Assembly: GCF_009766105.1 (NCBI RefSeq)
Contig: NZ_LMUH01000008.1
Location: forward strand, 5,814 to 69,813
Direction of reading: 5' to 3'
Source of the DNA: Granulicella sp. S156
GTDB lineage: Bacteria > Acidobacteriota > Terriglobia > Terriglobales > Acidobacteriaceae
DNA: 64,000 bases
Part shown: piece after piece, positions 1 through 64,000 of the stretch
Layout: the number at the start of each line of letters is the position of its first letter
Numbering within the stretch: position 1 is the first letter of the stretch
Program-made: the position numbers and the translations under genes
Notes under the pieces: generated by a model
Seen by the model: the letters and a program-made list of their open reading frames with translations, nothing else
Told to the model about the DNA's origin: nothing
Database searches by the model: none

Positions 1-140
1 GTGCGCGCGCGACGCTCTGCAAGCGTACGCTCCAGCGGCTTCTGTACCAGCACGTTGTAAGCGATCACCAGCAGAACGAAAAAGATCATGGTCGGCACGG
101 AGCCGAGCACAAGTTCACCAAGTTGATTGAGTATTTCCAT
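1..140 (-). CDS. atpF: F0F1 ATP synthase subunit b, N-terminal fragment
   Basis: This is the first 46 codons of a gene that runs off the left edge. It reads from an ATG at 138-140 on the minus strand. A short amphipathic start (MEILNQLGELVLGSVPT) is followed by one hydrophobic segment (residues about 18-32, MIFFVLLVIAYNVLV) and then a basic, charged stretch (QKPLERTLAERRAR). That is the layout of subunit b: one membrane anchor followed by the long stator helix that links F0 to F1. The central hydrophobic segment followed by a KPLE-type turn is typical of acidobacterial b subunits. The other ATP synthase genes should lie beyond the edge. The fragment is short, so the call rests on topology and motif resemblance. 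Confidence 0.8.
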   Translation of the reverse strand, partial: MEILNQLGELVLGSVPTMIFFVLLVIAYNVLVQKPLERTLAERRAR

Positions 141-485
141 GAATTTTCTGGGTCTTGCAGAGGACGAAGGGCATAATCCCATGCCCCTTGCCGGCTCTCG
201 CGCGGCGAGTAGAGATTGCGGCGCAAATTACTGGTGTTGTTACGTGTTAGTTGTAACAAAGCCCTACGTGGAAAGTCAAAAACGCGGTGCGATAAGCGAT
301 CATTCTGTCCGGTTAGCAACCACGCACGGAGATCAAAAGAAATCCCGATTCCAGCACTGAAATTTACGCCATCTTGACCCAGAAGGCATACACTGAGTGC
401 ACCAGCCGGGACCCGTTCCGGGTCGTGCAGGCCGCGTGACAAGGGGACACCACCTCCGCTCCCCCCTCAGGCGGCCTGTATTCTT
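141..485. other. Intergenic region between atpF and hflX
   Basis: There is no convincing gene here. The region must hold the minus-strand promoter of atpF and the 3' end of the hflX transcript. Two inverted repeats are visible. TTGTTAC/GTAACAA has 7-bp arms at 237-243 and 253-259. GACCCG-TTC-CGGGTC is a perfect 6-bp-arm hairpin at 410-424 that could contribute to termination after hflX, but it lacks a following U-run on the minus strand. Short open frames on both strands show no recognisable protein features. Confidence 0.5.
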
Positions 486-1961
486 TTAATCGCCCAACTT
501 TTCGACACCATCAAGCTCTGCCCCATTTCGCCACAAAAACTGATGGTACCGCCGCAACAGCGTCGTTGGCCCCACCGCCGTAAGGTAAACCAGGTTCCCC
601 TCAAAGCGCTGCCTGGTAAGGGTCGCACCACGCTCCAGAGCCGCCAGAACTCTCCCCTCCGACTGCGGAATCCGAAACCGAGCCTCCACCAAAGGGTCGG
701 CAGTCAACGCCGCGTCGATGGCACGCAGCAGCTCATCCAACCCAGCCCCCGTAAGGCCGGAGACAGGGATCGAATCCGCCGCAAAAGGTGTATCCGGCGG
801 CAAAAGATCGGTCTTATTCAGCACCTGCAGGGTCGGCTTGCGCCCTACATTCAGCTCAGCCAGCACCGCTTCCACCTGCGCCCGCTGCTCGTCGAGCGTC
901 GGGCTGGCGGCATCCCGAACATGCAGCAGCAGTTCGGCCCGCTCCACCTCTTCCAGCGTGGCGCGAAAGCTCGTAACCAGTGCATGCGGCAGATTGCGTA
1001 GAAAACCAACCGTATCCGACAGCAAAACCTTGCGCCGGGAAGGCAGAGTGAGCTGCCGCAGCTTCGGGTCAAGCGTGGCAAACATCCGCTCGGAAGCCAG
1101 CACCTCCGCGCCCGTCAAGGAGTTGAAAAGGGTCGACTTGCCTGCGTTGGTATAGCCCACCAGCGCAACCGTGGGCACAGGCACAGCCTCCCGGCGGCCA
1201 CGCTGCTGTCGGCGAATCCGCCGCACCGCTTCTAGCTGCTGCTTGATGCGGTCGAGCCGGAGATTGATCCTGCGGCGATCGGTTTCGAGCTGTGTCTCAC
1301 CAGGACCGCGCGTTCCGATGCCGCCGCCCAGCTGCGACATCGACTTGCCTTTTCCCGTAAGCCGGGGCAGCTGATACTCCAACTGCGCCAGCTCCACTTG
1401 CAACATACCCTCACGGGTTCGGGCGTGACGGGCAAAGATGTCGAGAATCAACTGGGTGCGGTCGATGACCGTGCACGGCAGACGAGCTTCCACATTGCGT
1501 GCCTGGGAGGGCGTCAAATCGTGGTCGAAGAGCACAAGGCTCGCGCCGGTAGCGGCCACTGTAGCGACGATCTCGTCGAGCTTGCCGCCGCCGACCAGCG
1601 TGGCCGGATCGGGATGAGGCCGGTGTTGAATCAGTACCGCCGCGATCGTCGCGCCCGCCGACCGTGCCAGTTCCTGAAATTCGGCCAGCGAGGCATCGAA
1701 GTCCAGGTCCACAGGCGGGCGCGAGGAATTCGTCAGAACCTCCGAATCAGGCTCTAGCCCTGCGGTTGAACGCTCGAGAATAGCGGCCGCAGCTCGTGCC
1801 TGCTGCGCGGCCGGAGAGGGGCGGCGGCGGTCCGCGGTGAACTCGACCGCGACCAACACAGCCTGCTCTCTGGTCGCCTGCTGGCGTGCATGCAGAAGCG
1901 CCTGCTCCTGCGCTGCAACGAGACGGGAGTCCTTAATGCTCGATGAGTATCTGTTCGGCAA
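486..1961 (-). CDS. hflX: GTPase HflX (ribosome-associated)
   Basis: HflX is a translational GTPase that binds the 50S subunit and splits stalled 70S ribosomes. The 491-residue protein has the N-terminal HflX domain (about 90-190), the glycine-rich linker with [17 protein letters not shown], and a G domain with G1 [10 protein letters not shown]3 DTVGF and G4 NKTD. The first possible start is a TTG at 1959-1961 with only a weak upstream purine stretch, so the exact N-terminus is uncertain; a GTG about 40 codons in is an alternative. It lies 33 nt downstream of hfq on the same strand, the widespread hfq-hflX order, and is probably co-transcribed with it. Confidence 0.95.
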
Positions 1962-1994
1962 AGTCTGAGACAGCCTATTTCTTGATCGATTTGC

Positions 1995-2303
1995 CTATTG
2001 TCCGTTGCGCAGAGCCGCTTCCAACGGCACAGCACCTGTTGCTGGAACGCGATGATCGCGCACCTCGCCAGGCCGGCTCTCGCCATGCAGACCGGAACGG
2101 CCACTTACTACCGTAGAGATCGCATGCTTGAAGATGAGCTGCTCCTGCGCATTGTTTTCCAACAGCACGGAGTATTTATCGAAGGAACGAATCTTGCCCG
2201 TAAGCTTGACTCCGCTGACTAGGTAGATGGTGATGGGGCTCTTGTCCTTGCGGACCGTATTCAGAAACGTGTCCTGAATGTTCTGTGCCGGCTTTGAATC
2301 CAT
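1995..2303 (-). CDS. hfq: RNA chaperone Hfq
   Basis: Hfq is a hexameric Sm-like protein that pairs small RNAs with mRNAs. The 102-residue protein begins with a short helix ([15 protein letters not shown]), then Sm1 ([15 protein letters not shown], with [13 protein letters not shown]) and Sm2 ([10 protein letters not shown]), matching the family YKHAI(S/T)T signature. A strong ribosome-binding site (AAAAGGAGAT) sits 8 nt upstream of the ATG. The C-terminal tail of about 35 residues (from SGRSG onward) is rich in Gly, Arg and Glu rather than carrying the short acidic tip known from E. coli. It is followed by hflX in the same orientation. The stop codon is in the same frame as hflX, 11 codons before the hflX start. 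Confidence 0.96.
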
Positions 2304-2331
2304 GTGGCCGATCTCCTTTTTGCATCCGGTC

Positions 2332-2442
2332 GAGCAGTTCGCCTATTCGACATAGGGCGAACCCTTGGTGTTGACACCGTTTTTCCTGAGGGAAAACGGC
2401 ACTTGCAGAACTCATTCGCTCTCACGAATAGAAGAACTGCTC
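2332..2442. repeat. Structured intergenic element, copy 1 of 2
   Basis: A 111-nt element lies upstream of hfq. The 5' arm 2332-2349 (GAGCAGTTCGCCTATTCG) pairs with the 3' arm 2425-2442 (CGAATAGAAGAACTGCTC) at 16 of 18 positions. Inside it, a GCGAA (about 2357-2361) can pair with a TTCGC (about 2415-2419). The core is a hairpin at 2377-2399 with arms CCGTTTT(T) and (G)AAAACGG around CCTGAGG. A second copy at 39753-39863 has the same length, core and TCGCTCT box, but a different, still complementary, distal stem. It could be a structured RNA or a small palindromic mobile repeat. The transcribed strand is unknown. Confidence 0.7.
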
Positions 2443-2620
2443 TGAATCACGAATGAAGGCCCGCTTCACACTCAAATTACGAGCCAAAGACGTGCAGCCC
2501 TGCAGGCCTCCACACTAACAAGCTTCCCCGAGGATAGACAAGTACTGCGGAGAAGGTTCCAACCCTTCGCAAATAGTTAGACGAGACAGCCAGGCAATTG
2601 TTCGCAATACAATATGAACG

Positions 2621-3784
2621 ATGACTCAGGACGTTCGACGAAGCTCTCTGCAACCTGTTCCGATGCTCGATTTCTCGCGCGAGTTTGCTGTGATTCGCGA
2701 GGAAGTAATGGCCGCAATCACCGAGGTCTGCGAGTCGCAGCGCTTTATCCTTGGGCCGGAGGTCGCACGGTTCGAACAAGCCGCTGCTGCGGCCTGCGAG
2801 GTAGAGTTTGCCGCCGGATGCGCCAGCGGTACCGACGCCCTCTGGCTGGCGATGGCTGCACTTGAAATCGGCCCTGGCGATACGGTCATTACATCGCCCT
2901 TCAGCTTTTTTGCCACCGTTAGCTCGATCCTCCGCGCGGGCGCAACCCCTTTGCTGGCAGACATCGACGAGCGCACCTTCAACCTCTCGCCGCAGGCCGT
3001 CGCAGAACTCCTCGGTAAGGTTTCCGGCAAGGTAGCCGCCGTCATGCCGGTGCATCTCTACGGCCAATGCGCGGATATGGGCGAGTTCACCACCCTTGCC
3101 ACAAAACACGGCTTTCGATTGATCGAAGACGCCGCCCAGGCCTTCGGGGCACGCTGGAATGGAGTCGCAGCAGGCGGTCTCGGCGACGCTGCCGCCTTTA
3201 GCTTCTATCCGACAAAAAACCTCAGCGCCTTCGGCGACGCGGGGATGATGACCACTCGTGACGCCCACACCGACGAACGCGCTCGGATGTTGCGCGCCCA
3301 TGGAATGCGACAGCGCTACTTCCACGACGAAGTCGGCTGGAACTCACGACTGGATACGCTGCAGGCAGCCATTCTCAAAGTAAAACTGCAGCGCGTGGCC
3401 GCAGGAAATCAGCGCCGCCGTGAACTTGCCACCCTGTACGACCAGCGCCTGCATTCGGCCGGCTTGATCGGCTCATCAACAGCCGAAGGAGTAGTGCTTC
3501 CCTTCATCGACCCACGCGCCGAGCACGTCTTCCACCAGTACGTGATTCGCGCACCGCGCCGCGATGAACTTCGGGCCTTCCTCACCGAAAACAAGATCGG
3601 CACCGAGGTCTACTATCCGCTGCCACTGCACCTGCAGGAGAGCCTCAAGTCGCTCGGATACAAGCGTGGCGACTTCCCCATCAGCGAACGAGCCGCAGAC
3701 GAAGTGCTCGCCCTGCCAATCTACCCAGAACTGCGTGAGGACGAAGTCGAGACAGTGGTGGAAGCTATTCGGCGGTTTTACTAG
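2621..3784 (+). CDS. DegT/DnrJ/EryC1/StrS family PLP-dependent aminotransferase
   Basis: This is a sugar aminotransferase of the fold-type I family that makes amino-sugars for surface polysaccharides or glycosylated metabolites. The 387-residue protein has SGTDALWLAM (cofactor phosphate region), PVHLYGQCADM, IEDAAQAFGA (the Asp that contacts the pyridine nitrogen) and FYPTKNLSAFGDAG, where Lys199 is the predicted Schiff-base lysine. The C-terminus carries the substrate-binding region with HVFHQYVIR. The ATG at 2621 is used, although translation from Met15 (MLDFSREF) would match many family members better. It stands alone on the plus strand, divergent from hfq. No sugar-nucleotide gene is adjacent, so the substrate cannot be assigned. 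Confidence 0.93.
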   Translation: MTQDVRRSSLQPVPMLDFSREFAVIREEVMAAITEVCESQRFILGPEVARFEQAAAAACEVEFAAGCASGTDALWLAMAALEIGPGDTVITSPFSFFATVSSILRAGATPLLADIDERTFNLSPQAVAELLGKVSGKVAAVMPVHLYGQCADMGEFTTLATKHGFRLIEDAAQAFGARWNGVAAGGLGDAAAFSFYPTKNLSAFGDAGMMTTRDAHTDERARMLRAHGMRQRYFHDEVGWNSRLDTLQAAILKVKLQRVAAGNQRRRELATLYDQRLHSAGLIGSSTAEGVVLPFIDPRAEHVFHQYVIRAPRRDELRAFLTENKIGTEVYYPLPLHLQESLKSLGYKRGDFPISERAADEVLALPIYPELREDEVETVVEAIRRFY

Positions 3785-3792
3785 TTTCAATT

Positions 3793-3833
3793 GTCAGTTG
3801 TGAAATGCCCTTAACTGGCAACTGAGAACTGAC
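3793..3833. terminator. Possible bidirectional terminator between convergent genes
   Basis: GTCAGTT (3793-3799) and AACTGAC (3827-3833) form an inverted repeat in the 55-nt gap between two converging genes. A nested CAGTTG/CAACTG pairing offers an alternative fold, and AACTG occurs three times in the right half. There is no U-run, so intrinsic termination is uncertain. Confidence 0.35.
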
Positions 3834-3839
3834 AGTCCG

Positions 3840-5036
3840 TTACCGTCGCCGTCTTCCGGCATCTTTCTTTTTCTCAGGCTCAGGATCTGGATGGGCCTCC
3901 GCTGGCGGCTGAGTCCCAGGAGCGATCAGAATCCTCCGGCAGAGATTGCCTTCAAGACGATAAGTCTTTTCAATCGTCCTGCCTGGCGTGAGAAGCCCCG
4001 TTGTAGGGTCGGGCGTGGGGATAGCTGCGTCCCCTGCCAGCACACGGTAGGCGAACGCCGGAAGCTGTACCTTGGAGTTCTCCGCATGCCCATACGGGTC
4101 GATATTGGCTCCGATGACGACCGGCAGATACCCCACAATATTGTGCTCTCGGAACGCCGTCTCATAGCGGTGCTTCTTCGTATTCCAGATGAAGACCCGG
4201 ACCTGGTTGAAGTCATACGGCAGGCCCGCCTTATAGGGGCTAAACACAGCCAAATACTCCGGAATACTCGTGACGGTCTGCCCATTGTTGAGAATGCCCG
4301 AATCGGGGTCATCCACCTGAGTTAGGACGTAGGCTCCGACAATCCTCTGCCCTTCGGCATAGCGCACCAGGGTGTCAGGGGCATCGACGTCGATCATGCG
4401 CGAATAGACCCAGCCTGTCTCTCCCTTCGCATTGCGGACCAGCCACCAGTCCTCCATCACAGGGGGAGGCGGCCCTTCAGGCTGGGCTGCGTCTCCGGCT
4501 CCGGCTCCGGCTTTGCGGGCGTCTCCCACAGGCTTCGCCGTCGCTGCAGATGCTCCCGGAACCACCGGTTTTACGACACTCGCGCGCTTCAACAGGTTCA
4601 GTTTGTCGCCTTCGGCAAGGAGGAAGAACCTGTCTGTCTTCAGGCCGGGAGCGGCGTGCAGGTAGACCTCATCCCGCGCCACGGCGGAGGCAATAGCGGG
4701 GTCGTGGAGATGCTTCTGCCGCAATTCCTCAAACTGGTCCGCCAATCCCTGATCGGCGGTCTTATTCTCCTCGATCCAGCCGACTTCACCGCGGGGAGTC
4801 CGCACCTTCACCCAGCGCCTGGCACGCTCCAAAACAACCAGTTTCTCGCCGCTCGAGACACTTCCCGTGCGGTTGGAGACCGCGGCGACGCGGTCGCGCA
4901 GGAACATCTGCTTCGCGGTGACATAGACATACTTATCCGCAGGCTTGACCCTGAAATGCGAGCAACCCGCCAGCCCCAGCGAAAGGACCGCGATTGCCGC
5001 AAGCAGCGCAACTGACTTCGAATTAATACCAAACAT
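3840..5036 (-). CDS. SH3-domain lipoprotein
   Basis: This 398-residue protein is predicted to be anchored in a membrane as a lipoprotein. It starts with a hydrophobic signal segment ending in a lipobox (LGLAGC, Cys about 25). Two bacterial SH3-like domains follow. The first, about 35-95, contains MFLRDR, GEKLVVLERARRWVKVRT and GEVGWIEE. The second, about 120-215, is interrupted by an Ala/Pro-rich insert before WWLVRNAKGETGWVYSRM. The C-terminal part (about 220-370) is of unknown family. The tail is Pro/Glu/Lys-rich and ends in GRRRR. SH3_3 domains of this type usually bind peptidoglycan or other cell-wall components. The gene is convergent with the aminotransferase and no partner gene is evident. 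Confidence 0.8.
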   Translation of the reverse strand: MFGINSKSVALLAAIAVLSLGLAGCSHFRVKPADKYVYVTAKQMFLRDRVAAVSNRTGSVSSGEKLVVLERARRWVKVRTPRGEVGWIEENKTADQGLADQFEELRQKHLHDPAIASAVARDEVYLHAAPGLKTDRFFLLAEGDKLNLLKRASVVKPVVPGASAATAKPVGDARKAGAGAGDAAQPEGPPPPVMEDWWLVRNAKGETGWVYSRMIDVDAPDTLVRYAEGQRIVGAYVLTQVDDPDSGILNNGQTVTSIPEYLAVFSPYKAGLPYDFNQVRVFIWNTKKHRYETAFREHNIVGYLPVVIGANIDPYGHAENSKVQLPAFAYRVLAGDAAIPTPDPTTGLLTPGRTIEKTYRLEGNLCRRILIAPGTQPPAEAHPDPEPEKKKDAGRRRR

Positions 5037-5116
5037 GTTCAGGTGATGCCTTTGCGCAGCGCTACGTTGTTTCGCGGAGGAGAAACGGGTAGTTCAAGGA
5101 TACCGCGTGATGCCCC

Positions 5117-6280
5117 TCATGGCTGCGTCATTGCTATCACAGCTGGATTGGTAGTGGCTGTACCCGTCGCTGCTGTGGTACTTGCAGCTGTCAGAGCCCC
5201 TGCGGAACCAATCGTATACAGCTTGGTTCCGATGCTTGAGTTGTAGCCCGATGCAACAATGTACTTGCCGGTGTTGTCGACCCCCAGGGCACTGACTAAC
5301 GTGGGAGCCGAATAAGGTGATCCGGTCAGCGGAGTCAATATTCCAGCGGAAGTGAACGAAAACCCAGAAATGGTGCCATCTGTGGCGTTTGCGGTGTAGA
5401 GGTAGCTCCCCGTCATCAGAATCGCGTGATCGCCTTGGCCCGTGTCAGAATTGGCAGTCGTATTCGTAACAGATGTCCACTTACTCCCGTCGGCAGCAAC
5501 GCTATAGACAGCAATAAAGCCTGTTCGGGAGAAGTAAACGTTGTTATTACTATCGATAGCTGCCCCGAAATCAGCCTCGGCACTGGTACTGCTAGGGATT
5601 GGGATGGCTAAGGGATTAAGAGTGGTACTCAGTTGATCGTCTGTAAGCGGAACGATAACGTCCCCAGCCGAGCCAAGGGTCACAACCAAATAGTTGCTGC
5701 CAGTAGGGCCTGCCGTTATGGAAGCGCCACTGGTGGCTAGTGCCAACGTAACGGAAGGTTGGGACGCAGGGGTAAGAACGCCATTCGTGCCAATCGAGTA
5801 GAAAGAAACAACACTACCCACCGAAGTGATGTCCAGAGCGTACAAATACTCGCCATCCGGAGAAATGGCCATTGCCGTCGCAATTTGGGATGCTACTGCA
5901 GTGCCACCGGTTAAAGCGCCACTGGATCCAATGGTATAGGCGTTGATCACACTGGCAGCCTGGTTGGCAACAAACATGATGGTGTTGGCTGGGTTAATCA
6001 CGATGGCACTGGGCACGTAGCCCAGGGATATGGGGGAGCTCGAAAGTGGATCCAGCGCTCCGGTTGACACATCGTAGACACTCAGATCATCAGCATTCGA
6101 CGAGTTGTTGGAGATGTAGGCATAATCCCCACTGGCGGTTCCCGTTGTTCCCGTGGTTGGACAATCGGTCTTCCCTTCGCATTGGAAGAAACCGGCGCAA
6201 CCCGTCAGAGAGAGTGCGCCTGCGGCACCCAAAAGGGCGATAACGAAACGGATTGGGGTTTGCCGAAGGGTGCGGGCCAT
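5117..6280 (-). CDS. Beta-propeller lipoprotein (lactonase-like repeats)
   Basis: This predicted lipoprotein of 387 residues is built of repeated blades of the YVTN / 6-phosphogluconolactonase-like type. Examples are YAYISNN...DLSVYDVSTGAL, PSAIVINPANTIMFVANQ...INAYTIGSSGAL and AMAISPDGEYLYALD. The reading frame extends to 6454, but the ATG at 6278-6280 is chosen: it has a GGAG 9 nt upstream and is followed directly by a compact signal peptide with lipobox (ALSLTGC). Longer starts would put about 58 uncharacteristic residues before the signal. Secreted propellers of this kind are numerous in acidobacteria. Some are enzymes and many are of unknown function, and no catalytic residues can be assigned here. 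Confidence 0.78.
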   Translation of the reverse strand: MARTLRQTPIRFVIALLGAAGALSLTGCAGFFQCEGKTDCPTTGTTGTASGDYAYISNNSSNADDLSVYDVSTGALDPLSSSPISLGYVPSAIVINPANTIMFVANQAASVINAYTIGSSGALTGGTAVASQIATAMAISPDGEYLYALDITSVGSVVSFYSIGTNGVLTPASQPSVTLALATSGASITAGPTGSNYLVVTLGSAGDVIVPLTDDQLSTTLNPLAIPIPSSTSAEADFGAAIDSNNNVYFSRTGFIAVYSVAADGSKWTSVTNTTANSDTGQGDHAILMTGSYLYTANATDGTISGFSFTSAGILTPLTGSPYSAPTLVSALGVDNTGKYIVASGYNSSIGTKLYTIGSAGALTAASTTAATGTATTNPAVIAMTQP

Positions 6281-6524
6281 GCGTCGAGTCTCCATAAAAG
6301 GTCGTTCCATTATTTTCTCAGGGATTGCTGCCGGGGCCGCCGGGACATATCCTGGACAGGATTCCAGACGACTGCAATCTCCACATAGAGATAGGACGAA
6401 GTTGCGCGGCAACCGTTTCGAACTTTCTCGTATATCAAAGAACTGTATGCTCATAGCATTGTCCTGACAGGATGCCTTCCTGCGAGGCGAAGCACGCAGG
6501 CAATGCCGTATTATCTAACTCTGT

Positions 6525-7094
6525 ATGCCCAGTTTTTCCGACAGCATCTTTCTATTTATCCTCGCTCTTCTGCTGTTTGGGCCGAAGAAGCTGCCGGTGC
6601 TGGCCCGCGAGCTCGGCAAGTGGATCGGCGAGTTCCGCCGCGCCTCCAACGAGTTCAAGATGCAGATGGAGGACGAACTCCGCCAGGCCGAGCAGGCCGA
6701 CCGCCAGAAGCAGATCGCCGCTATGGAGTCCGCCGCACCCGTTACCCCTGCGATAGCGGAACCCGAGCATCCCCACCTGCCCAGCCCTTCGGAGACCAAT
6801 CCGGAGGAAACCGGTCTTGCGGTTTCTCCCACCGAAGCGGCAGAGACCCCAAAGCCGCTGCCTATCGCTACCTCCGGCGAGCTGAGCCTTATGCCTCCGT
6901 CAACCGGTCTGCCTGTACCGCAGAGCAAGAGTTCCGAAACGGGCAGCGATGCCCTGGGGGGGCTGCTGGAGTCGATCCCAGTTGCTGCAGAAAATCCGTC
7001 CACAACCGGGAATCCGGCTGGAGAACCTGCGGCAGACGCCGTTTCACCTGAAATGCTTGAATACGCCAGGGAGAGTGCCACACATGGCGACTGA
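6525..7094 (+). CDS. tatB: Twin-arginine translocase subunit TatA/TatB
   Basis: This is a component of the Tat system, which exports folded proteins. The 189-residue protein has one N-terminal membrane helix (about 6-20, DSIFLFILALLLF), the hinge FGPKKLPVLARELGK and an amphipathic helix (IGEFRRASNEFKMQMEDELRQ). A long Pro/Glu/Ala-rich tail of more than 100 residues follows. The extended tail and the linkage to tatC favour TatB over TatA, but the two cannot be separated securely by sequence alone. The end overlaps the tatC start by 11 nt, which suggests translational coupling. The GH1 protein at 44556 carries a Tat signal and could be a client. Confidence 0.88.
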   Translation: MPSFSDSIFLFILALLLFGPKKLPVLARELGKWIGEFRRASNEFKMQMEDELRQAEQADRQKQIAAMESAAPVTPAIAEPEHPHLPSPSETNPEETGLAVSPTEAAETPKPLPIATSGELSLMPPSTGLPVPQSKSSETGSDALGGLLESIPVAAENPSTTGNPAGEPAADAVSPEMLEYARESATHGD

Positions 7095-7878
7095 TCTCGT
7101 CGATCGCGCACGCTCAGCCGTGCAGGACCGCGCGGAACTTCCGGGTATGAGCCTAATGGAGCACCTCGAGGAACTGCGCAAGCGTATCTTTTGGTCCGTT
7201 GGCTACCTAGCTATTGGAATGGTGATCGCCTATGCCTTCCACGTGCGTATTATTGCCGCGCTGCAAAAGCCGCTTACCGATGTCGGTCAGAAGATGACCA
7301 TGACGCATCCCACCGATTCAATCGATATCCTCATCAAGTCTTCTGCCATCGTCGGCGCTATCCTTGCCTCCCCGTTCATCCTCTATCAGATATGGCTCTT
7401 CATCTCGCCCGGCATGTATACCAACGAGAAGAAATATGTCTGGCCCTTCATGGGTGCAACCGTCGGCCTCTTTCTCTCCGGATCATGGTTTGGGTATCGC
7501 TATGTCTTGCCAGGCGCCATGAAAGTGCTGCTACTGGAAATAGGCAAGGATTACAACCACATGATCACGATCGACGAGTACACAGGGTTTTTCCTTGCTG
7601 TGATTCTCGGGCTGGGCATCACCTTCGAGTTGCCGGTTCTGATCTTCTTTCTGGCACTCTTCGGCATCGTCGACGGCAAGTTCTTGCTTAAGCACTTCCG
7701 CTACGCGATTCTCGCGATCTTTCTGATCGCCGCGATCATCTGCCCAACGCCGGAACCCATCGGCATGTGCCTCTTCGCCTCGCCGATGTTAGCGCTCTAC
7801 TTCCTTGGCGTAGCCGTGGCCTTCCTCGTGCACCCCACAGCACGCAATAAACGCAAACAGAAAAAGGAAGGAGCCTAA
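7084..7878 (+). CDS. tatC: Twin-arginine translocase subunit TatC
   Basis: TatC is the six-helix inner-membrane receptor for twin-arginine signal peptides. The 264-residue protein starts at the ATG at 7084, inside the end of tatB. It has the hallmark EHLEELRKRIF (about 24-34) before the first helix, the periplasmic PTDSIDILIKSS region, FILYQIWLFISPGMYTNEKKY, and the later LGITFELPVLIFFLALFGIV. The basic C-terminus (RNKRKQKKEG) follows the last helix. The stop codon overlaps the start of the following peptidase gene (TAATG), so tatB-tatC-peptidase behaves as one operon. Confidence 0.95.
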   Translation: MATDLVDRARSAVQDRAELPGMSLMEHLEELRKRIFWSVGYLAIGMVIAYAFHVRIIAALQKPLTDVGQKMTMTHPTDSIDILIKSSAIVGAILASPFILYQIWLFISPGMYTNEKKYVWPFMGATVGLFLSGSWFGYRYVLPGAMKVLLLEIGKDYNHMITIDEYTGFFLAVILGLGITFELPVLIFFLALFGIVDGKFLLKHFRYAILAIFLIAAIICPTPEPIGMCLFASPMLALYFLGVAVAFLVHPTARNKRKQKKEGA

Positions 7879-8828
7879 TGAGGGCCCCGGGAAGCTGGAT
7901 AGTACAAGCCCGTTCAAGAGTTCTGGCGGTTTTAGTCGCACTTGCAATGAACTGCGCGTCGACAGCCTCCGTTCAAGCACAGGCCCACGGCGTCTCCGGG
8001 CAGGCCGTCTACAAGCTTACGCAGGAATACCTTGCCGCCGCTCCTAAGCGTTACATCGGTTCGCCCGGGCATGCTGCCGCGGAAAACTTTATCAAGGCCC
8101 ACTTTGCCCCTGAAGCCGCTAAAGGGAACCTCATTGCGGATAATTTCTCTGCGCGCACGCCCATCGGCCAGCTCAGTATGACGAATTACATCGTCAAGTT
8201 TCCCGGCAAAAAGGATGGCGTCATCGTCTTGGCCTCGCACTACGAGACCAACTACCCGCTCAAGGACATCGACTTCGTCGGAGCCAACGACGGAGCCTGC
8301 ACCACGGCCCTGCTCATTGCGCTAGGCCAGTACTACCGGGCGCATCCGCCGCAGGGCTACTCCGTCTGGCTGGTCTTCGACGACGGCGAAGAGGCCGTCA
8401 AGGAATGGTCCAGCTCCGACTCCCTTTACGGCACACGGCACCTCGCTGCCAAGTGGTCTGGCGACGGCACCATTAGCCACATCAAGGCCTTCATCGTCGC
8501 CGATATGATCGGCTGGAAGAGTATGAACATCACCAAGGAGAGCAACTCAACTCCATGGCTGCTCGATCTACTGGCAAAAGCGGGTAAAGACACAGGCCAC
8601 GTGAGCTATCTCTTCCGAGATTCGCAGGCGATCGAGGACGATCATCTGCCATTCAAGCAGCGTGACGTTCCTGTCCTCGACATCATCGACTACGAATACG
8701 GAACGCCCAAAGATCCGGAAGCCTTTCACCACACAGAGAAAGACACCCTCGACAAGCTCAGCCCGGTAAGCCTGCAAGTCTCGGCTGACCTCTTCCTCGA
8801 TGTGGTCAAGCTTATCGATCAGCATTAA
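7878..8828 (+). CDS. Secreted M28-family peptidase / glutaminyl cyclase-like
   Basis: This is a zinc-dependent peptidase or glutaminyl-peptide cyclotransferase-like protein of 316 residues. A basic N-terminus and hydrophobic core ending in VQAQA give a classical signal peptide. The M28 metal-binding pattern is visible in order: His in VLASHYETN, Asp in FVGANDGA, Glu pair in FDDGEEAV, Asp in VADMIGWK and His in FHHTEKDT. The W-rich and IEDDHLPF features resemble the glutaminyl-cyclase branch, so either aminopeptidase or N-terminal pyroglutamate formation is possible. Its ATG overlaps the tatC stop and a strong AAGGAAGGAG lies just upstream. It is therefore in the tat operon, although its own signal looks Sec-type. 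Confidence 0.85.
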   Translation: MRAPGSWIVQARSRVLAVLVALAMNCASTASVQAQAHGVSGQAVYKLTQEYLAAAPKRYIGSPGHAAAENFIKAHFAPEAAKGNLIADNFSARTPIGQLSMTNYIVKFPGKKDGVIVLASHYETNYPLKDIDFVGANDGACTTALLIALGQYYRAHPPQGYSVWLVFDDGEEAVKEWSSSDSLYGTRHLAAKWSGDGTISHIKAFIVADMIGWKSMNITKESNSTPWLLDLLAKAGKDTGHVSYLFRDSQAIEDDHLPFKQRDVPVLDIIDYEYGTPKDPEAFHHTEKDTLDKLSPVSLQVSADLFLDVVKLIDQH

Positions 8829-8901
8829 TGCCTTTGCCGACGTCGACAAAATATAAGCAGCGGCAAAAGCAGACTGATCTATTATCAGGATCACGGCTAT
8901 C

Positions 8902-9810
8902 TTGACGCCCCTCTCCCATTGGATCTGGTTCCACGTCGCCATCGTCGTTTTATTGGCGCTTGAGTACCTTCTGCACCGTGCAGTTCCCGACACCAGACGC
9001 AAAGCCATTTACGCAACCATTCTCTGGGTCGCAGCGGCACTCTCCCTTGCGGCGATTCTGGCGCGATTCTATAGCTCTGCCGGTGCTGTGCAGTATCTCG
9101 CCGGTTATGCGATAGAAGAAGCACTCTCCATCGATAACCTCTTCGTCTTCCTGCTGCTCTTCCGTCTCTTCCGGGTGCCGGACGTGCGTCAGCCACGGGT
9201 GCTTTTCTGGGGAGTCGCCGGAGCCATTGTCATGCGTGGAGGGTTCATTGCTGCAGGTCTTGGCCTGCTGAACCGCTTTCACTGGATCAGCTATGCCTTT
9301 GGTGCGATTCTGCTGTTCGGCGCCATTCGCCTGCTCCGCCCCGAAGATCCGAACAACGACAAGCAGACTCCCGGATGGATTCGATGGCTCACCAAGCTTT
9401 CGCCTATCAGCGAGAACTATGACCACTTCTTTGTCCGCGAGAATGGGCGGATGATGGCTACCGTTCTGCTGCTGGCGCTGGTCGCTGTCGAGCTCACAGA
9501 CGTCGTCTTCGCGCTCGACTCCATTCCTGCGGTTCTCAGCATTACGCGCCAGCCGTTCCTTGCCTATACCTCGAACATCATGGCGGTCATGGGACTGCGT
9601 TCGCTCTATGTATTGCTGGCGATCATGCTTGCGAAGTTGCGCTTCATCCACTATGGCCTTGCAGCGCTGCTGGCCTTCGCTGCTGTCAAGATGCTGATCA
9701 GTGCGTGGGTCGAGATTGGGCCTCTGGTATCGCTGGCCGTCATTGCGGGGCTGCTGGGGGTGACGATTGGAGCTTCGCTGCTGATGGCTCGTGACAAGGC
9801 GGTTTCGTGA
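8902..9810 (+). CDS. TerC/Alx family integral membrane protein
   Basis: TerC-family proteins are multi-helix membrane proteins linked to metal (often manganese) efflux and tellurite resistance. The 302-residue protein has about nine hydrophobic segments. It carries the family's acidic membrane motifs: EEALSIDNLFVFLLLF (about 71-86) and VELTDVVFALDSIPAVLSI (about 194-212), whose Asp and Glu residues are thought to bind metal. The start is a TTG at 8902 with AGGA about 11 nt upstream, and no ATG or GTG fits better. It follows the M28 gene by 73 nt on the same strand. No yybP-ykoY-type manganese riboswitch could be recognised in that short gap. Confidence 0.92.
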   Translation: MTPLSHWIWFHVAIVVLLALEYLLHRAVPDTRRKAIYATILWVAAALSLAAILARFYSSAGAVQYLAGYAIEEALSIDNLFVFLLLFRLFRVPDVRQPRVLFWGVAGAIVMRGGFIAAGLGLLNRFHWISYAFGAILLFGAIRLLRPEDPNNDKQTPGWIRWLTKLSPISENYDHFFVRENGRMMATVLLLALVAVELTDVVFALDSIPAVLSITRQPFLAYTSNIMAVMGLRSLYVLLAIMLAKLRFIHYGLAALLAFAAVKMLISAWVEIGPLVSLAVIAGLLGVTIGASLLMARDKAVS

Positions 9811-9859
9811 TCGGGTGCGAATGACATAAAGGCGCTGTCTGGCGTGGTGCAATCTGGAG

Positions 9860-9894
9860 AATTCTAGAGATGTGTCCCTGGGATTTCTAGAATT
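9860..9894. terminator. Inverted repeat between convergent genes
   Basis: AATTCTAGA (9860-9868) and TCTAGAATT (9886-9894) are perfect 9-bp arms with a 17-nt spacer, placed between the converging terC-like and phosphoesterase genes. The position suits a bidirectional terminator, but the AT-rich arms and missing U-run make this uncertain. Confidence 0.4.
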
Positions 9895-9925
9895 GTGGGC
9901 TGCAGCTTGTTGATTCTATGGTCCA

Positions 9926-10690
9926 TCATTTTTTGAACATAACGACTTCAGTGCTTATTTCGGAGCCATCGATTTCCATAAGCCGATAGCCGAAGCTCTG
10001 CTCGTCGATTGCAATCTCGTCTGATATTTTTACTATCTGGTAGGAAGCCGCAGGGGTCACAAACTGACGTATGTTTCCGTCGATGGCATCGTCTTCCATG
10101 TGATAGTGGCCGCAAAAAATGACGGTTTCTCTTTTCGCTTCCAGAAGCGCGGCTCGTATCTTCTCTCTTGCGTTCAGGGCAGCGCCGGCTCTATCCAGTG
10201 GGGTGTCGATTTCCAGGACGGGATGATGCAAAAAGAGGATCATTTTTTTCTCGGTATTCATCTCCTGTTGCAGCCAGCGGAATTGATGGTCGCTGATGGA
10301 ATTGGAGGAAGAATCCAAGTAGATGTATTTGAAAGAGCCCTCTTCGTAGGCGTACTTCAATTCATCGTCGCTGTTGGGCGAGCTGTAATGTTTGCTGACT
10401 TCCGAGAAGCTGTCGTGGTTTCCCAGAACCATTCGCAGTTTGAAGTTGTATTTTCCAATCAGGTTGAAGAACCACTCGTTACCGTCTTTTGTGCCGATAT
10501 CGCCGCCGAACACCACCTCCGTAATCCCTCTTTTAGCGATGTCATCGAGAATCAGCTTCAGATTGTCTTTGTGCTCTTCGGACTCGCGCAGGTAGCGCAT
10601 TTTGCCTGATTCTGCTTTTTCGCCTAATACGATTTTTTGCCCGATATGCGCGTCGGTTACATAGGCGATTGATTTCCGCTTCTCTGTCAT
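9926..10690 (-). CDS. Calcineurin-like metallophosphoesterase
   Basis: This is a 254-residue cytosolic phosphoesterase of the calcineurin-like superfamily, nearest in layout to Icc/CpdA-type cyclic nucleotide phosphodiesterases. The dinuclear metal site is complete: TDAHIG (DxH), GGDIG (GD), GNHD, LHHP (His) and CGHYH (GHxH). The frame stays open up to 10972, but the ATG at 10688-10690 (MTEKRKSIAYVTDAH) is preferred. The extra 94 residues upstream are low-complexity and overlap a repeat-rich intergenic tract. It is convergent with the TerC gene and divergent from aroB. The substrate cannot be inferred from the neighbours. Confidence 0.88.
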   Translation of the reverse strand: MTEKRKSIAYVTDAHIGQKIVLGEKAESGKMRYLRESEEHKDNLKLILDDIAKRGITEVVFGGDIGTKDGNEWFFNLIGKYNFKLRMVLGNHDSFSEVSKHYSSPNSDDELKYAYEEGSFKYIYLDSSSNSISDHQFRWLQQEMNTEKKMILFLHHPVLEIDTPLDRAGAALNAREKIRAALLEAKRETVIFCGHYHMEDDAIDGNIRQFVTPAASYQIVKISDEIAIDEQSFGYRLMEIDGSEISTEVVMFKK

Positions 10691-11027
10691 TTTCAGATCA
10701 TAGGCCGTGCATGAGGTCAGATGTTTCGGTGCGGGCCGAACTGTGGGGTGAGATGGGGCGTTGGCTTCTTCGGTAATACAAGCATCCGCAAAATACAGAG
10801 GTTTCTCCGCTCCCGTTGGTCGGTCGAAATGACAGGCTTGGGGGGGAAGGAATAGGGAGCAAGAACAGAAGCAGATTCCCTGCGGGAATGACAAAAAGAA
10901 AAGCTGAAGCAGAGGCCGCGACAAAAACCGCGACGGAAGCCGAGGCAAAAGCCACGGCAGGGGCTGCGGCAAAGTTATAGATAAACCGCAGTGTGATGAC
11001 AGGCCCTAGCGCGATATCCTTATAGAG
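10691..11027. other. Intergenic region with hairpin and Xaa-Ala-like triplet tract
   Basis: This is the divergent region between the phosphoesterase and aroB. It contains a perfect hairpin ATTCCC-TGC-GGGAAT (10875-10889) followed by a low-complexity tract (about 10891-10977). In the plus-strand frame starting at the ATG at 10888, the tract reads as alternating Ala/Thr with Lys/Glu for 30 codons and stops at 10978-10980. No ribosome-binding site precedes that ATG. I treat the tract as a degenerate repeat and not a gene. The aroB promoter should lie in the last 50 nt but has no clear consensus boxes. Confidence 0.5.
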
Positions 11028-12167
11028 ATGAGCAACAACACTAAAATTACGGTACGGGCTGCCTCCGCTACCTATGAGGTTGAAATCGGTAGTGGGTTGC
11101 TGGCGGGCGTTGGTGAGCGTGTCGATGCGCTGCTTAAGGGTGGACTGAGCGCGGGTAAGCAGCGGGTCTTCGTTGTTACCTCGCCTGAGATCTGGAAGCT
11201 CCACGGCGAGCGTCTTGCCAGCGGCTTCCCTGCCGCTCCCGCGCTGCTCAGCGTGCCGGCGGGTGAGCAGCATAAGCGCCTTGCCACGGTGGAACGCCTC
11301 GCCGAAGAGATGGCCCAGCATGGCGCGGATCGCGATAGCGTGCTTCTGGCCCTGGGCGGCGGTGTCATCGGCGACATGACCGGCTTCCTTGCCGCGATGT
11401 ACATGCGCGGCATTCGATATATCGGCGTGCCGACCACGCTGCTTGCACAGGTCGATAGCTCCCTCGGCGGCAAGACTGGCGTGAACCTCGCCGCAGGCAA
11501 AAACCTCGCAGGCGCGTTCCATCATCCACTGGCGGTGTATGCCGATACCGCGACGCTCCACACGTTGCCCGCCGCAGAGATCCGCGCCGGACTTCAGGAG
11601 TCCATCAAGGCCGGGATCATCCGCGACCGTGCGCTGTTCGACTTTCTGGACGAGAACAAGGCCGAGGTGCTGAGCGACGGTCTGGATAGCGACCAGGCGG
11701 CTATCACCCACGTCGTCGCCGCCAGCGTGCAGATCAAGGCCAATGTCGTCGGCGCTGACGAGAAAGAGTCTGGCGAGCGCATGCTCCTCAACCTCGGACA
11801 TACGCTGGGTCACGCCATCGAAGCCGCAACGGAGTATAAGCAGTTGCTGCATGGCCAAGCCGTCGCCTGGGGCATGATCGCGGCCATCGGCATTGCGCAG
11901 CGGCGCGGCATGGTGAGCAGCAGCGAAGCGGAGCGTATGAATCGCGTCATCCGCGCCTATGGACCTCTGCGAGGCTTCAGCGCAGACGCCGCAGAGCTCG
12001 TTGCACTAACAGCCAAGGACAAGAAGAACCGCAGCGGAGCACGTTCCTTCGTGCTGCCCATCGGCATCGGCGATGCGACGGTCGTGCGCGATGTGAGTGA
12101 AGCCGAGTTGCTCGCAGCCGCCGAAGAGATGATGGCTGAAGTGAACAACCTGCAGGTGCTGGCGTGA
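11028..12167 (+). CDS. aroB: 3-dehydroquinate synthase
   Basis: AroB is the second enzyme of the shikimate pathway. It converts DAHP to 3-dehydroquinate with NAD and a divalent metal. The 379-residue protein shows the NAD-binding GGGVIGDMTGFLAA, the VPTTLLAQVDSSLGGKTGVN block that binds substrate phosphate and cofactor, the downstream Lys/Glu motifs, and the metal-site region NLGHTLGHAIEA. The length matches the family. It overlaps the following ubiE start by 4 nt (GTGA), so the two genes are translationally coupled. The other shikimate gene in the window, aroC, is 37 kb away. Confidence 0.97.
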   Translation: MSNNTKITVRAASATYEVEIGSGLLAGVGERVDALLKGGLSAGKQRVFVVTSPEIWKLHGERLASGFPAAPALLSVPAGEQHKRLATVERLAEEMAQHGADRDSVLLALGGGVIGDMTGFLAAMYMRGIRYIGVPTTLLAQVDSSLGGKTGVNLAAGKNLAGAFHHPLAVYADTATLHTLPAAEIRAGLQESIKAGIIRDRALFDFLDENKAEVLSDGLDSDQAAITHVVAASVQIKANVVGADEKESGERMLLNLGHTLGHAIEAATEYKQLLHGQAVAWGMIAAIGIAQRRGMVSSSEAERMNRVIRAYGPLRGFSADAAELVALTAKDKKNRSGARSFVLPIGIGDATVVRDVSEAELLAAAEEMMAEVNNLQVLA

Positions 12168-12922
12168 GTATCCTCGAACAGGAGAGCGCGCTGGGAGCTC
12201 GGCCTTCCGGCGAAGCCACCGAAACCGCAGCGGCGGAGCACGTTCGGGACATCTTCAACTCCATCGCGCCGAGCTACGACCTGTTGAACCATCTGCTCTC
12301 GATGGGACTCGACCGTCGCTGGTGGTCGCGCACCGCGCGCAGCTTCAGCGGCATTCTTATACGGCCCGAAGCCCGCGTGCTCGATATCTGCTGTGGAACC
12401 GGCGACATGACCTCCGCGCTGCTCGCACAGCGTCCTGCTAATAGTGAGCCCATTACAGGTCTCGACTTTTCCGCCGAGATGCTCGCACGCGCACGCATCA
12501 AATATGCGAGCGCCAATGCGCTTTGGGTCGAAGGAGACGCGATGCACCTGCCGTATCCGGACAACAGCTTCGACCTTGTGACCTCTGCCTTCGGCTTTCG
12601 CAATCTCACGAACTATGCGGAGGGGCTCACGGAGATTCACCGTGTTCTCAAGCCGGGCGGCCGGATCGGCATTCTGGAGTGCAACCAGCCGGATGGCCTG
12701 AGCGGTGCGCTCTACAACCTCTATTTCAAGCACATCCTGCCTATCGTCGGCGGCATGATCTCGGGCGACCGTGCCGCTTATCGCTATCTTCCGGCCTCGG
12801 TGGAACGCTTTCCACGCTCGCCACGGATGCTGGCGCTTATGGCTGAAGCAGGCTTTGCAGATTGTGCGTGGGATGGCTACCTGTTGCGTGCGGCAGGACT
12901 CTATCGAGGGGGCAAGAAGTAG
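12164..12922 (+). CDS. ubiE: Demethylmenaquinone methyltransferase
   Basis: This is an S-adenosylmethionine-dependent C-methyltransferase for the last step of menaquinone (and, in some bacteria, ubiquinone) synthesis. The 252-residue protein starts with the family's FNSIAPSYDLLNHLLSMGLDRRWW, then motif I VLDICCGTGDMTSAL, motif II-like YPDNSFDLVTSAFGFRN and GGRIGILECNQP, and ends YLLRAAGLYRG. It starts at a GTG overlapping the aroB stop. Acidobacteria use menaquinone, so the menG role is the more likely one. The pairing with aroB fits chorismate being the menaquinone precursor. Confidence 0.95.
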   Translation: MSILEQESALGARPSGEATETAAAEHVRDIFNSIAPSYDLLNHLLSMGLDRRWWSRTARSFSGILIRPEARVLDICCGTGDMTSALLAQRPANSEPITGLDFSAEMLARARIKYASANALWVEGDAMHLPYPDNSFDLVTSAFGFRNLTNYAEGLTEIHRVLKPGGRIGILECNQPDGLSGALYNLYFKHILPIVGGMISGDRAAYRYLPASVERFPRSPRMLALMAEAGFADCAWDGYLLRAAGLYRGGKK

Positions 12923-12936
12923 ATTCGTGGCGACTC

Positions 12937-13047
12937 CAGACGAAAAGCCTTTAACGCAGAGGGCGCGGAGGTTTCGCGGAGGCCGCAGCGGAACCCTTTT
13001 TCCTCTACGAAACCTCCGCACAGCCGGCGTTAAAAGCTTTTCTTCTG
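12937..13047. repeat. Long imperfect palindrome (REP-like element)
   Basis: Arms of 41 nt at 12942-12982 and 13002-13042 are inverted copies of each other at roughly 80% identity. Blocks such as GAAAAGC, TTTAACGC and GCGGAGGTTTCG are kept in both arms. Short similarity continues outward to about 12937 and 13047. The element fills the gap between ubiE and the CDF transporter and could fold into a long hairpin in mRNA, affecting read-through. Confidence 0.75.
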
Positions 13048-13102
13048 TAGCTGCAACGAATTCTTCTACGCGTGTATGCTCAGGGCAATACAGGGCGGGT
13101 CG

Positions 13103-14542
13103 ATGACAGAACTGGAACAGCGCAGCTCTGCTAAGAGCGCGGCGGCGCTTTCGTCGCTGATGGCGGCTCTCGCCATCACGCTGCTGAAGCTCATCACCGG
13201 TGTCCTTACCGGCTCGCTGGGTATGTTGAGCGAGGCCGCGCACTCGGCCATCGACCTTATCGCCTCCGGCATCACGCTGATGACGGTACGTGTCTCCGAC
13301 CGCCCCGCGGATGAAGAGCACAACTACGGTCACGGCAAACTCGAGAACCTCTCCGCTGCCCTTGAGACTTTATTGATGGTTGGCTCCTGCGTATGGATCG
13401 CGCAGGAGGCGGTGCGGCGCATTCTGTATCACCGGCATCTCGATCTTCGCTGGTCCGTGTGGCCATTCCTCGTTCTGCTGCTGTCGATGTTTGTGGACTA
13501 CACGCGCTCCCGCGCCCTGCAGCGCGTAGCGGAAGAACAGCGCAGCGACGCGCTGGCAGCAGACGCCCTTCACTTCGGCACCGATCTCTGGTCGGCAGGG
13601 GCTGTCTTTCTGGGACTGCTCGCGACATTTCTCGGCGAGCGTCTGCATCTGCCGTTGCTGGAGTATGCCGATCCCGTCGCGGCTCTGCTGGTAGCCGTCA
13701 TCATTCTGCGGGTAACGTGGCGACTCGCGCGGAGAACCATCGATTCCCTGCTGGATGCTACGCCTCCAGAGATCCGCGAGCAGATTCGACGTGAGTTGTT
13801 CCATGACCTGAAGTCCACGGACGGGGTCCTTGCCGTGGAACGTGTGCGAGTACGCCGTGCGGGTTCGGACTACTTTGTCGACCTCACGCTGGGCCTTCCG
13901 CGCAATCTTACTTTTCAGCGCTCCGAGCAGATTGGCTTTGCCGCAACCGCCGCGGTGCAGAAGCTGTTGCCTGGAGCCGATGTCGTCATCCACACGGTAC
14001 CGGTCGCGGCCCTGGGTGAGAGCGTCTTCGATCGTGTCCGTGCCGTAGCCGCGCGATCCAACCTCGCGATTCATGACGTCAGCGTGCAGCAGTATGATGG
14101 TGCGCTGCACGTTGAACAACACCTTGAAGTGCCTGAGACGATGTCTTTGAGAGAGGCCCACGACATTGCGACACACCTCGAAGCCGGGATGCGGCGCGAG
14201 ATTCCCGGCATTGCCACCGTGCTGACACACATTGAGAGCGAACCGGCAACGATCGCGCACCCGGCACCCATCGGAGCGACGGAGAACCTTACGAACCAAT
14301 TGCTGGCGACAGCCCGCGTCTTCCCGGAGATACTGGATATCCACGAGATTGTCGTGACTCGCGGCCATGGAGGCGCGGCGAACAGTGTGCAGATTAACTG
14401 TCACTGCACGCTGCCTGACGACCTCCCCATGGCGAGCGTGCATGAGGTCATTACCGAGTTCGAGAGCGAATTCCGCATCAAACACCCGCAGGTCGCCCGC
14501 GTGCTGATCCATCCAGAGCCCGCGACCGACAACCGGAGATAA
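13103..14542 (+). CDS. Cation diffusion facilitator (CDF) metal transporter
   Basis: This is an inner-membrane proton/divalent-cation antiporter that exports metals such as zinc. It has about six membrane helices (residues about 15-210) with both HxxxD metal-site motifs: HSAID in helix II and HFGTD in helix V. The conserved YGHGKLENL cytoplasmic loop follows helix II. The C-terminal half is long: after one ZT-dimer domain (RHELFHDLKSTDGV-like region) there are further repeats with LAIHDVSVQQYDG and VLIHPEP, giving 479 residues against about 300 in the short family members. The ATG at 13103 is preferred over one 9 codons earlier, which has no ribosome-binding site. It is followed 3 nt later by the PASTA gene. 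Confidence 0.9.
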   Translation: MTELEQRSSAKSAAALSSLMAALAITLLKLITGVLTGSLGMLSEAAHSAIDLIASGITLMTVRVSDRPADEEHNYGHGKLENLSAALETLLMVGSCVWIAQEAVRRILYHRHLDLRWSVWPFLVLLLSMFVDYTRSRALQRVAEEQRSDALAADALHFGTDLWSAGAVFLGLLATFLGERLHLPLLEYADPVAALLVAVIILRVTWRLARRTIDSLLDATPPEIREQIRRELFHDLKSTDGVLAVERVRVRRAGSDYFVDLTLGLPRNLTFQRSEQIGFAATAAVQKLLPGADVVIHTVPVAALGESVFDRVRAVAARSNLAIHDVSVQQYDGALHVEQHLEVPETMSLREAHDIATHLEAGMRREIPGIATVLTHIESEPATIAHPAPIGATENLTNQLLATARVFPEILDIHEIVVTRGHGGAANSVQINCHCTLPDDLPMASVHEVITEFESEFRIKHPQVARVLIHPEPATDNRR

Positions 14543-14545
14543 GTC

Positions 14546-15391
14546 ATGAAGATCCGCATACGCTTGGAGACACGATCCTTCGAAGAGGCCATGAAGCGGT
14601 ACTTCCAGCTTGCCCTCACTGCACTGTCGATGATCGCGGTCATGCTCATCACCGCAGCGCTGACGCTGCGGATTGCGCTGCATGGGCATGAACTCTCCGT
14701 ACCAAACTTCTCGGGCATGACGGCGGCCGAAGCCAGCGATGCCGCGTTGCACAGCGAGCTCGACCTCACCATTGAGAACAAGTTTTACTCGACGACCGTG
14801 CCCGCCGGGCGCATGTTGTCACAAGCTCCGGCTGCAGGCTCGCGCGTGCGGCGCGGATGGCAGGTGCGCGTGACCGAAAGCCTCGGACCACAACAGGTTA
14901 CGATCCCCGATGTTGCGGGTGAGCCGGTACACCAGGCTGCTATGGACATCCGCCGGATGTCGCTGGATCTGGGCACGATGGCGCATATCGACGCGCCGGG
15001 AGATCCCGACATTGTGCTGGCGCAGACGCCTCCGCCGAATGCAGGCGTGGACCAGCCGCGTGTGAGCCTGTTGCTCAGTTCCACGGCCAGTGGCGCTTCC
15101 AGCGCGTTTGTGCTGCCGTCGTTTGTGGGCCTCAGCTACTCCGCCGCGAGCAAGGCGGCGGCGGCTCTCGGCCTGCGGGTCTGGTATATAGCGGATACGC
15201 CTCCGACGCCTCCGGCTGCTACGCAGCAGACTGTAACACTCAATGCCAATGGACAGTCCATCACAGTGCCGGTACCGGCAGCGCCTGTCGTTGTTCCGCC
15301 CCCGGTAGGAGCTGTGACAGGACAGAAGCCGGAGTCGGGATATCGTGCCAATAAGGGCGATGCGGTGCGGCTGATCTTTGGCGCACGGTAG
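14546..15391 (+). CDS. Membrane-anchored PASTA-domain protein
   Basis: This 281-residue protein has one N-terminal membrane helix (about 20-44) and then three PASTA domains: about 50-112 (SVPNFSGMTAAEASDAAL...), 114-180 (TIPDVAGEPVHQAAMDI...) and 190-280 (VLPSFVGLSYSAASKAAA..., with a Pro/Val-rich insert). PASTA domains bind peptidoglycan fragments or act as spacers in cell-wall proteins. No kinase or transpeptidase domain is attached, unlike the classical PASTA kinases and penicillin-binding proteins. The start is 3 nt after the CDF stop, so the two are co-transcribed. An ATG further in (MKRYFQLAL) is an alternative start. Confidence 0.88.
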   Translation: MKIRIRLETRSFEEAMKRYFQLALTALSMIAVMLITAALTLRIALHGHELSVPNFSGMTAAEASDAALHSELDLTIENKFYSTTVPAGRMLSQAPAAGSRVRRGWQVRVTESLGPQQVTIPDVAGEPVHQAAMDIRRMSLDLGTMAHIDAPGDPDIVLAQTPPPNAGVDQPRVSLLLSSTASGASSAFVLPSFVGLSYSAASKAAAALGLRVWYIADTPPTPPAATQQTVTLNANGQSITVPVPAAPVVVPPPVGAVTGQKPESGYRANKGDAVRLIFGAR

Positions 15392-15448
15392 ATTAGAGCG
15401 TTCGGCATCAAGAGTTCACTGCGTGGTTGAGCAGGCACGGAAGTGCTG

Positions 15449-17293
15449 CTAATTCGGTGAAGGTTGCTTCACATGATCGATGACAGGAACTTGAATCCGA
15501 GCTCTTGTGGGCTGCAGCTTCAGTCCGAGCTGCTCTTTCAGGGCTTCCGAGAAAGTCGGTGCTCCCGTATCAAGCTGAGCGTTTGTACTGGGAGGCGAAG
15601 GATCGTTGCGCTCAGGCACGGAATCGAGTGAGAAATCGTAAGTCCCGGCCAGCCCAGTCCGGTCCACTACGGGCCGGCCAGAATCCTGCCAAAGCGGCAT
15701 GTAATTGGCAATGTACTGCATGGTGATGTCCCGGGCCCCCACCAAGAACGAATGGTGTGGCGTAATCATCAGCACGTTCGCGCCGCAAAAGCGCAAGAAT
15801 CCACCCGGCGCAACAGATGGCGAAGCGGGATCTGGCGGGGATGTCCACTTCGCGTCGCACGGGAGACCCTCTGCATGGGGCCGCAGCCTTGGCCCAATCT
15901 TTCCCGGCCGATCAAGCACGAGAGCGAGCGCTGGCATCTCCTGCGTCTCAAAATGCAAAGCTAGATTAAAGCGGTCGGCGAGGAGCGACTGTATCATCAG
16001 GCGCATCTGGTCCTTGGTGGGATTGCCTTCTGCCTTGGCTTCGATGACGAAGCTATCGCTTGCGACCCACTTGGGCAGGTGCGCGAGCATCGCGTTTTGC
16101 TGCTCGCGCGTGGATATGATTTTGTAGGCAAACTCGATGAGACTTGGAAGCGTTCCCTGCACCAGCAAGCGTCCTCCTGGCGGAATAGGCTCATCATCAA
16201 TGTTCAGGCCGACGTTTTGCTCGACGCGCTTGCCGGGCTCGGCGGGTTTGATGGTGGCGACCTCGAATGCCATCTTGCCGCCTGCCGCCTTTTGCCAGTT
16301 CGGCATTTCTTTCGTTGCTTGCGCCAAGCCAAATACGACTGGCACCGCTATGGTTATCAATCCAACTGCACCCAGCAGGATTTTCATGCTGAAGCCCAGC
16401 CTTAGCCCCGCGTGGCGGGCTCCAATGCGAACAATCCGTTCTTTCAGATCCGAACCCGTGACGCCAGACGCACACTCCAGCGGCGACTCTACATAAAACC
16501 TGCATACATTCAGAATTCCCTCGGCATAGACCTGCGCGTCGCTGCCAGCAGCGAGAACGGCCTCGTCGCAGGCGCGCTCGCGTTCATCGACTAACCGCGC
16601 CCCGATCCACCATACTGCGGGATGAAACCAGAACAACGCTTCCGCGATCATATGTACGGCGAAGGTTAGATTGTCGCGCCGACGTACATGGCACATCTCA
16701 TGCGCGACAATTGCTTTCAATTGCTCCGGCGTGAGCCGTTCCAAAATTCCCTCCGGCAATAGCAGCACCGGCCGGAAGATTCCATAGATGCCCGGCTCAA
16801 TCATCGCCGTCGACCACAGTGCGGGCACATCTGCCGCAATCTCAAGAGGCAATGCCGAGCGCACCGCAGCTCGAATGCTCCGCCATCCGCGTATCCAGCG
16901 GAGAACGATGATCAAGGCTCCGCAAACCCAAATCGTTAGCAGCAAGACCGGCAGGCCGTTCCCGTGCGTCGCCGCAGACGAGTGTTCCGTCACACCAAAG
17001 AACCGCACCTGCGGGAACGGCTGCGCCATCTGTCCCATAACGTTTGCGAGTGCAGGCTTCGCGACGATCGGCGTCGCAACCAGCGACTGGAACAGCTCGC
17101 CCACAGCCATCAACAGTGACAACGGAAGCAGAAACTTTACCGAGGCAATCATCCACAAGCAATATCGTGCTCTTGCGTGATTCTTCCTGAGCGCCAGCGC
17201 CAGTGCCCACGCGATGCCCGCTACGACGGTTGACTGCCAAAGATGATTGACGACGGCTGCGGTCCAACTTCCGTCCCAGAATGCTGGCATCAT
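15449..17293 (-). CDS. BlaR1-type M56 peptidase fused to a TIGR03435 domain
   Basis: This 614-residue membrane sensor-protease has N-terminal membrane helices (about 15-35, 45-65 and 115-132), then the M56 zinc-protease core with HEMCH at 198-202 and a downstream DERERACDEAVL region. A further helix lies at about 302-322. From about residue 342 (FEVATIKPAEPG) to the end it is a TIGR03435 domain (PGGRLLVQGTLP, ADRFNLALHFETQEMPALAL, VVDRTGLAGTYDFSL, LKEQLGLKLQPT). In classical BlaR1/MecR1 the outer domain is a penicillin-binding sensor; here it is replaced. It overlaps the BlaI-like repressor gene by 4 nt. The inferred role is to cleave that repressor on sensing an unknown external signal. Confidence 0.9.
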   Translation of the reverse strand: MMPAFWDGSWTAAVVNHLWQSTVVAGIAWALALALRKNHARARYCLWMIASVKFLLPLSLLMAVGELFQSLVATPIVAKPALANVMGQMAQPFPQVRFFGVTEHSSAATHGNGLPVLLLTIWVCGALIIVLRWIRGWRSIRAAVRSALPLEIAADVPALWSTAMIEPGIYGIFRPVLLLPEGILERLTPEQLKAIVAHEMCHVRRRDNLTFAVHMIAEALFWFHPAVWWIGARLVDERERACDEAVLAAGSDAQVYAEGILNVCRFYVESPLECASGVTGSDLKERIVRIGARHAGLRLGFSMKILLGAVGLITIAVPVVFGLAQATKEMPNWQKAAGGKMAFEVATIKPAEPGKRVEQNVGLNIDDEPIPPGGRLLVQGTLPSLIEFAYKIISTREQQNAMLAHLPKWVASDSFVIEAKAEGNPTKDQMRLMIQSLLADRFNLALHFETQEMPALALVLDRPGKIGPRLRPHAEGLPCDAKWTSPPDPASPSVAPGGFLRFCGANVLMITPHHSFLVGARDITMQYIANYMPLWQDSGRPVVDRTGLAGTYDFSLDSVPERNDPSPPSTNAQLDTGAPTFSEALKEQLGLKLQPTRARIQVPVIDHVKQPSPN

Positions 17294-17676
17294 GACTGCT
17301 TCTCCTCTCCGGGGAGTTTGCGCAAGGCATTCTCCGCTTTCTTCACGTCATCGAGAGACAATTTACCGGTCTCGACGAGGCGTGCCACCATAGGCTGAGA
17401 TCGCCCGCCAAAGAGATCCAGCAACTCGTCAATCAGCCGACGCTGCGCTGCGTCGCGCGAAATGGAGGCTGCAAAAACATGAAAGTTTCCTACCTTCTTG
17501 ACGCGCCGCGCCACTCCCTTCGGTTCCATCCTGTACACCATGGTTTGGATCGTGTTGTACGCCGGTCTTGCTTTGGCGGGAAGTGAATCCAGAATCTCGC
17601 GGATGGAGGATTCTCCCTGGGTCCAGAGCACCTCCATGATTTGAAATTCGAGTTTGGACAATTTTGGGGTAGCCAT
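17290..17676 (-). CDS. BlaI/MecI-family transcriptional repressor
   Basis: This is a 128-residue winged-helix repressor of the BlaI/MecI/CopY family. It starts with LSKLEFQIMEVLWTQGESSIREILDSLP (helix-turn-helix) and continues with PAYNTIQTMVYRMEPKGVARRVKKVGNFHVF, the recognition helix and wing. The C-terminal helices (RRLIDELLDLFGGRSQPMV...) form the dimer interface and normally hold the cleavage site for the partner protease. It precedes and overlaps the M56 protease gene. Two palindromes immediately upstream are the likely autoregulatory operators. The target genes beyond its own operon are unknown, and no beta-lactamase is nearby. Confidence 0.93.
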   Translation of the reverse strand: MATPKLSKLEFQIMEVLWTQGESSIREILDSLPAKARPAYNTIQTMVYRMEPKGVARRVKKVGNFHVFAASISRDAAQRRLIDELLDLFGGRSQPMVARLVETGKLSLDDVKKAENALRKLPGEEKQS

Positions 17677-17682
17677 CAGTTC

Positions 17683-17722
17683 TCCTACTCACGTAGGAAT
17701 ATCACCTACAGAAGTAGGTGAT
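17683..17722. promoter_or_regulatory. Two BlaI-type palindromic operators
   Basis: TCCTAC-TCAC-GTAGGA (17683-17698) and ATCACCTAC-AGAA-GTAGGTGAT (17701-17722) are perfect inverted repeats with the same 4-nt spacer. They share the half-site CCTAC/GTAGG. They begin 7 nt upstream of the repressor ATG. Spacing and symmetry match tandem dimer sites for BlaI-family repressors. Confidence 0.8.
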
Positions 17723-17895
17723 GTCAAGAAACTTTTTCACGGTGTGATTGAGACTCCTGGATTACCAGCTAACCGGAAGTTGAGTCTCAAGTGGCGAGAA
17801 CAGGCCAAAGCGCTTATCCATACGAACTCCCTCGGAGACGGAATGAGGCAGGATTGGGCGGCCGCAGAGGCCGAAGCAGTGGCCTGTCTCCTTCC

Positions 17896-17962
17896 TCGCC
17901 ACCCCACTCATGACATGAAGCTGTCATGAATGGGGCACACACCCTGTTCAGGGTACGTGTGG
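17896..17962. repeat. Dispersed hairpin repeat, copy 1, with adjacent hairpin
   Basis: 17896-17926 (TCGCCAC...CTGTCA) recurs at 21786-21816 with one mismatch. Here it forms a hairpin with arms CCCCA-TCATGACA and TGTCATGA-TGGGG around TGAAGC, ending at about 17935. It is followed directly by a second hairpin (CACACACCCTG/CAGGGTACGTGTG, to 17962). Both lie downstream of the minus-strand receptor gene and might also help end its transcript. Further left, TTGAGACTC (17748-17756) and GAGTCTCAA (17782-17790) form another perfect 9-bp-arm inverted repeat. No gene is seen in the remaining gap. Confidence 0.6.
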
Positions 17963-18003
17963 GCTGCGTGATCCAGTTACTTTCGCCAACTTCGTAACAT
18001 GCT

Positions 18004-21000
18004 CTAGAAGGTGAGTTTCAGCGCCACCTGGATATTGCGAGGTATGTTTGTTTGGGTAAAGACCGTCTGTTGTCCGAAGGTGGCATCATTCACATTGGTA
18101 TCGGGGCCTGGAAATACGGGAGTATTCGTCAGGTTGAAGAATTCAGCCCGAAACTGCAGATTTAATCTGTCGTGGATTGGAAAGGTCTTGAAGATCGAAG
18201 CGTCTTCTGTCCAAGGAATTGGCGACCGGAATCCACCATAGGTGGGAATCATGCGATTGAGCGTAAACGGTGGGGTGATTGCCCAAACAGGCGTTGGTTC
18301 ACTGGCTGAGCAGTTTTGCAGGGTGCCGCTGGTTGTAATGGTGCAGGTGTTGAACGCGTGCGCCCACGTCGGGTGCGCCACGTGCGGATTGACGCCCGTG
18401 GCCTGGACACCCCCCGGAGCACCATAGATCTGCCCCGACGACTTGCGGGCGATGAGATTGACAGCCCAACCACCAAAAGCCTGCTTTTCGACTCTGTTCT
18501 TGCTGTTGGAGAAGAACGGCAGACTATAGCTCCCAGATATCGTCAAGACCTGAGGAAGATCATTTCCATCAACGTAGTGGGCCTGAACCGTATCCTGATC
18601 ATTGAGGTAGCCAGTATCTATCGGCTTCTGGTACGTGTAACCAACCAGGAACGATAGCCCGTGCGAGACGCGTTTCTCATACCTCATTTGAAGTCCGTTG
18701 TAATTGATGCTGCCGTTTGTCACAACTTCTGTGAATGATCCGTATTGCGGATAAGGAAGCAGCGATTGTTGGAGGCTCCACGTTGCGCTGTTCAAACTGG
18801 TTCCTGGCAGAAGTCCTGCAAAAGGATTCGGCAGTTGGGTATTCAATTGGTTTCCAAGCGCTAGATCGGCGACAGAGGTGAAGTTCGGATTTCTGTAGTT
18901 GGGGAGGCGGGTGGTAAGTTGACCGACATAATGCACGTCCAATATCGATCGGAACGGCAGTTCGTATTCAATGCCCAGAGAATACTGAGTAATGCGTGGA
19001 ATGTTGCGGGTATTGTTATCCCAGTATTGCCATCCGCCCTGACCATTGAGGTTGCTGCTGGCGCCTCCCGGCTGCACAAAACCTGACGGATAGGGGTTCG
19101 ACACGACGGTAGGAAGGGCAGGAGTCAACAAGTTGTTCGTGGAGGCCAGGTAGTTTGTGTTGGCGCTGAAGCCCACATCGCTGGAATTATCGAAGGTTGG
19201 CGAGTAGAGCATACCCAAGCCTCCACGCACCAAAAGATTCTTGGTTGCCGCATAGGAGAATCCAAAGCGTGGTCCGAAGTTACTTCGATTCCAGTTATAG
19301 GGATCGCCCTTGCCGAAGAGGACTTGCCCTTTCAATGCTTGCCCCGCAAAGGAATAGGAGGCATTAGGATTGAAGCCTGTATTTGCCTGCCCGTGCGCCT
19401 CGGTCATGGGACTCTCCGTATCCCAACGCAGGCCAAGGGTGAGAGTGAGATGATCAGTCACGCGCCAACTATCTTGAGCGAAAAGCGCATAGTAACCGTC
19501 TCTCCAGCCCACGCGCGGATTTGTCGAAATGCCGCCACCATCGGCGTATCCCAGAAGGAAGCTGGCGACGGAGTTTCCGGAGACATTATCGCTGGCCAAT
19601 GGGTTGGCCTGCGTAAAGTCTCTGCCAGAACTCAAGGATGAGTACCCCGCGTAGTAGTTGTAGTCATCGCGCATCGCGCGGTCTTCGCCGCCGAAGCTCA
19701 GATTGTGTCTCTTGAGGGTCTTGACCAGGGTTTCCCTGAGATCGTAGTTATCGTCTGTATTGAGTGCTCCCGTACCATAGCCTGAGTTACCGAATGACGA
19801 ATAGCCCGCCATATTAATTTGCGGAAATAAGGTGGGCGCTGGCGAGTCAGACATGTAAGAGGGAAATCCAAGCGTGGATAGGTCGTAAACGGGTTGCTGG
19901 TTGAGGATCGCAAATCTGTGTTCGATCCAACCAACACCAAAGCTCGACACCAAAGTTGGCGAGATAACCCAGTCCCAGTTGACGTGAGCGCCATTGTTGA
20001 TACGGTAGTGTTGATAGTTCGGTGTGATTGCCACCGGGTAGCCGTTCGTGCCCGAGGTTTGTTGGCGGTGGCTGTACAAGTACACGACATCGATGCGATG
20101 TGCTGGGTTGATGGTGTGATCGATGCGGGCAGTGTACGCGTTATAAACATCCAGCGTATTATTCGGACCTGCGAACAGATCGTTGGAATCACCATTTCCA
20201 GAGATGTATGCGTTTGGATCTGGAAGCAGGGAGATGATCTTCGACGCAACTGGATCGATGCGCCCCGTGGGAAGGCTGCTCCCAAACGCGGTACGCGAGT
20301 AACTTCCATCGGGATGTTGAACTGTTGTCAACGGATCGTAGAGGATTGCAGGTTGGTTGCCTGCAAGGCTTTGGCTAAAGTTTCCCTGCTTTTCGAGGGC
20401 GGTTGGGACAGTTGAATAGGTCGGCTCCGGGGTGGTGGTGCGTATGTCTTCCCAGCCGAACATGAAGAATGTCTTGTTGCGTCCGTCGTAGAGTTTCGGA
20501 ATGTAGACAGGACCGTCGATCACCACACCAGGCTGGTTCCAATGAAATCCGGACTTTGGGTTGCCTGCCTTGTCGTCCGCATAATCGTTAGCGTTGAGTA
20601 CCTGGGAGCGGTAGTACTCATAGGCTGCTCCGTGGAGTTCGTTGGTACCGCTTTTGAGATTAAAAGCCATAAATCCGCCGCCCGATCGTCCATACTGAGC
20701 ATCGTAGACAGAGGACTGGACCCGAAACTCCGAGGTCATATCCGGCGACGGTACGAAATTGATATTGGAGATCTGACCTGCCGAAGCCTGTTCGCTTCCT
20801 GTGTCGGCGAGACCGTCCATTGTTACCTCGGTGGTGAACCCACGACCACCATTGACCATGATGTAATCGAATCCGCCGTTGTCGAATGGCCGTTGGGAGA
20901 TGTTGGCAGGTTGCCCCGGCTGAACAATTACGCCTGGGGTCATTGTCGCGAGCATAAACGGATTCCTGCCAAGTAGCGGCAGATTTTGTATCTGCTCTGC

Positions 21001-21444
21001 ACTTATCGTCATTCCGGAATCACCTGTTTCGGCCTCCAACAACGGAACCTCTGACCGCACCGTAACCATTTCAGATGTGCTGCCGACATGAAGCGCAAGA
21101 TCGATCTGCAAGTGGTCATTGCCGTGAAGTTCGAAGTGTTGGACCGCGGTTTGGAATCCGCTAGCGCTGATACTTAAATCGTAAGCGCCAATCGGCAGGA
21201 ACAAAATGGAATACAGGCCCTGGTCATTTGTCTTCGTTTTGAAGATGTTTTGAGTCTGTGTATTGGTTGCCGTCACGGCAGCATTGGTCACAATCGCCCC
21301 GCTGGGATCCTTAACCGTGCCACTGACTGCACCGCGCTCTTGTTGGGCATGCAGTATGCATGGGCTTAAGACCGAAAGCAGGAATATCCATAGATATCCG
21401 AGCGAACGCCGACTCCGGATATTGCTCGTCCGTTGCTTAATCAC
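18004..21444 (-). CDS. TonB-dependent receptor with carboxypeptidase-regulatory N-domain (Oar-like)
   Basis: This outer-membrane receptor of 1146 residues is of the large type found in acidobacterial SusC/Oar-like uptake systems. It has a signal peptide ending CILHAQQ, then a carboxypeptidase-regulatory-like beta-sandwich (GAVSGTVKDPSGAIVTNAAV...), a plug region (QNLPLLGRNPFMLATMTPGV, YIMVNGGRGFTTEVTMDGL, AQYGRSGGGFMAFNLKSGTNELHG) and a long beta-barrel ending in the aromatic-type C-terminus NIQVALKLTF. The frame is open from a TTG at 21483. The GTG at 21442-21444 is chosen because a strong GGAGGG lies 8 nt upstream. It probably imports oligosaccharides or peptides, but the substrate is unknown. 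The gene stands alone and is flanked by direct copies of a 31-nt repeat. Confidence 0.9.
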   Translation of the reverse strand: MIKQRTSNIRSRRSLGYLWIFLLSVLSPCILHAQQERGAVSGTVKDPSGAIVTNAAVTATNTQTQNIFKTKTNDQGLYSILFLPIGAYDLSISASGFQTAVQHFELHGNDHLQIDLALHVGSTSEMVTVRSEVPLLEAETGDSGMTISAEQIQNLPLLGRNPFMLATMTPGVIVQPGQPANISQRPFDNGGFDYIMVNGGRGFTTEVTMDGLADTGSEQASAGQISNINFVPSPDMTSEFRVQSSVYDAQYGRSGGGFMAFNLKSGTNELHGAAYEYYRSQVLNANDYADDKAGNPKSGFHWNQPGVVIDGPVYIPKLYDGRNKTFFMFGWEDIRTTTPEPTYSTVPTALEKQGNFSQSLAGNQPAILYDPLTTVQHPDGSYSRTAFGSSLPTGRIDPVASKIISLLPDPNAYISGNGDSNDLFAGPNNTLDVYNAYTARIDHTINPAHRIDVVYLYSHRQQTSGTNGYPVAITPNYQHYRINNGAHVNWDWVISPTLVSSFGVGWIEHRFAILNQQPVYDLSTLGFPSYMSDSPAPTLFPQINMAGYSSFGNSGYGTGALNTDDNYDLRETLVKTLKRHNLSFGGEDRAMRDDYNYYAGYSSLSSGRDFTQANPLASDNVSGNSVASFLLGYADGGGISTNPRVGWRDGYYALFAQDSWRVTDHLTLTLGLRWDTESPMTEAHGQANTGFNPNASYSFAGQALKGQVLFGKGDPYNWNRSNFGPRFGFSYAATKNLLVRGGLGMLYSPTFDNSSDVGFSANTNYLASTNNLLTPALPTVVSNPYPSGFVQPGGASSNLNGQGGWQYWDNNTRNIPRITQYSLGIEYELPFRSILDVHYVGQLTTRLPNYRNPNFTSVADLALGNQLNTQLPNPFAGLLPGTSLNSATWSLQQSLLPYPQYGSFTEVVTNGSINYNGLQMRYEKRVSHGLSFLVGYTYQKPIDTGYLNDQDTVQAHYVDGNDLPQVLTISGSYSLPFFSNSKNRVEKQAFGGWAVNLIARKSSGQIYGAPGGVQATGVNPHVAHPTWAHAFNTCTITTSGTLQNCSASEPTPVWAITPPFTLNRMIPTYGGFRSPIPWTEDASIFKTFPIHDRLNLQFRAEFFNLTNTPVFPGPDTNVNDATFGQQTVFTQTNIPRNIQVALKLTF

Positions 21445-21785
21445 GTTGGTCCCTCCGATTAACTTTTCAAGCCTTCGACTCAAAATTCAATAGAGTAATT
21501 TTGTTATTAATGGAATCGGCCTCATACTAAGAGGGCATGGTAACGTTGTCAAGGCAATAAATTTCACTAATTCTTCAATACCCAGTGACATGGAGGCTGC
21601 ACGAGAATAGGGCGTGTTTCGCCTGCTTCTGGCCTGAGTTGACAATTGCACTTTGAGAGAAGAAGTTGTCTTACCGGTTTGAGGCGATTGCAAATGCTAG
21701 AGCCATTGCGGTCCACACCGCGCACGTGCCGGGTGCTCGTTCTTTGAGCATGACTGGGTGGCCACGGAAGCTGAATCAGACTTTC

Positions 21786-21816
21786 TCGCCACTCCACTCA
21801 TGACATGAAGCTGTCA
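21786..21816. repeat. Dispersed 31-nt repeat, copy 2
   Basis: This copy matches 17896-17926 at 30 of 31 positions, in the same orientation. Its 3' half has lost the palindromic continuation seen in copy 1 (after CTGTCA the sequences diverge). Together the two copies bracket the receptor gene. Confidence 0.6.
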
Positions 21817-21847
21817 GTCGCCATCCGCCCATTGATCGAGGGACCTC

Positions 21848-21965
21848 TAGCGTTCGGTTGAAAAGGAACCAGCGGCATCACGGAGACAGAGCATTGGGGA
21901 CTCTTCGACTCCGCAACTCGCAAAGTATGCGAGTTGCTTCGCTCAGAATGACGGGCTTATAGAGG
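21848..21965. repeat. Dispersed ~118-nt intergenic repeat, copy 1
   Basis: This copy is similar along its length to 28191-28310. Both contain a GCGTTC-GGTTGAAAAGG segment near the left end and a nearly identical right part, CTTCGACTCCGCAACTCGC... to CTTCGCTCAGAATGACG. The right part holds a hairpin with perfect 9-bp arms GCAACTCGC/GCGAGTTGC (loop AAAGTAT). Confidence 0.7.
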
Positions 21966-22090
21966 GTTCGTAAAGACAAACTCTTTGGGTTAACACCTAT
22001 GGGGTTTTGCCCTGGGCGCAGAGCGCGATGGCAATCGTTGTGACGTTTTGCGTTATTACCTCAGAGGCTAAAAGCCTACGGTGAAGTATC

Positions 22091-22107
22091 ATACCCCCCT
22101 ATGGTAT
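22091..22107. promoter_or_regulatory. Operator for the RcnR/FrmR-type repressor
   Basis: ATACCCCCCTATGGTAT is an inverted repeat (ATAC...GTAT) around a C-tract. It lies 10-26 nt upstream of the repressor ATG at 22117. Operators of the CsoR/RcnR/FrmR family have this form, with TA-rich flanks around a G/C tract. Autorepression is inferred. Confidence 0.75.
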
Positions 22108-22116
22108 ATTTACCCT

Positions 22117-22392
22117 ATGAGCCACATCGACAAGGAAAAGCAGAAGCTCGTCGCTCGCATCAAGCGGATTCGCGGACAGGTCGATTCCATCGAACGCTTC
22201 CTCACCACCGGGGACGATTGCACAGATGTATTGATGCTGCTGGCAACGGTGAGAGGCGGCATTAACAGCCTCATGGCCGAAGTGCTTGAAGACCACATCC
22301 GCCATCATCTTTTATCGGGGGAGCGAAGCTCTGCACCGCCTCAGGAGTTGGCGGAGGACCTAATCGACCTGGTTCGGGCTTACCTCAAATAG
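22117..22392 (+). CDS. RcnR/FrmR-type metal or formaldehyde-responsive repressor
   Basis: This 91-residue all-helical DNA-binding protein belongs to the CsoR/RcnR/FrmR family, which acts as a tetramer and releases DNA when its ligand binds. It begins MSHIDKEKQKLVARIKRIRGQ. His3, Cys35, His60 and His64 are all present (DDCTDVL; EDHIRHHL). His3 with Cys35 and His64 is the nickel/cobalt ligand set of RcnR, whereas the body (GLMAEVLE-like, ending DLVRAYLK) resembles FrmR. The frame opens at 22081, but Met13 (22117) gives the family's normal N-terminus and is required for the His3 numbering. An operator-like palindrome lies just upstream. No rcnA or formaldehyde dehydrogenase gene is adjacent. Confidence 0.9.
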   Translation: MSHIDKEKQKLVARIKRIRGQVDSIERFLTTGDDCTDVLMLLATVRGGINSLMAEVLEDHIRHHLLSGERSSAPPQELAEDLIDLVRAYLK

Positions 22393-22630
22393 TGGTTCTG
22401 TCCAGGGCATGCTTCTGCGCCCAAAGTGAAGAATTCAAGAGCAATTGATGTTTATTACGGTGCTGTCAATTTAGGCTTCAACGACGGGCGTCATTTCTAG
22501 CGGGGGTTGGATGCATTTTTGGTTGTCGGTCTTTGCCGCCGTGCGGCACATGAAAATCAGCGAGGCAGTGACACGAACACACGTTTCCAGGACTCCGAAT
22601 CGGAGTCTTGACAGAGTGAATCCCCCGAGC

Positions 22631-24091
22631 ATGTTTGATGTCACAAAATCTGTCATTGCAGTGCTCGCAAGTTTGATACTTGCGGTCTCGGTGGCGAGCG
22701 CCCAAAATGGCGCGCCGGCGCCTCGCCCTGACGATGACTTCAGCCTCATGAAGATGCTGTCGGACAAGGGCGTGCACGACATCGACAACGAGGGGTGGAA
22801 CGCCTACGGGCAGTTCACCTATATTTCGAGCTGGAAGCCGGCGTTCAACGCCCCTTACACCAATCTGAACGGCAGCATCAATTCGCTTCTTCCCACGGCC
22901 GAAAGGAGCTTTACAGGGACTGCGACTCTTTACCTGGGGGCCCGGCTCTGGAAGGGTGCGGAAGGCTACCTGGTTCCCGAGGTGATTTCGGAACAACCGT
23001 TCTCGCAGCTCAGAGGATTGGGCGGCGCTATTCAGAATTTCGAGTTGCAAAAGGGCGGAGCGACCGTACCTCAGGTCTATAGGTCCCGTTTATTTCTCAA
23101 GCAGACGATTGGGCTCGGCGGCAAAAGCATCGTGGAGGACTCAGGCCCGCTTCAACTGGGGACGCATTACGACAGCAGAAGACTTGTCTTTGTCGCCGGG
23201 AATTTTACGGTTCTGGATTTCTTCGACACGAACGCTTTCGACATCGATCCGCGCCAGGGCTTTCTCGGGCTGGGATTTATGACCTATGCGGCCTACGACT
23301 TTGCCTCCGATGCACGCGGTTACTCGTATGGAGGCATTGCGGAGTTCCATTGGGATGACTGGGCAGTACGTTACGGACGCATCACACCTCCGAAGCAGCC
23401 CAATCAACTTCCAGTGGACTTCAGGCTCCTGAAATACTACGGAGACCAGACGGAGATAGAACACAAGCACAGCCTTCACGGGCAGGAAGGCATGGTGCGT
23501 GTGCTGGCGTATCGCAACCGCGAAGATATGGGACGCTTCAGTGACGCCATTACTGCGTTCGAAGCAGACCCCGCGAAGAACGCCACCACGTGCACTACCT
23601 TCAACTATGGATCCAACAATTCGACGGCTCCCGATCTTTGCTGGGCTCGAAAGCCCAATGTCAAGGAAGGCGTAGGCGGGTTTGTAGAACAGTACATCGG
23701 ACATGACATCGGAGTGTTCGCTCGCGGAATGTACGCGGACGGGAAGACGGAAGTGTATGCCTACACCTCCACCGATCGTTCTGCCACCGTGGGGGTATTA
23801 GCAAAAGGCACCTCCTGGTCGCGGCCTAAGGATCTAGTGGGAGTGGGCACTAACCTCGGATGGATCTCGGATATTCATGCGAAGTATCTGGGGATGGGAG
23901 GTGTCGATGGATTCGTCGGCGACGGCGCTATCACCGCGGCGGTGGAGAGGTCTGTGGATCTCTTCTACAGCGCCAACTTCCAGAAGATCTATTGGCTGTC
24001 AGGTGACTATCAGCACATTACAGATCCGGGGTTTAACGCAGCGCGTGGCCCGGTCAACGTCTTTACAGTGAGAATCCATGGCGAGTTTTAA
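22631..24091 (+). CDS. OprB-type carbohydrate porin
   Basis: This is an outer-membrane porin-like beta-barrel of about 486 residues. A signal peptide (MFDVTKSVIAVLASLILAVSVASAQ) leads into a region typical of the OprB family: WNAYGQFTYISSWKPAF, FTGTATLYLGARLWKGAEGYLVPEV and QVYRSRLFLKQTIGLGG. It continues through alternating aromatic beta-strands to a C-terminal Phe (TVRIHGEF). The frame continues upstream to 22511, but the ATG at 22631 is chosen because the signal peptide begins there. Its ribosome-binding site is weak. It overlaps the next gene by 14 nt. OprB porins pass sugars or other small solutes; with a PstS-like protein two genes downstream, an anion could also be the solute. Confidence 0.82.
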   Translation: MFDVTKSVIAVLASLILAVSVASAQNGAPAPRPDDDFSLMKMLSDKGVHDIDNEGWNAYGQFTYISSWKPAFNAPYTNLNGSINSLLPTAERSFTGTATLYLGARLWKGAEGYLVPEVISEQPFSQLRGLGGAIQNFELQKGGATVPQVYRSRLFLKQTIGLGGKSIVEDSGPLQLGTHYDSRRLVFVAGNFTVLDFFDTNAFDIDPRQGFLGLGFMTYAAYDFASDARGYSYGGIAEFHWDDWAVRYGRITPPKQPNQLPVDFRLLKYYGDQTEIEHKHSLHGQEGMVRVLAYRNREDMGRFSDAITAFEADPAKNATTCTTFNYGSNNSTAPDLCWARKPNVKEGVGGFVEQYIGHDIGVFARGMYADGKTEVYAYTSTDRSATVGVLAKGTSWSRPKDLVGVGTNLGWISDIHAKYLGMGGVDGFVGDGAITAAVERSVDLFYSANFQKIYWLSGDYQHITDPGFNAARGPVNVFTVRIHGEF

Positions 24092-25040
24092 ATCAATACG
24101 CGGCAGAGTCTGGCCTTTGCTAGCCGCATTGTCTGTGTTTTGGTGCTTTGTCTCCAGCGCTGAGGCGCAGCAGCAAGCCTCTGGGTTCGCAGTCGAACGT
24201 TTCTATCAGTCCGCTCCCGGTGGCGGATGGTTCGTCATGGATGATCTCGATATCAGTGGCCGGCTGGGGGGCGCGATATCAGCGACCTCGGGCTATGAAC
24301 GAAATCCTCTGGTCATCACAGGTCCGGATGGCAAGCAGAAGCTTGCTGTCGTATCGCAGGAAGCGTTCCTGGATATCGGAGGCTCGGTCACACACGATCG
24401 CTTTCGGGCATACCTCAATATCCCCATGCCCCTTCTGGTTACGGGAACGAGCGGGAAGCTTGGACCGTATCAGTACACGGCTCCGAACTTAACCCTCGGA
24501 AGCAGTCCAGATACCGTGTCCGACGGACGTATAGGCGTCGATGCTCGCTTGTTTGGCCAGCCGGGAGACTTGCTTCGTCTGGGTGCTGGAGCCCAGCTAA
24601 TCTTCCCTTCCGGAAACCGCTCGGATTACGTGTCGGACGCAAGGTATGGCGGAATGTTGCGATTTCTCGCTGCCGGCGACGCCGGTGCGTTCAGGTACGC
24701 AGGCCAACTCGGTGTCCATCTGCGACCGCTCAATGATGCTCCTGTGCCCGGCAGTCCCAACGGCAATGAGTTTCTCTACGGCATCAGCGGAGGACGTACG
24801 TTTGCGGGGCCGAGTGGATGGGCGGTCATTGCAGGGCCGGAAATATTTGGGGAGACGGCTTTCCACTCTTTCTTCAGCGGGGAGACAGGTACAGAAGCAC
24901 TCATGACAGGGCGGCTGGAGCAGACTGGCACGGAGCATAATCTGCGGATAAAACTGGGTGTCGGCCATGCACTGCAGCAGAACTTCGGAGCAGCACAATG
25001 GCGAATCGTTTACGGTGTAGAGCTTTTCGGGCACAAGTAG
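24078..25040 (+). CDS. Predicted outer-membrane beta-barrel protein
   Basis: This is a 320-residue secreted protein of unknown family. A signal peptide ends SSAEAQQ, followed by alternating hydrophobic strands rich in Gly and aromatic residues (MDDLDISGRLGGAISATSGY, VGVDARLFGQPGDLLRLGAG, YRFGGMLRFLAAG-like segments) and a C-terminal strand WRIVYGVELFGHK. This looks like an 8-14-stranded outer-membrane barrel. Its start lies inside the end of the porin gene (14-nt overlap), and the PstS-like gene follows 40 nt later, so the three are probably one transcript and one functional unit. No enzyme motif is visible. Confidence 0.65.
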   Translation: MASFKSIRGRVWPLLAALSVFWCFVSSAEAQQQASGFAVERFYQSAPGGGWFVMDDLDISGRLGGAISATSGYERNPLVITGPDGKQKLAVVSQEAFLDIGGSVTHDRFRAYLNIPMPLLVTGTSGKLGPYQYTAPNLTLGSSPDTVSDGRIGVDARLFGQPGDLLRLGAGAQLIFPSGNRSDYVSDARYGGMLRFLAAGDAGAFRYAGQLGVHLRPLNDAPVPGSPNGNEFLYGISGGRTFAGPSGWAVIAGPEIFGETAFHSFFSGETGTEALMTGRLEQTGTEHNLRIKLGVGHALQQNFGAAQWRIVYGVELFGHK

Positions 25041-25080
25041 ATCGAACCGGCTCCTATCGAGTTGGAGGAGAATTCCTGTC

Positions 25081-26532
25081 ATGAGCGTTTCCAGGCTACG
25101 GTTCATCGTTTGTTTTGCTTTGTGCTGCGGAATAGCCGGACCTGCGCTCGCCTGGCAGACAGGCCCTATCCCTCCAGGCAGACGGATTTATGTCGAGCCG
25201 TTCGCTACCCGGGAGGGCTCCGAGAAGTTTCGCGAGGGCATCGTTTCGGAACTTCGCAAGATGAAGTCTGTGTCGCTTGCTGCAGATGAATCGAGTGCGG
25301 ACGAAATCCTTGGGGGTGGTGGCGAGGTCTGGATCAAAGGATACCGAAGCCACAACCCGCAGTTAGGCAAGGTGGCACCCAACGGCACACCCATCTATAC
25401 AGGTTTCCTCTCGATTGAATTGAGAGACAAGAACGGCCAGACGTTATGGTCCTACCTGGCGACACCACCAGCGGCGTCCGGAGATGTATCCAAAGATCTC
25501 TCACTGCTGATTGCAAAGAAGCTGAATGAAGCCCTGGAACAGGGCGAAGCGCCGATCTACAGCACATCTCCGTCCCAGCCAACGACGCTCTTGTCAGGAG
25601 CTGGTGCTACCTTTCCCTTCCCTGTCTATGAGAAGTGGTTTACAAACTATCGGCGCGAGAATTCCGCGGTACAGATTACGTATGAACCCATCGGGTCCGC
25701 AGCAGGAGTCCGCAAGCTACTTTCAAACAGCGTTGATTTCGGAGCTTCGGATAGCCCTGAGGTGATCCACGATCTTGCGCCGGGAGACGACGATAAGTAT
25801 CTGTTTCTTCCGTCGGTGGTCGGTGCGGTGGTGCCAGTAGTCAATCTGCCCGGCGTGCAAGGCGATATCGCATTCACACCCGAGGCGTTGGCCGGGATTT
25901 ATCTGGGGAAGATCAAGAAGTGGAACGATCCGATTTTAGCCCGCAGCAATAAGAACCTTCGCCTTCCCGATCTGGATATCGTGGTTGTTCATCGCGCCGA
26001 TGGAAGCGGCACCAGCTATGCGTGGACTGACTTCCTCTCAAAGACCAACTCCGAGTGGAAGACCGAGGTTGGTACAAGCCTGACTCCAAAGTGGCCAGTA
26101 GGACAGGAAGCAAATGGGAATGACGGGGTATCCAAATTGGTGAGCGAGCAGAGCGGCTCCATCGGGTACGTTGAGTTTATTTACGCCTTGCAGAATCACC
26201 TCAGCTACGGCAGAGTGCGAAATCGAAATGGTGAGTTTATCGCGGCCAGCTTGGAAAGCATCGCGGCGGCTGCGAGCCGTTCCACAAAGCTTGATCATGC
26301 CTTTAAAGTCTCCATCGTGGATGCTCCCGGTGCAGGCGTTTATCCCATCAGCTCTTTTACCTGGATGGTTATCCCTGCCCATATGGAGGACGACACCAAA
26401 CGGAAGGCGCTCACCGGGTTCCTTGCATGGATGCTGGGGTCTGCGCAGCGTCAGGCAGCTGCTTTGGGCTACCTCCCTATCCCAAAGGACTTGGTCACAG
26501 AGGAAAAGGCGGCAATCGCGAGGCTTCACTAG
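25081..26532 (+). CDS. PstS-like substrate-binding protein with N-terminal extension
   Basis: This is a 483-residue exported protein. A signal peptide (to about ALAWQ) is followed by about 140 residues of unknown domain. That domain has IYVEPFATREGSEKFREGIVSELRKMKSV and LWSYLATPP and resembles a lipoprotein-like alpha/beta domain. From about 175 it is a periplasmic phosphate-binding-protein fold: LSGAGATFPFPVYEKWF, YEPIGSAAGVRKLLSNSVDFGASDSP, LAGIYLGKIKKWNDP, VVHRADGSGTSYAWTDFLS and SIGYVEF. These match PstS phosphate-contact loops. A GGAGGAG lies 10 nt upstream of the ATG. No pstC, pstA or pstB gene is present, so it is an orphan binding protein linked to two outer-membrane proteins. The N-terminal fusion is unusual. 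Confidence 0.85.
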   Translation: MSVSRLRFIVCFALCCGIAGPALAWQTGPIPPGRRIYVEPFATREGSEKFREGIVSELRKMKSVSLAADESSADEILGGGGEVWIKGYRSHNPQLGKVAPNGTPIYTGFLSIELRDKNGQTLWSYLATPPAASGDVSKDLSLLIAKKLNEALEQGEAPIYSTSPSQPTTLLSGAGATFPFPVYEKWFTNYRRENSAVQITYEPIGSAAGVRKLLSNSVDFGASDSPEVIHDLAPGDDDKYLFLPSVVGAVVPVVNLPGVQGDIAFTPEALAGIYLGKIKKWNDPILARSNKNLRLPDLDIVVVHRADGSGTSYAWTDFLSKTNSEWKTEVGTSLTPKWPVGQEANGNDGVSKLVSEQSGSIGYVEFIYALQNHLSYGRVRNRNGEFIAASLESIAAAASRSTKLDHAFKVSIVDAPGAGVYPISSFTWMVIPAHMEDDTKRKALTGFLAWMLGSAQRQAAALGYLPIPKDLVTEEKAAIARLH

Positions 26533-26566
26533 GAGCACGCAAAGATGAAGTTCGTGCCCCTATAAT

Positions 26567-28156
26567 TTGGGTTTGAGCGCCGAATCCAATCGCACATCCA
26601 CAAAGATGCCTGCACTGGCTGTTGCTGCCGGCATTCTGCTTAGTCGAGTTGTCGGGTTAGTACGCGACCGTGCTTTTGCCCACTACTTCGGCAACTCCGA
26701 CGCCGCCGATGCCTTCCGTGCCGCGTTTCGAATTCCAAACTTTCTACAGAATCTCTTTGGAGAGGGCGTGCTGTCTGCGTCCTTCATCCCGGTCTATGCC
26801 CGTCTGAACGCAGAGGGCCACAAAAAAGAGGCCGCGCAACTAGCCGAAGCAGTGTTTGCGCTTCTCCTCTTCATTACGACGATCTTAGTTGTTGCGGGGA
26901 TCTTCGCTACGCCCTGGTTGATCGATCTCATCGCGCCCGGATTCCATGGCGAGAAACGTCTGCTCACCATCCAACTGGTTCAGGTTCTCTTCCCGGGTGC
27001 TGCCCTGCTGGTGCTCTCTGCATGGTGCCTGGGCATATTGAACAGCCATCACAAGTTCTTTCTCTCGTACGCCGCTCCTGTCATTTGGAACGTGGCCATG
27101 ATAGCCGCCTTGATCTGGGGCGGACGCCAACAACACACCGAATCGCGCCTAGCAGTGATGCTTGCCGTTGGCTCAGTCATCGGCAGCGGACTTCAGTTCG
27201 TCGTGCAACTTCCAACCGTGTTGCGATTCCTGAGACCACTGCACCTGCACCCTGATCTCACCACCATCCATGTGCGCGGGGTTGCCCGCAATTTTTTCCC
27301 GGTATTCCTTAGCCGGGGCGTGGTGCAGATAAGTGCCTACATCGACTCGTGGCTGGCGAGTTTTCTCGGTACTGGAGCCGTCTCCGCGCTGGGGTATGCG
27401 CAAACGCTCTACACGCTGCCGGTCAGCCTGTTCGGTATGGCCGTCTCAGCCGCTGAGTTGCCTGCTATGTCCAGCGCCCTGGGCACGCCAGCTGAAATTG
27501 CCGACGCACTTCGCCAACGCCTCACGCAGGGACTACAGCAGATCTCCTTTTTCGTCATACCGTCCGCCGTCGCGTTCGTCCTGCTCGGCGACGTGATTGT
27601 CGCTACTATCTATCGTTCTGGACACTTCCAAGCGGGGGATGTGCTCTATGTCTGGGGAGTTCTGGCGGGCTCCGCTGTGGGCCTGCTCGCATCTACTTCG
27701 GGACGGCTCTATTCCTCGGCGTTCTATGCGCTACGCAACACGCGCACACCGCTCAAGTTCGCCGTTCTCCGGGTTACGCTCACACTGGGTCTAGGCTATC
27801 TCTGCGCGCTGCCGTTGCCGCGGCACCTTGGCCTAGACCAACGCTGGGGTACCGCAGGTCTTACTCTCTCGGCCGGTATTGCGGGTTGGCTGGAGTTTCT
27901 TCTGCTGCGCAACGCTCTGCACAAACAGATTGGGAAAGTACAATCATCGGGATCGCGCATTGCCAAGTTATGGCTCGTCGCACTGGTTGCGGCAACTATC
28001 AGTTTTGGCATAAAGAGGGTACTTCCATTTCACGCGCCGTTGCTCTTAGGGCCCAGCGTTCTCCTCTGTTATGGAGCGATCTATCTTGGTGTGACGCAGG
28101 GACTAGGTATTGCCAGCCTGGGTGCGGTCGGACGTTTGTTCGCGCGTCGTCGGTGA
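26567..28156 (+). CDS. murJ: Lipid II flippase MurJ
   Basis: MurJ moves lipid II across the inner membrane during peptidoglycan synthesis. The protein of about 529 residues has the usual 13-14 membrane helices. Near the start are LLSRVVGLVRDRAFAHYFGNSDAADAF and RIPNFLQNLFGEGVLSASFIPVYA, the conserved first helices with the arginine that lines the cavity. The start is uncertain: TTG at 26567, TTG at 26573 and ATG at 26606 are all in frame. A TATAAT at 26561-26566 could be a promoter -10 box, which would favour the later starts. It follows the PstS-like gene by 34 nt but is functionally unrelated. Confidence 0.95.
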   Translation: MGLSAESNRTSTKMPALAVAAGILLSRVVGLVRDRAFAHYFGNSDAADAFRAAFRIPNFLQNLFGEGVLSASFIPVYARLNAEGHKKEAAQLAEAVFALLLFITTILVVAGIFATPWLIDLIAPGFHGEKRLLTIQLVQVLFPGAALLVLSAWCLGILNSHHKFFLSYAAPVIWNVAMIAALIWGGRQQHTESRLAVMLAVGSVIGSGLQFVVQLPTVLRFLRPLHLHPDLTTIHVRGVARNFFPVFLSRGVVQISAYIDSWLASFLGTGAVSALGYAQTLYTLPVSLFGMAVSAAELPAMSSALGTPAEIADALRQRLTQGLQQISFFVIPSAVAFVLLGDVIVATIYRSGHFQAGDVLYVWGVLAGSAVGLLASTSGRLYSSAFYALRNTRTPLKFAVLRVTLTLGLGYLCALPLPRHLGLDQRWGTAGLTLSAGIAGWLEFLLLRNALHKQIGKVQSSGSRIAKLWLVALVAATISFGIKRVLPFHAPLLLGPSVLLCYGAIYLGVTQGLGIASLGAVGRLFARRR

Positions 28157-28190
28157 GTCGTGGCATTTGTTTGCGCACCTTGGCGGGTGG

Positions 28191-28310
28191 CAAGCGTTCT
28201 GGTTGAAAAGGTACTGACGACATCGGTGAGGCAGAATGTTTCGGGGTTCTTCGACTCCGCAACTCGCAAAGTACGCGAGTCGCTTCGCTCAGAATGACGA
28301 ACTTATAGGG
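28191..28310. repeat. Dispersed ~118-nt intergenic repeat, copy 2
   Basis: This is the second copy of the repeat at 21848-21965, in the same orientation. The right half is nearly identical (CTTCGACTCCGCAACTCGC... to ...CTTCGCTCAGAATGACG). The hairpin is kept as GCAACTCGC/GCGAGTCGC, with one G-T pair. It sits in the gap between the convergent murJ and SnoaL-like genes. Confidence 0.7.
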
Positions 28311-28329
28311 GAATAAAAGCAGCTCTATT

Positions 28330-28349
28330 CCGTGGCCTAAAGGCTGCGG
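28330..28349. repeat. TAAA-loop hairpin repeat, single copy
   Basis: CCGTGGCC-TAAA-GGCTGCGG is an 8-bp-arm hairpin (two G-T type pairs) of the same family as 37113-37131 and 42556-42575. It is followed by GCTCCC as in the copy at 42556. It ends 8 nt before the stop of the SnoaL-like gene. Confidence 0.6.
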
Positions 28350-28356
28350 CTCCCAT

Positions 28357-28725
28357 TCACGCTTGTTCGCCGAGATAATAAGCCCTGACGTTTACGGCCT
28401 GTTGGTTGGTGTTTAGCTCGACCACGTCAAGAACACGATTGCCGTTATCTCGCCTGTACAGCACCGCGTAACCGCTCGGCGAGAGAAATATTTCTTCAAG
28501 CTCAAAGTACAGCTTCGGAGCGAGTTCCAGCCCGATACGGAAGTGCTCTCGAAGTTCGTTAGCTCCGTGCAGTCTTCCGTCCGGACGGTTCCACCGCCGA
28601 ACTACGGTGTTTGCTTCGAATTCGACAGAGGGCGCGTAGTGCGCCATGATTCGATCGAGATCTCTGGAGTTCCAGGACTCAATCCATTCTTCTATCAGTA
28701 GTCGATGACTTTTCTCGACTCCCAT
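28357..28725 (-). CDS. SnoaL-like / NTF2-fold protein
   Basis: This small 122-residue cytosolic protein belongs to the NTF2-like superfamily. The pattern HRLLIEEWIESWNSRDLDRIMAHYAP followed by VEFEANTVVRRWNRPDGRLHGANELREHF matches SnoaL-like domains: paired helices, a curved sheet, and a pocket opening formed around the 'G.E.IR.HF' segment. Members include polyketide cyclases, isomerases and many binding proteins. No catalytic residues can be assigned. The start ATG has a GGGAGGA 5 nt upstream. It is convergent with murJ and is not in an operon. Confidence 0.85.
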   Translation of the reverse strand: MGVEKSHRLLIEEWIESWNSRDLDRIMAHYAPSVEFEANTVVRRWNRPDGRLHGANELREHFRIGLELAPKLYFELEEIFLSPSGYAVLYRRDNGNRVLDVVELNTNQQAVNVRAYYLGEQA

Positions 28726-28974
28726 TCATGTCCTCCCTTTGGCTTAGCTTCCTAAGAATAAATAGAGATCGATGAATCAGAGATTCTCGGCGGGCGATAT
28801 CTGCGGTTGCACCCAGTGCAGAAATACTTGACTATCTACTATGACGAATGCTACATAGGGTAACAGCAGGAACATTGGCGTCTTGCCCTACGTAAGACAC
28901 AAATGTCTGCTCTTGTTCGTCGAGTCTCCGCAACATCGGAGTTGAGTCAACAAACACGTGCCTGAGGATTCTTC

Positions 28975-31848
28975 ATGCGTCGGATGCAACTACGGCCCTC
29001 TCTTAGATCGGTACTTGGAATCCTCACGGTGTTCTTTATGGCTCTTGCTCCCTGCTCGGTCTGCGCGCAGGCGACGGGTGGGATCCGCGGTTCGGTGCTC
29101 GACCCAAGCAGTGCTGTCATTCCTGGGGCCACGATCACGCTGACAAGAGGCAGCGAAATCCGTAAGACCACCTCGGGTTCGGACGGCTCCTACTCTCTTC
29201 GCGATCTGGAGCCTGGCAGCTACCGGATCGCGGTCAAGGCTCCCGGATTCGTGCTTCCGCCAGACACAACGGTCACGATCGCATCGGGTCATACCAGGCA
29301 GCTTAACCTCACTCTCTCCATCGCCGTTGAACAGGAGAACGTGCAGGTCAATGGACAATCTTCCGGTGTCAGCGTCTCTCCCGATGAAAACGCCGGGGCT
29401 ATCGTCATCAAAGGCAGCGATCTGGATGCGCTCTCGGACGACCCTAATGAATTGCAAAATGAGCTGCAGGCGCTGGCCGGGCCGGCAGCGGGTCCCGATG
29501 GCGGGCAGATCTACATCGATGGATTCTCCGGGGGCCAGCTTCCGCCCAAATCATCGATCCGGGAGATCCGGGTCAACCAGAACCCCTTCTCTGCTGAGTT
29601 CGACCACATCGGCTATGGGCGGGTTGAAATTCTTACCAAGCCCGGCTCGGACAAATTCGGCGGCCACATCACGTCGCTCGCAACCGATTCCGCGCTCAAC
29701 ACGAACAACGCACTGGTTCCTGACACCCCCGCATATCACCTCTACTTTCTTCAGAGCGATGTCACAGGCCCACTCACCAAGCATTCTTCCTATTTCATCA
29801 GCGTTTTCGGTATGCGGCGGCAGACGCAAAGCATCATCGACGCGACCAACCCATCGAACGTATCGACACAGCTCCTCGCGACCAGTCCCAATCCGTCGTC
29901 CATACTGGACATCGACCCGCGCATTGATTTCCAGGCAGGCGCGAACAACACCTTTTCCATCCGCGATGCCTTCCACCGCAACGTGGCCTCCGGCAACGGT
30001 GTCGGCAACCTGAACCTGACAAGCCAGGCACTCAATGCAACGAACTATGAGAACGCCCTGCAGATCAGCGACACGATCGTCGTCAATCCGCACCTTATCA
30101 ACGAGACACATTTTCAGTGGCGACATATACGAAACAATCAGTACGCGACTGTCACGACACCAACGCAAACGGTGCAAGGCGCATTTACCACCGGCGGCAA
30201 CTATGCCGGCACCAATACGGATCACCAGGATGTATTGGAACTGCAGAATTACTCCACCGCCACCGCGAGCAAACATACCATCCGCTTCGGCACCCGGCTT
30301 CGCTCTTACCGCGACGCCAATGTGACAACTTCAGGTAAGAACGGTCAGTACAACTTCCAGAACACCTCGCAATACGAGGCCTGCCTTCAACCATCCAGCC
30401 AAAGCTGTGCGCCAGACCAGTACCAGGCGGTAGTCATTAATAATCCGCTCGCACGCGCCCTGATCTTTGACGCGGCGCTTTTCTATCAGGACGATTGGCG
30501 CGTCAATCCCGGCCTCACCTTCAGCTATGGTTTGCGGTATGAAGGCCAGAATCGCATCCGCGATCACGCAGACTTTGCACCGCGCCTCGCTGTAGCCTGG
30601 GCTCCGCACTTCGACAGCAAGAAGCCACCCAAGACGGTCCTGCGCGCAGGTTACGGCTGGTTTTACAGCCGCTTCACTATGCCGGGCCAGTTAGGTTCAG
30701 GTACGGGTACGCCCTACGTCATTCAGGCCATTCACCAGAACGGAGTCAATCAACAGTCCTACGTCATCAATAATCTGCAGCCGCAGCCCGGGGGCTACAA
30801 CCTGGATGTGTCTCTCCCCGCGAGTACGCTACAGAGCTATCCCGGTTCGACGCCCGCCATCTACACGATCGACCCGCACTTTCATGCTGCTCTTAATATG
30901 CAGGGCGGCGTCGGTGTCGACCGCACACTCTGGAAAAATGCCACGTGCAACGTTACGTATCTCTTCACGCGCGGTGTGCACCAGTATCTTACGAATGTCG
31001 TCACGGCGCCTGCGTTCGATGCGAGCAGCTACACGATCACCGGCACGGCGCCCGCGGTCTACAACAACCAGTTCCAGTCCGGCGGCATCTTCAACGAAAA
31101 CCAGATCACCGCTACGTTCGGTACGCATTACAAGAAACTCAGCATCAACGCCAACTACGCCTTCAGCGATGCGAAGAGCGATACCTCCGGCGTAACGTAC
31201 GTCCCTTCTGTAGCTCAAAATCCCGGACTCGACTATGGGCGCGCCAGCTTCAGCATTCACAACCGGCTTTTCCTGCTTGCGACCTACACAGCACCGCATG
31301 GCATCACCATTGCGCCGCTACTCGCAGCGCAGTCCGGCACTCCCTATAACATCACCATCGGCGACGACCTGACCGGCAACAATCAATACAACGCACGGCC
31401 CACCTATGGAACCTGCGGCGCAGCGGATGTCGTCTCGACACCCTTCGGCTGCCTGGATGAGAACCCAGCTGGAAAAAATGAACAGATAATCCCCTACAAC
31501 GTTGGTACGGGTCCGACAAATGTCATGTTTCACATACGTGTCAGCAAAGCTATCGGCATTGGTCCTCATATCAAGACACAGACCGGAGGCCCTAACGGAC
31601 AGACGGGTGGAGGAGCGCTGAGCGGCAATCAGCAACAGGTCAAGCTCGACGCGAGCGTCCCACGGCGTTACAACCTGACTTTTATCGCCGGCGCACTCAA
31701 CGTGTTCAACCTCGACAATCGCGGAACCCCGAACGGTACCCTCAAGTCTCCCCTCTTTGGTCAATCCGTCACCCTCGCAAGCGGGCCCTTCGGCTCGCCA
31801 GCACCAGGAAATCGCGTCGTCTTTCTGCAAGCGCTCTTCAGCTTCTGA
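28975..31848 (+). CDS. TonB-dependent receptor with carboxypeptidase-regulatory N-domain
   Basis: This is the second large receptor of the window (957 residues). A signal peptide (to about VCAQA) is followed by a carboxypeptidase-regulatory-like domain (TGGIRGSVLDPSSAVIPGATITL...DGSYSLRDLEPGSYRIAV). Then come a plug-like domain (AGAIVIKGSDLDALSDDPNELQNEL, GGQIYIDGFSGGQLPPKSSIREIRVNQNPFSAEFDHIGYGRVEILTKPGS) and a barrel ending with aromatic-rich FLQALFSF. It differs from the receptor at 18004 in a shorter plug and barrel. TGAGGA lies upstream of the ATG. The next plus-strand genes are a membrane hydroxylase and a YqcI/YcgG protein, with no clear functional tie. Confidence 0.88.
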   Translation: MRRMQLRPSLRSVLGILTVFFMALAPCSVCAQATGGIRGSVLDPSSAVIPGATITLTRGSEIRKTTSGSDGSYSLRDLEPGSYRIAVKAPGFVLPPDTTVTIASGHTRQLNLTLSIAVEQENVQVNGQSSGVSVSPDENAGAIVIKGSDLDALSDDPNELQNELQALAGPAAGPDGGQIYIDGFSGGQLPPKSSIREIRVNQNPFSAEFDHIGYGRVEILTKPGSDKFGGHITSLATDSALNTNNALVPDTPAYHLYFLQSDVTGPLTKHSSYFISVFGMRRQTQSIIDATNPSNVSTQLLATSPNPSSILDIDPRIDFQAGANNTFSIRDAFHRNVASGNGVGNLNLTSQALNATNYENALQISDTIVVNPHLINETHFQWRHIRNNQYATVTTPTQTVQGAFTTGGNYAGTNTDHQDVLELQNYSTATASKHTIRFGTRLRSYRDANVTTSGKNGQYNFQNTSQYEACLQPSSQSCAPDQYQAVVINNPLARALIFDAALFYQDDWRVNPGLTFSYGLRYEGQNRIRDHADFAPRLAVAWAPHFDSKKPPKTVLRAGYGWFYSRFTMPGQLGSGTGTPYVIQAIHQNGVNQQSYVINNLQPQPGGYNLDVSLPASTLQSYPGSTPAIYTIDPHFHAALNMQGGVGVDRTLWKNATCNVTYLFTRGVHQYLTNVVTAPAFDASSYTITGTAPAVYNNQFQSGGIFNENQITATFGTHYKKLSINANYAFSDAKSDTSGVTYVPSVAQNPGLDYGRASFSIHNRLFLLATYTAPHGITIAPLLAAQSGTPYNITIGDDLTGNNQYNARPTYGTCGAADVVSTPFGCLDENPAGKNEQIIPYNVGTGPTNVMFHIRVSKAIGIGPHIKTQTGGPNGQTGGGALSGNQQQVKLDASVPRRYNLTFIAGALNVFNLDNRGTPNGTLKSPLFGQSVTLASGPFGSPAPGNRVVFLQALFSF

Positions 31849-32083
31849 GACTTCCGCAGAGGCTAGCCCTCGATTTGTGCTTGCCCAGGACAGGTGCTCA
31901 ACGCTTCGAGCGAAATGTTGTTCGCTGCACAAATGCGCGGGTTCCCTGCAAATCGCTGGAATGCCAGCCTTGGAGGTGTCAACGTGGCAGATGAGAGGGC
32001 CCAGAGCACCCAGGTCGAAGACGTACTACAGCCGGTTGCGACGTGGCTGTGACTGAACGTTGCGAAAAGTGGAGGACGACAGG

Positions 32084-33052
32084 ATGTGGATGCGTCACGC
32101 CAACCCGTTGAGCGCGGCGAACGTTGACTGCATACTCAGAACTATTCAATCGTCTCTGGCAAGACTTGGGTTCGGGCCATACAGCCATGCCGCTTCTCTA
32201 TGGGTGTTCTTTGCTGGATGCGGGGTCGCCGAACTGTCTATCAGCTTTCTCATCTGTACTCCTCTCGAGCGATTTTGGCCGCTAACCAATTGGCCGAAAC
32301 GAAACTCTATCGCTGCGGATGTAGCCTATGCGTTTTTCGTCCGCATCGTCTTGTTTCCGCTCATCGCCTACTTTGAATTCCATTGGCTGCGCCAAACTCT
32401 GGATGGGTTTCTGCATGCCCGTGCCATTACCCCGCTGTCGCTTACGGAGTTGATCCCGAAACTCGCTTCCTGGCCCGCCATTGCCTTCATCGCAAACTTC
32501 GCGATTCTCGATCTCGCCGACTATTGGCGTCACCGTTTGTCTCACCGGATTGGGTGGTGGTATGGAATCCACTCACTGCATCATGCCGAGGAGCAGTTGA
32601 CCTTCTGGTCTGACGACCGGTCGCATGTTCTTGAAGACGCCATCACCTATGTGTGGCTCATCGCTGTGGGGCTGGCCATCGGTGTTCCCTCGATGCAGTT
32701 TCCCTTCCTGATTCTCTGCTTCCGGTTTCTCGGCAGCATCTCTCACGCAAACACAAGGGTCGGTTATGGATGGCTCGGAGAACACATATTCGTCTCCCCG
32801 CAATTTCATCGTACGCACCATGCACTGCGTGCCGCTGGAAGGCGCAGTTGCAACTTCGGAACGGCTTTGTCCTTATGGGACTTCTCTTTTCGGACCGCCA
32901 GGTTTCGCGACCATACCGTTGAAACCGGCGATGCCGGGGCCGAACCAGCTCTAGTCAACGGCTCATGGGGCGAACAGCAGCTTGCAGGTTTTCGCCGCAT
33001 GGCCCGCTTAGCACGGCGAGGGAAGAAGACGCCCGCCCCGAGGACAACATGA
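32084..33052 (+). CDS. Sterol desaturase / fatty acid hydroxylase family protein
   Basis: This is a di-iron membrane oxygenase of the FA-hydroxylase superfamily, about 322 residues with four to six membrane helices. The histidine clusters are present in order: HRLSH (in LADYWRHRLSHRI), HSLHHAEE and, after a gap, FHRTHH. These ligate two irons and act on lipids, sterols or carotenoid-like substrates. The frame opens at a TTG at 32060, but the ATG at 32084 is chosen because GGAGG lies 8 nt before it. The stop overlaps the following gene's start (ATGA), so both are translated together. The C-terminal 60 residues are basic and poorly conserved. Confidence 0.85.
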   Translation: MWMRHANPLSAANVDCILRTIQSSLARLGFGPYSHAASLWVFFAGCGVAELSISFLICTPLERFWPLTNWPKRNSIAADVAYAFFVRIVLFPLIAYFEFHWLRQTLDGFLHARAITPLSLTELIPKLASWPAIAFIANFAILDLADYWRHRLSHRIGWWYGIHSLHHAEEQLTFWSDDRSHVLEDAITYVWLIAVGLAIGVPSMQFPFLILCFRFLGSISHANTRVGYGWLGEHIFVSPQFHRTHHALRAAGRRSCNFGTALSLWDFSFRTARFRDHTVETGDAGAEPALVNGSWGEQQLAGFRRMARLARRGKKTPAPRTT

Positions 33053-33789
33053 TCTCTACTACTCCCCAGGATTGGATGGGCCGTGTTCTCGATCAAAGCA
33101 AGCTGGGAGTCTCTGTGGAGGATGCCTGGAAGCTGGAGGCGTATGAGCAATACAAAGCCAGGCTTCGCGCTCCGGAGTATCCATGTTTCTTCGGCCAAAG
33201 CGGCGAAGCGCGGGGCGAAATGCTCTACACGTTCATTAAGGAGGGCGGCCTTGATGAATTTGTCACGAACATGCGGCGGTTTGTCAGCCTCATCGCTGCA
33301 CCTCCCCATGAGCGCTCGAGTCTGGCTGCATTCTTCGCGCCCGATACCTCGATTACGGACCACACGTCTTTTGTCGCGCACTTTTGGCAGATACTGCAGT
33401 TCCTTCATGATCACGACAGCAATCCAATTGCAGACAAGACACCCGATCATCCGCTTTGGGAGTTCTCGTTTGAGCGCTGCGAGATGTTTGTCGTTGGAGC
33501 GTCCCCTACCTACCAGCACCGACGTAGCAGAAATCTGGGTCCAGGTATCGTGCTCGTGTTCCAACCCAGGTCTCTTTTTATTGATCCGGAAACGTCGCAA
33601 CCGATCGCTGCATCGGTCCGGCAACGCATTCACAAGCGCATGCTGGCTTATGACGGGATGACAGTACATCCCGACATAGGGTTTTACGGGAGCGCCGGCA
33701 ATCGCGAATGGAAACAGTACGCACTTCCTGACGACAACGAACCGGAAACTGGCGTCTGCCCATTCCATACGAGCATGAGTCATGCGTAA
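33049..33789 (+). CDS. YqcI/YcgG family protein
   Basis: This 246-residue cytosolic protein belongs to the YqcI/YcgG family, whose function is not well established. The family blocks are visible: YPCFFGQSGEARGEMLYTFI, a central FWQILQFLHDHD and WEFSFERCEMFVVGASPTYQHRRSRNLGPGIVLVFQPR, and a Cys-containing C-terminus GVCPFH. Conserved Cys and His residues suggest a metal or heme site, but this is inference. The ATG at 33049 overlaps the hydroxylase stop (ATGA), so the pair is translationally coupled. It may be an accessory or redox partner of that enzyme. Confidence 0.8.
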   Translation: MISTTPQDWMGRVLDQSKLGVSVEDAWKLEAYEQYKARLRAPEYPCFFGQSGEARGEMLYTFIKEGGLDEFVTNMRRFVSLIAAPPHERSSLAAFFAPDTSITDHTSFVAHFWQILQFLHDHDSNPIADKTPDHPLWEFSFERCEMFVVGASPTYQHRRSRNLGPGIVLVFQPRSLFIDPETSQPIAASVRQRIHKRMLAYDGMTVHPDIGFYGSAGNREWKQYALPDDNEPETGVCPFHTSMSHA

Positions 33790-33840
33790 CTGACATATCG
33801 CATTCTCTCGAAGTGATGTGACCAGCCGCTTCGCAATTCA

Positions 33841-36450
33841 CTACTCGGCGCGCAGGGCTTCCACTGGATTCACAGAGGCTGCTCGACGCGCGGGCAGGAA
33901 GCTCGCCGCCATCGACGCCAGCCCAAGCAACACGGCCACCCCACCCAGAGTGATCGGATCCCACGCCTGTATGCCGAACAGCAGCTTGCGGATCAACATC
34001 GAGGCACCCACCGAACAGACCAGCCCAATTGCCAGTCCGGCTACTGTGAGCCATCCCGCCTGCCGGATAACGAGTCTGTACACTGAGCCGCGCTGTGCCC
34101 CAAGAGCCATACGCACGCCGATCTCACGCGTCCGCTGGCTCACCGAGTACGAGATCACTCCGTAGAGCCCCACCAGACCAAGTACCAGAGCGATCGCCGC
34201 GAATCCACCCACCAGCCACGCTGAGAACCGGTGCAGGAGCGCCGCCTGCGTGCCGTCGATCTTCTCGTTCAAGGTGGCTTCGTCGGATAGCGCCAGATCG
34301 GGGTTTATCTGATGCAGAGTATGCACCAGCATCGGCAGCAGCATCGCGGCGTCCTGCCGTGTGCGCACCGCAAGGATGAAATAGTTGTTCGGCGTCTGGT
34401 TGATCGTAAGATACTCCGCTGGTGGGATGTCGACATCCAGCGGGCCTTCGCGAACGTCGTTGACCACGCCGACAATCTCCCACATGGACGGACGCCCAGA
34501 CTCCTCATTGGCGATCCTCTGCCCTACCGGATTCTGGCCGGGAAAATACTTTCGAGCCAGCGCCTGATTGATCACGGCCACTCCAGGCTTCGAAGCATCG
34601 TCGTCTTCCGTGAAGAGCCGTCCGCGCACCAGCGTAGCCTTGAGCGTAGACAGATACTCCGCGCTCACAATGCGCTCGTCCACGTCATTGTGTTCACCGA
34701 GGTACGGCCTGCCTGGGATCTGGATTCTATCGATGGCACAGTCACACTGCGCCGGGAGCATGCTGGTCATACCTGCTGACTCCACACCCGGCAGGCTGGA
34801 GACTCGGCGCACAACCTCTCGGTATAGCCCTACCGTCTGTTCATCACTCTTGTAAATAGTGTCGGGGGCCATCACCTGCACGGTCGCGAGATGGTTTGGA
34901 TCAAAGCCCAACGGAACGTGCAGCAGGCGATAAAGACTCTGTCCCAGCAATCCCGCGACGGCCAGTAGGACTGCCGCGATTGCCAGTTCAACGACCACCA
35001 GGTTCGCTCCGAGCCTGCGCCAGAGCTGGCCAGCGGCCCCGCGATCTCCGTCGCCTAATCCGTCGCGAACATCATGAAGCGAAAGCCGCAAGGTTGGCGT
35101 GGCGGTCACCAGCAAAGCGGCCAGCAGCGCAACAACCGCGGCAAATGAGCCCGTATGTGCGTTCAAGCCGACGCCTCCAAGAAAGGGCATGTTCGATGCC
35201 ATATCCTTGGGAACCAGGCTGCCAAGGAGTTTCATGGCACCGATGGCAACGATCACTCCTGCCAGACTGCCGAACCCTGCAAGCAATAACCCCTCGGCGA
35301 CAAACTGGCGCATCAGCCGCGCTGGCGTCGCGCCCAGCGCGCCTCTGACGGCAATTTCACGCCTGCGGCTCTCCGAGCGGACCAACACAAGGCTGCCCAC
35401 GTTGACGCACGCTATCAACAGCAACAACCCGGCTCCGCCCAGCAGTGCCAGAAGGATAGGCCGCACATCGCCGATCATCACTTCAGAAAGGGGAACGACA
35501 CTGGCGCTCAGACTGGGGCCTGCCACGGCGTATTGCTGCTGGAGCTGCTTGGCGATGGTGCTCATTTCAGCCAGCGCTACCGAGATGGTGACGCCATCGC
35601 GCAACCTTCCGATTCCCCAAAAATTATTGAAGGTCCTCATCTTCTCATGAGTGCTGAAGCTGTTGAAAGGAACCCAGAACTCCGCGTTGCCGCTCGGGGC
35701 AAAGGAAAACTCACGCGGCAAGACACCGATGATGGTGAAGGCCCTGCCGTCCAGATCCACGGTCTGGCCCACCGCACCCTTCTGCGCGCCGAAACGATGG
35801 AGCCAGGCCCCATAGCTCAGGAGCAGAACGTTTGGCCCGCCGGGCCGATTCTCGCCGGGATAAAAATCGCGCCCCAGCATGGGATGCACGCCGAGGGTTT
35901 GGAAGAAGCCGCCGCTCACGCGCTCGGCCGGCACCGGCTCAATACCGGAAGGAGTGCGCAGGAGATAGCCGGTGTCGCTGAATATATCGAGTGAGCTAAA
36001 CGATGTATTCAATCGCTGCCAGTCAAGATAGTCCGGATAAGAGAGCGGCCAGCGTGGCGATTCAGTGTAGCTTTCGTTCACCGACATCAGCCGGCCGGGA
36101 TTTGCATAGGGAAGCGGCTGCAGCAAAGCCGCATCCACAAAACCGAAGATGGCCACGCTCACGCCCATGCCAAGAGCCAGCACAATGATTGCGGTAGAGG
36201 CGAAGCCAGGATTTCGTACAAGCTGACGCATCGCAAATTGCATATCGCGCACCAGATTGTCGAACCACACCATCCGTTTTCTCAGATAGAAACGCTCTTG
36301 CGCCACACGCACATTGCCGAAGTTGAGCCTCGCCCGCCGGCGTGACTCAGCTTCACTCAAGCCTTCACGCTTCAACTCATCGGCTTCAAGTTCCAGATGC
36401 GCCTTGATCTCCTCAGCAAAGTCATCCGTGCTCCGTGGGCGTTTGAACAT
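33841..36450 (-). CDS. ADOP-type ABC transporter permease (MacB/FtsX-like)
   Basis: This 869-residue membrane protein combines a short N-terminal 'permease prefix' domain (about 1-60, FAEEIKAHLELEADELKREGLSEAE...ARLNFGN) with two MacB/FtsX units. Each unit has a periplasmic MacB_PCD-type domain (about 100-330 and 520-720), followed by FtsX-type membrane helices (about 360-480 and 750-869, ending VNPVEALRAE). Such proteins are abundant in acidobacteria. They lack an ATPase domain, so a separate ATP-binding partner is expected; none is adjacent here. The PadR-type regulator lies 2 nt upstream and is co-transcribed. The likely job is export or mechanotransmission across the envelope, with unknown substrate. 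Confidence 0.9.
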   Translation of the reverse strand: MFKRPRSTDDFAEEIKAHLELEADELKREGLSEAESRRRARLNFGNVRVAQERFYLRKRMVWFDNLVRDMQFAMRQLVRNPGFASTAIIVLALGMGVSVAIFGFVDAALLQPLPYANPGRLMSVNESYTESPRWPLSYPDYLDWQRLNTSFSSLDIFSDTGYLLRTPSGIEPVPAERVSGGFFQTLGVHPMLGRDFYPGENRPGGPNVLLLSYGAWLHRFGAQKGAVGQTVDLDGRAFTIIGVLPREFSFAPSGNAEFWVPFNSFSTHEKMRTFNNFWGIGRLRDGVTISVALAEMSTIAKQLQQQYAVAGPSLSASVVPLSEVMIGDVRPILLALLGGAGLLLLIACVNVGSLVLVRSESRRREIAVRGALGATPARLMRQFVAEGLLLAGFGSLAGVIVAIGAMKLLGSLVPKDMASNMPFLGGVGLNAHTGSFAAVVALLAALLVTATPTLRLSLHDVRDGLGDGDRGAAGQLWRRLGANLVVVELAIAAVLLAVAGLLGQSLYRLLHVPLGFDPNHLATVQVMAPDTIYKSDEQTVGLYREVVRRVSSLPGVESAGMTSMLPAQCDCAIDRIQIPGRPYLGEHNDVDERIVSAEYLSTLKATLVRGRLFTEDDDASKPGVAVINQALARKYFPGQNPVGQRIANEESGRPSMWEIVGVVNDVREGPLDVDIPPAEYLTINQTPNNYFILAVRTRQDAAMLLPMLVHTLHQINPDLALSDEATLNEKIDGTQAALLHRFSAWLVGGFAAIALVLGLVGLYGVISYSVSQRTREIGVRMALGAQRGSVYRLVIRQAGWLTVAGLAIGLVCSVGASMLIRKLLFGIQAWDPITLGGVAVLLGLASMAASFLPARRAASVNPVEALRAE

Positions 36451-36452
36451 AC

Positions 36453-36824
36453 CTATGCCCCCTCGCCGGGGAGTCCCTCGCTACTGCCCAAAATCAATCC
36501 CATGGCTCTCGTCAGCCGCTGCCACTCGCTCGCCTTCTGTACAAGCTGCTCACGCCCTTTCGGCGTCAGCGAATAGAACCGTGCCTTGCGGTTGTTCTCG
36601 CTCACACCCCACTTGGCGCTGATCCACTTCTTGTCTTCGAGCCTCTGCAAGGCCAGATAGAGTGAGCCATGATCGACGAAAAAGACCTCTTCGGATTGGC
36701 GCTGTATCGACCGCGCCACACCCTGTCCATGGCACGATCCCTGCACAAGCGTCTTCAGGATGAGCAAGTCCAGCGTCCCTTGCAACAGAGCGATACGGTC
36801 ATCGGCATTTTTTTGGGAAGGCAT
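36453..36824 (-). CDS. PadR-family transcriptional regulator
   Basis: This is a winged-helix regulator of about 123 residues. The characteristic LLQGTLDLLILKTL opens the domain. It continues with SCHGQGVARSIQRQS, VDHGSLYLALQRLEDKKWI (recognition helix) and SAKWGVSENNRKARFYSLTPKGREQL (wing), then a C-terminal helix. The frame opens at a GTG at 36842, but the ATG at 36822-36824 is preferred as the family's usual start (MPSQKNADDRI). It lies 2 nt upstream of the large permease gene. PadR-permease pairs like this are common in acidobacteria, and the regulator probably controls its own operon in response to an unknown ligand. Confidence 0.92.
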   Translation of the reverse strand: MPSQKNADDRIALLQGTLDLLILKTLVQGSCHGQGVARSIQRQSEEVFFVDHGSLYLALQRLEDKKWISAKWGVSENNRKARFYSLTPKGREQLVQKASEWQRLTRAMGLILGSSEGLPGEGA

Positions 36825-36910
36825 CCGACCTAAGCATCTCACCGGTTGGGTCGGATGTCAACACGAGCCAGAGAATCGAACTCTTGCCCACATTAGCAAA
36901 CGGCCCGGGG

Positions 36911-37089
36911 CTAAAGAGGTTGCTGAAAAAGTCGATGACTTCACTGAAGACGATTTTTGCTGTGTACTTTGCGTATGTAAAACCCTCAAAGATTTCGCAA
37001 ACGTCGTTTGTAGGGCCTTCTGGAGAGTCGTTATTTCGAAGCAATTTCTAACTGCTCACAAAGCTAGACTTTTTCAGCACCCTCTAAAG
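36911..37089. mobile_element. MITE-like element with inverted ends and target duplication
   Basis: A 167-bp non-coding element (36917-37083) is bounded by 17-bp inverted repeats AGGTTGCTGAAAAAGTC and GACTTTTTCAGCACCCT, which match at 16 of 17 positions. It is flanked by a direct repeat CTAAAG at 36911-36916 and 37084-37089, a good 6-bp target-site duplication. There is no transposase inside. It would need a transposase acting in trans. Confidence 0.8.
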
Positions 37090-37112
37090 CCCGATTCTTG
37101 TGTGGCTTTCTT

Positions 37113-37165
37113 CCGTAGCCTAAAGCTACGGCCCCCTCCGTCTCCCTGACGCTAAAGCATCAGGG
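37113..37165. repeat. Paired TAAA-loop hairpins
   Basis: Two hairpins lie side by side: CCGTAGC-CTAAA-GCTACGG (37113-37131) and CCCTGACGC-TAAA-GCATCAGGG (37144-37165, one mismatch). The same pair occurs at 42556-42609 with different stem bases that still pair. Both pairs are followed by GCG/GCGCT-rich sequence. They lie just outside the MITE. The remaining sequence up to 37321 holds the spermidine-synthase-like gene's promoter region, with no clear boxes. Confidence 0.65.
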
Positions 37166-37321
37166 AACGCGATTCGCGCTGTGGTGAACAGGCCATCATC
37201 ATCGAACGAACAAATGACTCAGGATGCTAAAGCCTTTCTTCCAGATGTATAGTGTTGCTTGCCTTGCCCCGGAAGGATCACCGGAATCCAGCTTGCCACA
37301 AACCTGCTCATAAGGCCCTTC

Positions 37322-39373
37322 ATGCGTTTTTCGCGAATTCTCTTTGGCAGCGTTATCTTCTTTTCAGCCTTTCTTCTTTTCCTGGTTGAGCCTCTCGCCG
37401 CCAAACAGATTCTCCCTGTTCTGGGCGGCTCGTCAGCAGTCTGGATCACGTGCCTCGTCTTCTTCCAGCTCATGCTGCTGGTCGGCTATCTCTACGCACA
37501 TTGGCTCACGCACCGTTTCTCCCGAGCTGCGCAAAGAAATATTCATATCGCCATGCTGGCGATAGCCTTCGCTTTATTGATGGTGCAATCGCATCTTCAT
37601 CCAGGCATGCAGAGTGCTGCTGCACATCCGGTAGCGGCGATTTTCATCCTGCTTATGGCCAGCATCGGGCTGCCCTTTTTTCTGCTGGCCTCCACCAGCC
37701 CGCTGCTCCAAGTCTGGCTCTCCTGGCAGCAACAAAATCGCATTCCCTATCGGCTGTTCGCCTTGTCGAATGCAGGCTCTCTGCTGGCTCTGATTGCTTA
37801 CCCCACGCTGGTCGAACCTTATCTCAGCCTGCGGCACCAGTGGACGATATGGTCGGTGGGCTTTGCCTGCTATGCGATTCTTGGCTTTATTCTTGCGCGG
37901 AAGATGTATGCCTCGGCACCAGTGACAGTACCCGCTCCAGCAGATGAGGCGATCGGCGAAACGGAGACCTCTTCGCGCCGGCAACGATGGCTCTGGTTCT
38001 TGTTGCCCATGGCCGCAGCCATGCAGTTAAGCGCCGTCACCGAACATCTTACGCAGAACATCGCCGCGATTCCGCTGCTATGGATTCTGCCGCTAGCCGT
38101 CTACCTGCTTAGCTTTATCCTCGCTTTCGATGCGCCCTCTCTCTATCGCCGATGGATCGTTGTGCGCTTGTTAGTAGTGATGCTGGCCAGCCTCGGATAC
38201 ATGCTGACCAAGACCGACATGACTCTCGCGATCGGCATCAGCATTCTGTTCTTTCTTCTGGAAGTCTTCGTGGCCTGCTACTTCTGCCATGCCGAAGTAT
38301 GTGCTCTGCGTCCGCGTCGGGCCTCCGAGGCTACCAGGTTCTATCTCTTGCTCGCAGCCGGAGGCGTCGCCGGAACATTTTTCATCGGCATTGTCTGCCC
38401 TTATCTTTTCGCCGCCAATTACGATACCGCCATCGCCTTTGCGGTGACCGCGGCGCTCGCGCTTGCCGTAACCTGGCGAGACGGATGGGCACAGCGCCTG
38501 CTGTGGTCTACCGGCACGATCTTGTTGTGTGTGCTCCTGGGGATGCTGCACATCGCCTACGCCAGACAATCGCTCATCGAGATGCGCAGCTTCTATGGAT
38601 CGCTGCGCGTGACCCAAACCAATTCCCCGCCCCAGGCACAGACGGTAAGGACTCTGCTGAATGGCGCTGTGCAGCATGGAATCCAGTGGTTCGGTCCCGA
38701 GTTTCATCGCAGGCCGACAACCTACTATGCCGAAGACTCTGGAGCCGGCCTCGCGCTCGAACATTGCTGTGCAGGCCGCCCGCGAAATATCGGCGTCGTC
38801 GGGTTAGGCGCAGGAACGCTCGCCGCCTACGGTCAGCCCGGAGACCGCTTCCGATTCTATGAGATCAATCCAGAGGTAATAACAATCGCACAGCATCTCT
38901 TTACCTACCTCCGCGATTCTCCTGCGCAGGTAAGTATTGCGGATGGCGACGCGCGCATTTCGCTTACGCAGGAATCCTCGCAGCACTTCGACGTGCTTGT
39001 CGTCGACGCCTTTTCCGGCGACGCAATCCCGGTGCATCTGCTGACCCGCGAAGCGATGGCGCTGTATCAAAGGCATCTTGCGCCTGGTGGAATCGTGGCC
39101 TTCCATATCTCTAATCAATTTCTCAACCTCGCTCCCGAAGTGGCTCTGCTTGCCTCTTCCGCCAACATGCAGTCCAGGATCATCGATTCCCCGGCTGACA
39201 GCGCACGAGGAGAACTGGCGGCAAGCTGGGTTCTGGTCAGCAACAACATGGATTTCTTCCAGCAACCCGAGATTGCGAGTGTAGCCCGATCCATCCCAGC
39301 CGAATCCGGCTTGCAGCTCTGGACAGACGATTACTCCAGCCTGTTGCCGATTATGAAATGGCTGGGCCATTAG
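37322..39373 (+). CDS. Membrane-anchored spermidine-synthase-like protein
   Basis: This 683-residue two-part protein starts with a membrane module (residues about 1-390) of roughly ten helices. It begins FLLFLVEPLAAKQILPVLGGSSAVW, a motif shared by proteins called 'fused MFS/spermidine synthase', and includes MQLSAVTEHLTQNIAAIPLLWILPLAVYLLSF. The C-terminal part (about 440-683) is a spermidine synthase-like Rossmann fold with GVVGLGAGTLAAYG, FYEINPEVITIAQ, DGDARISL and DVLVVDAFSGDAIPVHLLT, where Asp and Glu contact the aminopropyl donor in true synthases. Whether it makes polyamines is unproven. The start ATG at 37322 is the family-typical one; a longer frame upstream has no ribosome-binding site. 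Confidence 0.88.
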   Translation: MRFSRILFGSVIFFSAFLLFLVEPLAAKQILPVLGGSSAVWITCLVFFQLMLLVGYLYAHWLTHRFSRAAQRNIHIAMLAIAFALLMVQSHLHPGMQSAAAHPVAAIFILLMASIGLPFFLLASTSPLLQVWLSWQQQNRIPYRLFALSNAGSLLALIAYPTLVEPYLSLRHQWTIWSVGFACYAILGFILARKMYASAPVTVPAPADEAIGETETSSRRQRWLWFLLPMAAAMQLSAVTEHLTQNIAAIPLLWILPLAVYLLSFILAFDAPSLYRRWIVVRLLVVMLASLGYMLTKTDMTLAIGISILFFLLEVFVACYFCHAEVCALRPRRASEATRFYLLLAAGGVAGTFFIGIVCPYLFAANYDTAIAFAVTAALALAVTWRDGWAQRLLWSTGTILLCVLLGMLHIAYARQSLIEMRSFYGSLRVTQTNSPPQAQTVRTLLNGAVQHGIQWFGPEFHRRPTTYYAEDSGAGLALEHCCAGRPRNIGVVGLGAGTLAAYGQPGDRFRFYEINPEVITIAQHLFTYLRDSPAQVSIADGDARISLTQESSQHFDVLVVDAFSGDAIPVHLLTREAMALYQRHLAPGGIVAFHISNQFLNLAPEVALLASSANMQSRIIDSPADSARGELAASWVLVSNNMDFFQQPEIASVARSIPAESGLQLWTDDYSSLLPIMKWLGH

Positions 39374-39936
39374 AGTGACTGCGCGATATCGGTATATAGA
39401 ACAGATCTCTCGAGAACGAGCGGCCTGAACCTCTGGAAGCAGCGCTCCAGGATAGTCCCACTCCTGGACGCGAGGTCGGCATGAAATAGGTTCGCGCTAA
39501 AGTGAGCAAAATGAGACAGACCGCGCTCATATCGGCGGAATACTATTCCTTCACTATGGATTCCCGAATCGGAACGTGGTTTCCACATCGGCACAATTCG
39601 AATGGGTCGTGGGATTCGATCTGCTCTGTATGTCTAGCTACTATCGCGACTGTGAAGGTTGAATCTGAACTGAGCTTTCGTGAACATACCCACGTCTGCG
39701 ATCCGAAGCGTCTACATCAATTCAGCGCAAAAACCCTGACAAGCGACTACTAGCGCAGTTTTCGTAATGCTGTTAAGCGGAAGGACCCTGCGAGTGTCGT
39801 TTTTCCTGGGGAAAAACGACGTAGATATCCTTGACTCGCTCTACACCATTACGAGAACTGCTCAAGCCGCACGATCAGGAACGCCTAAGCGGTGACAACT
39901 ATCTCAAAATCCACCACTACTGCACTTCCCGAATAA
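39374..39936. other. Intergenic region upstream of the TetR gene
   Basis: Apart from the structured element at 39753-39863, nothing is supported here. An open frame of 83 codons (39502-39753) has no ribosome-binding site and an unlikely composition. The last 70 nt are AT-rich and lead into the TetR promoter. Confidence 0.5.
39753..39863. repeat. Structured intergenic element, copy 2 of 2
   Basis: Outer arms GCGCAGTTTTCGTAATG (39753-39769) and CATTACGAGAACTGCTC (39847-39863) pair at 15 of 17 positions, plus one G-T. Inside, GCGAGT (39790-39795) pairs with ACTCGC (39834-39839). Directly within that is the core hairpin 39796-39820, with arms GTCGTTTTT/AAAAACGAC around CCTGGGG. Total length, core and the TCGCTCT box match the copy at 2332-2442. 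The distal stem bases differ but stay complementary. Confidence 0.7.
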
Positions 39937-39965
39937 TTGACTGTCCAGACGCTTATTAGTATATT
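39937..39965 (+). promoter_or_regulatory. Sigma-70-type promoter of the TetR gene
   Basis: TTGACT (39937-39942) and TATATT (39960-39965) are separated by exactly 17 nt, close to consensus. The expected transcription start is about 39972, directly at the GTG chosen as the start codon. Confidence 0.7.
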
Positions 39966-39972
39966 GGGTTGT

Positions 39973-40539
39973 GTGGCAAGGCCAAAGAGTGACGATAAGC
40001 GGAACGCTATTCTGGCGGCGGCGACCCGCGTGATCGTTACGCAAGGGCTGAGCGCCCCGACGGCGGTGATCGCGCGAGAAGCCGGCGTAGCGAATGGTTC
40101 CCTGTTCACTTACTTCGAGACCAAAACTGAGCTATTTAATCAGCTCTATCTTGATCTGAAAATCGGGATGGGGTCCGCTGTCCTGGAAGGGCTTCCGGCA
40201 GGGGGCGAGCTGCGGGAGCAGTTCTTTCACATCTGGTCCAATTGGATGAGATGGGCGGTGTCCAATCCTGAGAAGCGACGCGCGCTGGCGCAGCTCGGCG
40301 TCTCCGACGAGATCACACTCGAGAGCCGTGCCGCGGGGCATAAGGCCATGGCAGGCCTCCGAGATCTGCTGGAGCGGGGGCGTGCCCATGGTTCCCTGCG
40401 CGAAGCTTCCATGGGGTTTGTCCTCGCGATCATGAACTCGCTGGCGGAAGCAACGATGGATTTCATGGTGCAGGACCCCGCCAATGCGGACAAACACTGC
40501 AAGATTGGATTCGATGCCCTGTGGCGTGTATTTGGCTGA
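39973..40539 (+). CDS. TetR-family transcriptional regulator
   Basis: This 188-residue regulator has an N-terminal HTH of the TetR type: AILAAATRVIVTQGLSAPTAVIAREAGVANGSLFTYFETKTELFNQLY. A variable all-helical ligand-binding domain (about 60-188) follows. The frame opens at a TTG (39937) that is itself the -35 box of a near-consensus promoter. The GTG at 39973 (MARPKSDDKRN) is therefore chosen, and the mRNA is probably leaderless. It is followed 49 nt later by two short-chain dehydrogenase genes on the same strand, which are likely targets of its regulation. Confidence 0.88.
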   Translation: MARPKSDDKRNAILAAATRVIVTQGLSAPTAVIAREAGVANGSLFTYFETKTELFNQLYLDLKIGMGSAVLEGLPAGGELREQFFHIWSNWMRWAVSNPEKRRALAQLGVSDEITLESRAAGHKAMAGLRDLLERGRAHGSLREASMGFVLAIMNSLAEATMDFMVQDPANADKHCKIGFDALWRVFG

Positions 40540-40588
40540 TTTCTTGAATGAATTAATGACTGACTAGACACACTCTTAAAGGAGAAAT

Positions 40589-41530
40589 ATGTCAAAGAGC
40601 AATTTGAAAGATCCCTCAGACCGCAAGGCATACATCATCACCGGCCCAACCTCCGGCATCGGTCGCGCCACGGCGCTTGAGCTGGCCAAGCACGGCACGG
40701 TCGTACTCGTGGGCCGCGACACCGTCAAGCTCGACGAGATACAGATGGTCATCGAGCAAAGAGGACAGCATGCGGTGCCGGTCGTGTGCGACTTGTCGGA
40801 TCTTGCGAGCGTGCAACGCGCAGCTGCGGAGATTGTCGCGCTCCCTCTTTCGATTGCCGGGCTGCTCAATAACGCGGGCATCTTCCCGATGCGCGCCACG
40901 AAGAATGCACTGGGCTGGGACAATGCGTTCGCGACGAACCACATCGGACCGTTCGTGCTGACCGAAGCGCTCATCCCGCATCTTCCTGACGGCGCGAATG
41001 TGGTCTTCGTCGCCTCAGGGGTGGAAGATCCCGAGCGTAAACCAGCCAAGATGGCGGGCTTCCGTGGCAGCCGTTACATCTCAGCCGAGGCGAGTGCACG
41101 CGGCGAGTGGAAGCCGGGCGGATCGAAGATGCCGGGATCGGACGCCTATGCGACGTCGAAGCAATGCACCCTGGCCACGGCGCTGGCGTTCGCTCGTGAG
41201 ACTCCGCGGTTGCGTATCAACGCGATCGAACCGGGATTCAGCCCGGAGACTGGCCTCGGGCGCGATGCCCCAGCCTTCCTGCGCTTCCTCTCGAAGTACG
41301 TCCTCTCTCTGCTCGCTCCTCATATCAAGTACTGGAGCACTCCGAAGCTCGCCGCACCCGTTATCACCAAGGCACTGCTCAATGAATCGGGTGAGACCGG
41401 CATCTACTACGACGAGGTCGGCCGCCCCATGCTCGGCTCCGCGCTTGTGCGCGATGCGAAGTTCCAAGACCGTGTCGTCACCGAAACGCGCGCCTTGCTG
41501 GCGACCGTTCCCTCTACCAAAGCGGCATGA
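40589..41530 (+). CDS. Short-chain dehydrogenase/reductase (SDR), retinol dehydrogenase-like
   Basis: This is an NAD(P)-dependent oxidoreductase of 313 residues, longer than the classical 250, as in the retinol dehydrogenase/WW-oxidoreductase-like SDRs. It has the cofactor motif GPTSGIGRATALELAKHG, the NNAG motif as LLNNAGIFP, the catalytic YATSK (Tyr and Lys) and a C-terminal extension. An AAGGAG ribosome-binding site precedes the ATG. It lies between a TetR regulator and a second SDR gene. The substrate cannot be predicted. Confidence 0.92.
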   Translation: MSKSNLKDPSDRKAYIITGPTSGIGRATALELAKHGTVVLVGRDTVKLDEIQMVIEQRGQHAVPVVCDLSDLASVQRAAAEIVALPLSIAGLLNNAGIFPMRATKNALGWDNAFATNHIGPFVLTEALIPHLPDGANVVFVASGVEDPERKPAKMAGFRGSRYISAEASARGEWKPGGSKMPGSDAYATSKQCTLATALAFARETPRLRINAIEPGFSPETGLGRDAPAFLRFLSKYVLSLLAPHIKYWSTPKLAAPVITKALLNESGETGIYYDEVGRPMLGSALVRDAKFQDRVVTETRALLATVPSTKAA

Positions 41531-41647
41531 ATATATCTGAACTCACATGTCGTATCACCGCTGTCAGCAGCGGCTTCGGCCACCTCACATCGGTCCTCGA
41601 AAGCCGGTATCCCTCATCAACCAGTACAGCCGAAAAAGGAGCTCTAA

Positions 41648-42427
41648 ATGTCGATAGAAACTGATGTCATTTCACAAAACAAGATTGCGATTGTCACAGG
41701 TGGGAGTCGCGGTATTGGCCGCAACATCGTGCTGAGTCTGGCCAAGCGCGGCGTCGATTCGATCTTCACCTATAACTCCAATCAGACAGAAGCCGAAAAG
41801 GTCGTCGCACTGGTGGGCGAGACGGCGCAGAAGGCCATCGCCCTGCAGCTCGACACCGGCAACGTCAGTGTCTTCGAGATGTTTGTGCAGAGTGTGCAGT
41901 CAGCGCTCAAGAACCTTGGAGCGACGCACTTCGATTATCTGGTCAACAATGCAGGCAACAATCACCACAACATGTTTTTCGACAAAGCGACCGAGGAAGA
42001 ACTCGACAGCATCTACAACGTCCACTTCAAGGGTGTCTTCTTCCTGACCCAGAAGCTTCTTCCTCTCATCAACGACGGAGGACGTATCGTCAACGTATCG
42101 ACAGCGCGAACGCGCCTCATCTCGCCGGGAGGCGCTGCGTATGGCTCGATGAAGGGAGCGGTTGAAGTGCTGACGAAATATATGGCGAAGGAACTCGGGC
42201 CGCGAAGGATTGCGGTCAACGTTGTCGCTCCCGGCGCCACGGAAACGGATTTCAGCGGCGGCATCGTTCGGGATAATCCTGTCATGAACAAGAGGGTGGC
42301 CGATGGGACGGCTCTGGGCCGGGCAGGTGTTCCCGACGATATCGGTCTCATGATTGCCTCGCTACTCTCTGAGGACAATCGCTGGATCAATGCGGAGCGG
42401 ATCGAAGTCACGGGCGGCTACGTTTAG
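41648..42427 (+). CDS. SDR family oxidoreductase (FabG-like)
   Basis: This 259-residue classical SDR is similar in layout to 3-oxoacyl-ACP reductases. The cofactor motif is VTGGSRGIGRNIVLSLAKRG, followed by YLVNNAGNN, the active-site region RIVNVSTART with YGSMKGAVE (Tyr and Lys) and VAPGATETDF. The C-terminus ends WINAERIEVTGGYV, typical of the family. AAAAGGAG precedes the ATG. It is the last gene of the TetR-SDR-SDR group, with a 117-nt gap after the first SDR. It probably reduces a small carbonyl compound. A role in fatty-acid synthesis is unlikely without other fab genes nearby. Confidence 0.92.
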   Translation: MSIETDVISQNKIAIVTGGSRGIGRNIVLSLAKRGVDSIFTYNSNQTEAEKVVALVGETAQKAIALQLDTGNVSVFEMFVQSVQSALKNLGATHFDYLVNNAGNNHHNMFFDKATEEELDSIYNVHFKGVFFLTQKLLPLINDGGRIVNVSTARTRLISPGGAAYGSMKGAVEVLTKYMAKELGPRRIAVNVVAPGATETDFSGGIVRDNPVMNKRVADGTALGRAGVPDDIGLMIASLLSEDNRWINAERIEVTGGYV

Positions 42428-42555
42428 CTCGCTGACCTCCCGTTCCCGATCACGTGCGCTCTTGAATCAGAGGCACCAAGAGAGAATACCTTGGTCCATA
42501 GCCCTCATCGGCAAAAAGGCCCGGGGTGAAGTCCTATTCGCGCCTGGCTATATAT

Positions 42556-42609
42556 CCGTAGCCTAAAGGCTACGGCTCCCTCCCGCCCCGCGACGCTAAA
42601 GCGTCGCGG
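42556..42609. repeat. Paired TAAA-loop hairpins, second locus
   Basis: CCGTAGCC-TAAA-GGCTACGG (42556-42575) and CCGCGACGC-TAAA-GCGTCGCGG (42588-42609) are perfect 8-bp and 9-bp-arm hairpins. The arrangement is the same as at 37113-37165 but the second stem differs, with compensatory changes. The pair is followed by GGTTTGCGCT. It lies between the second SDR gene and the ArsR promoter. Confidence 0.7.
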
Positions 42610-42660
42610 TTTGCGGTTTGCGCTATGTCTCGTCCGGCATTCCATTGTGTTAAATTTCTC

Positions 42661-42692
42661 TTGACGAAACCATAACCGTACAGTTATGGTTT
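42661..42692 (+). promoter_or_regulatory. Promoter and overlapping palindromic operator of the ArsR gene
   Basis: TTGACG (42661-42666) and TATGGT (42685-42690, 18-nt spacer) form a plausible sigma-70 promoter. The perfect inverted repeat AAACCATAAC/GTTATGGTTT (42667-42676 and 42683-42692, 6-nt centre) covers the spacer and the -10 box, so a bound dimer would block RNA polymerase. Autorepression by the ArsR-type protein just downstream is inferred. Confidence 0.75.
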
Positions 42693-42697
42693 CATGC

Positions 42698-43024
42698 GTG
42701 AAGCAAGCCAATGCCCATCCCGTGTTCCGTGCTCTTGCCGACCCTACTCGCCGGGCCATCTTCGAGGAGTTAACCCGGCAGGGCGAACAGACCGTGCACG
42801 CGTTGACTGAGTATGCGGGGGTGTCTCAGCCTGCTGTCTCCAAGCACTTGACGGTGCTGAAGAGGGCGAAGCTGGTACAGCATCGCCGCGAGGGACGCGA
42901 GACTCACTATCGCGCGCAGCCCGAGGCGCTGGCGCCGATGGTGGACTGGCTGAATCACTATGGCGCCTTCTGGCGTGACCGGTTTGACCGTCTCGAAGCA
43001 CTTTTAGAAAGGATGGAGCCATGA
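42698..43024 (+). CDS. ArsR-family winged-helix regulator
   Basis: This is a regulator of about 108 residues of the ArsR type that leads SRPBCC cassettes. It has HPVFRALADPTRRAIFEELTRQGEQTV, the HTH ALTEYAGVSQPAVSKHLTVLKRAKLVQHRREGRETHYR and a C-terminal helix ending ALLERMEP. The metal-binding CxC motif of true arsenic sensors is absent. The frame reaches an ATG at 42686, but that codon lies in the -10/operator. The GTG at 42698 is chosen because it coincides with the predicted transcription start (leaderless). The stop overlaps the next gene (ATGA). Confidence 0.9.
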   Translation: MKQANAHPVFRALADPTRRAIFEELTRQGEQTVHALTEYAGVSQPAVSKHLTVLKRAKLVQHRREGRETHYRAQPEALAPMVDWLNHYGAFWRDRFDRLEALLERMEP

Positions 43025-43479
43025 ATCAGGAATCAACGAGTCAGGAATCAACAACCAATCCAACAGAGAGCACTCGGACCCTTGTGATCGAGAGGGTATT
43101 CCAACACCCGCCAGAAAAGCTGTGGCGCGCGCTCACCGAGACCCCACTCATCGCGCAGTGGCTGATGAACAATGACTTCGAACCGGTGGTCGGGCGGAGG
43201 TTCCAGTTCCGGGCGCCCCCCATGCCGAACTGGAATGGGATTATCGACAGCGAGGTGCTGGTCGTCGAACCGTTAAAACGGCTCTCCTATCGCTGGAGTT
43301 CTTTGGGGCTCGACTCCGTTGTGCTCTGGACGTTGACTCCAGCGGAGGGCGGTACCCATGTTCGCATGGAGCACTCCGGATTCGGTCCCGATCAGCAGAG
43401 AGCGTATCAGGGTGCAAATTATGGCTGGCAGAGATTCCTTGGCGCCCTGGAACGGGTACTCGATGGAGGTGCCGCATGA
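43021..43479 (+). CDS. SRPBCC (AHSA1-like) domain protein
   Basis: This 152-residue protein of the START/Bet v1-like superfamily has an AHSA1 domain: LVIERVFQHPPEKLWRALTETPLIAQWL at the start, WNGIIDSEVLVVEPLKRLSYRWSS in the middle and GTHVRMEHSGFGPDQ near the end. These form a hydrophobic cavity for small ligands or assist a partner protein. It is joined by ATGA overlaps both to the ArsR regulator before and the DoxX gene after, so the three are co-translated. In many bacteria this regulator-SRPBCC pair is a conserved module whose ligand is not known. Confidence 0.9.
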   Translation: MNQESTSQESTTNPTESTRTLVIERVFQHPPEKLWRALTETPLIAQWLMNNDFEPVVGRRFQFRAPPMPNWNGIIDSEVLVVEPLKRLSYRWSSLGLDSVVLWTLTPAEGGTHVRMEHSGFGPDQQRAYQGANYGWQRFLGALERVLDGGAA

Positions 43480-43868
43480 AGACCTCCAAAGGACTGGTCG
43501 CCAGCTTCTGGATCTTTACCGCGCTCTTCTGCCTGGAGATGAGCTTTACCGCCTACTACGAACTGTTGCCACAGGGAGCCGAGGCCTTCACCCGCCTCGG
43601 CTTCCCTGCCAGCTACTTCCGGATGGAGTTGTCGTTGGCCAAGGTAGCGGGCGTGGCCGCGCTACTCGTCCCGATGGTCCCCGCGCGGCTCAAGGAATGG
43701 GCCTACGCCGGCTTCGCCATCAACCTCGTCTCGGCGCTTATCACCCATCTTTCGCTGGGCCAGGGCCCACGGTCGTGGAGCCCGTCGGCAATCACAAGCG
43801 TGCTGTGGGGGCTCTCGTACTTCTTCTGGCGTCGCCTGCAGGCAAAGCCAGCACGGCTATCGAACTAG
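43476..43868 (+). CDS. DoxX-like membrane protein
   Basis: This is a 130-residue four-helix membrane protein. Hydrophobic segments lie at about 7-27, 48-68, 74-92 and 98-118. The segment PASYFRMELSLAKVAGVAALLVP matches the DoxX-like family, which holds small quinone-linked or stress-related membrane proteins often next to ArsR-SRPBCC genes. It starts by overlapping the SRPBCC stop (ATGA), and an upstream AGGTG serves as ribosome-binding site. A DUF1801 gene follows 72 nt later. The function is unproven; a membrane partner for the SRPBCC protein is possible. Confidence 0.85.
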   Translation: MKTSKGLVASFWIFTALFCLEMSFTAYYELLPQGAEAFTRLGFPASYFRMELSLAKVAGVAALLVPMVPARLKEWAYAGFAINLVSALITHLSLGQGPRSWSPSAITSVLWGLSYFFWRRLQAKPARLSN

Positions 43869-43940
43869 AAGAGCTCCCCTTGCGAGGGTTGCAGGTTACG
43901 CTGAGCGCAGCTAAATTAGGTGCGAGATTTGGAGCTGTAT

Positions 43941-44354
43941 ATGAAAAGGACTGTCCCGATGGAATCTGCCTCTGCATTCATCGACGCGAAGATCAACGAA
44001 CTTGGGGACTGGCGCGGGAAGACGCTCGCGAAGGTTCGCGAAGTCATACACAAGGCAGATCCTGAGATCGTCGAAGAGTGGAAGTGGATGGGGACTCCCG
44101 TCTTTTCCCACGGCGGCATCGTCTGCACGGGAGAGACGTACAAGAGTGTCTTCAAGATGACCTTTGCCAAGGGAGCTGCGTTGGAAGACCCTGCTGGTCT
44201 ATTCAACTCCAGCCTCGACGGAAATGTCAGGCGGGCCATCGATATCCACGAAGGCGAGAAGATCAATGAGGCAGCCTTGAAGGCCCTCATCCGCGCTGCG
44301 GTAGCACTCAATCTCAAGGGCAAGAGCAAGCCTCAGACGGCTCAGAAGTCGTGA
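43941..44354 (+). CDS. DUF1801 (YdhG-like) protein
   Basis: This 137-residue cytosolic protein has a DUF1801/YdhG-like fold. ESASAFIDAKINELGDWRGKTLAKVREVIHKADPEIVEEWKWMGTPVF is followed by HGGIVCTGETYKSVFKMTFAKGAAL. Related proteins include Fe-S-assembly frataxin-like YdhG, but binding residues cannot be assigned here. The frame opens at a GTG at 43920. The ATG at 43941 is preferred because GGAG lies 6 nt upstream. It closes the ArsR-SRPBCC-DoxX cassette and is often found in such cassettes in other bacteria. Confidence 0.87.
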   Translation: MKRTVPMESASAFIDAKINELGDWRGKTLAKVREVIHKADPEIVEEWKWMGTPVFSHGGIVCTGETYKSVFKMTFAKGAALEDPAGLFNSSLDGNVRRAIDIHEGEKINEAALKALIRAAVALNLKGKSKPQTAQKS

Positions 44355-44469
44355 ATTCGAGTGGGTCGCAAAACAATGCACCGACCGCACTCGCAAAGAG
44401 AGCCATCAACGCTATTCTTTTCACAAAAATGATTGTGCCTGGACGCCTCCTGGTAATCGACGATGTACT

Positions 44470-46100
<1,631 letters not shown>

Positions 46101-46104
46101 CTAC

Positions 46105-46131
46105 TCTTCCCAGTCCTGCTCGCAGGGAAGA
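46105..46131. terminator. Possible terminator between GH1 gene and rsmB
   Basis: TCTTCCC and GGGAAGA form a 7-bp-arm hairpin with a 13-nt loop in the 62-nt gap between two convergent genes. It has no U-run on either side. Confidence 0.4.
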
Positions 46132-46162
46132 CCGATGCTACGACGTTTCGTATGGCGCACCA

Positions 46163-47527
46163 TCATGACCGGGTAAAGAGTGCGGCAAAGAAACCGTCGC
46201 CCTCAAAGCCTGAACCCGGCAACGTCCGGAGAAAACCATCGCGCGTGAGTTTCGTAAGATCGGCTTCGGGAACGAGAGTTCCCTGCTCCTTCAGCTTAGT
46301 GACCGTTGGCTCTACGGGAATGCGAGAGATCGCGACTTTGGTTGCAAGCCCTTCAAGGACAGCAGTCACGATCTGCTCGTTCTCCTCCGGCTCCAGCGAG
46401 CAAGTGGAATAGACGAGTCGACCTTCTGGAGCGAGCCGCTGCAGTGCTGCGGAAAGAATCGTCCGCTGACGCTCGGCCTGGCGAGACAGATCACTCGGGC
46501 GCAAGTGGTGACGAATCTCTGGGTTCCGCGCGAGGGTTCCAGTACCACTACAGGGGACATCACAGAGAATCAGGTCGAAGAGGCCTTCGTCTGCTGAGAG
46601 CGTGGCAGCGTCGGATTCAACCGCGCGAATTTTGCTGCCGGGAGCGTCTCGCTGCAGCCGTTGGGAGAGAGCAAGCAGCCGTCGGGGACTTACATCGGTT
46701 GCCAGCAGATCCGCCTGCGGATGCCGCTGTGCCAGCAAGAGGGTCTTGCCTCCAGGCGCGGCGCAGCAGTCCCAGATACGCTGCGCTCCGGGCACACAAG
46801 CTGCAGTAAGCTCCGCCACCAGCCGCGAGCCGTCATCGAGTCGAGGGAGGCTTGCGGATTCTGCGCTATCTATTGGCTGGAATAGATTTCCAGATTGCGG
46901 CTCCTGCTGGTCGTACTCGCAGATTGCCTGCGCGGCTGCCCGGCCATAGTTTGCGACCCATCGCTCGACGAGCCAAAGGGGATGCCCGAGGCGCTCGGCA
47001 AAGACTCCGGTAGATTCGTGCAACCGCTGGCCCACCGGCTTGGCCGAAGCCAGCTTGCGAAGCACGGCATTCACCATGCCCACGGCGTGCGGATGCCCGG
47101 CGGAACGAACGAGTTCGACACTCTCGCTGAGAGCTGCATGGGCTGGAATGCGATCCATGTGCAGCAACTGGAAGGCACCAAGCCGTAGCGCTGTCAGGAT
47201 GGGCTGCGCCAAAGCGAGTTCAGGACGCTGCAGCAGAGGCTTGATGCGGGCGTCGAGTGCGATCTGCCAGCGCAGTGTGCCCAAGACCAACGCCATCGTC
47301 AGATTACGATCGGCTTGCGAGAGCTGCGACATCCCAGGCGCATGCAACAGGTCATCGCTATGCGCAGTATTTGTGGCGACTCGCTGCAAAATCTCGAAGG
47401 CTGCCGAGCGTGCCGGGGTGATGCTGGCTAACGGTTTCTGGGTGGATTTTGCGGGACGCCGCTGTGGCGGTCTTCCCGGCCTGCGAGGTTCAGTCAAGAC
47501 GTTCACCCGATTGAAGCTGGAAGTCAC
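46163..47527 (-). CDS. rsmB: 16S rRNA (cytosine-967 C5)-methyltransferase
   Basis: RsmB methylates C967 of 16S rRNA. The 454-residue protein has an N-terminal NusB-like RNA-binding domain (ARSAAFEILQRV...HAALSESVELVRSAGHPHAVGMVNAVLRKLA) and a C-terminal SAM-dependent domain. The latter contains IWDCCAAPGGKTLLLAQRH, LILCDVPCSGTGTLARNPEIRH (catalytic Cys region PCSGTG) and GRLVYSTCSLEPEENEQIV, the two-cysteine signature of m5C methyltransferases. It starts at a GTG 38 nt inside the end of fmt, as in the conserved def-fmt-rsmB arrangement. The strongest Shine-Dalgarno is not obvious, so coupled translation from fmt is likely. Confidence 0.95.
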   Translation of the reverse strand: MTSSFNRVNVLTEPRRPGRPPQRRPAKSTQKPLASITPARSAAFEILQRVATNTAHSDDLLHAPGMSQLSQADRNLTMALVLGTLRWQIALDARIKPLLQRPELALAQPILTALRLGAFQLLHMDRIPAHAALSESVELVRSAGHPHAVGMVNAVLRKLASAKPVGQRLHESTGVFAERLGHPLWLVERWVANYGRAAAQAICEYDQQEPQSGNLFQPIDSAESASLPRLDDGSRLVAELTAACVPGAQRIWDCCAAPGGKTLLLAQRHPQADLLATDVSPRRLLALSQRLQRDAPGSKIRAVESDAATLSADEGLFDLILCDVPCSGTGTLARNPEIRHHLRPSDLSRQAERQRTILSAALQRLAPEGRLVYSTCSLEPEENEQIVTAVLEGLATKVAISRIPVEPTVTKLKEQGTLVPEADLTKLTRDGFLRTLPGSGFEGDGFFAALFTRS

Positions 47528-48425
47528 GCACGAAGTTCATACCCTTAAGTTTAGGCTTCCCTTCGAGTTGCACCTCGTCGAGAGCGAGCAAGGTCCCTCC
47601 GGCAGCTCCCACTAGAAGCTCACCAGTAGAGCCATCGAGATCCCCCGGAAGCAGCTTTTTGTCAGCCGACGATAGGTGCATTTGGTGGACGAGGAAGCGC
47701 TTGCCGCGCAGCGTCGCATGAGCGCCGGGCCAGGGATAAAATCCGCGCCAACGGTTGTAGACCTCCTGCGCTGTGCGTTCAGCCAGGTTGAGCCGGCCCT
47801 CCTCACGATTCAGGATGGGGGCGAGCGTAGCTTCGGCGTGATTCTGAGGTTTCCCGACAAGGGTGCCCTGTCCAAGCCCTTTGAGGGTCTGGATCATCAA
47901 CTCGGCACCGACGAGGGAAAGCTGTGAAAAAATGTCGGAAGCCGTTGTGTCGGGACCGATAGGAACCCGTTTTTCCAACAAGATATCGCCCGTGTCGAGT
48001 CCGACGTCGAGACGCATCGTTGTCACTCCCGTCTCGATTTCGCCGTTGGCGACAGCCCACTGGATCGGAGCAGCGCCCCGATATTTCGGCAGCAAAGACC
48101 CGTGCAGATTGATATTGCCCAGGCGTGGCAGCTCGAGCATCCAGCCCGGGATGATGCGACCGTACGCGACGACCAGAATGGCATCCGGCTGCATGGCTTC
48201 CAACGTCCCACGAAGTTCCTGGTTGTTTTTGATGCGCTCCGGCTGCAGAACGCGCAGCTTACGTTCTAGCGCCAGACGCTTTACCGCTGGAGCCTGCAAC
48301 TCCATCTTGCGACCGGCGGGGCGGTCCGGCTGGGTAAGAACCAGCGCCACCTCATGCCCAGCGTCGAGGACGGCGCGCAAGGTCGGAACCGCAAACTCGG
48401 GGGTGCCACAGAAAACTAGCTTCAT
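47490..48425 (-). CDS. fmt: Methionyl-tRNA formyltransferase
   Basis: Fmt transfers a formyl group from 10-formyltetrahydrofolate to initiator Met-tRNA. The 311-residue protein begins MKLVFCGTPEFAVPTLRAVL. It has the catalytic block AYGRIIPGWMLELPRLGNINLHGSLLPKYRGAAPIQWAV, where Asn, His and Asp (the last in LDVGLDTGDIL) form the active site. The C-terminal OB-like domain binds tRNA (WRGFYPWPGAHATLRGKR...). It lies 7 nt after def and overlaps rsmB, forming the usual initiation-processing operon together with def. Confidence 0.96.
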   Translation of the reverse strand: MKLVFCGTPEFAVPTLRAVLDAGHEVALVLTQPDRPAGRKMELQAPAVKRLALERKLRVLQPERIKNNQELRGTLEAMQPDAILVVAYGRIIPGWMLELPRLGNINLHGSLLPKYRGAAPIQWAVANGEIETGVTTMRLDVGLDTGDILLEKRVPIGPDTTASDIFSQLSLVGAELMIQTLKGLGQGTLVGKPQNHAEATLAPILNREEGRLNLAERTAQEVYNRWRGFYPWPGAHATLRGKRFLVHQMHLSSADKKLLPGDLDGSTGELLVGAAGGTLLALDEVQLEGKPKLKGMNFVRDFQLQSGERLD

Positions 48426-48432
48426 TGGGTGT

Positions 48433-48969
48433 CTACCACTCGCCGTTCTTCTGGAGCTTACGAATGCGCCTGTGGACGAAGTCCCGCTTCAGACGGCTGA
48501 GGTGGTCAATAAAGAGTATGCCGTGCAGATGGTCGATCTCATGCTGCAGTGCCCGGGATAACAGCTCTTCACCTTCTACTTCAAAAAACTCACCTTTTAC
48601 ATTCTGAGCACGAACTTTAACCTTGGCGGCACGATGTACCTTCTCGCGAATCTCGGGGAGACTGAGGCAGCCTTCCTCTTCGAACTGCTTGCCCTCGCGG
48701 GTGATGATCTCGGGGTTAATAAGGGTCAACTTATCTTCGGGTCGTTCTTTAAAGCTTACGTCTATCACTGTGATTTGTTTGGAGATACCAATCTGCGGTG
48801 CAGCCAGGCCAATCCCCTGGGCCGCATACATGCTGTCGAACATCTCATCGACGAGCTGGGCCAGCTCAGGGGTGAACTCGGTGATTTTCTCACCGGGCTT
48901 GGAGAGGACAGGATCCGGGTACTTTACGACTTCGTGGATCTTGTTCGGCTTGGTGTCTTCTTTAGGCAT
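48433..48969 (-). CDS. def: Peptide deformylase
   Basis: This metalloenzyme removes the formyl group from nascent N-terminal methionine. All three family motifs are seen in the 178-residue protein: GIGLAAPQIG (motif 1), EEGCLSLPE (motif 2, with the metal-binding Cys) and LQHEIDHLHGILFIDHLS (motif 3, HEIDH with two His ligands and the catalytic Glu). The N-terminus (MPKEDTKPNKIHEVVKYPDPVLSKPGEKI) is typical. It is preceded by aroC at 3 nt and followed by fmt at 7 nt on the same strand. The coupling of aroC to def-fmt-rsmB is an arrangement worth noting. Confidence 0.96.
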   Translation of the reverse strand: MPKEDTKPNKIHEVVKYPDPVLSKPGEKITEFTPELAQLVDEMFDSMYAAQGIGLAAPQIGISKQITVIDVSFKERPEDKLTLINPEIITREGKQFEEEGCLSLPEIREKVHRAAKVKVRAQNVKGEFFEVEGEELLSRALQHEIDHLHGILFIDHLSRLKRDFVHRRIRKLQKNGEW

Positions 48970-48972
48970 CGA

Positions 48973-50163
48973 TCAAAAGGCTCGTATCTGTTCGCAGTAG
49001 CTACTGAAGTTGCGGTGAAGCTCACGGAGGCTGTCGCCACCGAATTTTTCGATCACCAGCCGCGCAACTGTGAGCGCGACCATCGCCTCGGCGGCGACTC
49101 CGGCTGCCGGAACGACACAAACGTCGGAACGCTCGTAGGCAGCTTTGGTGGTCTCACGGGTTTCGAAGGAGACGGAGGCTAGCGGACGGCGCAGCGTCGA
49201 GATCGGCTTGAGATAGCCACGAACGACCAGATCTTCCCCGTTCGAGATACCGCCCTCGATGCCGCCTGCGTTGTTGTGCTCTCGGGTGAAGCGGGTAAAC
49301 TTTCCGGCATCCTCCGGCACGGGTTCGGCTTCGTATGCGATCGCGTCGTGCACCTTCGATCCGGGCGACTGTGCTGCCGTCACCCCCCTGCCGAGTTCTA
49401 CGGCTTTGACAGCCTGGAGGCTCATCACTGCCTGGGCCAGCAGACCGTCGATCCGCTCGTCCCAGTTGACGTGGGTACCAACACCCGGGGGGAGGCCGTG
49501 AACCACGACCTCAAAGACGCCGCCGATGGTGTCGCCTGTACGGAGGGCGTTGTCGACCTCGGCCTTCATGCGGGCCTCGGACTCAGGGTCGACGCAGGCC
49601 AGCAGAACCTCTTCGCGCTGGGCAAGAGCCGCGATCTCCGCGAAGCTGGCTTCGCGCGAGAGCTCCGCAGAGCCGACACGGATGACGTGGCTCGCGACCT
49701 CAATACCGAGTGCGCGGAGGAGCAGCTTCGCGACTGCACCGCAGGCCACTCGTGCCGCCGACTCGCGGGCCGAGGCGCGCTCCAGAATATAGCGCGCATC
49801 TTTAAAGTCGTACTTCAGAGCGCCGGCGAGGTCGGCATGGCCAGGTCTGGGGCTGGCGACTGCCTTGTGCTTTTCGGCGTCGCCCTCGCCGACGGGAAGA
49901 ATCTCTTCCCAGTTCTTCCAGTCGCGGTTGGCGAGCGTCATGGCGACAGGCGAGCCGATGGTCTTGCCGTGGCGGACGCCGGAGAGGATGTGCGCGGTGT
50001 CGCGCTCGATACGCATGCGGCCACCACGGCCATAGCCCTGCTGGCGGCGCCAGAGCTCATGGTCGAGAAACTCCTGATCGACGGGAACACCCGCCGGAAG
50101 TCCGCTGATAAGGGCTACGAGGGATTCGCCGTGGCTTTCGCCGGCTGTTGAGAAACGAAGCAT
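48973..50163 (-). CDS. aroC: Chorismate synthase
   Basis: AroC is the last enzyme of the shikimate pathway. It makes chorismate from EPSP using reduced FMN. The 396-residue protein has the start LRFSTAGESHGESLVALISGLPAGV (signature 1, GESHG), then RMRIERDTAHILSGVRHGKTIGSPVAM (the second conserved site) and RPGHADLAGALKYDF, and later GGIEGGISNGEDLVVRGYLKPISTL. The length fits the bacterial enzyme. It is the first gene of the minus-strand run aroC-def-fmt-rsmB, with only 3 nt to def. The promoter should lie in 50164-50412. Confidence 0.96.
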   Translation of the reverse strand: MLRFSTAGESHGESLVALISGLPAGVPVDQEFLDHELWRRQQGYGRGGRMRIERDTAHILSGVRHGKTIGSPVAMTLANRDWKNWEEILPVGEGDAEKHKAVASPRPGHADLAGALKYDFKDARYILERASARESAARVACGAVAKLLLRALGIEVASHVIRVGSAELSREASFAEIAALAQREEVLLACVDPESEARMKAEVDNALRTGDTIGGVFEVVVHGLPPGVGTHVNWDERIDGLLAQAVMSLQAVKAVELGRGVTAAQSPGSKVHDAIAYEAEPVPEDAGKFTRFTREHNNAGGIEGGISNGEDLVVRGYLKPISTLRRPLASVSFETRETTKAAYERSDVCVVPAAGVAAEAMVALTVARLVIEKFGGDSLRELHRNFSSYCEQIRAF

Positions 50164-50412
50164 GAAGAGTTAATTATAGCGAGACACACGTAAGTTCTGG
50201 GCCAGACCACTGTGAGACAGTTTGGTTCAGCGTTGATCTGCTGGAAGTCGATACGAAGGAGTAGCTGGGGCTGAGACGATCTCTATCACTTTCAGCAGGG
50301 CTTCACGAGTCGTCCCTCCCCTAAAACGGTGGTTAGGAGCGAATACTCCTGCTAATGTTCTGCTACAAGATAGAATCTCTCTCGTTTTAGACATTTTCGC
50401 GAATCAAAAGCC

Positions 50413-51300
50413 ATGACCATGATCAACCCACCTATCTCGTCCACATTTTTGACATACAGGAAGGCGCTCTCTGTGCTGTTGGCGCTATTCCTGTTTGGAT
50501 ATCGACCTTGTCCCGCTCAAATTCCCAGTAAAACAGCTGTCCTTCCCAGTAAAGAAGAGATTCTCGATGCAATCGGGAGCAAAGAACTGGCCCATGATCC
50601 GCATCTGCACTTTCAAATCAAGCCCTGGAACAATCGTCCTGGCAGCTTCCTGGCGATGGTGTACATCACAGCCTCAGTCAGTGACGACCTGGGCGAGAGT
50701 GATGCGGTGGAAGTGGTTCGCGCAGCCCGTCTTCAGCCTACGCTGGCACTTTTGGAGTTCGTCAACGGTCGATGGATCACCTCTGCGAAGTCCAGCGGGC
50801 CGCACGGATTTGGGAATCATTGCCGCGAATTACCCCGAGGAGCAGATCAAGTGGATAAGACGCCTGATACGCCGGGCGATCCCGGCCACAGTCCGGACGG
50901 CGACTTATGCAAGGAATTTGATTTCGACTTTGCCCCCTATCGGATCACACCAACAGAAACCGTCATAGGCGTACGGACAAAGTTTCACTCTTTTTACATT
51001 GCAGGTGAAGGTGAGTACGAAGATCTCACGTTATTCGAACTGGTTGGGCATGAGTTAAAACCAGTATTTTCCGAGATCATGAGTTCCAGCATGGAGGAGA
51101 GGGGCCCCAATGAAATGGATTCTTCGAAAACAGTCCTGCAGGTAAGCCCCCAGAAGACCAGAGATCACTTCGATCTCTTGGTTGTCGAGCATCACAATGT
51201 AGAAACTTTGACTGATGGTCCAAGTACAAACCGTCCTGGCCGTACTTTGTCCAAACGGAGATTTGTTTGGAATGGTACCGCTTATGTGGAAGTGAAATAG
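50413..51300 (+). CDS. Secreted protein of unknown function
   Basis: This 295-residue protein has a signal peptide (a hydrophobic ALSVLLALFLFGY, then PCPAQ). No known domain is recognised. A middle part with alternating strands (LHFQIKPWNNRPGSFLAMVYITASVSDD...TLALLEFVNGRWITSA) is followed by an irregular stretch (GNHCRELPRGADQVDKTPDTPGD) and then further strands ending FVWNGTAYVEVK. The irregular stretch raised the question of a frameshift, but the frame resumes in a well-formed way, so I keep one gene. It lies alone between aroC (divergent) and a TIGR03435 gene (convergent). No regulatory motif is evident upstream. Confidence 0.6.
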   Translation: MTMINPPISSTFLTYRKALSVLLALFLFGYRPCPAQIPSKTAVLPSKEEILDAIGSKELAHDPHLHFQIKPWNNRPGSFLAMVYITASVSDDLGESDAVEVVRAARLQPTLALLEFVNGRWITSAKSSGPHGFGNHCRELPRGADQVDKTPDTPGDPGHSPDGDLCKEFDFDFAPYRITPTETVIGVRTKFHSFYIAGEGEYEDLTLFELVGHELKPVFSEIMSSSMEERGPNEMDSSKTVLQVSPQKTRDHFDLLVVEHHNVETLTDGPSTNRPGRTLSKRRFVWNGTAYVEVK

Positions 51301-51438
51301 GGATCGCTTGTGCAGGTTGATCTGATTAGCGTACTTGCATACCCAAGTGCGTTGCTATTTCTCTATGTTGGCGGGTCATGAGTGTCCGACTCACCAGTTC
51401 CTTCCGTTCTGCGCTTCTACATCTGTATGGGCATTCCT

Positions 51439-52212
51439 CTAATTCTCCGAAGGCCGCTCCGCGCGGTCGATTACGAACACATCAGTAGAGGCCTTCTCCG
51501 GTAGTAGCTTCAGCCCAAGCTGCTCCTTGATCGCAGTAAATAAATTCGGCGGTGCAGAGGCATCCTCCTGGGAATCGCCAGGTTTGCCGTTCGCACGAAA
51601 GTTGTCAGGCGTCCATCGCAGCACAAGATCAAAGCGCCCGGCAATGCCCGTCTGATCAACCGCTGGCCGATCAAGCACGAAGCGCTGCAAAAACGTAGCG
51701 AAGTTTGCCATCGTTGCATTGCCCACCTGCAGGGTGCCACCTGGGCTATAGCCGACCACGGGTATCCCGTTCGGATCGGCAGTGCTCTTGGTGAGCTTTG
51801 GTGCCTCCGCCGTTTTCACCAGCGCGTACACCGGAAGAATCTTCTGTTCGTGATGCATCGCTATGTGAAAGCGCTCCACGAGAAGCTGCTGAACCATAAT
51901 CTTCATCTGATCGGAACTTGGCCGCTTTTCTGTCTCGGGGTCGGCAAGGATGTCGAACTTCTCTGTCCGTAGCCACTCAGGCCCGCCAACAAGCTGATCC
52001 GGATGCACGCTGTATGCATATTTGAAGACATCCACGAACGTAGTGCCTTCTGTGGCAAAGCGATTGCCACGAATCTGCGTAACGGCCACGGCATCCGGCT
52101 CGCTCGGTTTGATTGTCGCGACAGCAAACGTCGGTGACGCTGAAGGGACTTGCTGCGCCGGCAGCAACCCACAAACTAGAAAGCACCATGAAAGTAAAGC
52201 CGCACTCCGCAT
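51439..52212 (-). CDS. TIGR03435 family secreted protein
   Basis: This 257-residue exported protein belongs to the soil-associated TIGR03435 family, whose function is unknown. After a signal peptide (MRSAALLSWCFLVCGLLPAQQ), the domain appears with FAVATIKPSEPDA, ATEGTTFVDVFKYAYSVHPDQLVGGPEWL, DQMKIMVQQLLVERFHIAMHHEQKILPVYALV, VVDQTGIAGRFDLVLRWTPD (here as AVDQTGIAGRFD) and LFTAIKEQLGLKLLPEKASTDVFVIDRAERPSEN. The start is the ATG at 52210-52212 with GGAGGA 6 nt upstream; a longer frame to 52230 is not needed. The same domain forms the outer part of the sensor at 15449, but this stand-alone version has no protease partner next to it. Confidence 0.9.
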   Translation of the reverse strand: MRSAALLSWCFLVCGLLPAQQVPSASPTFAVATIKPSEPDAVAVTQIRGNRFATEGTTFVDVFKYAYSVHPDQLVGGPEWLRTEKFDILADPETEKRPSSDQMKIMVQQLLVERFHIAMHHEQKILPVYALVKTAEAPKLTKSTADPNGIPVVGYSPGGTLQVGNATMANFATFLQRFVLDRPAVDQTGIAGRFDLVLRWTPDNFRANGKPGDSQEDASAPPNLFTAIKEQLGLKLLPEKASTDVFVIDRAERPSEN

Positions 52213-52540
52213 CCACCATCCTCCGAACAACCTTGCAACTTCGGTTCAGGCCAAGTTCGTCGCAGGCATTGGCGACAAGATCTCAATAGAACGCGTCGAA
52301 ACCGATGACGATATCACTTCCCAGTCTAAAGCTTCAACATTCCACACTCGTAACTTTACGATGCGGATGAAAAGTAGTCACATCCGATGAAAATTATCTG
52401 GCTAAGGGATGAGTGCGTTTATTTTTTGGAGAGAGTATGAAGTCGTGTAGTAGGATGTCAGGCATTAGAACGATTGAAACTCCAGCATATAAGCGTATCT
52501 TTGGTGATCAGTTCAAAACCACGTCCAACGAGGAGGAACT
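52213..52540. other. Divergent intergenic region
   Basis: This is the gap between the minus-strand TIGR03435 gene and the plus-strand beta-propeller gene. It must contain promoters for both. The ribosome-binding site of the right gene is AGGAGG at 52531-52536. A short frame of 76 codons (52413-52643) overlaps the propeller gene and has no support. No repeat or clear promoter boxes were found. Confidence 0.45.
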
Positions 52541-54199
52541 TTGGCTATCCCCGATGCAGGCTTCCGCAGGTGTATTTCGTCAGGAAAATTTCTCGTGCTG
52601 GTTACCCTGTTGGTGTGGACGTTTTCACTCAAAGCTCAGGTAAATGTTGTGACGTACCAATACGACAACACACGTGTCGGCTCCAATCTACAAGAAAAGA
52701 CGCTTACACCGAGCACCATAAGCTCTACCCGATTCGGCAGACTTTTCCGGCAACCCGTCGATGGAACGATCTATGGGCAACCGCTTTATCTTTCAAAGGT
52801 AAAGATCAAAGGGAAACACGTGCACAACGTGGTCTATGTTGCCACGGAGCATGACAGCGTTTATGCCTTCGATGCCGACGACAACCGAGGCGAAGATGCA
52901 AACCCGTTATGGCATGTAAGCTTCATCGACCCAGACAAGGGGATAACCTCTGTACCTTCGCGGGATTACCTTCGCTGCCCGGCAATTGTCCCCGAAGTCG
53001 GAGTTACCAGCACTTCGGTCATTGATATAGCGACAGGAACACTTTATGTCGAAAGCATGACTAAGGAGTCGGACAGCAACACGGCCTCCTATGTGCATCA
53101 TTTGCATGCTTTGGACGTGAAGACCGGCAAAGAACGTCCCGGAAGCCCTGTAAAGATAGAGGCAACCGTGCCCGGCACCGGAGATGGATCAGACAAAGTC
53201 GTCTTTACGCCTAAGAATCAAAGGCAGCGACCTGGGCTGTTGCTCCTGAATGGCGTGGTGTACACCGCATGGTCGCAACAATGTCAGGGACTAGACCCCT
53301 ACCACGGGTGGTTGATTGGGTACGACTCTAAAACGCTTCGTCAGGTGTCTGTGTTCAACAATACTCCCAACGGTGTGGAGGCCTCTTTCTGGAACAGCGG
53401 CGCAGCACCGGCGGCAGACAACAACGGGAATATCTTTCTGGCCGCCGGCAATGGGAGCTTCGATTACAACACAGGTGGAGGTAACCTTGGGCAGAGCTAT
53501 ATTCGGCTTTCCACCCAGCATGGCCTGAAGTTCGAGGACTACTTCGCGCCATTCGACGTTGTGCATATGAATCGTCACGACATCGATCTAGGCTCCAGCG
53601 GCATTCTTGTACTGCCTGACGATGTGGGAAGCGCATTGCATCCTCATCTCCTGGTTGGAGCCGCGAAGGATGGCCGAATCTACCTGATCGATCGCGATCA
53701 CATGGGCGGTCACCATTCGGATTCCGATAGCCAGGTTGTGCAATCGTTTACGGGAGCTATCACCCAATTTGTCTATCTCGGCAAGCCTGCGTATTTCAAT
53801 GGATCGGTCTATTTCTGTGGCACCGGCAATAGCTTGAAGCAATTCCCCATCTCCGATGGGAAGCTGGAAACAAGTGCCCGTTCTCAGACCACAGCACAAT
53901 TCGAGTTCCCCGGATGCGTGCCTACTATTTCAGCGAACGGCAAAGCGGATGCGATTCTCTGGCTGCTGGAAAGCAAAGGCGTATTGCGCGCCTACGACCC
54001 TTCCAACCTCAGCAACGAGCTCTACGATAGCAACCAGGTGGCAACACGCGATGCCCTTGGAGCGTATGTGAAATTCTCAGTCCCGATTGTGGCTAATGGG
54101 AAGGTATACGCTGGCACCCAGGACGCCCTGGTAGCGTATGGCCTGTTGTCCCAGGACATGAGATCCGCATCGCCGACAAGCTCCAAAACACCCCATTAA
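52541..54199 (+). CDS. Secreted PQQ-like beta-propeller protein
   Basis: This 552-residue exported protein is made of beta-propeller blades of the pyrrolo-quinoline quinone-like type. Blade motifs repeat: VYVATEHDSVYAFDADD, HHLHALDVKTGKE, LLNGVVYTAWSQQ, GWLIGYDSKTLRQVSVFN, GNIFLAAGNG and VANGKVYAGTQDALVAYG. A hydrophobic signal stretch (FLVLVTLLVWTFSLKAQ) starts near residue 18. The start is a TTG at 52541 with AGGAGG 4 nt upstream; no ATG fits. Proteins of this kind in acidobacteria are often placed with polysaccharide-handling genes. There is no evidence of PQQ-dependent dehydrogenase residues, so a scaffold or binding role is more likely. Confidence 0.8.
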   Translation: MAIPDAGFRRCISSGKFLVLVTLLVWTFSLKAQVNVVTYQYDNTRVGSNLQEKTLTPSTISSTRFGRLFRQPVDGTIYGQPLYLSKVKIKGKHVHNVVYVATEHDSVYAFDADDNRGEDANPLWHVSFIDPDKGITSVPSRDYLRCPAIVPEVGVTSTSVIDIATGTLYVESMTKESDSNTASYVHHLHALDVKTGKERPGSPVKIEATVPGTGDGSDKVVFTPKNQRQRPGLLLLNGVVYTAWSQQCQGLDPYHGWLIGYDSKTLRQVSVFNNTPNGVEASFWNSGAAPAADNNGNIFLAAGNGSFDYNTGGGNLGQSYIRLSTQHGLKFEDYFAPFDVVHMNRHDIDLGSSGILVLPDDVGSALHPHLLVGAAKDGRIYLIDRDHMGGHHSDSDSQVVQSFTGAITQFVYLGKPAYFNGSVYFCGTGNSLKQFPISDGKLETSARSQTTAQFEFPGCVPTISANGKADAILWLLESKGVLRAYDPSNLSNELYDSNQVATRDALGAYVKFSVPIVANGKVYAGTQDALVAYGLLSQDMRSASPTSSKTPH

Positions 54200-54279
54200 A
54201 CAAAGATCAAGAATGAAACGATGTCTGACAGGATGTTTTGGGTAGCTGTATTAAATCGTTACAAATATGGATTAAATGC

Positions 54280-54308
54280 TTGACATCGCCAGTTTCCGTC
54301 ACGATACT
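54280..54308 (+). promoter_or_regulatory. Promoter upstream of the carbohydrate-binding protein gene
   Basis: A consensus -35 TTGACA (54280-54285) is followed after 17 nt by GATACT (54303-54308), a fair -10. The start of transcription would leave a leader of about 150 nt. The leader contains a CCCGA...TCGGG hairpin (54358-54379) and ends with AAAGGAGG before the ATG at 54464. Confidence 0.6.
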
Positions 54309-54463
54309 GGCTAGCTACCGGTGGAATTACCTTGATTCAACCGGATGAAGAAGACGGCCCGAGGCGTTGATGCGTCGGGCTGGGCTGCATGAATTGCGAG
54401 AACAAAGATTAGCTTCCTCCCGGGCCCCAAAATCCAAATCACTCAGCAGTAAAAGGAGGCAAC

Positions 54464-55474
54464 ATGTCACGCATCAGCACTGGCGCAAGCCACTTTATTG
54501 AATCAATCTGTCGAAGGCGCTCGTCACAGCTTTTTTTCCTCTCACTGGCAACAGCGTTTCTGGTTCCACTTACGCTGCACGCTCAAACCGTTTACGAAGG
54601 TAACGCTAGTGCCAACGCTATCGAAGGCACCGCCGTAGTCGAGAGCTGTTCGGGATGCCTGAATGGCGAACGAATAGGCAATATCGGAAATGGCAGCGCT
54701 AACTACCTGAGAATCAAAAGTATCAGTGTTCCAAGCACCGGAACCTATACGGTGACGCTGTATTACACGGAAGGTAGTGACGGTGGTGCCCGCACTTTCA
54801 CGACACAAATCAACGGCGTGGCGGGCCCAACCCTGAGTAACCTGACAGGCAGCAGTTGGACCTCTCCAGCGGCGCCAGTCACCTTCCAGGCTAGCTTCAC
54901 AGCAGGCAGTGGTAACTCCGTTGGATTCTTCAATGCGAGTGGGCCTGCTCCTGATGTTGACCACATCACCGTAAGTGGCGGCGGCAGTAGCGGAGGTGGC
55001 GGCACAACCCTCAGCAACGTATACGTTACCTTGTACGGCTGGCCTGATAACTCACCAGCAGGAGACGCGATTGCGTATCCGGCGAACGGGGGCTACCCGA
55101 CGATCCATAACGTAGCCACAGCGGGGCAAAGCTACAGCAATCCGGGCACCTTTGCGACAGATGCTCTCTCGAACGGAGAGATGCCAGTCGGCGCGATCGT
55201 CTATGACCCGCATTTCCAGAAATACTTCATTCTTGAAGACGAATGCAGTGGTTCTGGACCCGATCCCGGTAATTGCGAAAACGACTGGGTAACCAAACAG
55301 AAATATCACATCGACCTTTGGATCGGCGGCAATCCGCCAGCCAACGATAATGATGTGGATAACTGCGAAGACTCCCTGACGCTTGACGGACAGACCATCA
55401 TTGAGAATCCGCCGAGCAACGAGTCCGTCAACACTACCCCCCTATACAACAGCAATACAAATACATGCTGGTAA
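54464..55474 (+). CDS. Secreted two-domain protein with CBM6/35-like module
   Basis: This exported protein has 336 residues. After a signal peptide (SLATAFLVPLTLHAQT) comes a carbohydrate-binding module of the CBM6/CBM35 type (about 45-175): VYEGNASANAIEGTAVVESC, ERIGNIGNGSANYLRI, TGTYTVTLYYTEGSDGGARTFTTQINGV and VDHITVSGG. A Gly/Ser linker (GGGSSGGGGTT) leads to a second domain (about 188-336) with VTLYGWPDNSPAGDAIAYP and MPVGAIVYDPHFQKYFILEDEC. Six Cys in the second half suggest disulfides; the fold may be a double-psi beta-barrel, which I cannot confirm. A consensus promoter and AAAGGAGG ribosome-binding site lie upstream. Confidence 0.75.
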   Translation: MSRISTGASHFIESICRRRSSQLFFLSLATAFLVPLTLHAQTVYEGNASANAIEGTAVVESCSGCLNGERIGNIGNGSANYLRIKSISVPSTGTYTVTLYYTEGSDGGARTFTTQINGVAGPTLSNLTGSSWTSPAAPVTFQASFTAGSGNSVGFFNASGPAPDVDHITVSGGGSSGGGGTTLSNVYVTLYGWPDNSPAGDAIAYPANGGYPTIHNVATAGQSYSNPGTFATDALSNGEMPVGAIVYDPHFQKYFILEDECSGSGPDPGNCENDWVTKQKYHIDLWIGGNPPANDNDVDNCEDSLTLDGQTIIENPPSNESVNTTPLYNSNTNTCW

Positions 55475-55560
55475 CTAGTAGCAAGTGAGTTGTTGCCAGG
55501 CCCTGCACAACGTGGGGTCTGGCAGCTTTTCGATCCCGATCGCAGAGGAAATCGAGGCCT

Positions 55561-56178
55561 ATGAGACCCAGCGTGTTGTGTTTGATCTTGTTCTTAGCAT
55601 CCGCATTGGTAATCCCCTTCGCGCAATCCGCAAAGAGCATATACGAACAAGGGATCGTGGCAAAGCGAGGTGACTCGCGCACGCTCAATGAGACATTTCT
55701 GTCGATCAAGCGACAGATGAAGTTCAGTGGCTCAACCCACGACGTGTCCCGCGCGGACAAGGGATACAACTGGCATCGCACCACCAGCTACAGCAATCTC
55801 CAACTCAACAATTGCCAACTGACGATCGACAAGGCATCCGTGAGCAACGGCCGGCATAGAGAGGTTGTGTATACGATCCCGTTATGGGACTTAAATTCAG
55901 TAACGTACCAGGTAGACGAAGGCAGCAAGCAATTCAAATACACGCCCACGGTCCCGGCCTTATTCTTCAGGAACCGCACGAAGAGCATGCATTGGGGGAG
56001 ACCTCGAAGCTACGTTGCAACCGATCTCATAGAGATCGAGTTTGGCCGCGACCCAGGCTTTGGAAAAGAAAAGATCATTCAATTGGGCGATGCCTTTCAG
56101 CATCTCGGGAATTTGTGTGCTTCACAGAAGCCACAGATGCCCGCGGGAAAACCGTCAAAGCCATTCCCTTTGAATTGA
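55561..56178 (+). CDS. Small secreted protein of unknown function
   Basis: This 205-residue protein starts with a signal peptide (LCLILFLASALVIPFAQSAKS). No family is recognised. The mature part has a beta-rich core (NETFLSIKRQMKFSGSTH, YSNLQLNNCQLTIDKAS, VVYTIPLWDLNSVTYQVDEGS, ATDLIEIEFG), two Cys residues that could pair, and a Pro-rich tail. It lies 86 nt after the carbohydrate-binding protein gene and 69 nt before the large membrane protein gene on the same strand, and may belong to the same transcript. Confidence 0.6.
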   Translation: MRPSVLCLILFLASALVIPFAQSAKSIYEQGIVAKRGDSRTLNETFLSIKRQMKFSGSTHDVSRADKGYNWHRTTSYSNLQLNNCQLTIDKASVSNGRHREVVYTIPLWDLNSVTYQVDEGSKQFKYTPTVPALFFRNRTKSMHWGRPRSYVATDLIEIEFGRDPGFGKEKIIQLGDAFQHLGNLCASQKPQMPAGKPSKPFPLN

Positions 56179-56247
56179 GAAGACGCAAGATAACTACATC
56201 AGCTTCATGATGATGAGCAATCATTCCTTGCAGAAGGTTATTGCCTT

Positions 56248-57789
56248 ATGCCTATAAGTGCCAGCTCCGACGAAGTACAGCTTCTACCCGCAGTCCGAAG
56301 CTCGTTTCACGTTGAACTACTTCGCGTGCCGGTGTTACTTCTGTTGTTTTCGTGGGCTGGTATTTATGAGGCTTACCACCTTACGGCACTGAAAGATTAC
56401 GACATCTGGTGGCATCTGCGCACGGGTATCTGGATTCTCCATAACCACGCTGTGCCTCATACGGCGCTCTTTACGCAGTACTCAAGGCAGCCCTGGATAG
56501 CCTATAGTTGGGGGTTCGATGTCCTAACGGCCTTCTTTTACAAATTGTTTGGTCTGAGGGGCATTCCAATTCTTCAGGTGTGTTTTAAAGCCGCCTTCGC
56601 CCTCGTGGCATTCCTCTTAGCGCGCGGATCGTTTCGGAGTTTCTTGCCGGCAGCCCTCCTTTCCGCTATCGGACAGTATGCGATTCCGGATTTCAAGGTG
56701 CGTCCCGGCTCTCTGTCGATCCTATTGCTTGGGATTACACTGATCGTACTGTTTGAAGTTCGCCGGACAGGGAGAGTACGCAATCTACTTTGGCTGCCGT
56801 TGCTCTTCATCCTTTGGGCAAACCTGCATATCCAATTCGTATACGGACTTTTCGTAATCGGTTTGTTTGCAGCGGTCGTGCTACTGGAAAGCTTTGCGCG
56901 TCGATTGGGTACAAACTGGTTTACCAGCCAAAGCCCTCCTTTGAGCGCAGCTTATGTAGTGGCCGTAATGAGCGTCTGTGGACTCGCTACGCTGATCACG
57001 CCGTATACCTATCACACGTATCAAGTCGCCTGGCAATACGCTCATAGCACAGCAGTCTACGATTACATTCTCGAGATGCGCGCCATGAACTTTCATTGGC
57101 CAGAACACTATGTGCGCTTGTTGCTCGTCATGGCGGCGTGCTTCGCGTTGGGCCAGCGGCGTTCCAGGAATTTGTTTGCTATCGCGTTGCTAGCCATCTC
57201 TGCGCTGATTGGTTTTCACCAGCAGCGCGACACCTGGTTCATGGTATTGGTCTCTATTGCAACCATTGGAGACGCCTACTTTGCAGAGAAGCAAGTCTGG
57301 CAAGAAGGCTTGCCTCGTTTTACCAGGGAAAAACATATCGTTGCCTCGTTAGTCGCGGTGCTGCTCATCGTATCCATCGTTCGGTATATTCCCTCTAGCC
57401 AAGAATCACTTTTGCTCAAAGTCGGTGAAGGCTTTCCGGTAAAGGCCTGCAATGCAATTTTAGGAAACCACCTTCCCCCACCCATCTTCAATCCTCTAAA
57501 TTGGGGCGGCTTCCTTACCTGGTATTTGCCGGATTACCCCGTAGCGATTGACGGACGTACCGACCTCTATGGCGACGAGATAACAATTCGACAATACAAG
57601 GTCTGGGATGGCGAACTTCCGCCCGGTAAAGAGCCAACACTCGTTCATGCGCGTACTCTGCTCCTGGGGAGCAGAACAGGTTTGGCGGAAGCCCTGCGTG
57701 AAACGCCAGGATATCGATTGGTCTATGACGATGGGATGGCTGCAGTGTTTGAGCGCATGGTAGGACCAGACATAGGGACGCCACAATGA
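56248..57789 (+). CDS. Polytopic membrane protein (GT-C-like)
   Basis: This 513-residue inner-membrane protein has about ten to twelve hydrophobic helices over residues 20-385. The N-terminal loop contains YDIWWHLRTGIWILHNHAVPHTALFTQ, where D, W, H and R sit in the first extracytoplasmic loop. This is how polyprenyl-phosphate-dependent glycosyltransferases (GT-C fold) begin. The C-terminal 120 residues are soluble and contain WGGFLTWYLPDYPVAIDGRTDLYG. I therefore suggest a GT-C-like glycosyltransferase or related polymer enzyme, without proof. It shares its orientation with the secreted proteins on both sides. Confidence 0.65.
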   Translation: MPISASSDEVQLLPAVRSSFHVELLRVPVLLLLFSWAGIYEAYHLTALKDYDIWWHLRTGIWILHNHAVPHTALFTQYSRQPWIAYSWGFDVLTAFFYKLFGLRGIPILQVCFKAAFALVAFLLARGSFRSFLPAALLSAIGQYAIPDFKVRPGSLSILLLGITLIVLFEVRRTGRVRNLLWLPLLFILWANLHIQFVYGLFVIGLFAAVVLLESFARRLGTNWFTSQSPPLSAAYVVAVMSVCGLATLITPYTYHTYQVAWQYAHSTAVYDYILEMRAMNFHWPEHYVRLLLVMAACFALGQRRSRNLFAIALLAISALIGFHQQRDTWFMVLVSIATIGDAYFAEKQVWQEGLPRFTREKHIVASLVAVLLIVSIVRYIPSSQESLLLKVGEGFPVKACNAILGNHLPPPIFNPLNWGGFLTWYLPDYPVAIDGRTDLYGDEITIRQYKVWDGELPPGKEPTLVHARTLLLGSRTGLAEALRETPGYRLVYDDGMAAVFERMVGPDIGTPQ

Positions 57790-57873
57790 TCGGCCAGAAC
57801 GTGGCGACATCAAAAGTGTTTTACAACGGATGAGCCTGATGGAAAGACATAGCAGGTAAGGGCCAAAAAGAAT

Positions 57874-60198
57874 ATGAAACCATCTTTCTTGCCGTGTGTG
57901 GTCGCGAGTTTCATATCGAGCTGCCTGCTCGGAGTGGCGTCTCATGCCCAAACGGTTCCAACAAAATCGTCCACGCTTGAAGGAATCGTGGCCAATCAAT
58001 CAACTGGCGCACCCGTACCTTTCGCAGATGTACGCCTCGCAAAACAAGACGATCAAACCGTCAGTGTCTCCACAGTCACTGACGCTATCGGGCACTTTCA
58101 ATTTAACAACCTCGCCCAGGGAAGTTATTCACTGACCGCCGATCGTCCCGATTTTTTGCCCAGCCTACCGGTTACAGCGAGCGTCGGAGCGGACCCAGTG
58201 GATAGCAAACTTCAGCTTGCACCGCTCGGGGTCATTGCGGGTACTGTGTTTGCCGATGATGGCGATCCTCTTTCCGGTGCAGTGGTCGCAGCTTTGCGCG
58301 TGACGATGAAAGACGGAACGACCTCGTTATCCCACATCGCTCAAACGACCACCAACGATCTAGGAACCTACCGGCTGCATGGCCTGCCCCCCGGACAGTA
58401 CTATGTCAAGGTCAATCAGCGCGACTCTACTGCTCATACGACAAATGATTCGCAAGGGCCCGCGGTTCGGACCCTTTTTTATCCTCCCAGCGCCAGTCAG
58501 GACGCGGCGAACGGCCTCGAGATAGCCGCAGGCAGCATGATCACGGGGATTAATCTGGAATTTCCAAAGAAGGCTGCAACAACGGGCTCCGACACTCAAA
58601 GCTTGTCTGCCGCCGAGAGCGCCACTATTCAGGGACAGGTGTTGAATTCGGCCACCGGAGATGCAGTCTCGAATGCTCAGATAGAGTTGCTAGGCGGAGA
58701 TACTTCTCAAGAACCAAGCACTCGATCAGATACATCGGGACACTTTAGCTTTAGCGGCGTTCCTCCTGGCACATATCGTATCTCCGCAGTCCATAATGGT
58801 TTCCTGGCTCATGCGCCATGGAGTCTCGGATCAACGGGCTCCGAACACAACATCACAACTGCAGCAGGCCAGACTCTCGATACTGTGGACCTGCGCTTGG
58901 TTCCGCAAGGAGTGATTGCAGGAAGAGTTCTTGAAGGCAGCGTTCCCCTCTCGAATGCCATCGTGATGGCGGTCCGTTCGTCTTTCGTCGCAGGCCGGCG
59001 AAAACTTATCCTTGCCAGCCGTACCTACACCAACGATCTGGGTGAGTATAGGTTGTTTGATCTTCAGCCAGGGCACTACTATTTGAGCGTCACGTACCGC
59101 GATGGCACCGCTCCTGGCTCTCCGAGATTCGCCGATGCAAACACCATACAAAGTAGTCCTCCTCAAGAGGACTTTGTAAATACTTTTTATCCAGAGGCTT
59201 TGACTCTTGCCGACGCGACTCCGCTGGAAATTACGCCCGGGAGCATTCAAAGCTCTATCGATGTAGCCCTGTTCAGGATGCATAAGTGGACTGTGAGCGG
59301 CAGAGTTCTCTTTCCGTCAGGCACGCGCTTTACCAATCCTCCGATGGCCGTGCTCTTGCCTCGAGACCCTACCCTGATTGTGAAGTTTAGTCAGCGAACT
59401 GCTTCAGTGGACGCACACACTGGCGCTTTTGCAATCGATGGAGTTCCTCCCGGCAGCTACACACTCGCAGTGGACACCCAGATTGGAGACGCTCAATATG
59501 CAGCCTCTCAATTGGTCAACCTTACTAAAGCGGATGTGAGTGGACTTGCTGTTGGACTGACACGTTCTTTCCCTGTTCGAGGACATGTCGTCGCCGAAGG
59601 TTCGGATCAGTGCCTCTTTTCCGGTCTTGGCATCAGTGCGCAGTCGACCGGGGAGCAAGGCGCGCCCCATAATGCAAGGGCTGCGGTAAACGATAGTGGA
59701 CTATTCATACTGGAGAATCTTCGTCCCGATCACTACTCCCTCAAGCTTTCAGGACTCACAGGAAACTGTTACGTGAGATCGGTCTCTGTGGGCACGAGCG
59801 ATGTAACGTCTACTGACGTTCAACTCGCACAAGGATCTTCTCCGATCGAGTTTGTCTTAAGCGCCAATGGGGGAAAGATCGATGGCGATCTGATTGATGA
59901 CCAACATCAGCCCGTCAAATCAGCTACCGTGGTGCTCATTCCCCAGCCACCGCTCCGAGACCGCGAGGACCTTTACAAAAAGATCGCCACTGATCAGTCC
60001 GGAAATTTCAGTTTGCAAGGTATATCTCCCGGCAACTATAAGTTGTTTGCCTGGAATGCCATCGAACCGGATTCCTATTTAGATCCGGAGGTGCTTGCCC
60101 CCTTCGAAGGCCTCGGTCAAGACGTCAGCATTCAGGAAGCGGGCCAAAGCAAGATTGAACTCACAGTGATTCCAAATGACGGAAGATCGACACCTTGA
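57874..60198 (+). CDS. Secreted protein with multiple carboxypeptidase-regulatory-like domains
   Basis: This is a 774-residue exported protein. A signal peptide ends SHAQTVPT. It is a string of about six beta-sandwich domains of the carboxypeptidase-regulatory (CarboxypepD_reg / Cna_B-like) type. Each has the pattern 'G.V......P...A.V.L........T...G.F.F..L.PG.Y.L': EGIVANQSTGAPVPFADVRL, GVIAGTVFADDGDPLSGAVV, IQGQVLNSATGDAVSNAQIEL, GVIAGRVLEGSVPLSNAIVM, WTVSGRVLFPSG and KIDGDLIDDQHQPVKSATVV. Unlike the receptors at 18004 and 28975 it has no plug or barrel. It is probably a surface or periplasmic scaffold; no enzymatic residues are visible. It follows the membrane protein gene by 84 nt. Confidence 0.82.
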   Translation: MKPSFLPCVVASFISSCLLGVASHAQTVPTKSSTLEGIVANQSTGAPVPFADVRLAKQDDQTVSVSTVTDAIGHFQFNNLAQGSYSLTADRPDFLPSLPVTASVGADPVDSKLQLAPLGVIAGTVFADDGDPLSGAVVAALRVTMKDGTTSLSHIAQTTTNDLGTYRLHGLPPGQYYVKVNQRDSTAHTTNDSQGPAVRTLFYPPSASQDAANGLEIAAGSMITGINLEFPKKAATTGSDTQSLSAAESATIQGQVLNSATGDAVSNAQIELLGGDTSQEPSTRSDTSGHFSFSGVPPGTYRISAVHNGFLAHAPWSLGSTGSEHNITTAAGQTLDTVDLRLVPQGVIAGRVLEGSVPLSNAIVMAVRSSFVAGRRKLILASRTYTNDLGEYRLFDLQPGHYYLSVTYRDGTAPGSPRFADANTIQSSPPQEDFVNTFYPEALTLADATPLEITPGSIQSSIDVALFRMHKWTVSGRVLFPSGTRFTNPPMAVLLPRDPTLIVKFSQRTASVDAHTGAFAIDGVPPGSYTLAVDTQIGDAQYAASQLVNLTKADVSGLAVGLTRSFPVRGHVVAEGSDQCLFSGLGISAQSTGEQGAPHNARAAVNDSGLFILENLRPDHYSLKLSGLTGNCYVRSVSVGTSDVTSTDVQLAQGSSPIEFVLSANGGKIDGDLIDDQHQPVKSATVVLIPQPPLRDREDLYKKIATDQSGNFSLQGISPGNYKLFAWNAIEPDSYLDPEVLAPFEGLGQDVSIQEAGQSKIELTVIPNDGRSTP

Positions 60199-60447
60199 CC
60201 TGCTCGAGACAAACATTGCTTGCTACCGGGCCGGTTCCGATGCAGCACGGCGTGTAAATGCTTCTAGCTGCAGTGAAAATACAACAGAGCCTGTGACAGA
60301 TGAAAATTCATGCTGTGTTCACGCCCTTCGCTTCCTGGGGCTGGATCGATGGCTGTCGCGATCGGCCAGAGGAATGCTCCTATAGGTATACTTGTCGCCG
60401 TATTCCAGGTCACCTGGACGATCGATCATAGGGAGAAGGAAGCGGTC

Positions 60448-61983
60448 ATGGCAACAGCAACCAACACACAATTACACCCCGGCAGCTATGGATTTCCCGT
60501 TCCGTTCAAGAAGCGTTATAGCAACTACATTGGAGGCGAATGGGTTGCACCGCTTTCCGGAGAATACTTCGACAACGTCTCGCCTGTAACGGGTGAGGTC
60601 TTCTGCGAGGTGCCACGTTCGAATGCCGCGGACATCGACCGGGCACTCGACGCCGCACATGCCGCCAAGCGCGCCTGGGGGAAGACCTCCGCGGCGCAGC
60701 GTGCACGAATCCTGGAACAGATCGCCCAGCGTATCGACGACAATACCGAACTGCTAGCCACTGCCGAGACGTGGGACAACGGCAAACCCATTCGCGAGTC
60801 GCTGAATGCGGACGTGCCGCTGTGCGCCGATCATTTTCGATACTTCGCGGGCTGCATTCGCGCGCAGGAAGGCGGCATCTCAGAGATCGATCAGGATACC
60901 GTCGCGTATCACTACCATGAGCCGCTGGGTGTCGTGGCGCAGATTATTCCGTGGAACTTCCCGCTACTGATGGCCTGCTGGAAGCTGGCACCCGCGCTGG
61001 CTGCGGGTAACGCCATCGTTCTGAAGCCTGCTGAACAGACTCCTGTCTCCATCCTTCTGTTCATGGAGCTTATCGGCGACCTGTTGCCGCCGGGCGTGCT
61101 GAACATCGTCAACGGCTTTGGTGTCGAGGCTGGCAAGCCACTTGCATCCAATCCACGGGTGAACAAGGTCGCGTTTACTGGTGAGACGACCACGGGACGT
61201 TTGATCATGCAGTACGCCTCTCAGACCATCATTCCAGTCACGCTGGAGCTTGGTGGTAAGTCGCCTAACATCTTCTTTGCTGATGTGATGGCGGAGGACG
61301 ATGCGTTCTTCGACAAGGCGCTGGAAGGCTTCACCTTATTTGCATTCAACCAAGGCGAAGTCTGCACATGCCCTTCCCGTGCGTTGATTCATGAGTCCAT
61401 TTATCACCGATTCATGGAGCGGGCGCTCGCTCGCGTCAAAGCCATCAAGCACGGCAACCCGCTCGACCGCGACACGATGATCGGTGCGCAAGCTTCGCAG
61501 GAGCAGTTGGAGAAGATCCTTTCCTACATCGACATCGGAAAACAGGAGGGCGCGCAGCTACTGACGGGAGGCCATCGTAAGAAGCTAGAAGGCGATCTCG
61601 AAGGTGGCTATTACGTCGAGCCTACGATCTTCAAGGGCAATAACAAGATGCGTATCTTCCAGGAAGAGATCTTTGGGCCGGTGCTCTCGGTTACGACTTT
61701 CCGCGATGACGAGGAAGCGCTGGCGATTGCGAACGACACACTCTACGGGCTGGGTGCCGGTGTCTGGACTCGCGACATGACACGAGCCTATCGCTTTGGC
61801 CGTGGCATCGAAGCTGGGCGCGTATGGACAAACTGCTATCACCTGTACCCGGCACACGCAGCGTTCGGTGGGTATAAGCAGTCCGGGATCGGGCGAGAGA
61901 ACCACAAGATGATGCTCGACCATTACCAGCAGACGAAGAACCAACTCGTCAGCTACAGCCCCAATGCGCTGGGATTTTTCTAG
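60448..61983 (+). CDS. NAD(P)-dependent aldehyde dehydrogenase
   Basis: This 511-residue enzyme oxidises aldehydes (acetaldehyde-type members group with DUF779) to acids. It has [32 protein letters not shown] at the start, cofactor loop [33 protein letters not shown], the catalytic Glu in LELGGKSPN and the nucleophile Cys306 in [12 protein letters not shown]. The C-terminus [23 protein letters not shown] is family-typical. The frame opens at 60310, but the ATG at 60448 is chosen because a clear GGGAGAAGGAAG lies upstream. A DUF779 gene follows 3 nt later, a widespread pairing with this subfamily. Confidence 0.95.
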
Positions 61984-61986
61984 ACC

Positions 61987-62370
61987 ATGAAAGGCCCGGA
62001 CATTCCGCAACAAGTGCTGGCAACGGATGCCGCATTGAACCTGATGGCGAAGCTCTTCGCGAAACATGGAGAGCTGATGTTTCATCAGTCCGGGGGATGC
62101 TGCGACGGCAGTTCCCCCATGTGTTATCCGCGCGGGGAGTTTCTCGTGGGTGATCAGGATGTGCTGATAGGAACGCTAGCGGGAACACCGTTCTATATAG
62201 GCCGAAGCCAGTTCGAGTACTGGAAGCACACCCAACTGATTCTCGATGTCGTTCCAGGACGCGGCGGCATGTTCTCCCTGGAAGGCCCCGAAGGCGTGCG
62301 CTTTCTCACGCGGTCACGCGTGTTCACCAATGATGAGATTATCCAATTGAGAGCAGCAGGTCGCATATAG
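61987..62370 (+). CDS. DUF779 domain protein
   Basis: This 127-residue cytosolic protein shows the DUF779 features: ATDAALNLMAKLFAKHGELMFHQSGGCCDGSSPMCYP (with the conserved CC and a further Cys), FLVGDQDVLIG and EGVRFLTRSRVFTND. The Cys cluster may bind metal. Its start is 3 nt after the aldehyde dehydrogenase stop, so the two genes form one operon. DUF779 genes accompany acetaldehyde-type dehydrogenases in many bacteria. Their function is unknown; a maturation or protective role for the enzyme is possible. Confidence 0.92.
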   Translation: MKGPDIPQQVLATDAALNLMAKLFAKHGELMFHQSGGCCDGSSPMCYPRGEFLVGDQDVLIGTLAGTPFYIGRSQFEYWKHTQLILDVVPGRGGMFSLEGPEGVRFLTRSRVFTNDEIIQLRAAGRI

Positions 62371-62371
62371 G

Positions 62372-62417
62372 CAGGTGGCCCAGGCTTAGAGGAATGATCT
62401 AAGACAAGGGCCACCTG
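62372..62417. terminator. Bidirectional terminator between convergent genes
   Basis: Outer arms CAGGTGGCCC (62372-62381) and GGGCCACCTG (62408-62417) are perfect and enclose a second stem CTTAGA/TCTAAG (62385-62390, 62398-62403). It lies in the 62-nt gap between DUF779 and the rhamnosidase, which converge. The strong symmetrical stem suits termination in both directions, although no U-run is present. Confidence 0.6.
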
Positions 62418-62432
62418 GCTTCCGACTCTGCG

Positions 62433-64000
62433 CTATTCGACGTGGTACACATGCGTACCACTACCGATCTCCTCGGTCTTGCCCTTCGGCAGGGTAACCG
62501 TCGCAGTCGTGTTTGCTGGAATCGTGATGGTGAAGCGGTGCCCGCTCTCCTGCCAGTCGGAGACGATTGTTCCGTAGGCAGAGTCGTACTCGGTGTGGAG
62601 TTGCGGAAGCGCTGGATCGAAATGAGGGCTAATGGTGAGGTGATGGTAGCCTGGCCCGGTGGCGTCGGTATCGATGCCGGAGGCGCGGCGATAGACCCAG
62701 GCCATAACGGATCCAAAGGCATAGTGGTTATAGGAGTTCATACCAGGGTCGCCGGTATCGCCATTCCAGCGCTCCCACCACGTAGTAGCACCCTTCTTCA
62801 CCATATAGCCCCATGAGGGATACGTATCCGACAGCAGAAGCTTGAAGGCGAGATCCGTGCGGTTATTTTCATCGAGCACAAACAGCAGGAACGGCGTGCC
62901 GAGAAAGCCCGTTGTGAGATGGGTGCCGTGTGCCTCAATGTCCTTTGCAAGACGATCTACCATATTGGCACGCAATGATGACGGGGCGATCCCCGTGAAG
63001 ATGGTGGCAAGATACGCTGTCTGGGTATTGCCTTCGACACTGCCATCTTCTTTCACGAAAGCCGTACGGTAGGCAGCAGCAATGTGGTCATACTGCTGCT
63101 GGTATTTCTCGGCGTCCGCGGTGCGATGGAGTGCGGTAGCCATCTCCGCCATCTCGCGCGCGACCAGCGCCCAGTAGGCGGTGCCAATGAGAGTGCTGGG
63201 AGTGTTCTGATCTGGCGCAAGCCAGTCGGCATAGTTATTGCCGAGCGCCTTACGCCGGATGTAGTCGGGGTTGTTGCTCAGAATGAAGTCCATCCAGCGT
63301 TCCATCGCCGGCCAGGAGCGCTCCACGATGGCGGCATCGCCGTACTGCAGCCATGCGGCGTATGGAATAAAAACACCCGCATCGCCCCAGCCAGGCGCTC
63401 CAGGATTCGGTCCCAGGATATTTGGTGAAACATCGGTGAATGCGCCTGCAGCCGTCTGCGCGTCCGTCACATCGAGCATGAACTTGTGCGTGAAGGCATC
63501 GATGTCGAAGTTGTAGGTGCCGGTACGCCAGAAGACTCCAGCATCGCCCATCCAGCCGAGACGCTCATCACGCTGCGGGCAGTCGGTTGGGATCGAGACA
63601 AAATTGCCTCGCTGTCCCCAGGCACCGAGTTCATTCATCTTATTGAGAGTCTCGCTGGAACTGGTGAGGTGCACGGAGGGCTTGGCGGGAAGACTATTAA
63701 AGACAAGACCATCGATGGTAGCGAGAGTAGGCGGGGTTGGCGGGGCTGTACCCACGTAGGAGAGTTCGACATAGCGAAAGCCATGGAAGGTGAAAGCGGG
63801 AGTCCAGGTTTCGTCACCGTCGCCGGAGAGGGCGTACGTATCTGTTGCGTCGGCGTTGCGAAGGTTCTCTGTATAGATGCTGCCATCTGGATTGAGCCGT
63901 TCGGCATAGCGCAGACGCACCACAGTGCCACGTGGACCGCTGACATGGATACGGATATTGCCGACCATGTTTTGGCCCATGTCGTAGATGGTCGGATGGG
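62433..64000 (-). CDS. Alpha-L-rhamnosidase (GH78), C-terminal part
   Basis: This is the C-terminal 521 residues of an inverting rhamnosidase; the N-terminus lies beyond the right edge. At the edge the frame reads HPTIYDMGQNMVGNIRIHV, the family 'D.GQN..G' segment of the concanavalin-like domain. The catalytic (alpha/alpha)6 barrel follows with TDCPQRDERLGWMGDAGVFWRTGTYNF, the best GH78 signature, and AWLQYGDAAIVERSWPAMERWMDF. The C-terminal beta-sandwich (GYHHLTISPHFDPALPQLHTEYDSAYGTIVSDWQ) closes the protein. It is convergent with the aldehyde dehydrogenase operon. It probably releases L-rhamnose from plant or microbial polysaccharides, and a signal peptide is expected outside the window. 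Confidence 0.93.
   Translation of the reverse strand, partial: HPTIYDMGQNMVGNIRIHVSGPRGTVVRLRYAERLNPDGSIYTENLRNADATDTYALSGDGDETWTPAFTFHGFRYVELSYVGTAPPTPPTLATIDGLVFNSLPAKPSVHLTSSSETLNKMNELGAWGQRGNFVSIPTDCPQRDERLGWMGDAGVFWRTGTYNFDIDAFTHKFMLDVTDAQTAAGAFTDVSPNILGPNPGAPGWGDAGVFIPYAAWLQYGDAAIVERSWPAMERWMDFILSNNPDYIRRKALGNNYADWLAPDQNTPSTLIGTAYWALVAREMAEMATALHRTADAEKYQQQYDHIAAAYRTAFVKEDGSVEGNTQTAYLATIFTGIAPSSLRANMVDRLAKDIEAHGTHLTTGFLGTPFLLFVLDENNRTDLAFKLLLSDTYPSWGYMVKKGATTWWERWNGDTGDPGMNSYNHYAFGSVMAWVYRRASGIDTDATGPGYHHLTISPHFDPALPQLHTEYDSAYGTIVSDWQESGHRFTITIPANTTATVTLPKGKTEEIGSGTHVYHVE

Follow-up and report, generated by a model that had tools for sequence, protein, structure and literature searches.

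In the available part of a published description (PMC2229807), the RUP element of Streptococcus pneumoniae, the Correia/NEMIS elements of Neisseria and the ERIC/IRU/RU-1 elements of enterobacteria are palindromic sequences of about 100-155 bp, with a long stem loop and TA ends, dispersed in their genomes. As far as the accessible parts of this literature go, an autonomous insertion sequence (IS) with the same ends is known for RUP only among TA-terminated bacterial MITEs. Contact with stop codons appears in the sections available as single cases: a copy of RU-1 at the 3′ end of a gene removed its stop codon (PMC2759123), and a copy of QMITE2 in Coxiella lies directly after one (PMC5896051). 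Our search of the open-access literature returned no paper on the element described here or on MITEs homing to stop codons.

The element resembles RUP, Correia/NEMIS and ERIC/IRU/RU-1 in size, palindromy, TA ends and dispersal. It differs from them in its hosts, in the diversity of its stems, with 58 different 11-nt cores in the 91 members and changes that come in pairs, and in its frequent exact contact with stop codons. The REP/REPIN sequences with their RAYT enzymes and the TIRYT/TIRtron repeats of Acidobacteria are likewise palindromic and present in many copies, but the element has a TA duplication and lacks linkage to a tyrosine transposase in the loci searched. IS elements of the same genus with a DUF4096 domain, which we take to be IS5-type, have G-initial ends as the element has, some of them GAGC, but their inner ends differ and the element is too short for a transposase. 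Integron attC sites are hairpins with conserved tips, conserved unpaired bases and drifting stems. This architecture resembles that of the element, which differs by its TA duplication and its scattered single copies.

Two copies in the window and a larger family

The window, the whole stretch of 64,000 nucleotides of Granulicella sp. S156 that was analysed, contains two copies of the element. Copy 1 (2332..2442, minus strand), which is diverged, lies between hfq (1995..2303, minus strand; Pfam Hfq) and a gene for a DegT-type aminotransferase whose nearest named relative is from G. mallensis (86% identity). Copy 2 (39753..39863, plus strand) is 94% identical to another host copy, L057, and has as its neighbour a gene for a TetR-type regulator (39979..40539, plus strand; Pfam). 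In the predicted folds, the 15-pair outer stem seen family-wide, which is also the terminal inverted repeat, is formed by 2332..2346 and 2428..2442 in copy 1 and by 39753..39767 and 39849..39863 in copy 2. The core hairpins, placed by fold and by a match to the core pattern, are at 2379..2397 and 39799..39817. Copy 2 is preceded by TA (39751..39752), probably one half of a target duplication, and is followed by AA.

The first-pass annotation had described a two-copy element of nearly constant length, with a shared core hairpin and long stems. The two copies are in fact both exactly 111 bases long and belong to one family. Their folding energies are −49.4 kcal/mol (z = −6.1) for copy 1 and −53.8 kcal/mol (z = −7.2) for copy 2, and none of 200 shuffles was equally stable. 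The reverse strands also fold (z = −4.1 and −7.4, respectively). The core hairpin pattern GTTTTTCCTGRGGRAAAAC, with up to 3 mismatches, matched only these copies in the window, on both strands of each, against a mean of 0.02 chance matches in shuffles. A covariance model of 91 members, both copies being in its training set, found only them in the window at E < 1e-6, with the runner-up at E = 0.06; in a training-free test, BLAST with copy 1 against its own genome hit other places at E = 1.7e-5 and 5.9e-5. The two copies had been aligned in the same sense. That alignment (62% identity) works because the element is nearly palindromic, but by model score the copies are opposite in orientation. The failure to recognise a named RNA family was borne out, as Rfam had nothing in the window at gathering thresholds; one further search was empty and another gave 3 matches far below threshold.

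The window contains other repeats: a 72-base direct repeat (21894-21965 and 28240-28311, 89% identical), 36-base repeats at 17891 and 21781 (94% identical), and a 62-base pair (37122-37183 and 42566-42627, 74% identical) whose hairpin-like cores differ between copies.

The count of two did not survive a genome-wide search. With a first covariance model built from seven host copies, the host genome gave 95 matches at E ≤ 1, of which 28 were the second strand of a listed place, leaving 67 distinct places. Further analysis used 65 of these, excluding L008 (partial) and L011 and including L118 and L119 despite E > 0.1, L119 being also a stop-codon copy. Their lengths were 106-114, with 33 of the 65 at exactly 111. 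Building such a model and searching acidobacterial genomes with it had been proposed at the outset, and the family was found well beyond the two places, with more copies in relatives. At E ≤ 0.01, the first model matched in 24 of 61 genomes: 21 of 28 in the genus (host included), 1 of 9 in other genera of the family, 2 of 14 in the order and 0 of 10 in the class. At E ≤ 1e-4, the wider model of 91 members matched in 46 of 399 genomes sampled from the class, 43 of the same family, one of another family of the order and two of another family of the class; at most nine candidates were scored per genome, copies per genome being lower bounds. Of the 29 copies from relatives that we analysed, three came from a single genome and the others were generally the best one or two that a genome offered, so that they are not a random sample; L046 and L048, at contig ends, were left out of them.

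Many subfamilies with different stems occur side by side in one genome. Three copies found at separate places of one relative (L120-L122) were identical, and we take them as a sign of recent movement there. In the host, partial copies of the element (L128, L129, L130, L133 and L137) have inside or beside them a second dispersed repeat, parts of which are palindromic (GGGTGCCCCATCTTCGGCGCG ... GGGCAGGAGCGGTCGGGCG, and variants).

Target sites, empty sites and stop codons

The element is short, multi-copy and dispersed, and is too short to encode a transposase. The outer stem that makes up its terminal inverted repeats is on average 93% paired, with at most one mismatch in 67 of the 91 members. 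Among the 65 host copies, TA flanked the left side in 47, the right side in 44 and both sides in 32. The majority target was gCTAGc and the preference (C/T)TA(A/G), or YTAR.

When 13 copies were queried in five relatives, clean empty sites were found at L066 and L081. At L066, the host reads CCTA, the element, TAGTG, while one relative reads CCTAGTG and another CCTGGTG. The site orthologous to L081 carries a single TA in two relatives. One TA in the empty relatives against two in the host shows that the element inserts with TA duplication. The place orthologous to copy 1, at hfq, is without the element in two relatives (about 81% identity). At the L062 site the relatives had other sequence. 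At the L068 site two relatives (L269, L270) carry an IS5-like end (GAGCGTGTCATC / GAGCGTGTCAGC) at the same TA, the end of this IS element reading GAGCGTGTC.

Target duplications had been set beforehand as counter-evidence to an RNA reading, and they are present, together with orthologous sites that have a single TA. The first-pass annotation had left the choice between selection on RNA structure and a palindromic mobile repeat. The dispersed copies, TA ends and empty sites support the latter, and the RNA reading has little to support it. The element is very probably mobile DNA of the non-autonomous kind, a palindromic MITE some 111 bp long. As read from the aligned genomes, it has many dispersed copies, TA ends that are preferably YTAR or CTAG, and orthologous element-free sites with one TA.

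Many copies touch the end of a gene exactly. Gene ends came from a simple caller whose training set was the window; it is crude and probably under-calls (298 genes in 464 kb). The commonest distance from a gene end to the element was −1, that is, the stop codon consists of TA and the first base of the element. This position was found in 26 of the 65 host copies and in 13 of the 29 copies from relatives, of which 26 entered the gene-end distance analysis. The codon at the edge in these 39 stop copies was TAG in 35, TAA in 3 and TGA in 1. Among the 27 copies whose far TA is intact, removal of the element in silico restored TAA or TAG in 26 and gave TAC in one; restoration was not assessable in the other 12 of the 39. 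In most cases, then, the neighbouring TA and the initial G of the element make up TAG, so that the gene end is retained. This works in either orientation, because both ends of the element begin with G.

Empty sites were also found for these copies. When 17 stop-codon copies were queried in two relatives, seven (L073, L083, L086, L088, L098, L100 and L112) had TAA or TAG, element-free, in at least one relative. At L098, a bare TAA stands in one relative, and in the other this stop codon is occupied by a copy from another subfamily, so that two independent insertions look to have occurred there. L108 was not counted as empty, the TAG of the relatives being one codon earlier, nor was L079, where the stop lay past the aligned part and in one relative only. 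Seven queried copies with an unresolved gene end were not counted either; among them is L115, with a weak element match beside the hit in one relative. In both relatives, the locus corresponding to L082 (L412 and L413) has TAA and then some 110 additional bases whose ends are element-like (model E = 0.78 in one). This 115-base hairpin, starting in the same stop codon, is perhaps a decayed older copy, and L082 was not counted as empty.

Stop codons make up 4.9% of non-coding TA sites, 12.2% of YTAR sites and 13.3% of CTAG sites in the 464 kb host background. The stop-codon excess over the YTAR value was significant in the host (P = 1.4e-8) and in the relatives (P = 1.4e-5). Within about 60 bp around gene ends, the share at the stop codon was predicted to be 25% by TA density and 43% by YTAR density, against 26 of 40 observed for the host and 11 of 22 for the relatives. 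That YTAR density already predicts 43%, with only 11 of 22 in the relatives, weighs against our preferred explanation in its stop-codon part. Among the non-coding CTAG sites in the window, 5 of 18 are stop codons. From the YTAR density near gene ends and this CTAG share, target-motif preference together with purging of harmful insertions may account for most of the stop-codon excess. YTAR would be common at stop codons, insertions inside genes and promoters would be purged, and insertions at stop codons would be nearly neutral, possibly with a modest further preference.

Orientation at stop codons was opposite in 16 and the same in 10 host copies; in relatives it was opposite in 4, the same in 7 and unassigned in 2. 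Among tandem host genes the element was opposite in 23 and the same in 9, but the general orientation bias that these genes suggested was not upheld at stop codons or in relatives.

Paired changes in the stems

The first reading of the two window copies had noticed stems that change together on both sides, and the family as a whole repeats this pattern. In a sequence alignment of the 91 members, standard pairs filled 86.5% of cells in the 35 pairs of the structure (shuffles, 72.0%), and two-sided changes numbered 478 (shuffles, 170); none of 500 shuffles reached the observed pairing or the observed number of two-sided changes. Sliding the pairing by 1-3 columns gave at most 56.4% paired and at most 148 two-sided changes. 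The structure was picked on the same alignment as was counted, which favours the counts, and orientations came from model R1, or by eye on the core loop for L043-L045, L047, L049 and L050; the counts therefore lean towards the structure. The outer stem and core agree, however, with those that RNAalifold had earlier predicted from seven copies.

Between distant copies, 41% of outer-stem pairs differ on both sides, and both copies are paired in 89% of these, while one-sided outer-stem differences level off near 14%. In the core of distant copies, pairing is kept in about 83% of two-sided differences. Close copies (≥90% identical) have mostly one-sided differences within a pair. From this contrast between close and distant copies, it seems that copies staying in place decay and that the stems are preserved in lineages that move. 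The 91 members have 58 different 11-nt stem cores. The whole element lies in one palindromic register (positions i and 112−i), yet its internal loop (27% paired) and middle (40% paired) are mostly unpaired across subfamilies, and some unpaired positions are conserved and non-palindromic, such as position 95, which is C in 82 of 91. The conserved unpaired positions and the paired changes fit recognition of the fold, or matching ends with conserved inner sites.

Recognition of the fold would mean that the element is read in a folded form, as an extruded or replication-exposed hairpin, through its GAGC tip, a 3×3 internal loop and the core loop, with stems that may drift as long as they pair; attC sites and the hairpins of IS200 and REP sequences would be the parallels. 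The paired two-sided differences between distant copies, the diversity of stem cores, the conserved non-palindromic unpaired positions and the coexistence of many subfamilies in a single genome where no partner is visible all point this way. However, the TA duplication and the IS5-like ends suit a DDE reaction on double-stranded DNA. IS200-type single-strand transposition leaves no duplication, in which the element differs, and no tyrosine transposase was found linked to it in the 30 loci searched. We regard reading of the folded form as possible but rather unlikely. We think it unlikely that two ideas hold jointly, namely that recognition of the element goes by its fold rather than by the sequence of its stems, and that its mover homes to stop codons, each end keeping G as its first base so that TA and G rebuild a TAG stop. 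If this were true, the tips and loops would be conserved and the stems would be free to change while pairing.

The paired changes could also come from mutation instead of selection, by hairpin-templated correction of imperfect palindromes at replication. Such correction would yield two-sided changes of the kind counted here, and the single palindromic register across the element agrees with it, but it should tend to erase the internal loop and the middle, which stay mostly unpaired. We hold this origin, too, to be somewhat improbable.

A functional structured RNA would explain the strong predicted structure and the paired changes, either as a regulator in cis or an sRNA, with hfq or the TetR gene as possible targets, or as an element at the 3′ end of transcripts. 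The stop-codon copies would then fall at the 3′ ends of messages, and the excess of opposite orientation between tandem host genes (23 against 9) could be read in its favour. The orientation at stop codons is mixed, however, and there is no Rfam family. Moreover, when the model was run on 26 hfq loci of other genomes in the genus, none of them contained the element. In loci around relatives of the aminotransferase, where the presence of hfq was not confirmed locus by locus, only 2 of 80 had the element, beyond the aminotransferase gene at a distance of 1.3-2.4 kb. A promoter-like site (39937-39965), itself weakly supported, lies between copy 2 and the TetR gene; 0.7 such sites are expected by chance. 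We consider an RNA role very unlikely, and rejected a regulator of hfq or TetR because the neighbourhood is not conserved. Most likely, hfq and the TetR gene are incidental neighbours.

Candidate movers and the nature of the element

In the host genome, no DDE_3 and no DUF4096 match was found; an IS630 partner was rejected for the absence of DDE_3 matches. Three DDE_Tnp_1 matches were present, and the one fetched (L216) has other ends. One relative (G002) has four DDE_Tnp_1 matches with identical scores (L217 and three more), to which L216 of the host is a similar match. Among 60 IS loci fetched (30 per family search, overlapping), eight distinct IS had placeable ends. All eight begin with G, 7 have TA on both sides and 6 lie in YTAR; DUF4096 was present in 6 of them, 5 with TA on both sides. 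A CTAG/YTAR target, TA duplication and G-initial ends define the IS5/IS427 group, and the element has these traits.

The likeness stops within the ends. Only the first 3-4 bases of the element are shared with the ends of the placed IS, and the inner ends differ. The IS5-type partners fetched were rejected, since their ends do not match, and an autonomous partner with the element's own ends was found nowhere among the IS loci covered by this partial search. Other inverted repeats in the same loci (e.g., L194/L222, L212 and L216) had no TA pattern. In one of the 60 loci (L179), a copy of the element lies about 160 bases past a short DUF4096 stretch. The end pattern TAGAGCAGTTCYCGTA, with up to 2 mismatches, gave 58 matches against 22 for a backward control. 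Of 16 unpaired places fetched, several were truncated copies or copies with another repeat inside, and others fitted neither description. At the perfect match, L123, where a gene that is presumably TonB-type ends, no transposase was recognised. Viral contigs gave no match to one strict end pattern.

An IS5-type DDE transposase would mobilise the element in trans. This is suggested by the target and the G start that some IS5-type elements of the genus share with it, and we give it an even chance. Against our explanation stand the lack of an own-ended autonomous partner, placed ends that match over at most 3-4 bases, and the coexistence of subfamilies with different stems, which is odd for a transposase that reads a fixed double-stranded end.

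That the element is of REP/REPIN type, with a RAYT or TIRYT tyrosine transposase as its mover, is extremely unlikely and was rejected. Y1 transposase genes do occur in 24 of the 31 genomes searched in the genus and order (not all were fetched), and the available part of one report records tyrosine transposases flanked by TIRs in Acidobacteria, G. mallensis among them (PMC3733652). However, the ends of the element lack GTAG, it has a TA duplication, and 30 Y1 loci (about 94 kb) contained no convincing copy, model R1 giving no match at E ≤ 1 and R2 only a 56-base match at E = 0.62.

The palindromic MITE described here is a new family of TA type in Acidobacteriaceae. It is unusual in the paired turnover of its stems at near-constant length and in its frequent position at stop codons. 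If this explanation is right, the family shows one way in which a transposable element builds up a high copy number in a compact genome at little cost; such spread is probable because the element often lands at a stop codon and rebuilds a working stop. Its dozens of stem variants with similar loops are a natural experiment for separating recognition of sequence from recognition of shape. For annotation, the family would explain many 111-base hairpins at the ends of Acidobacteriaceae genes, which could be mistaken for terminators or small RNAs.
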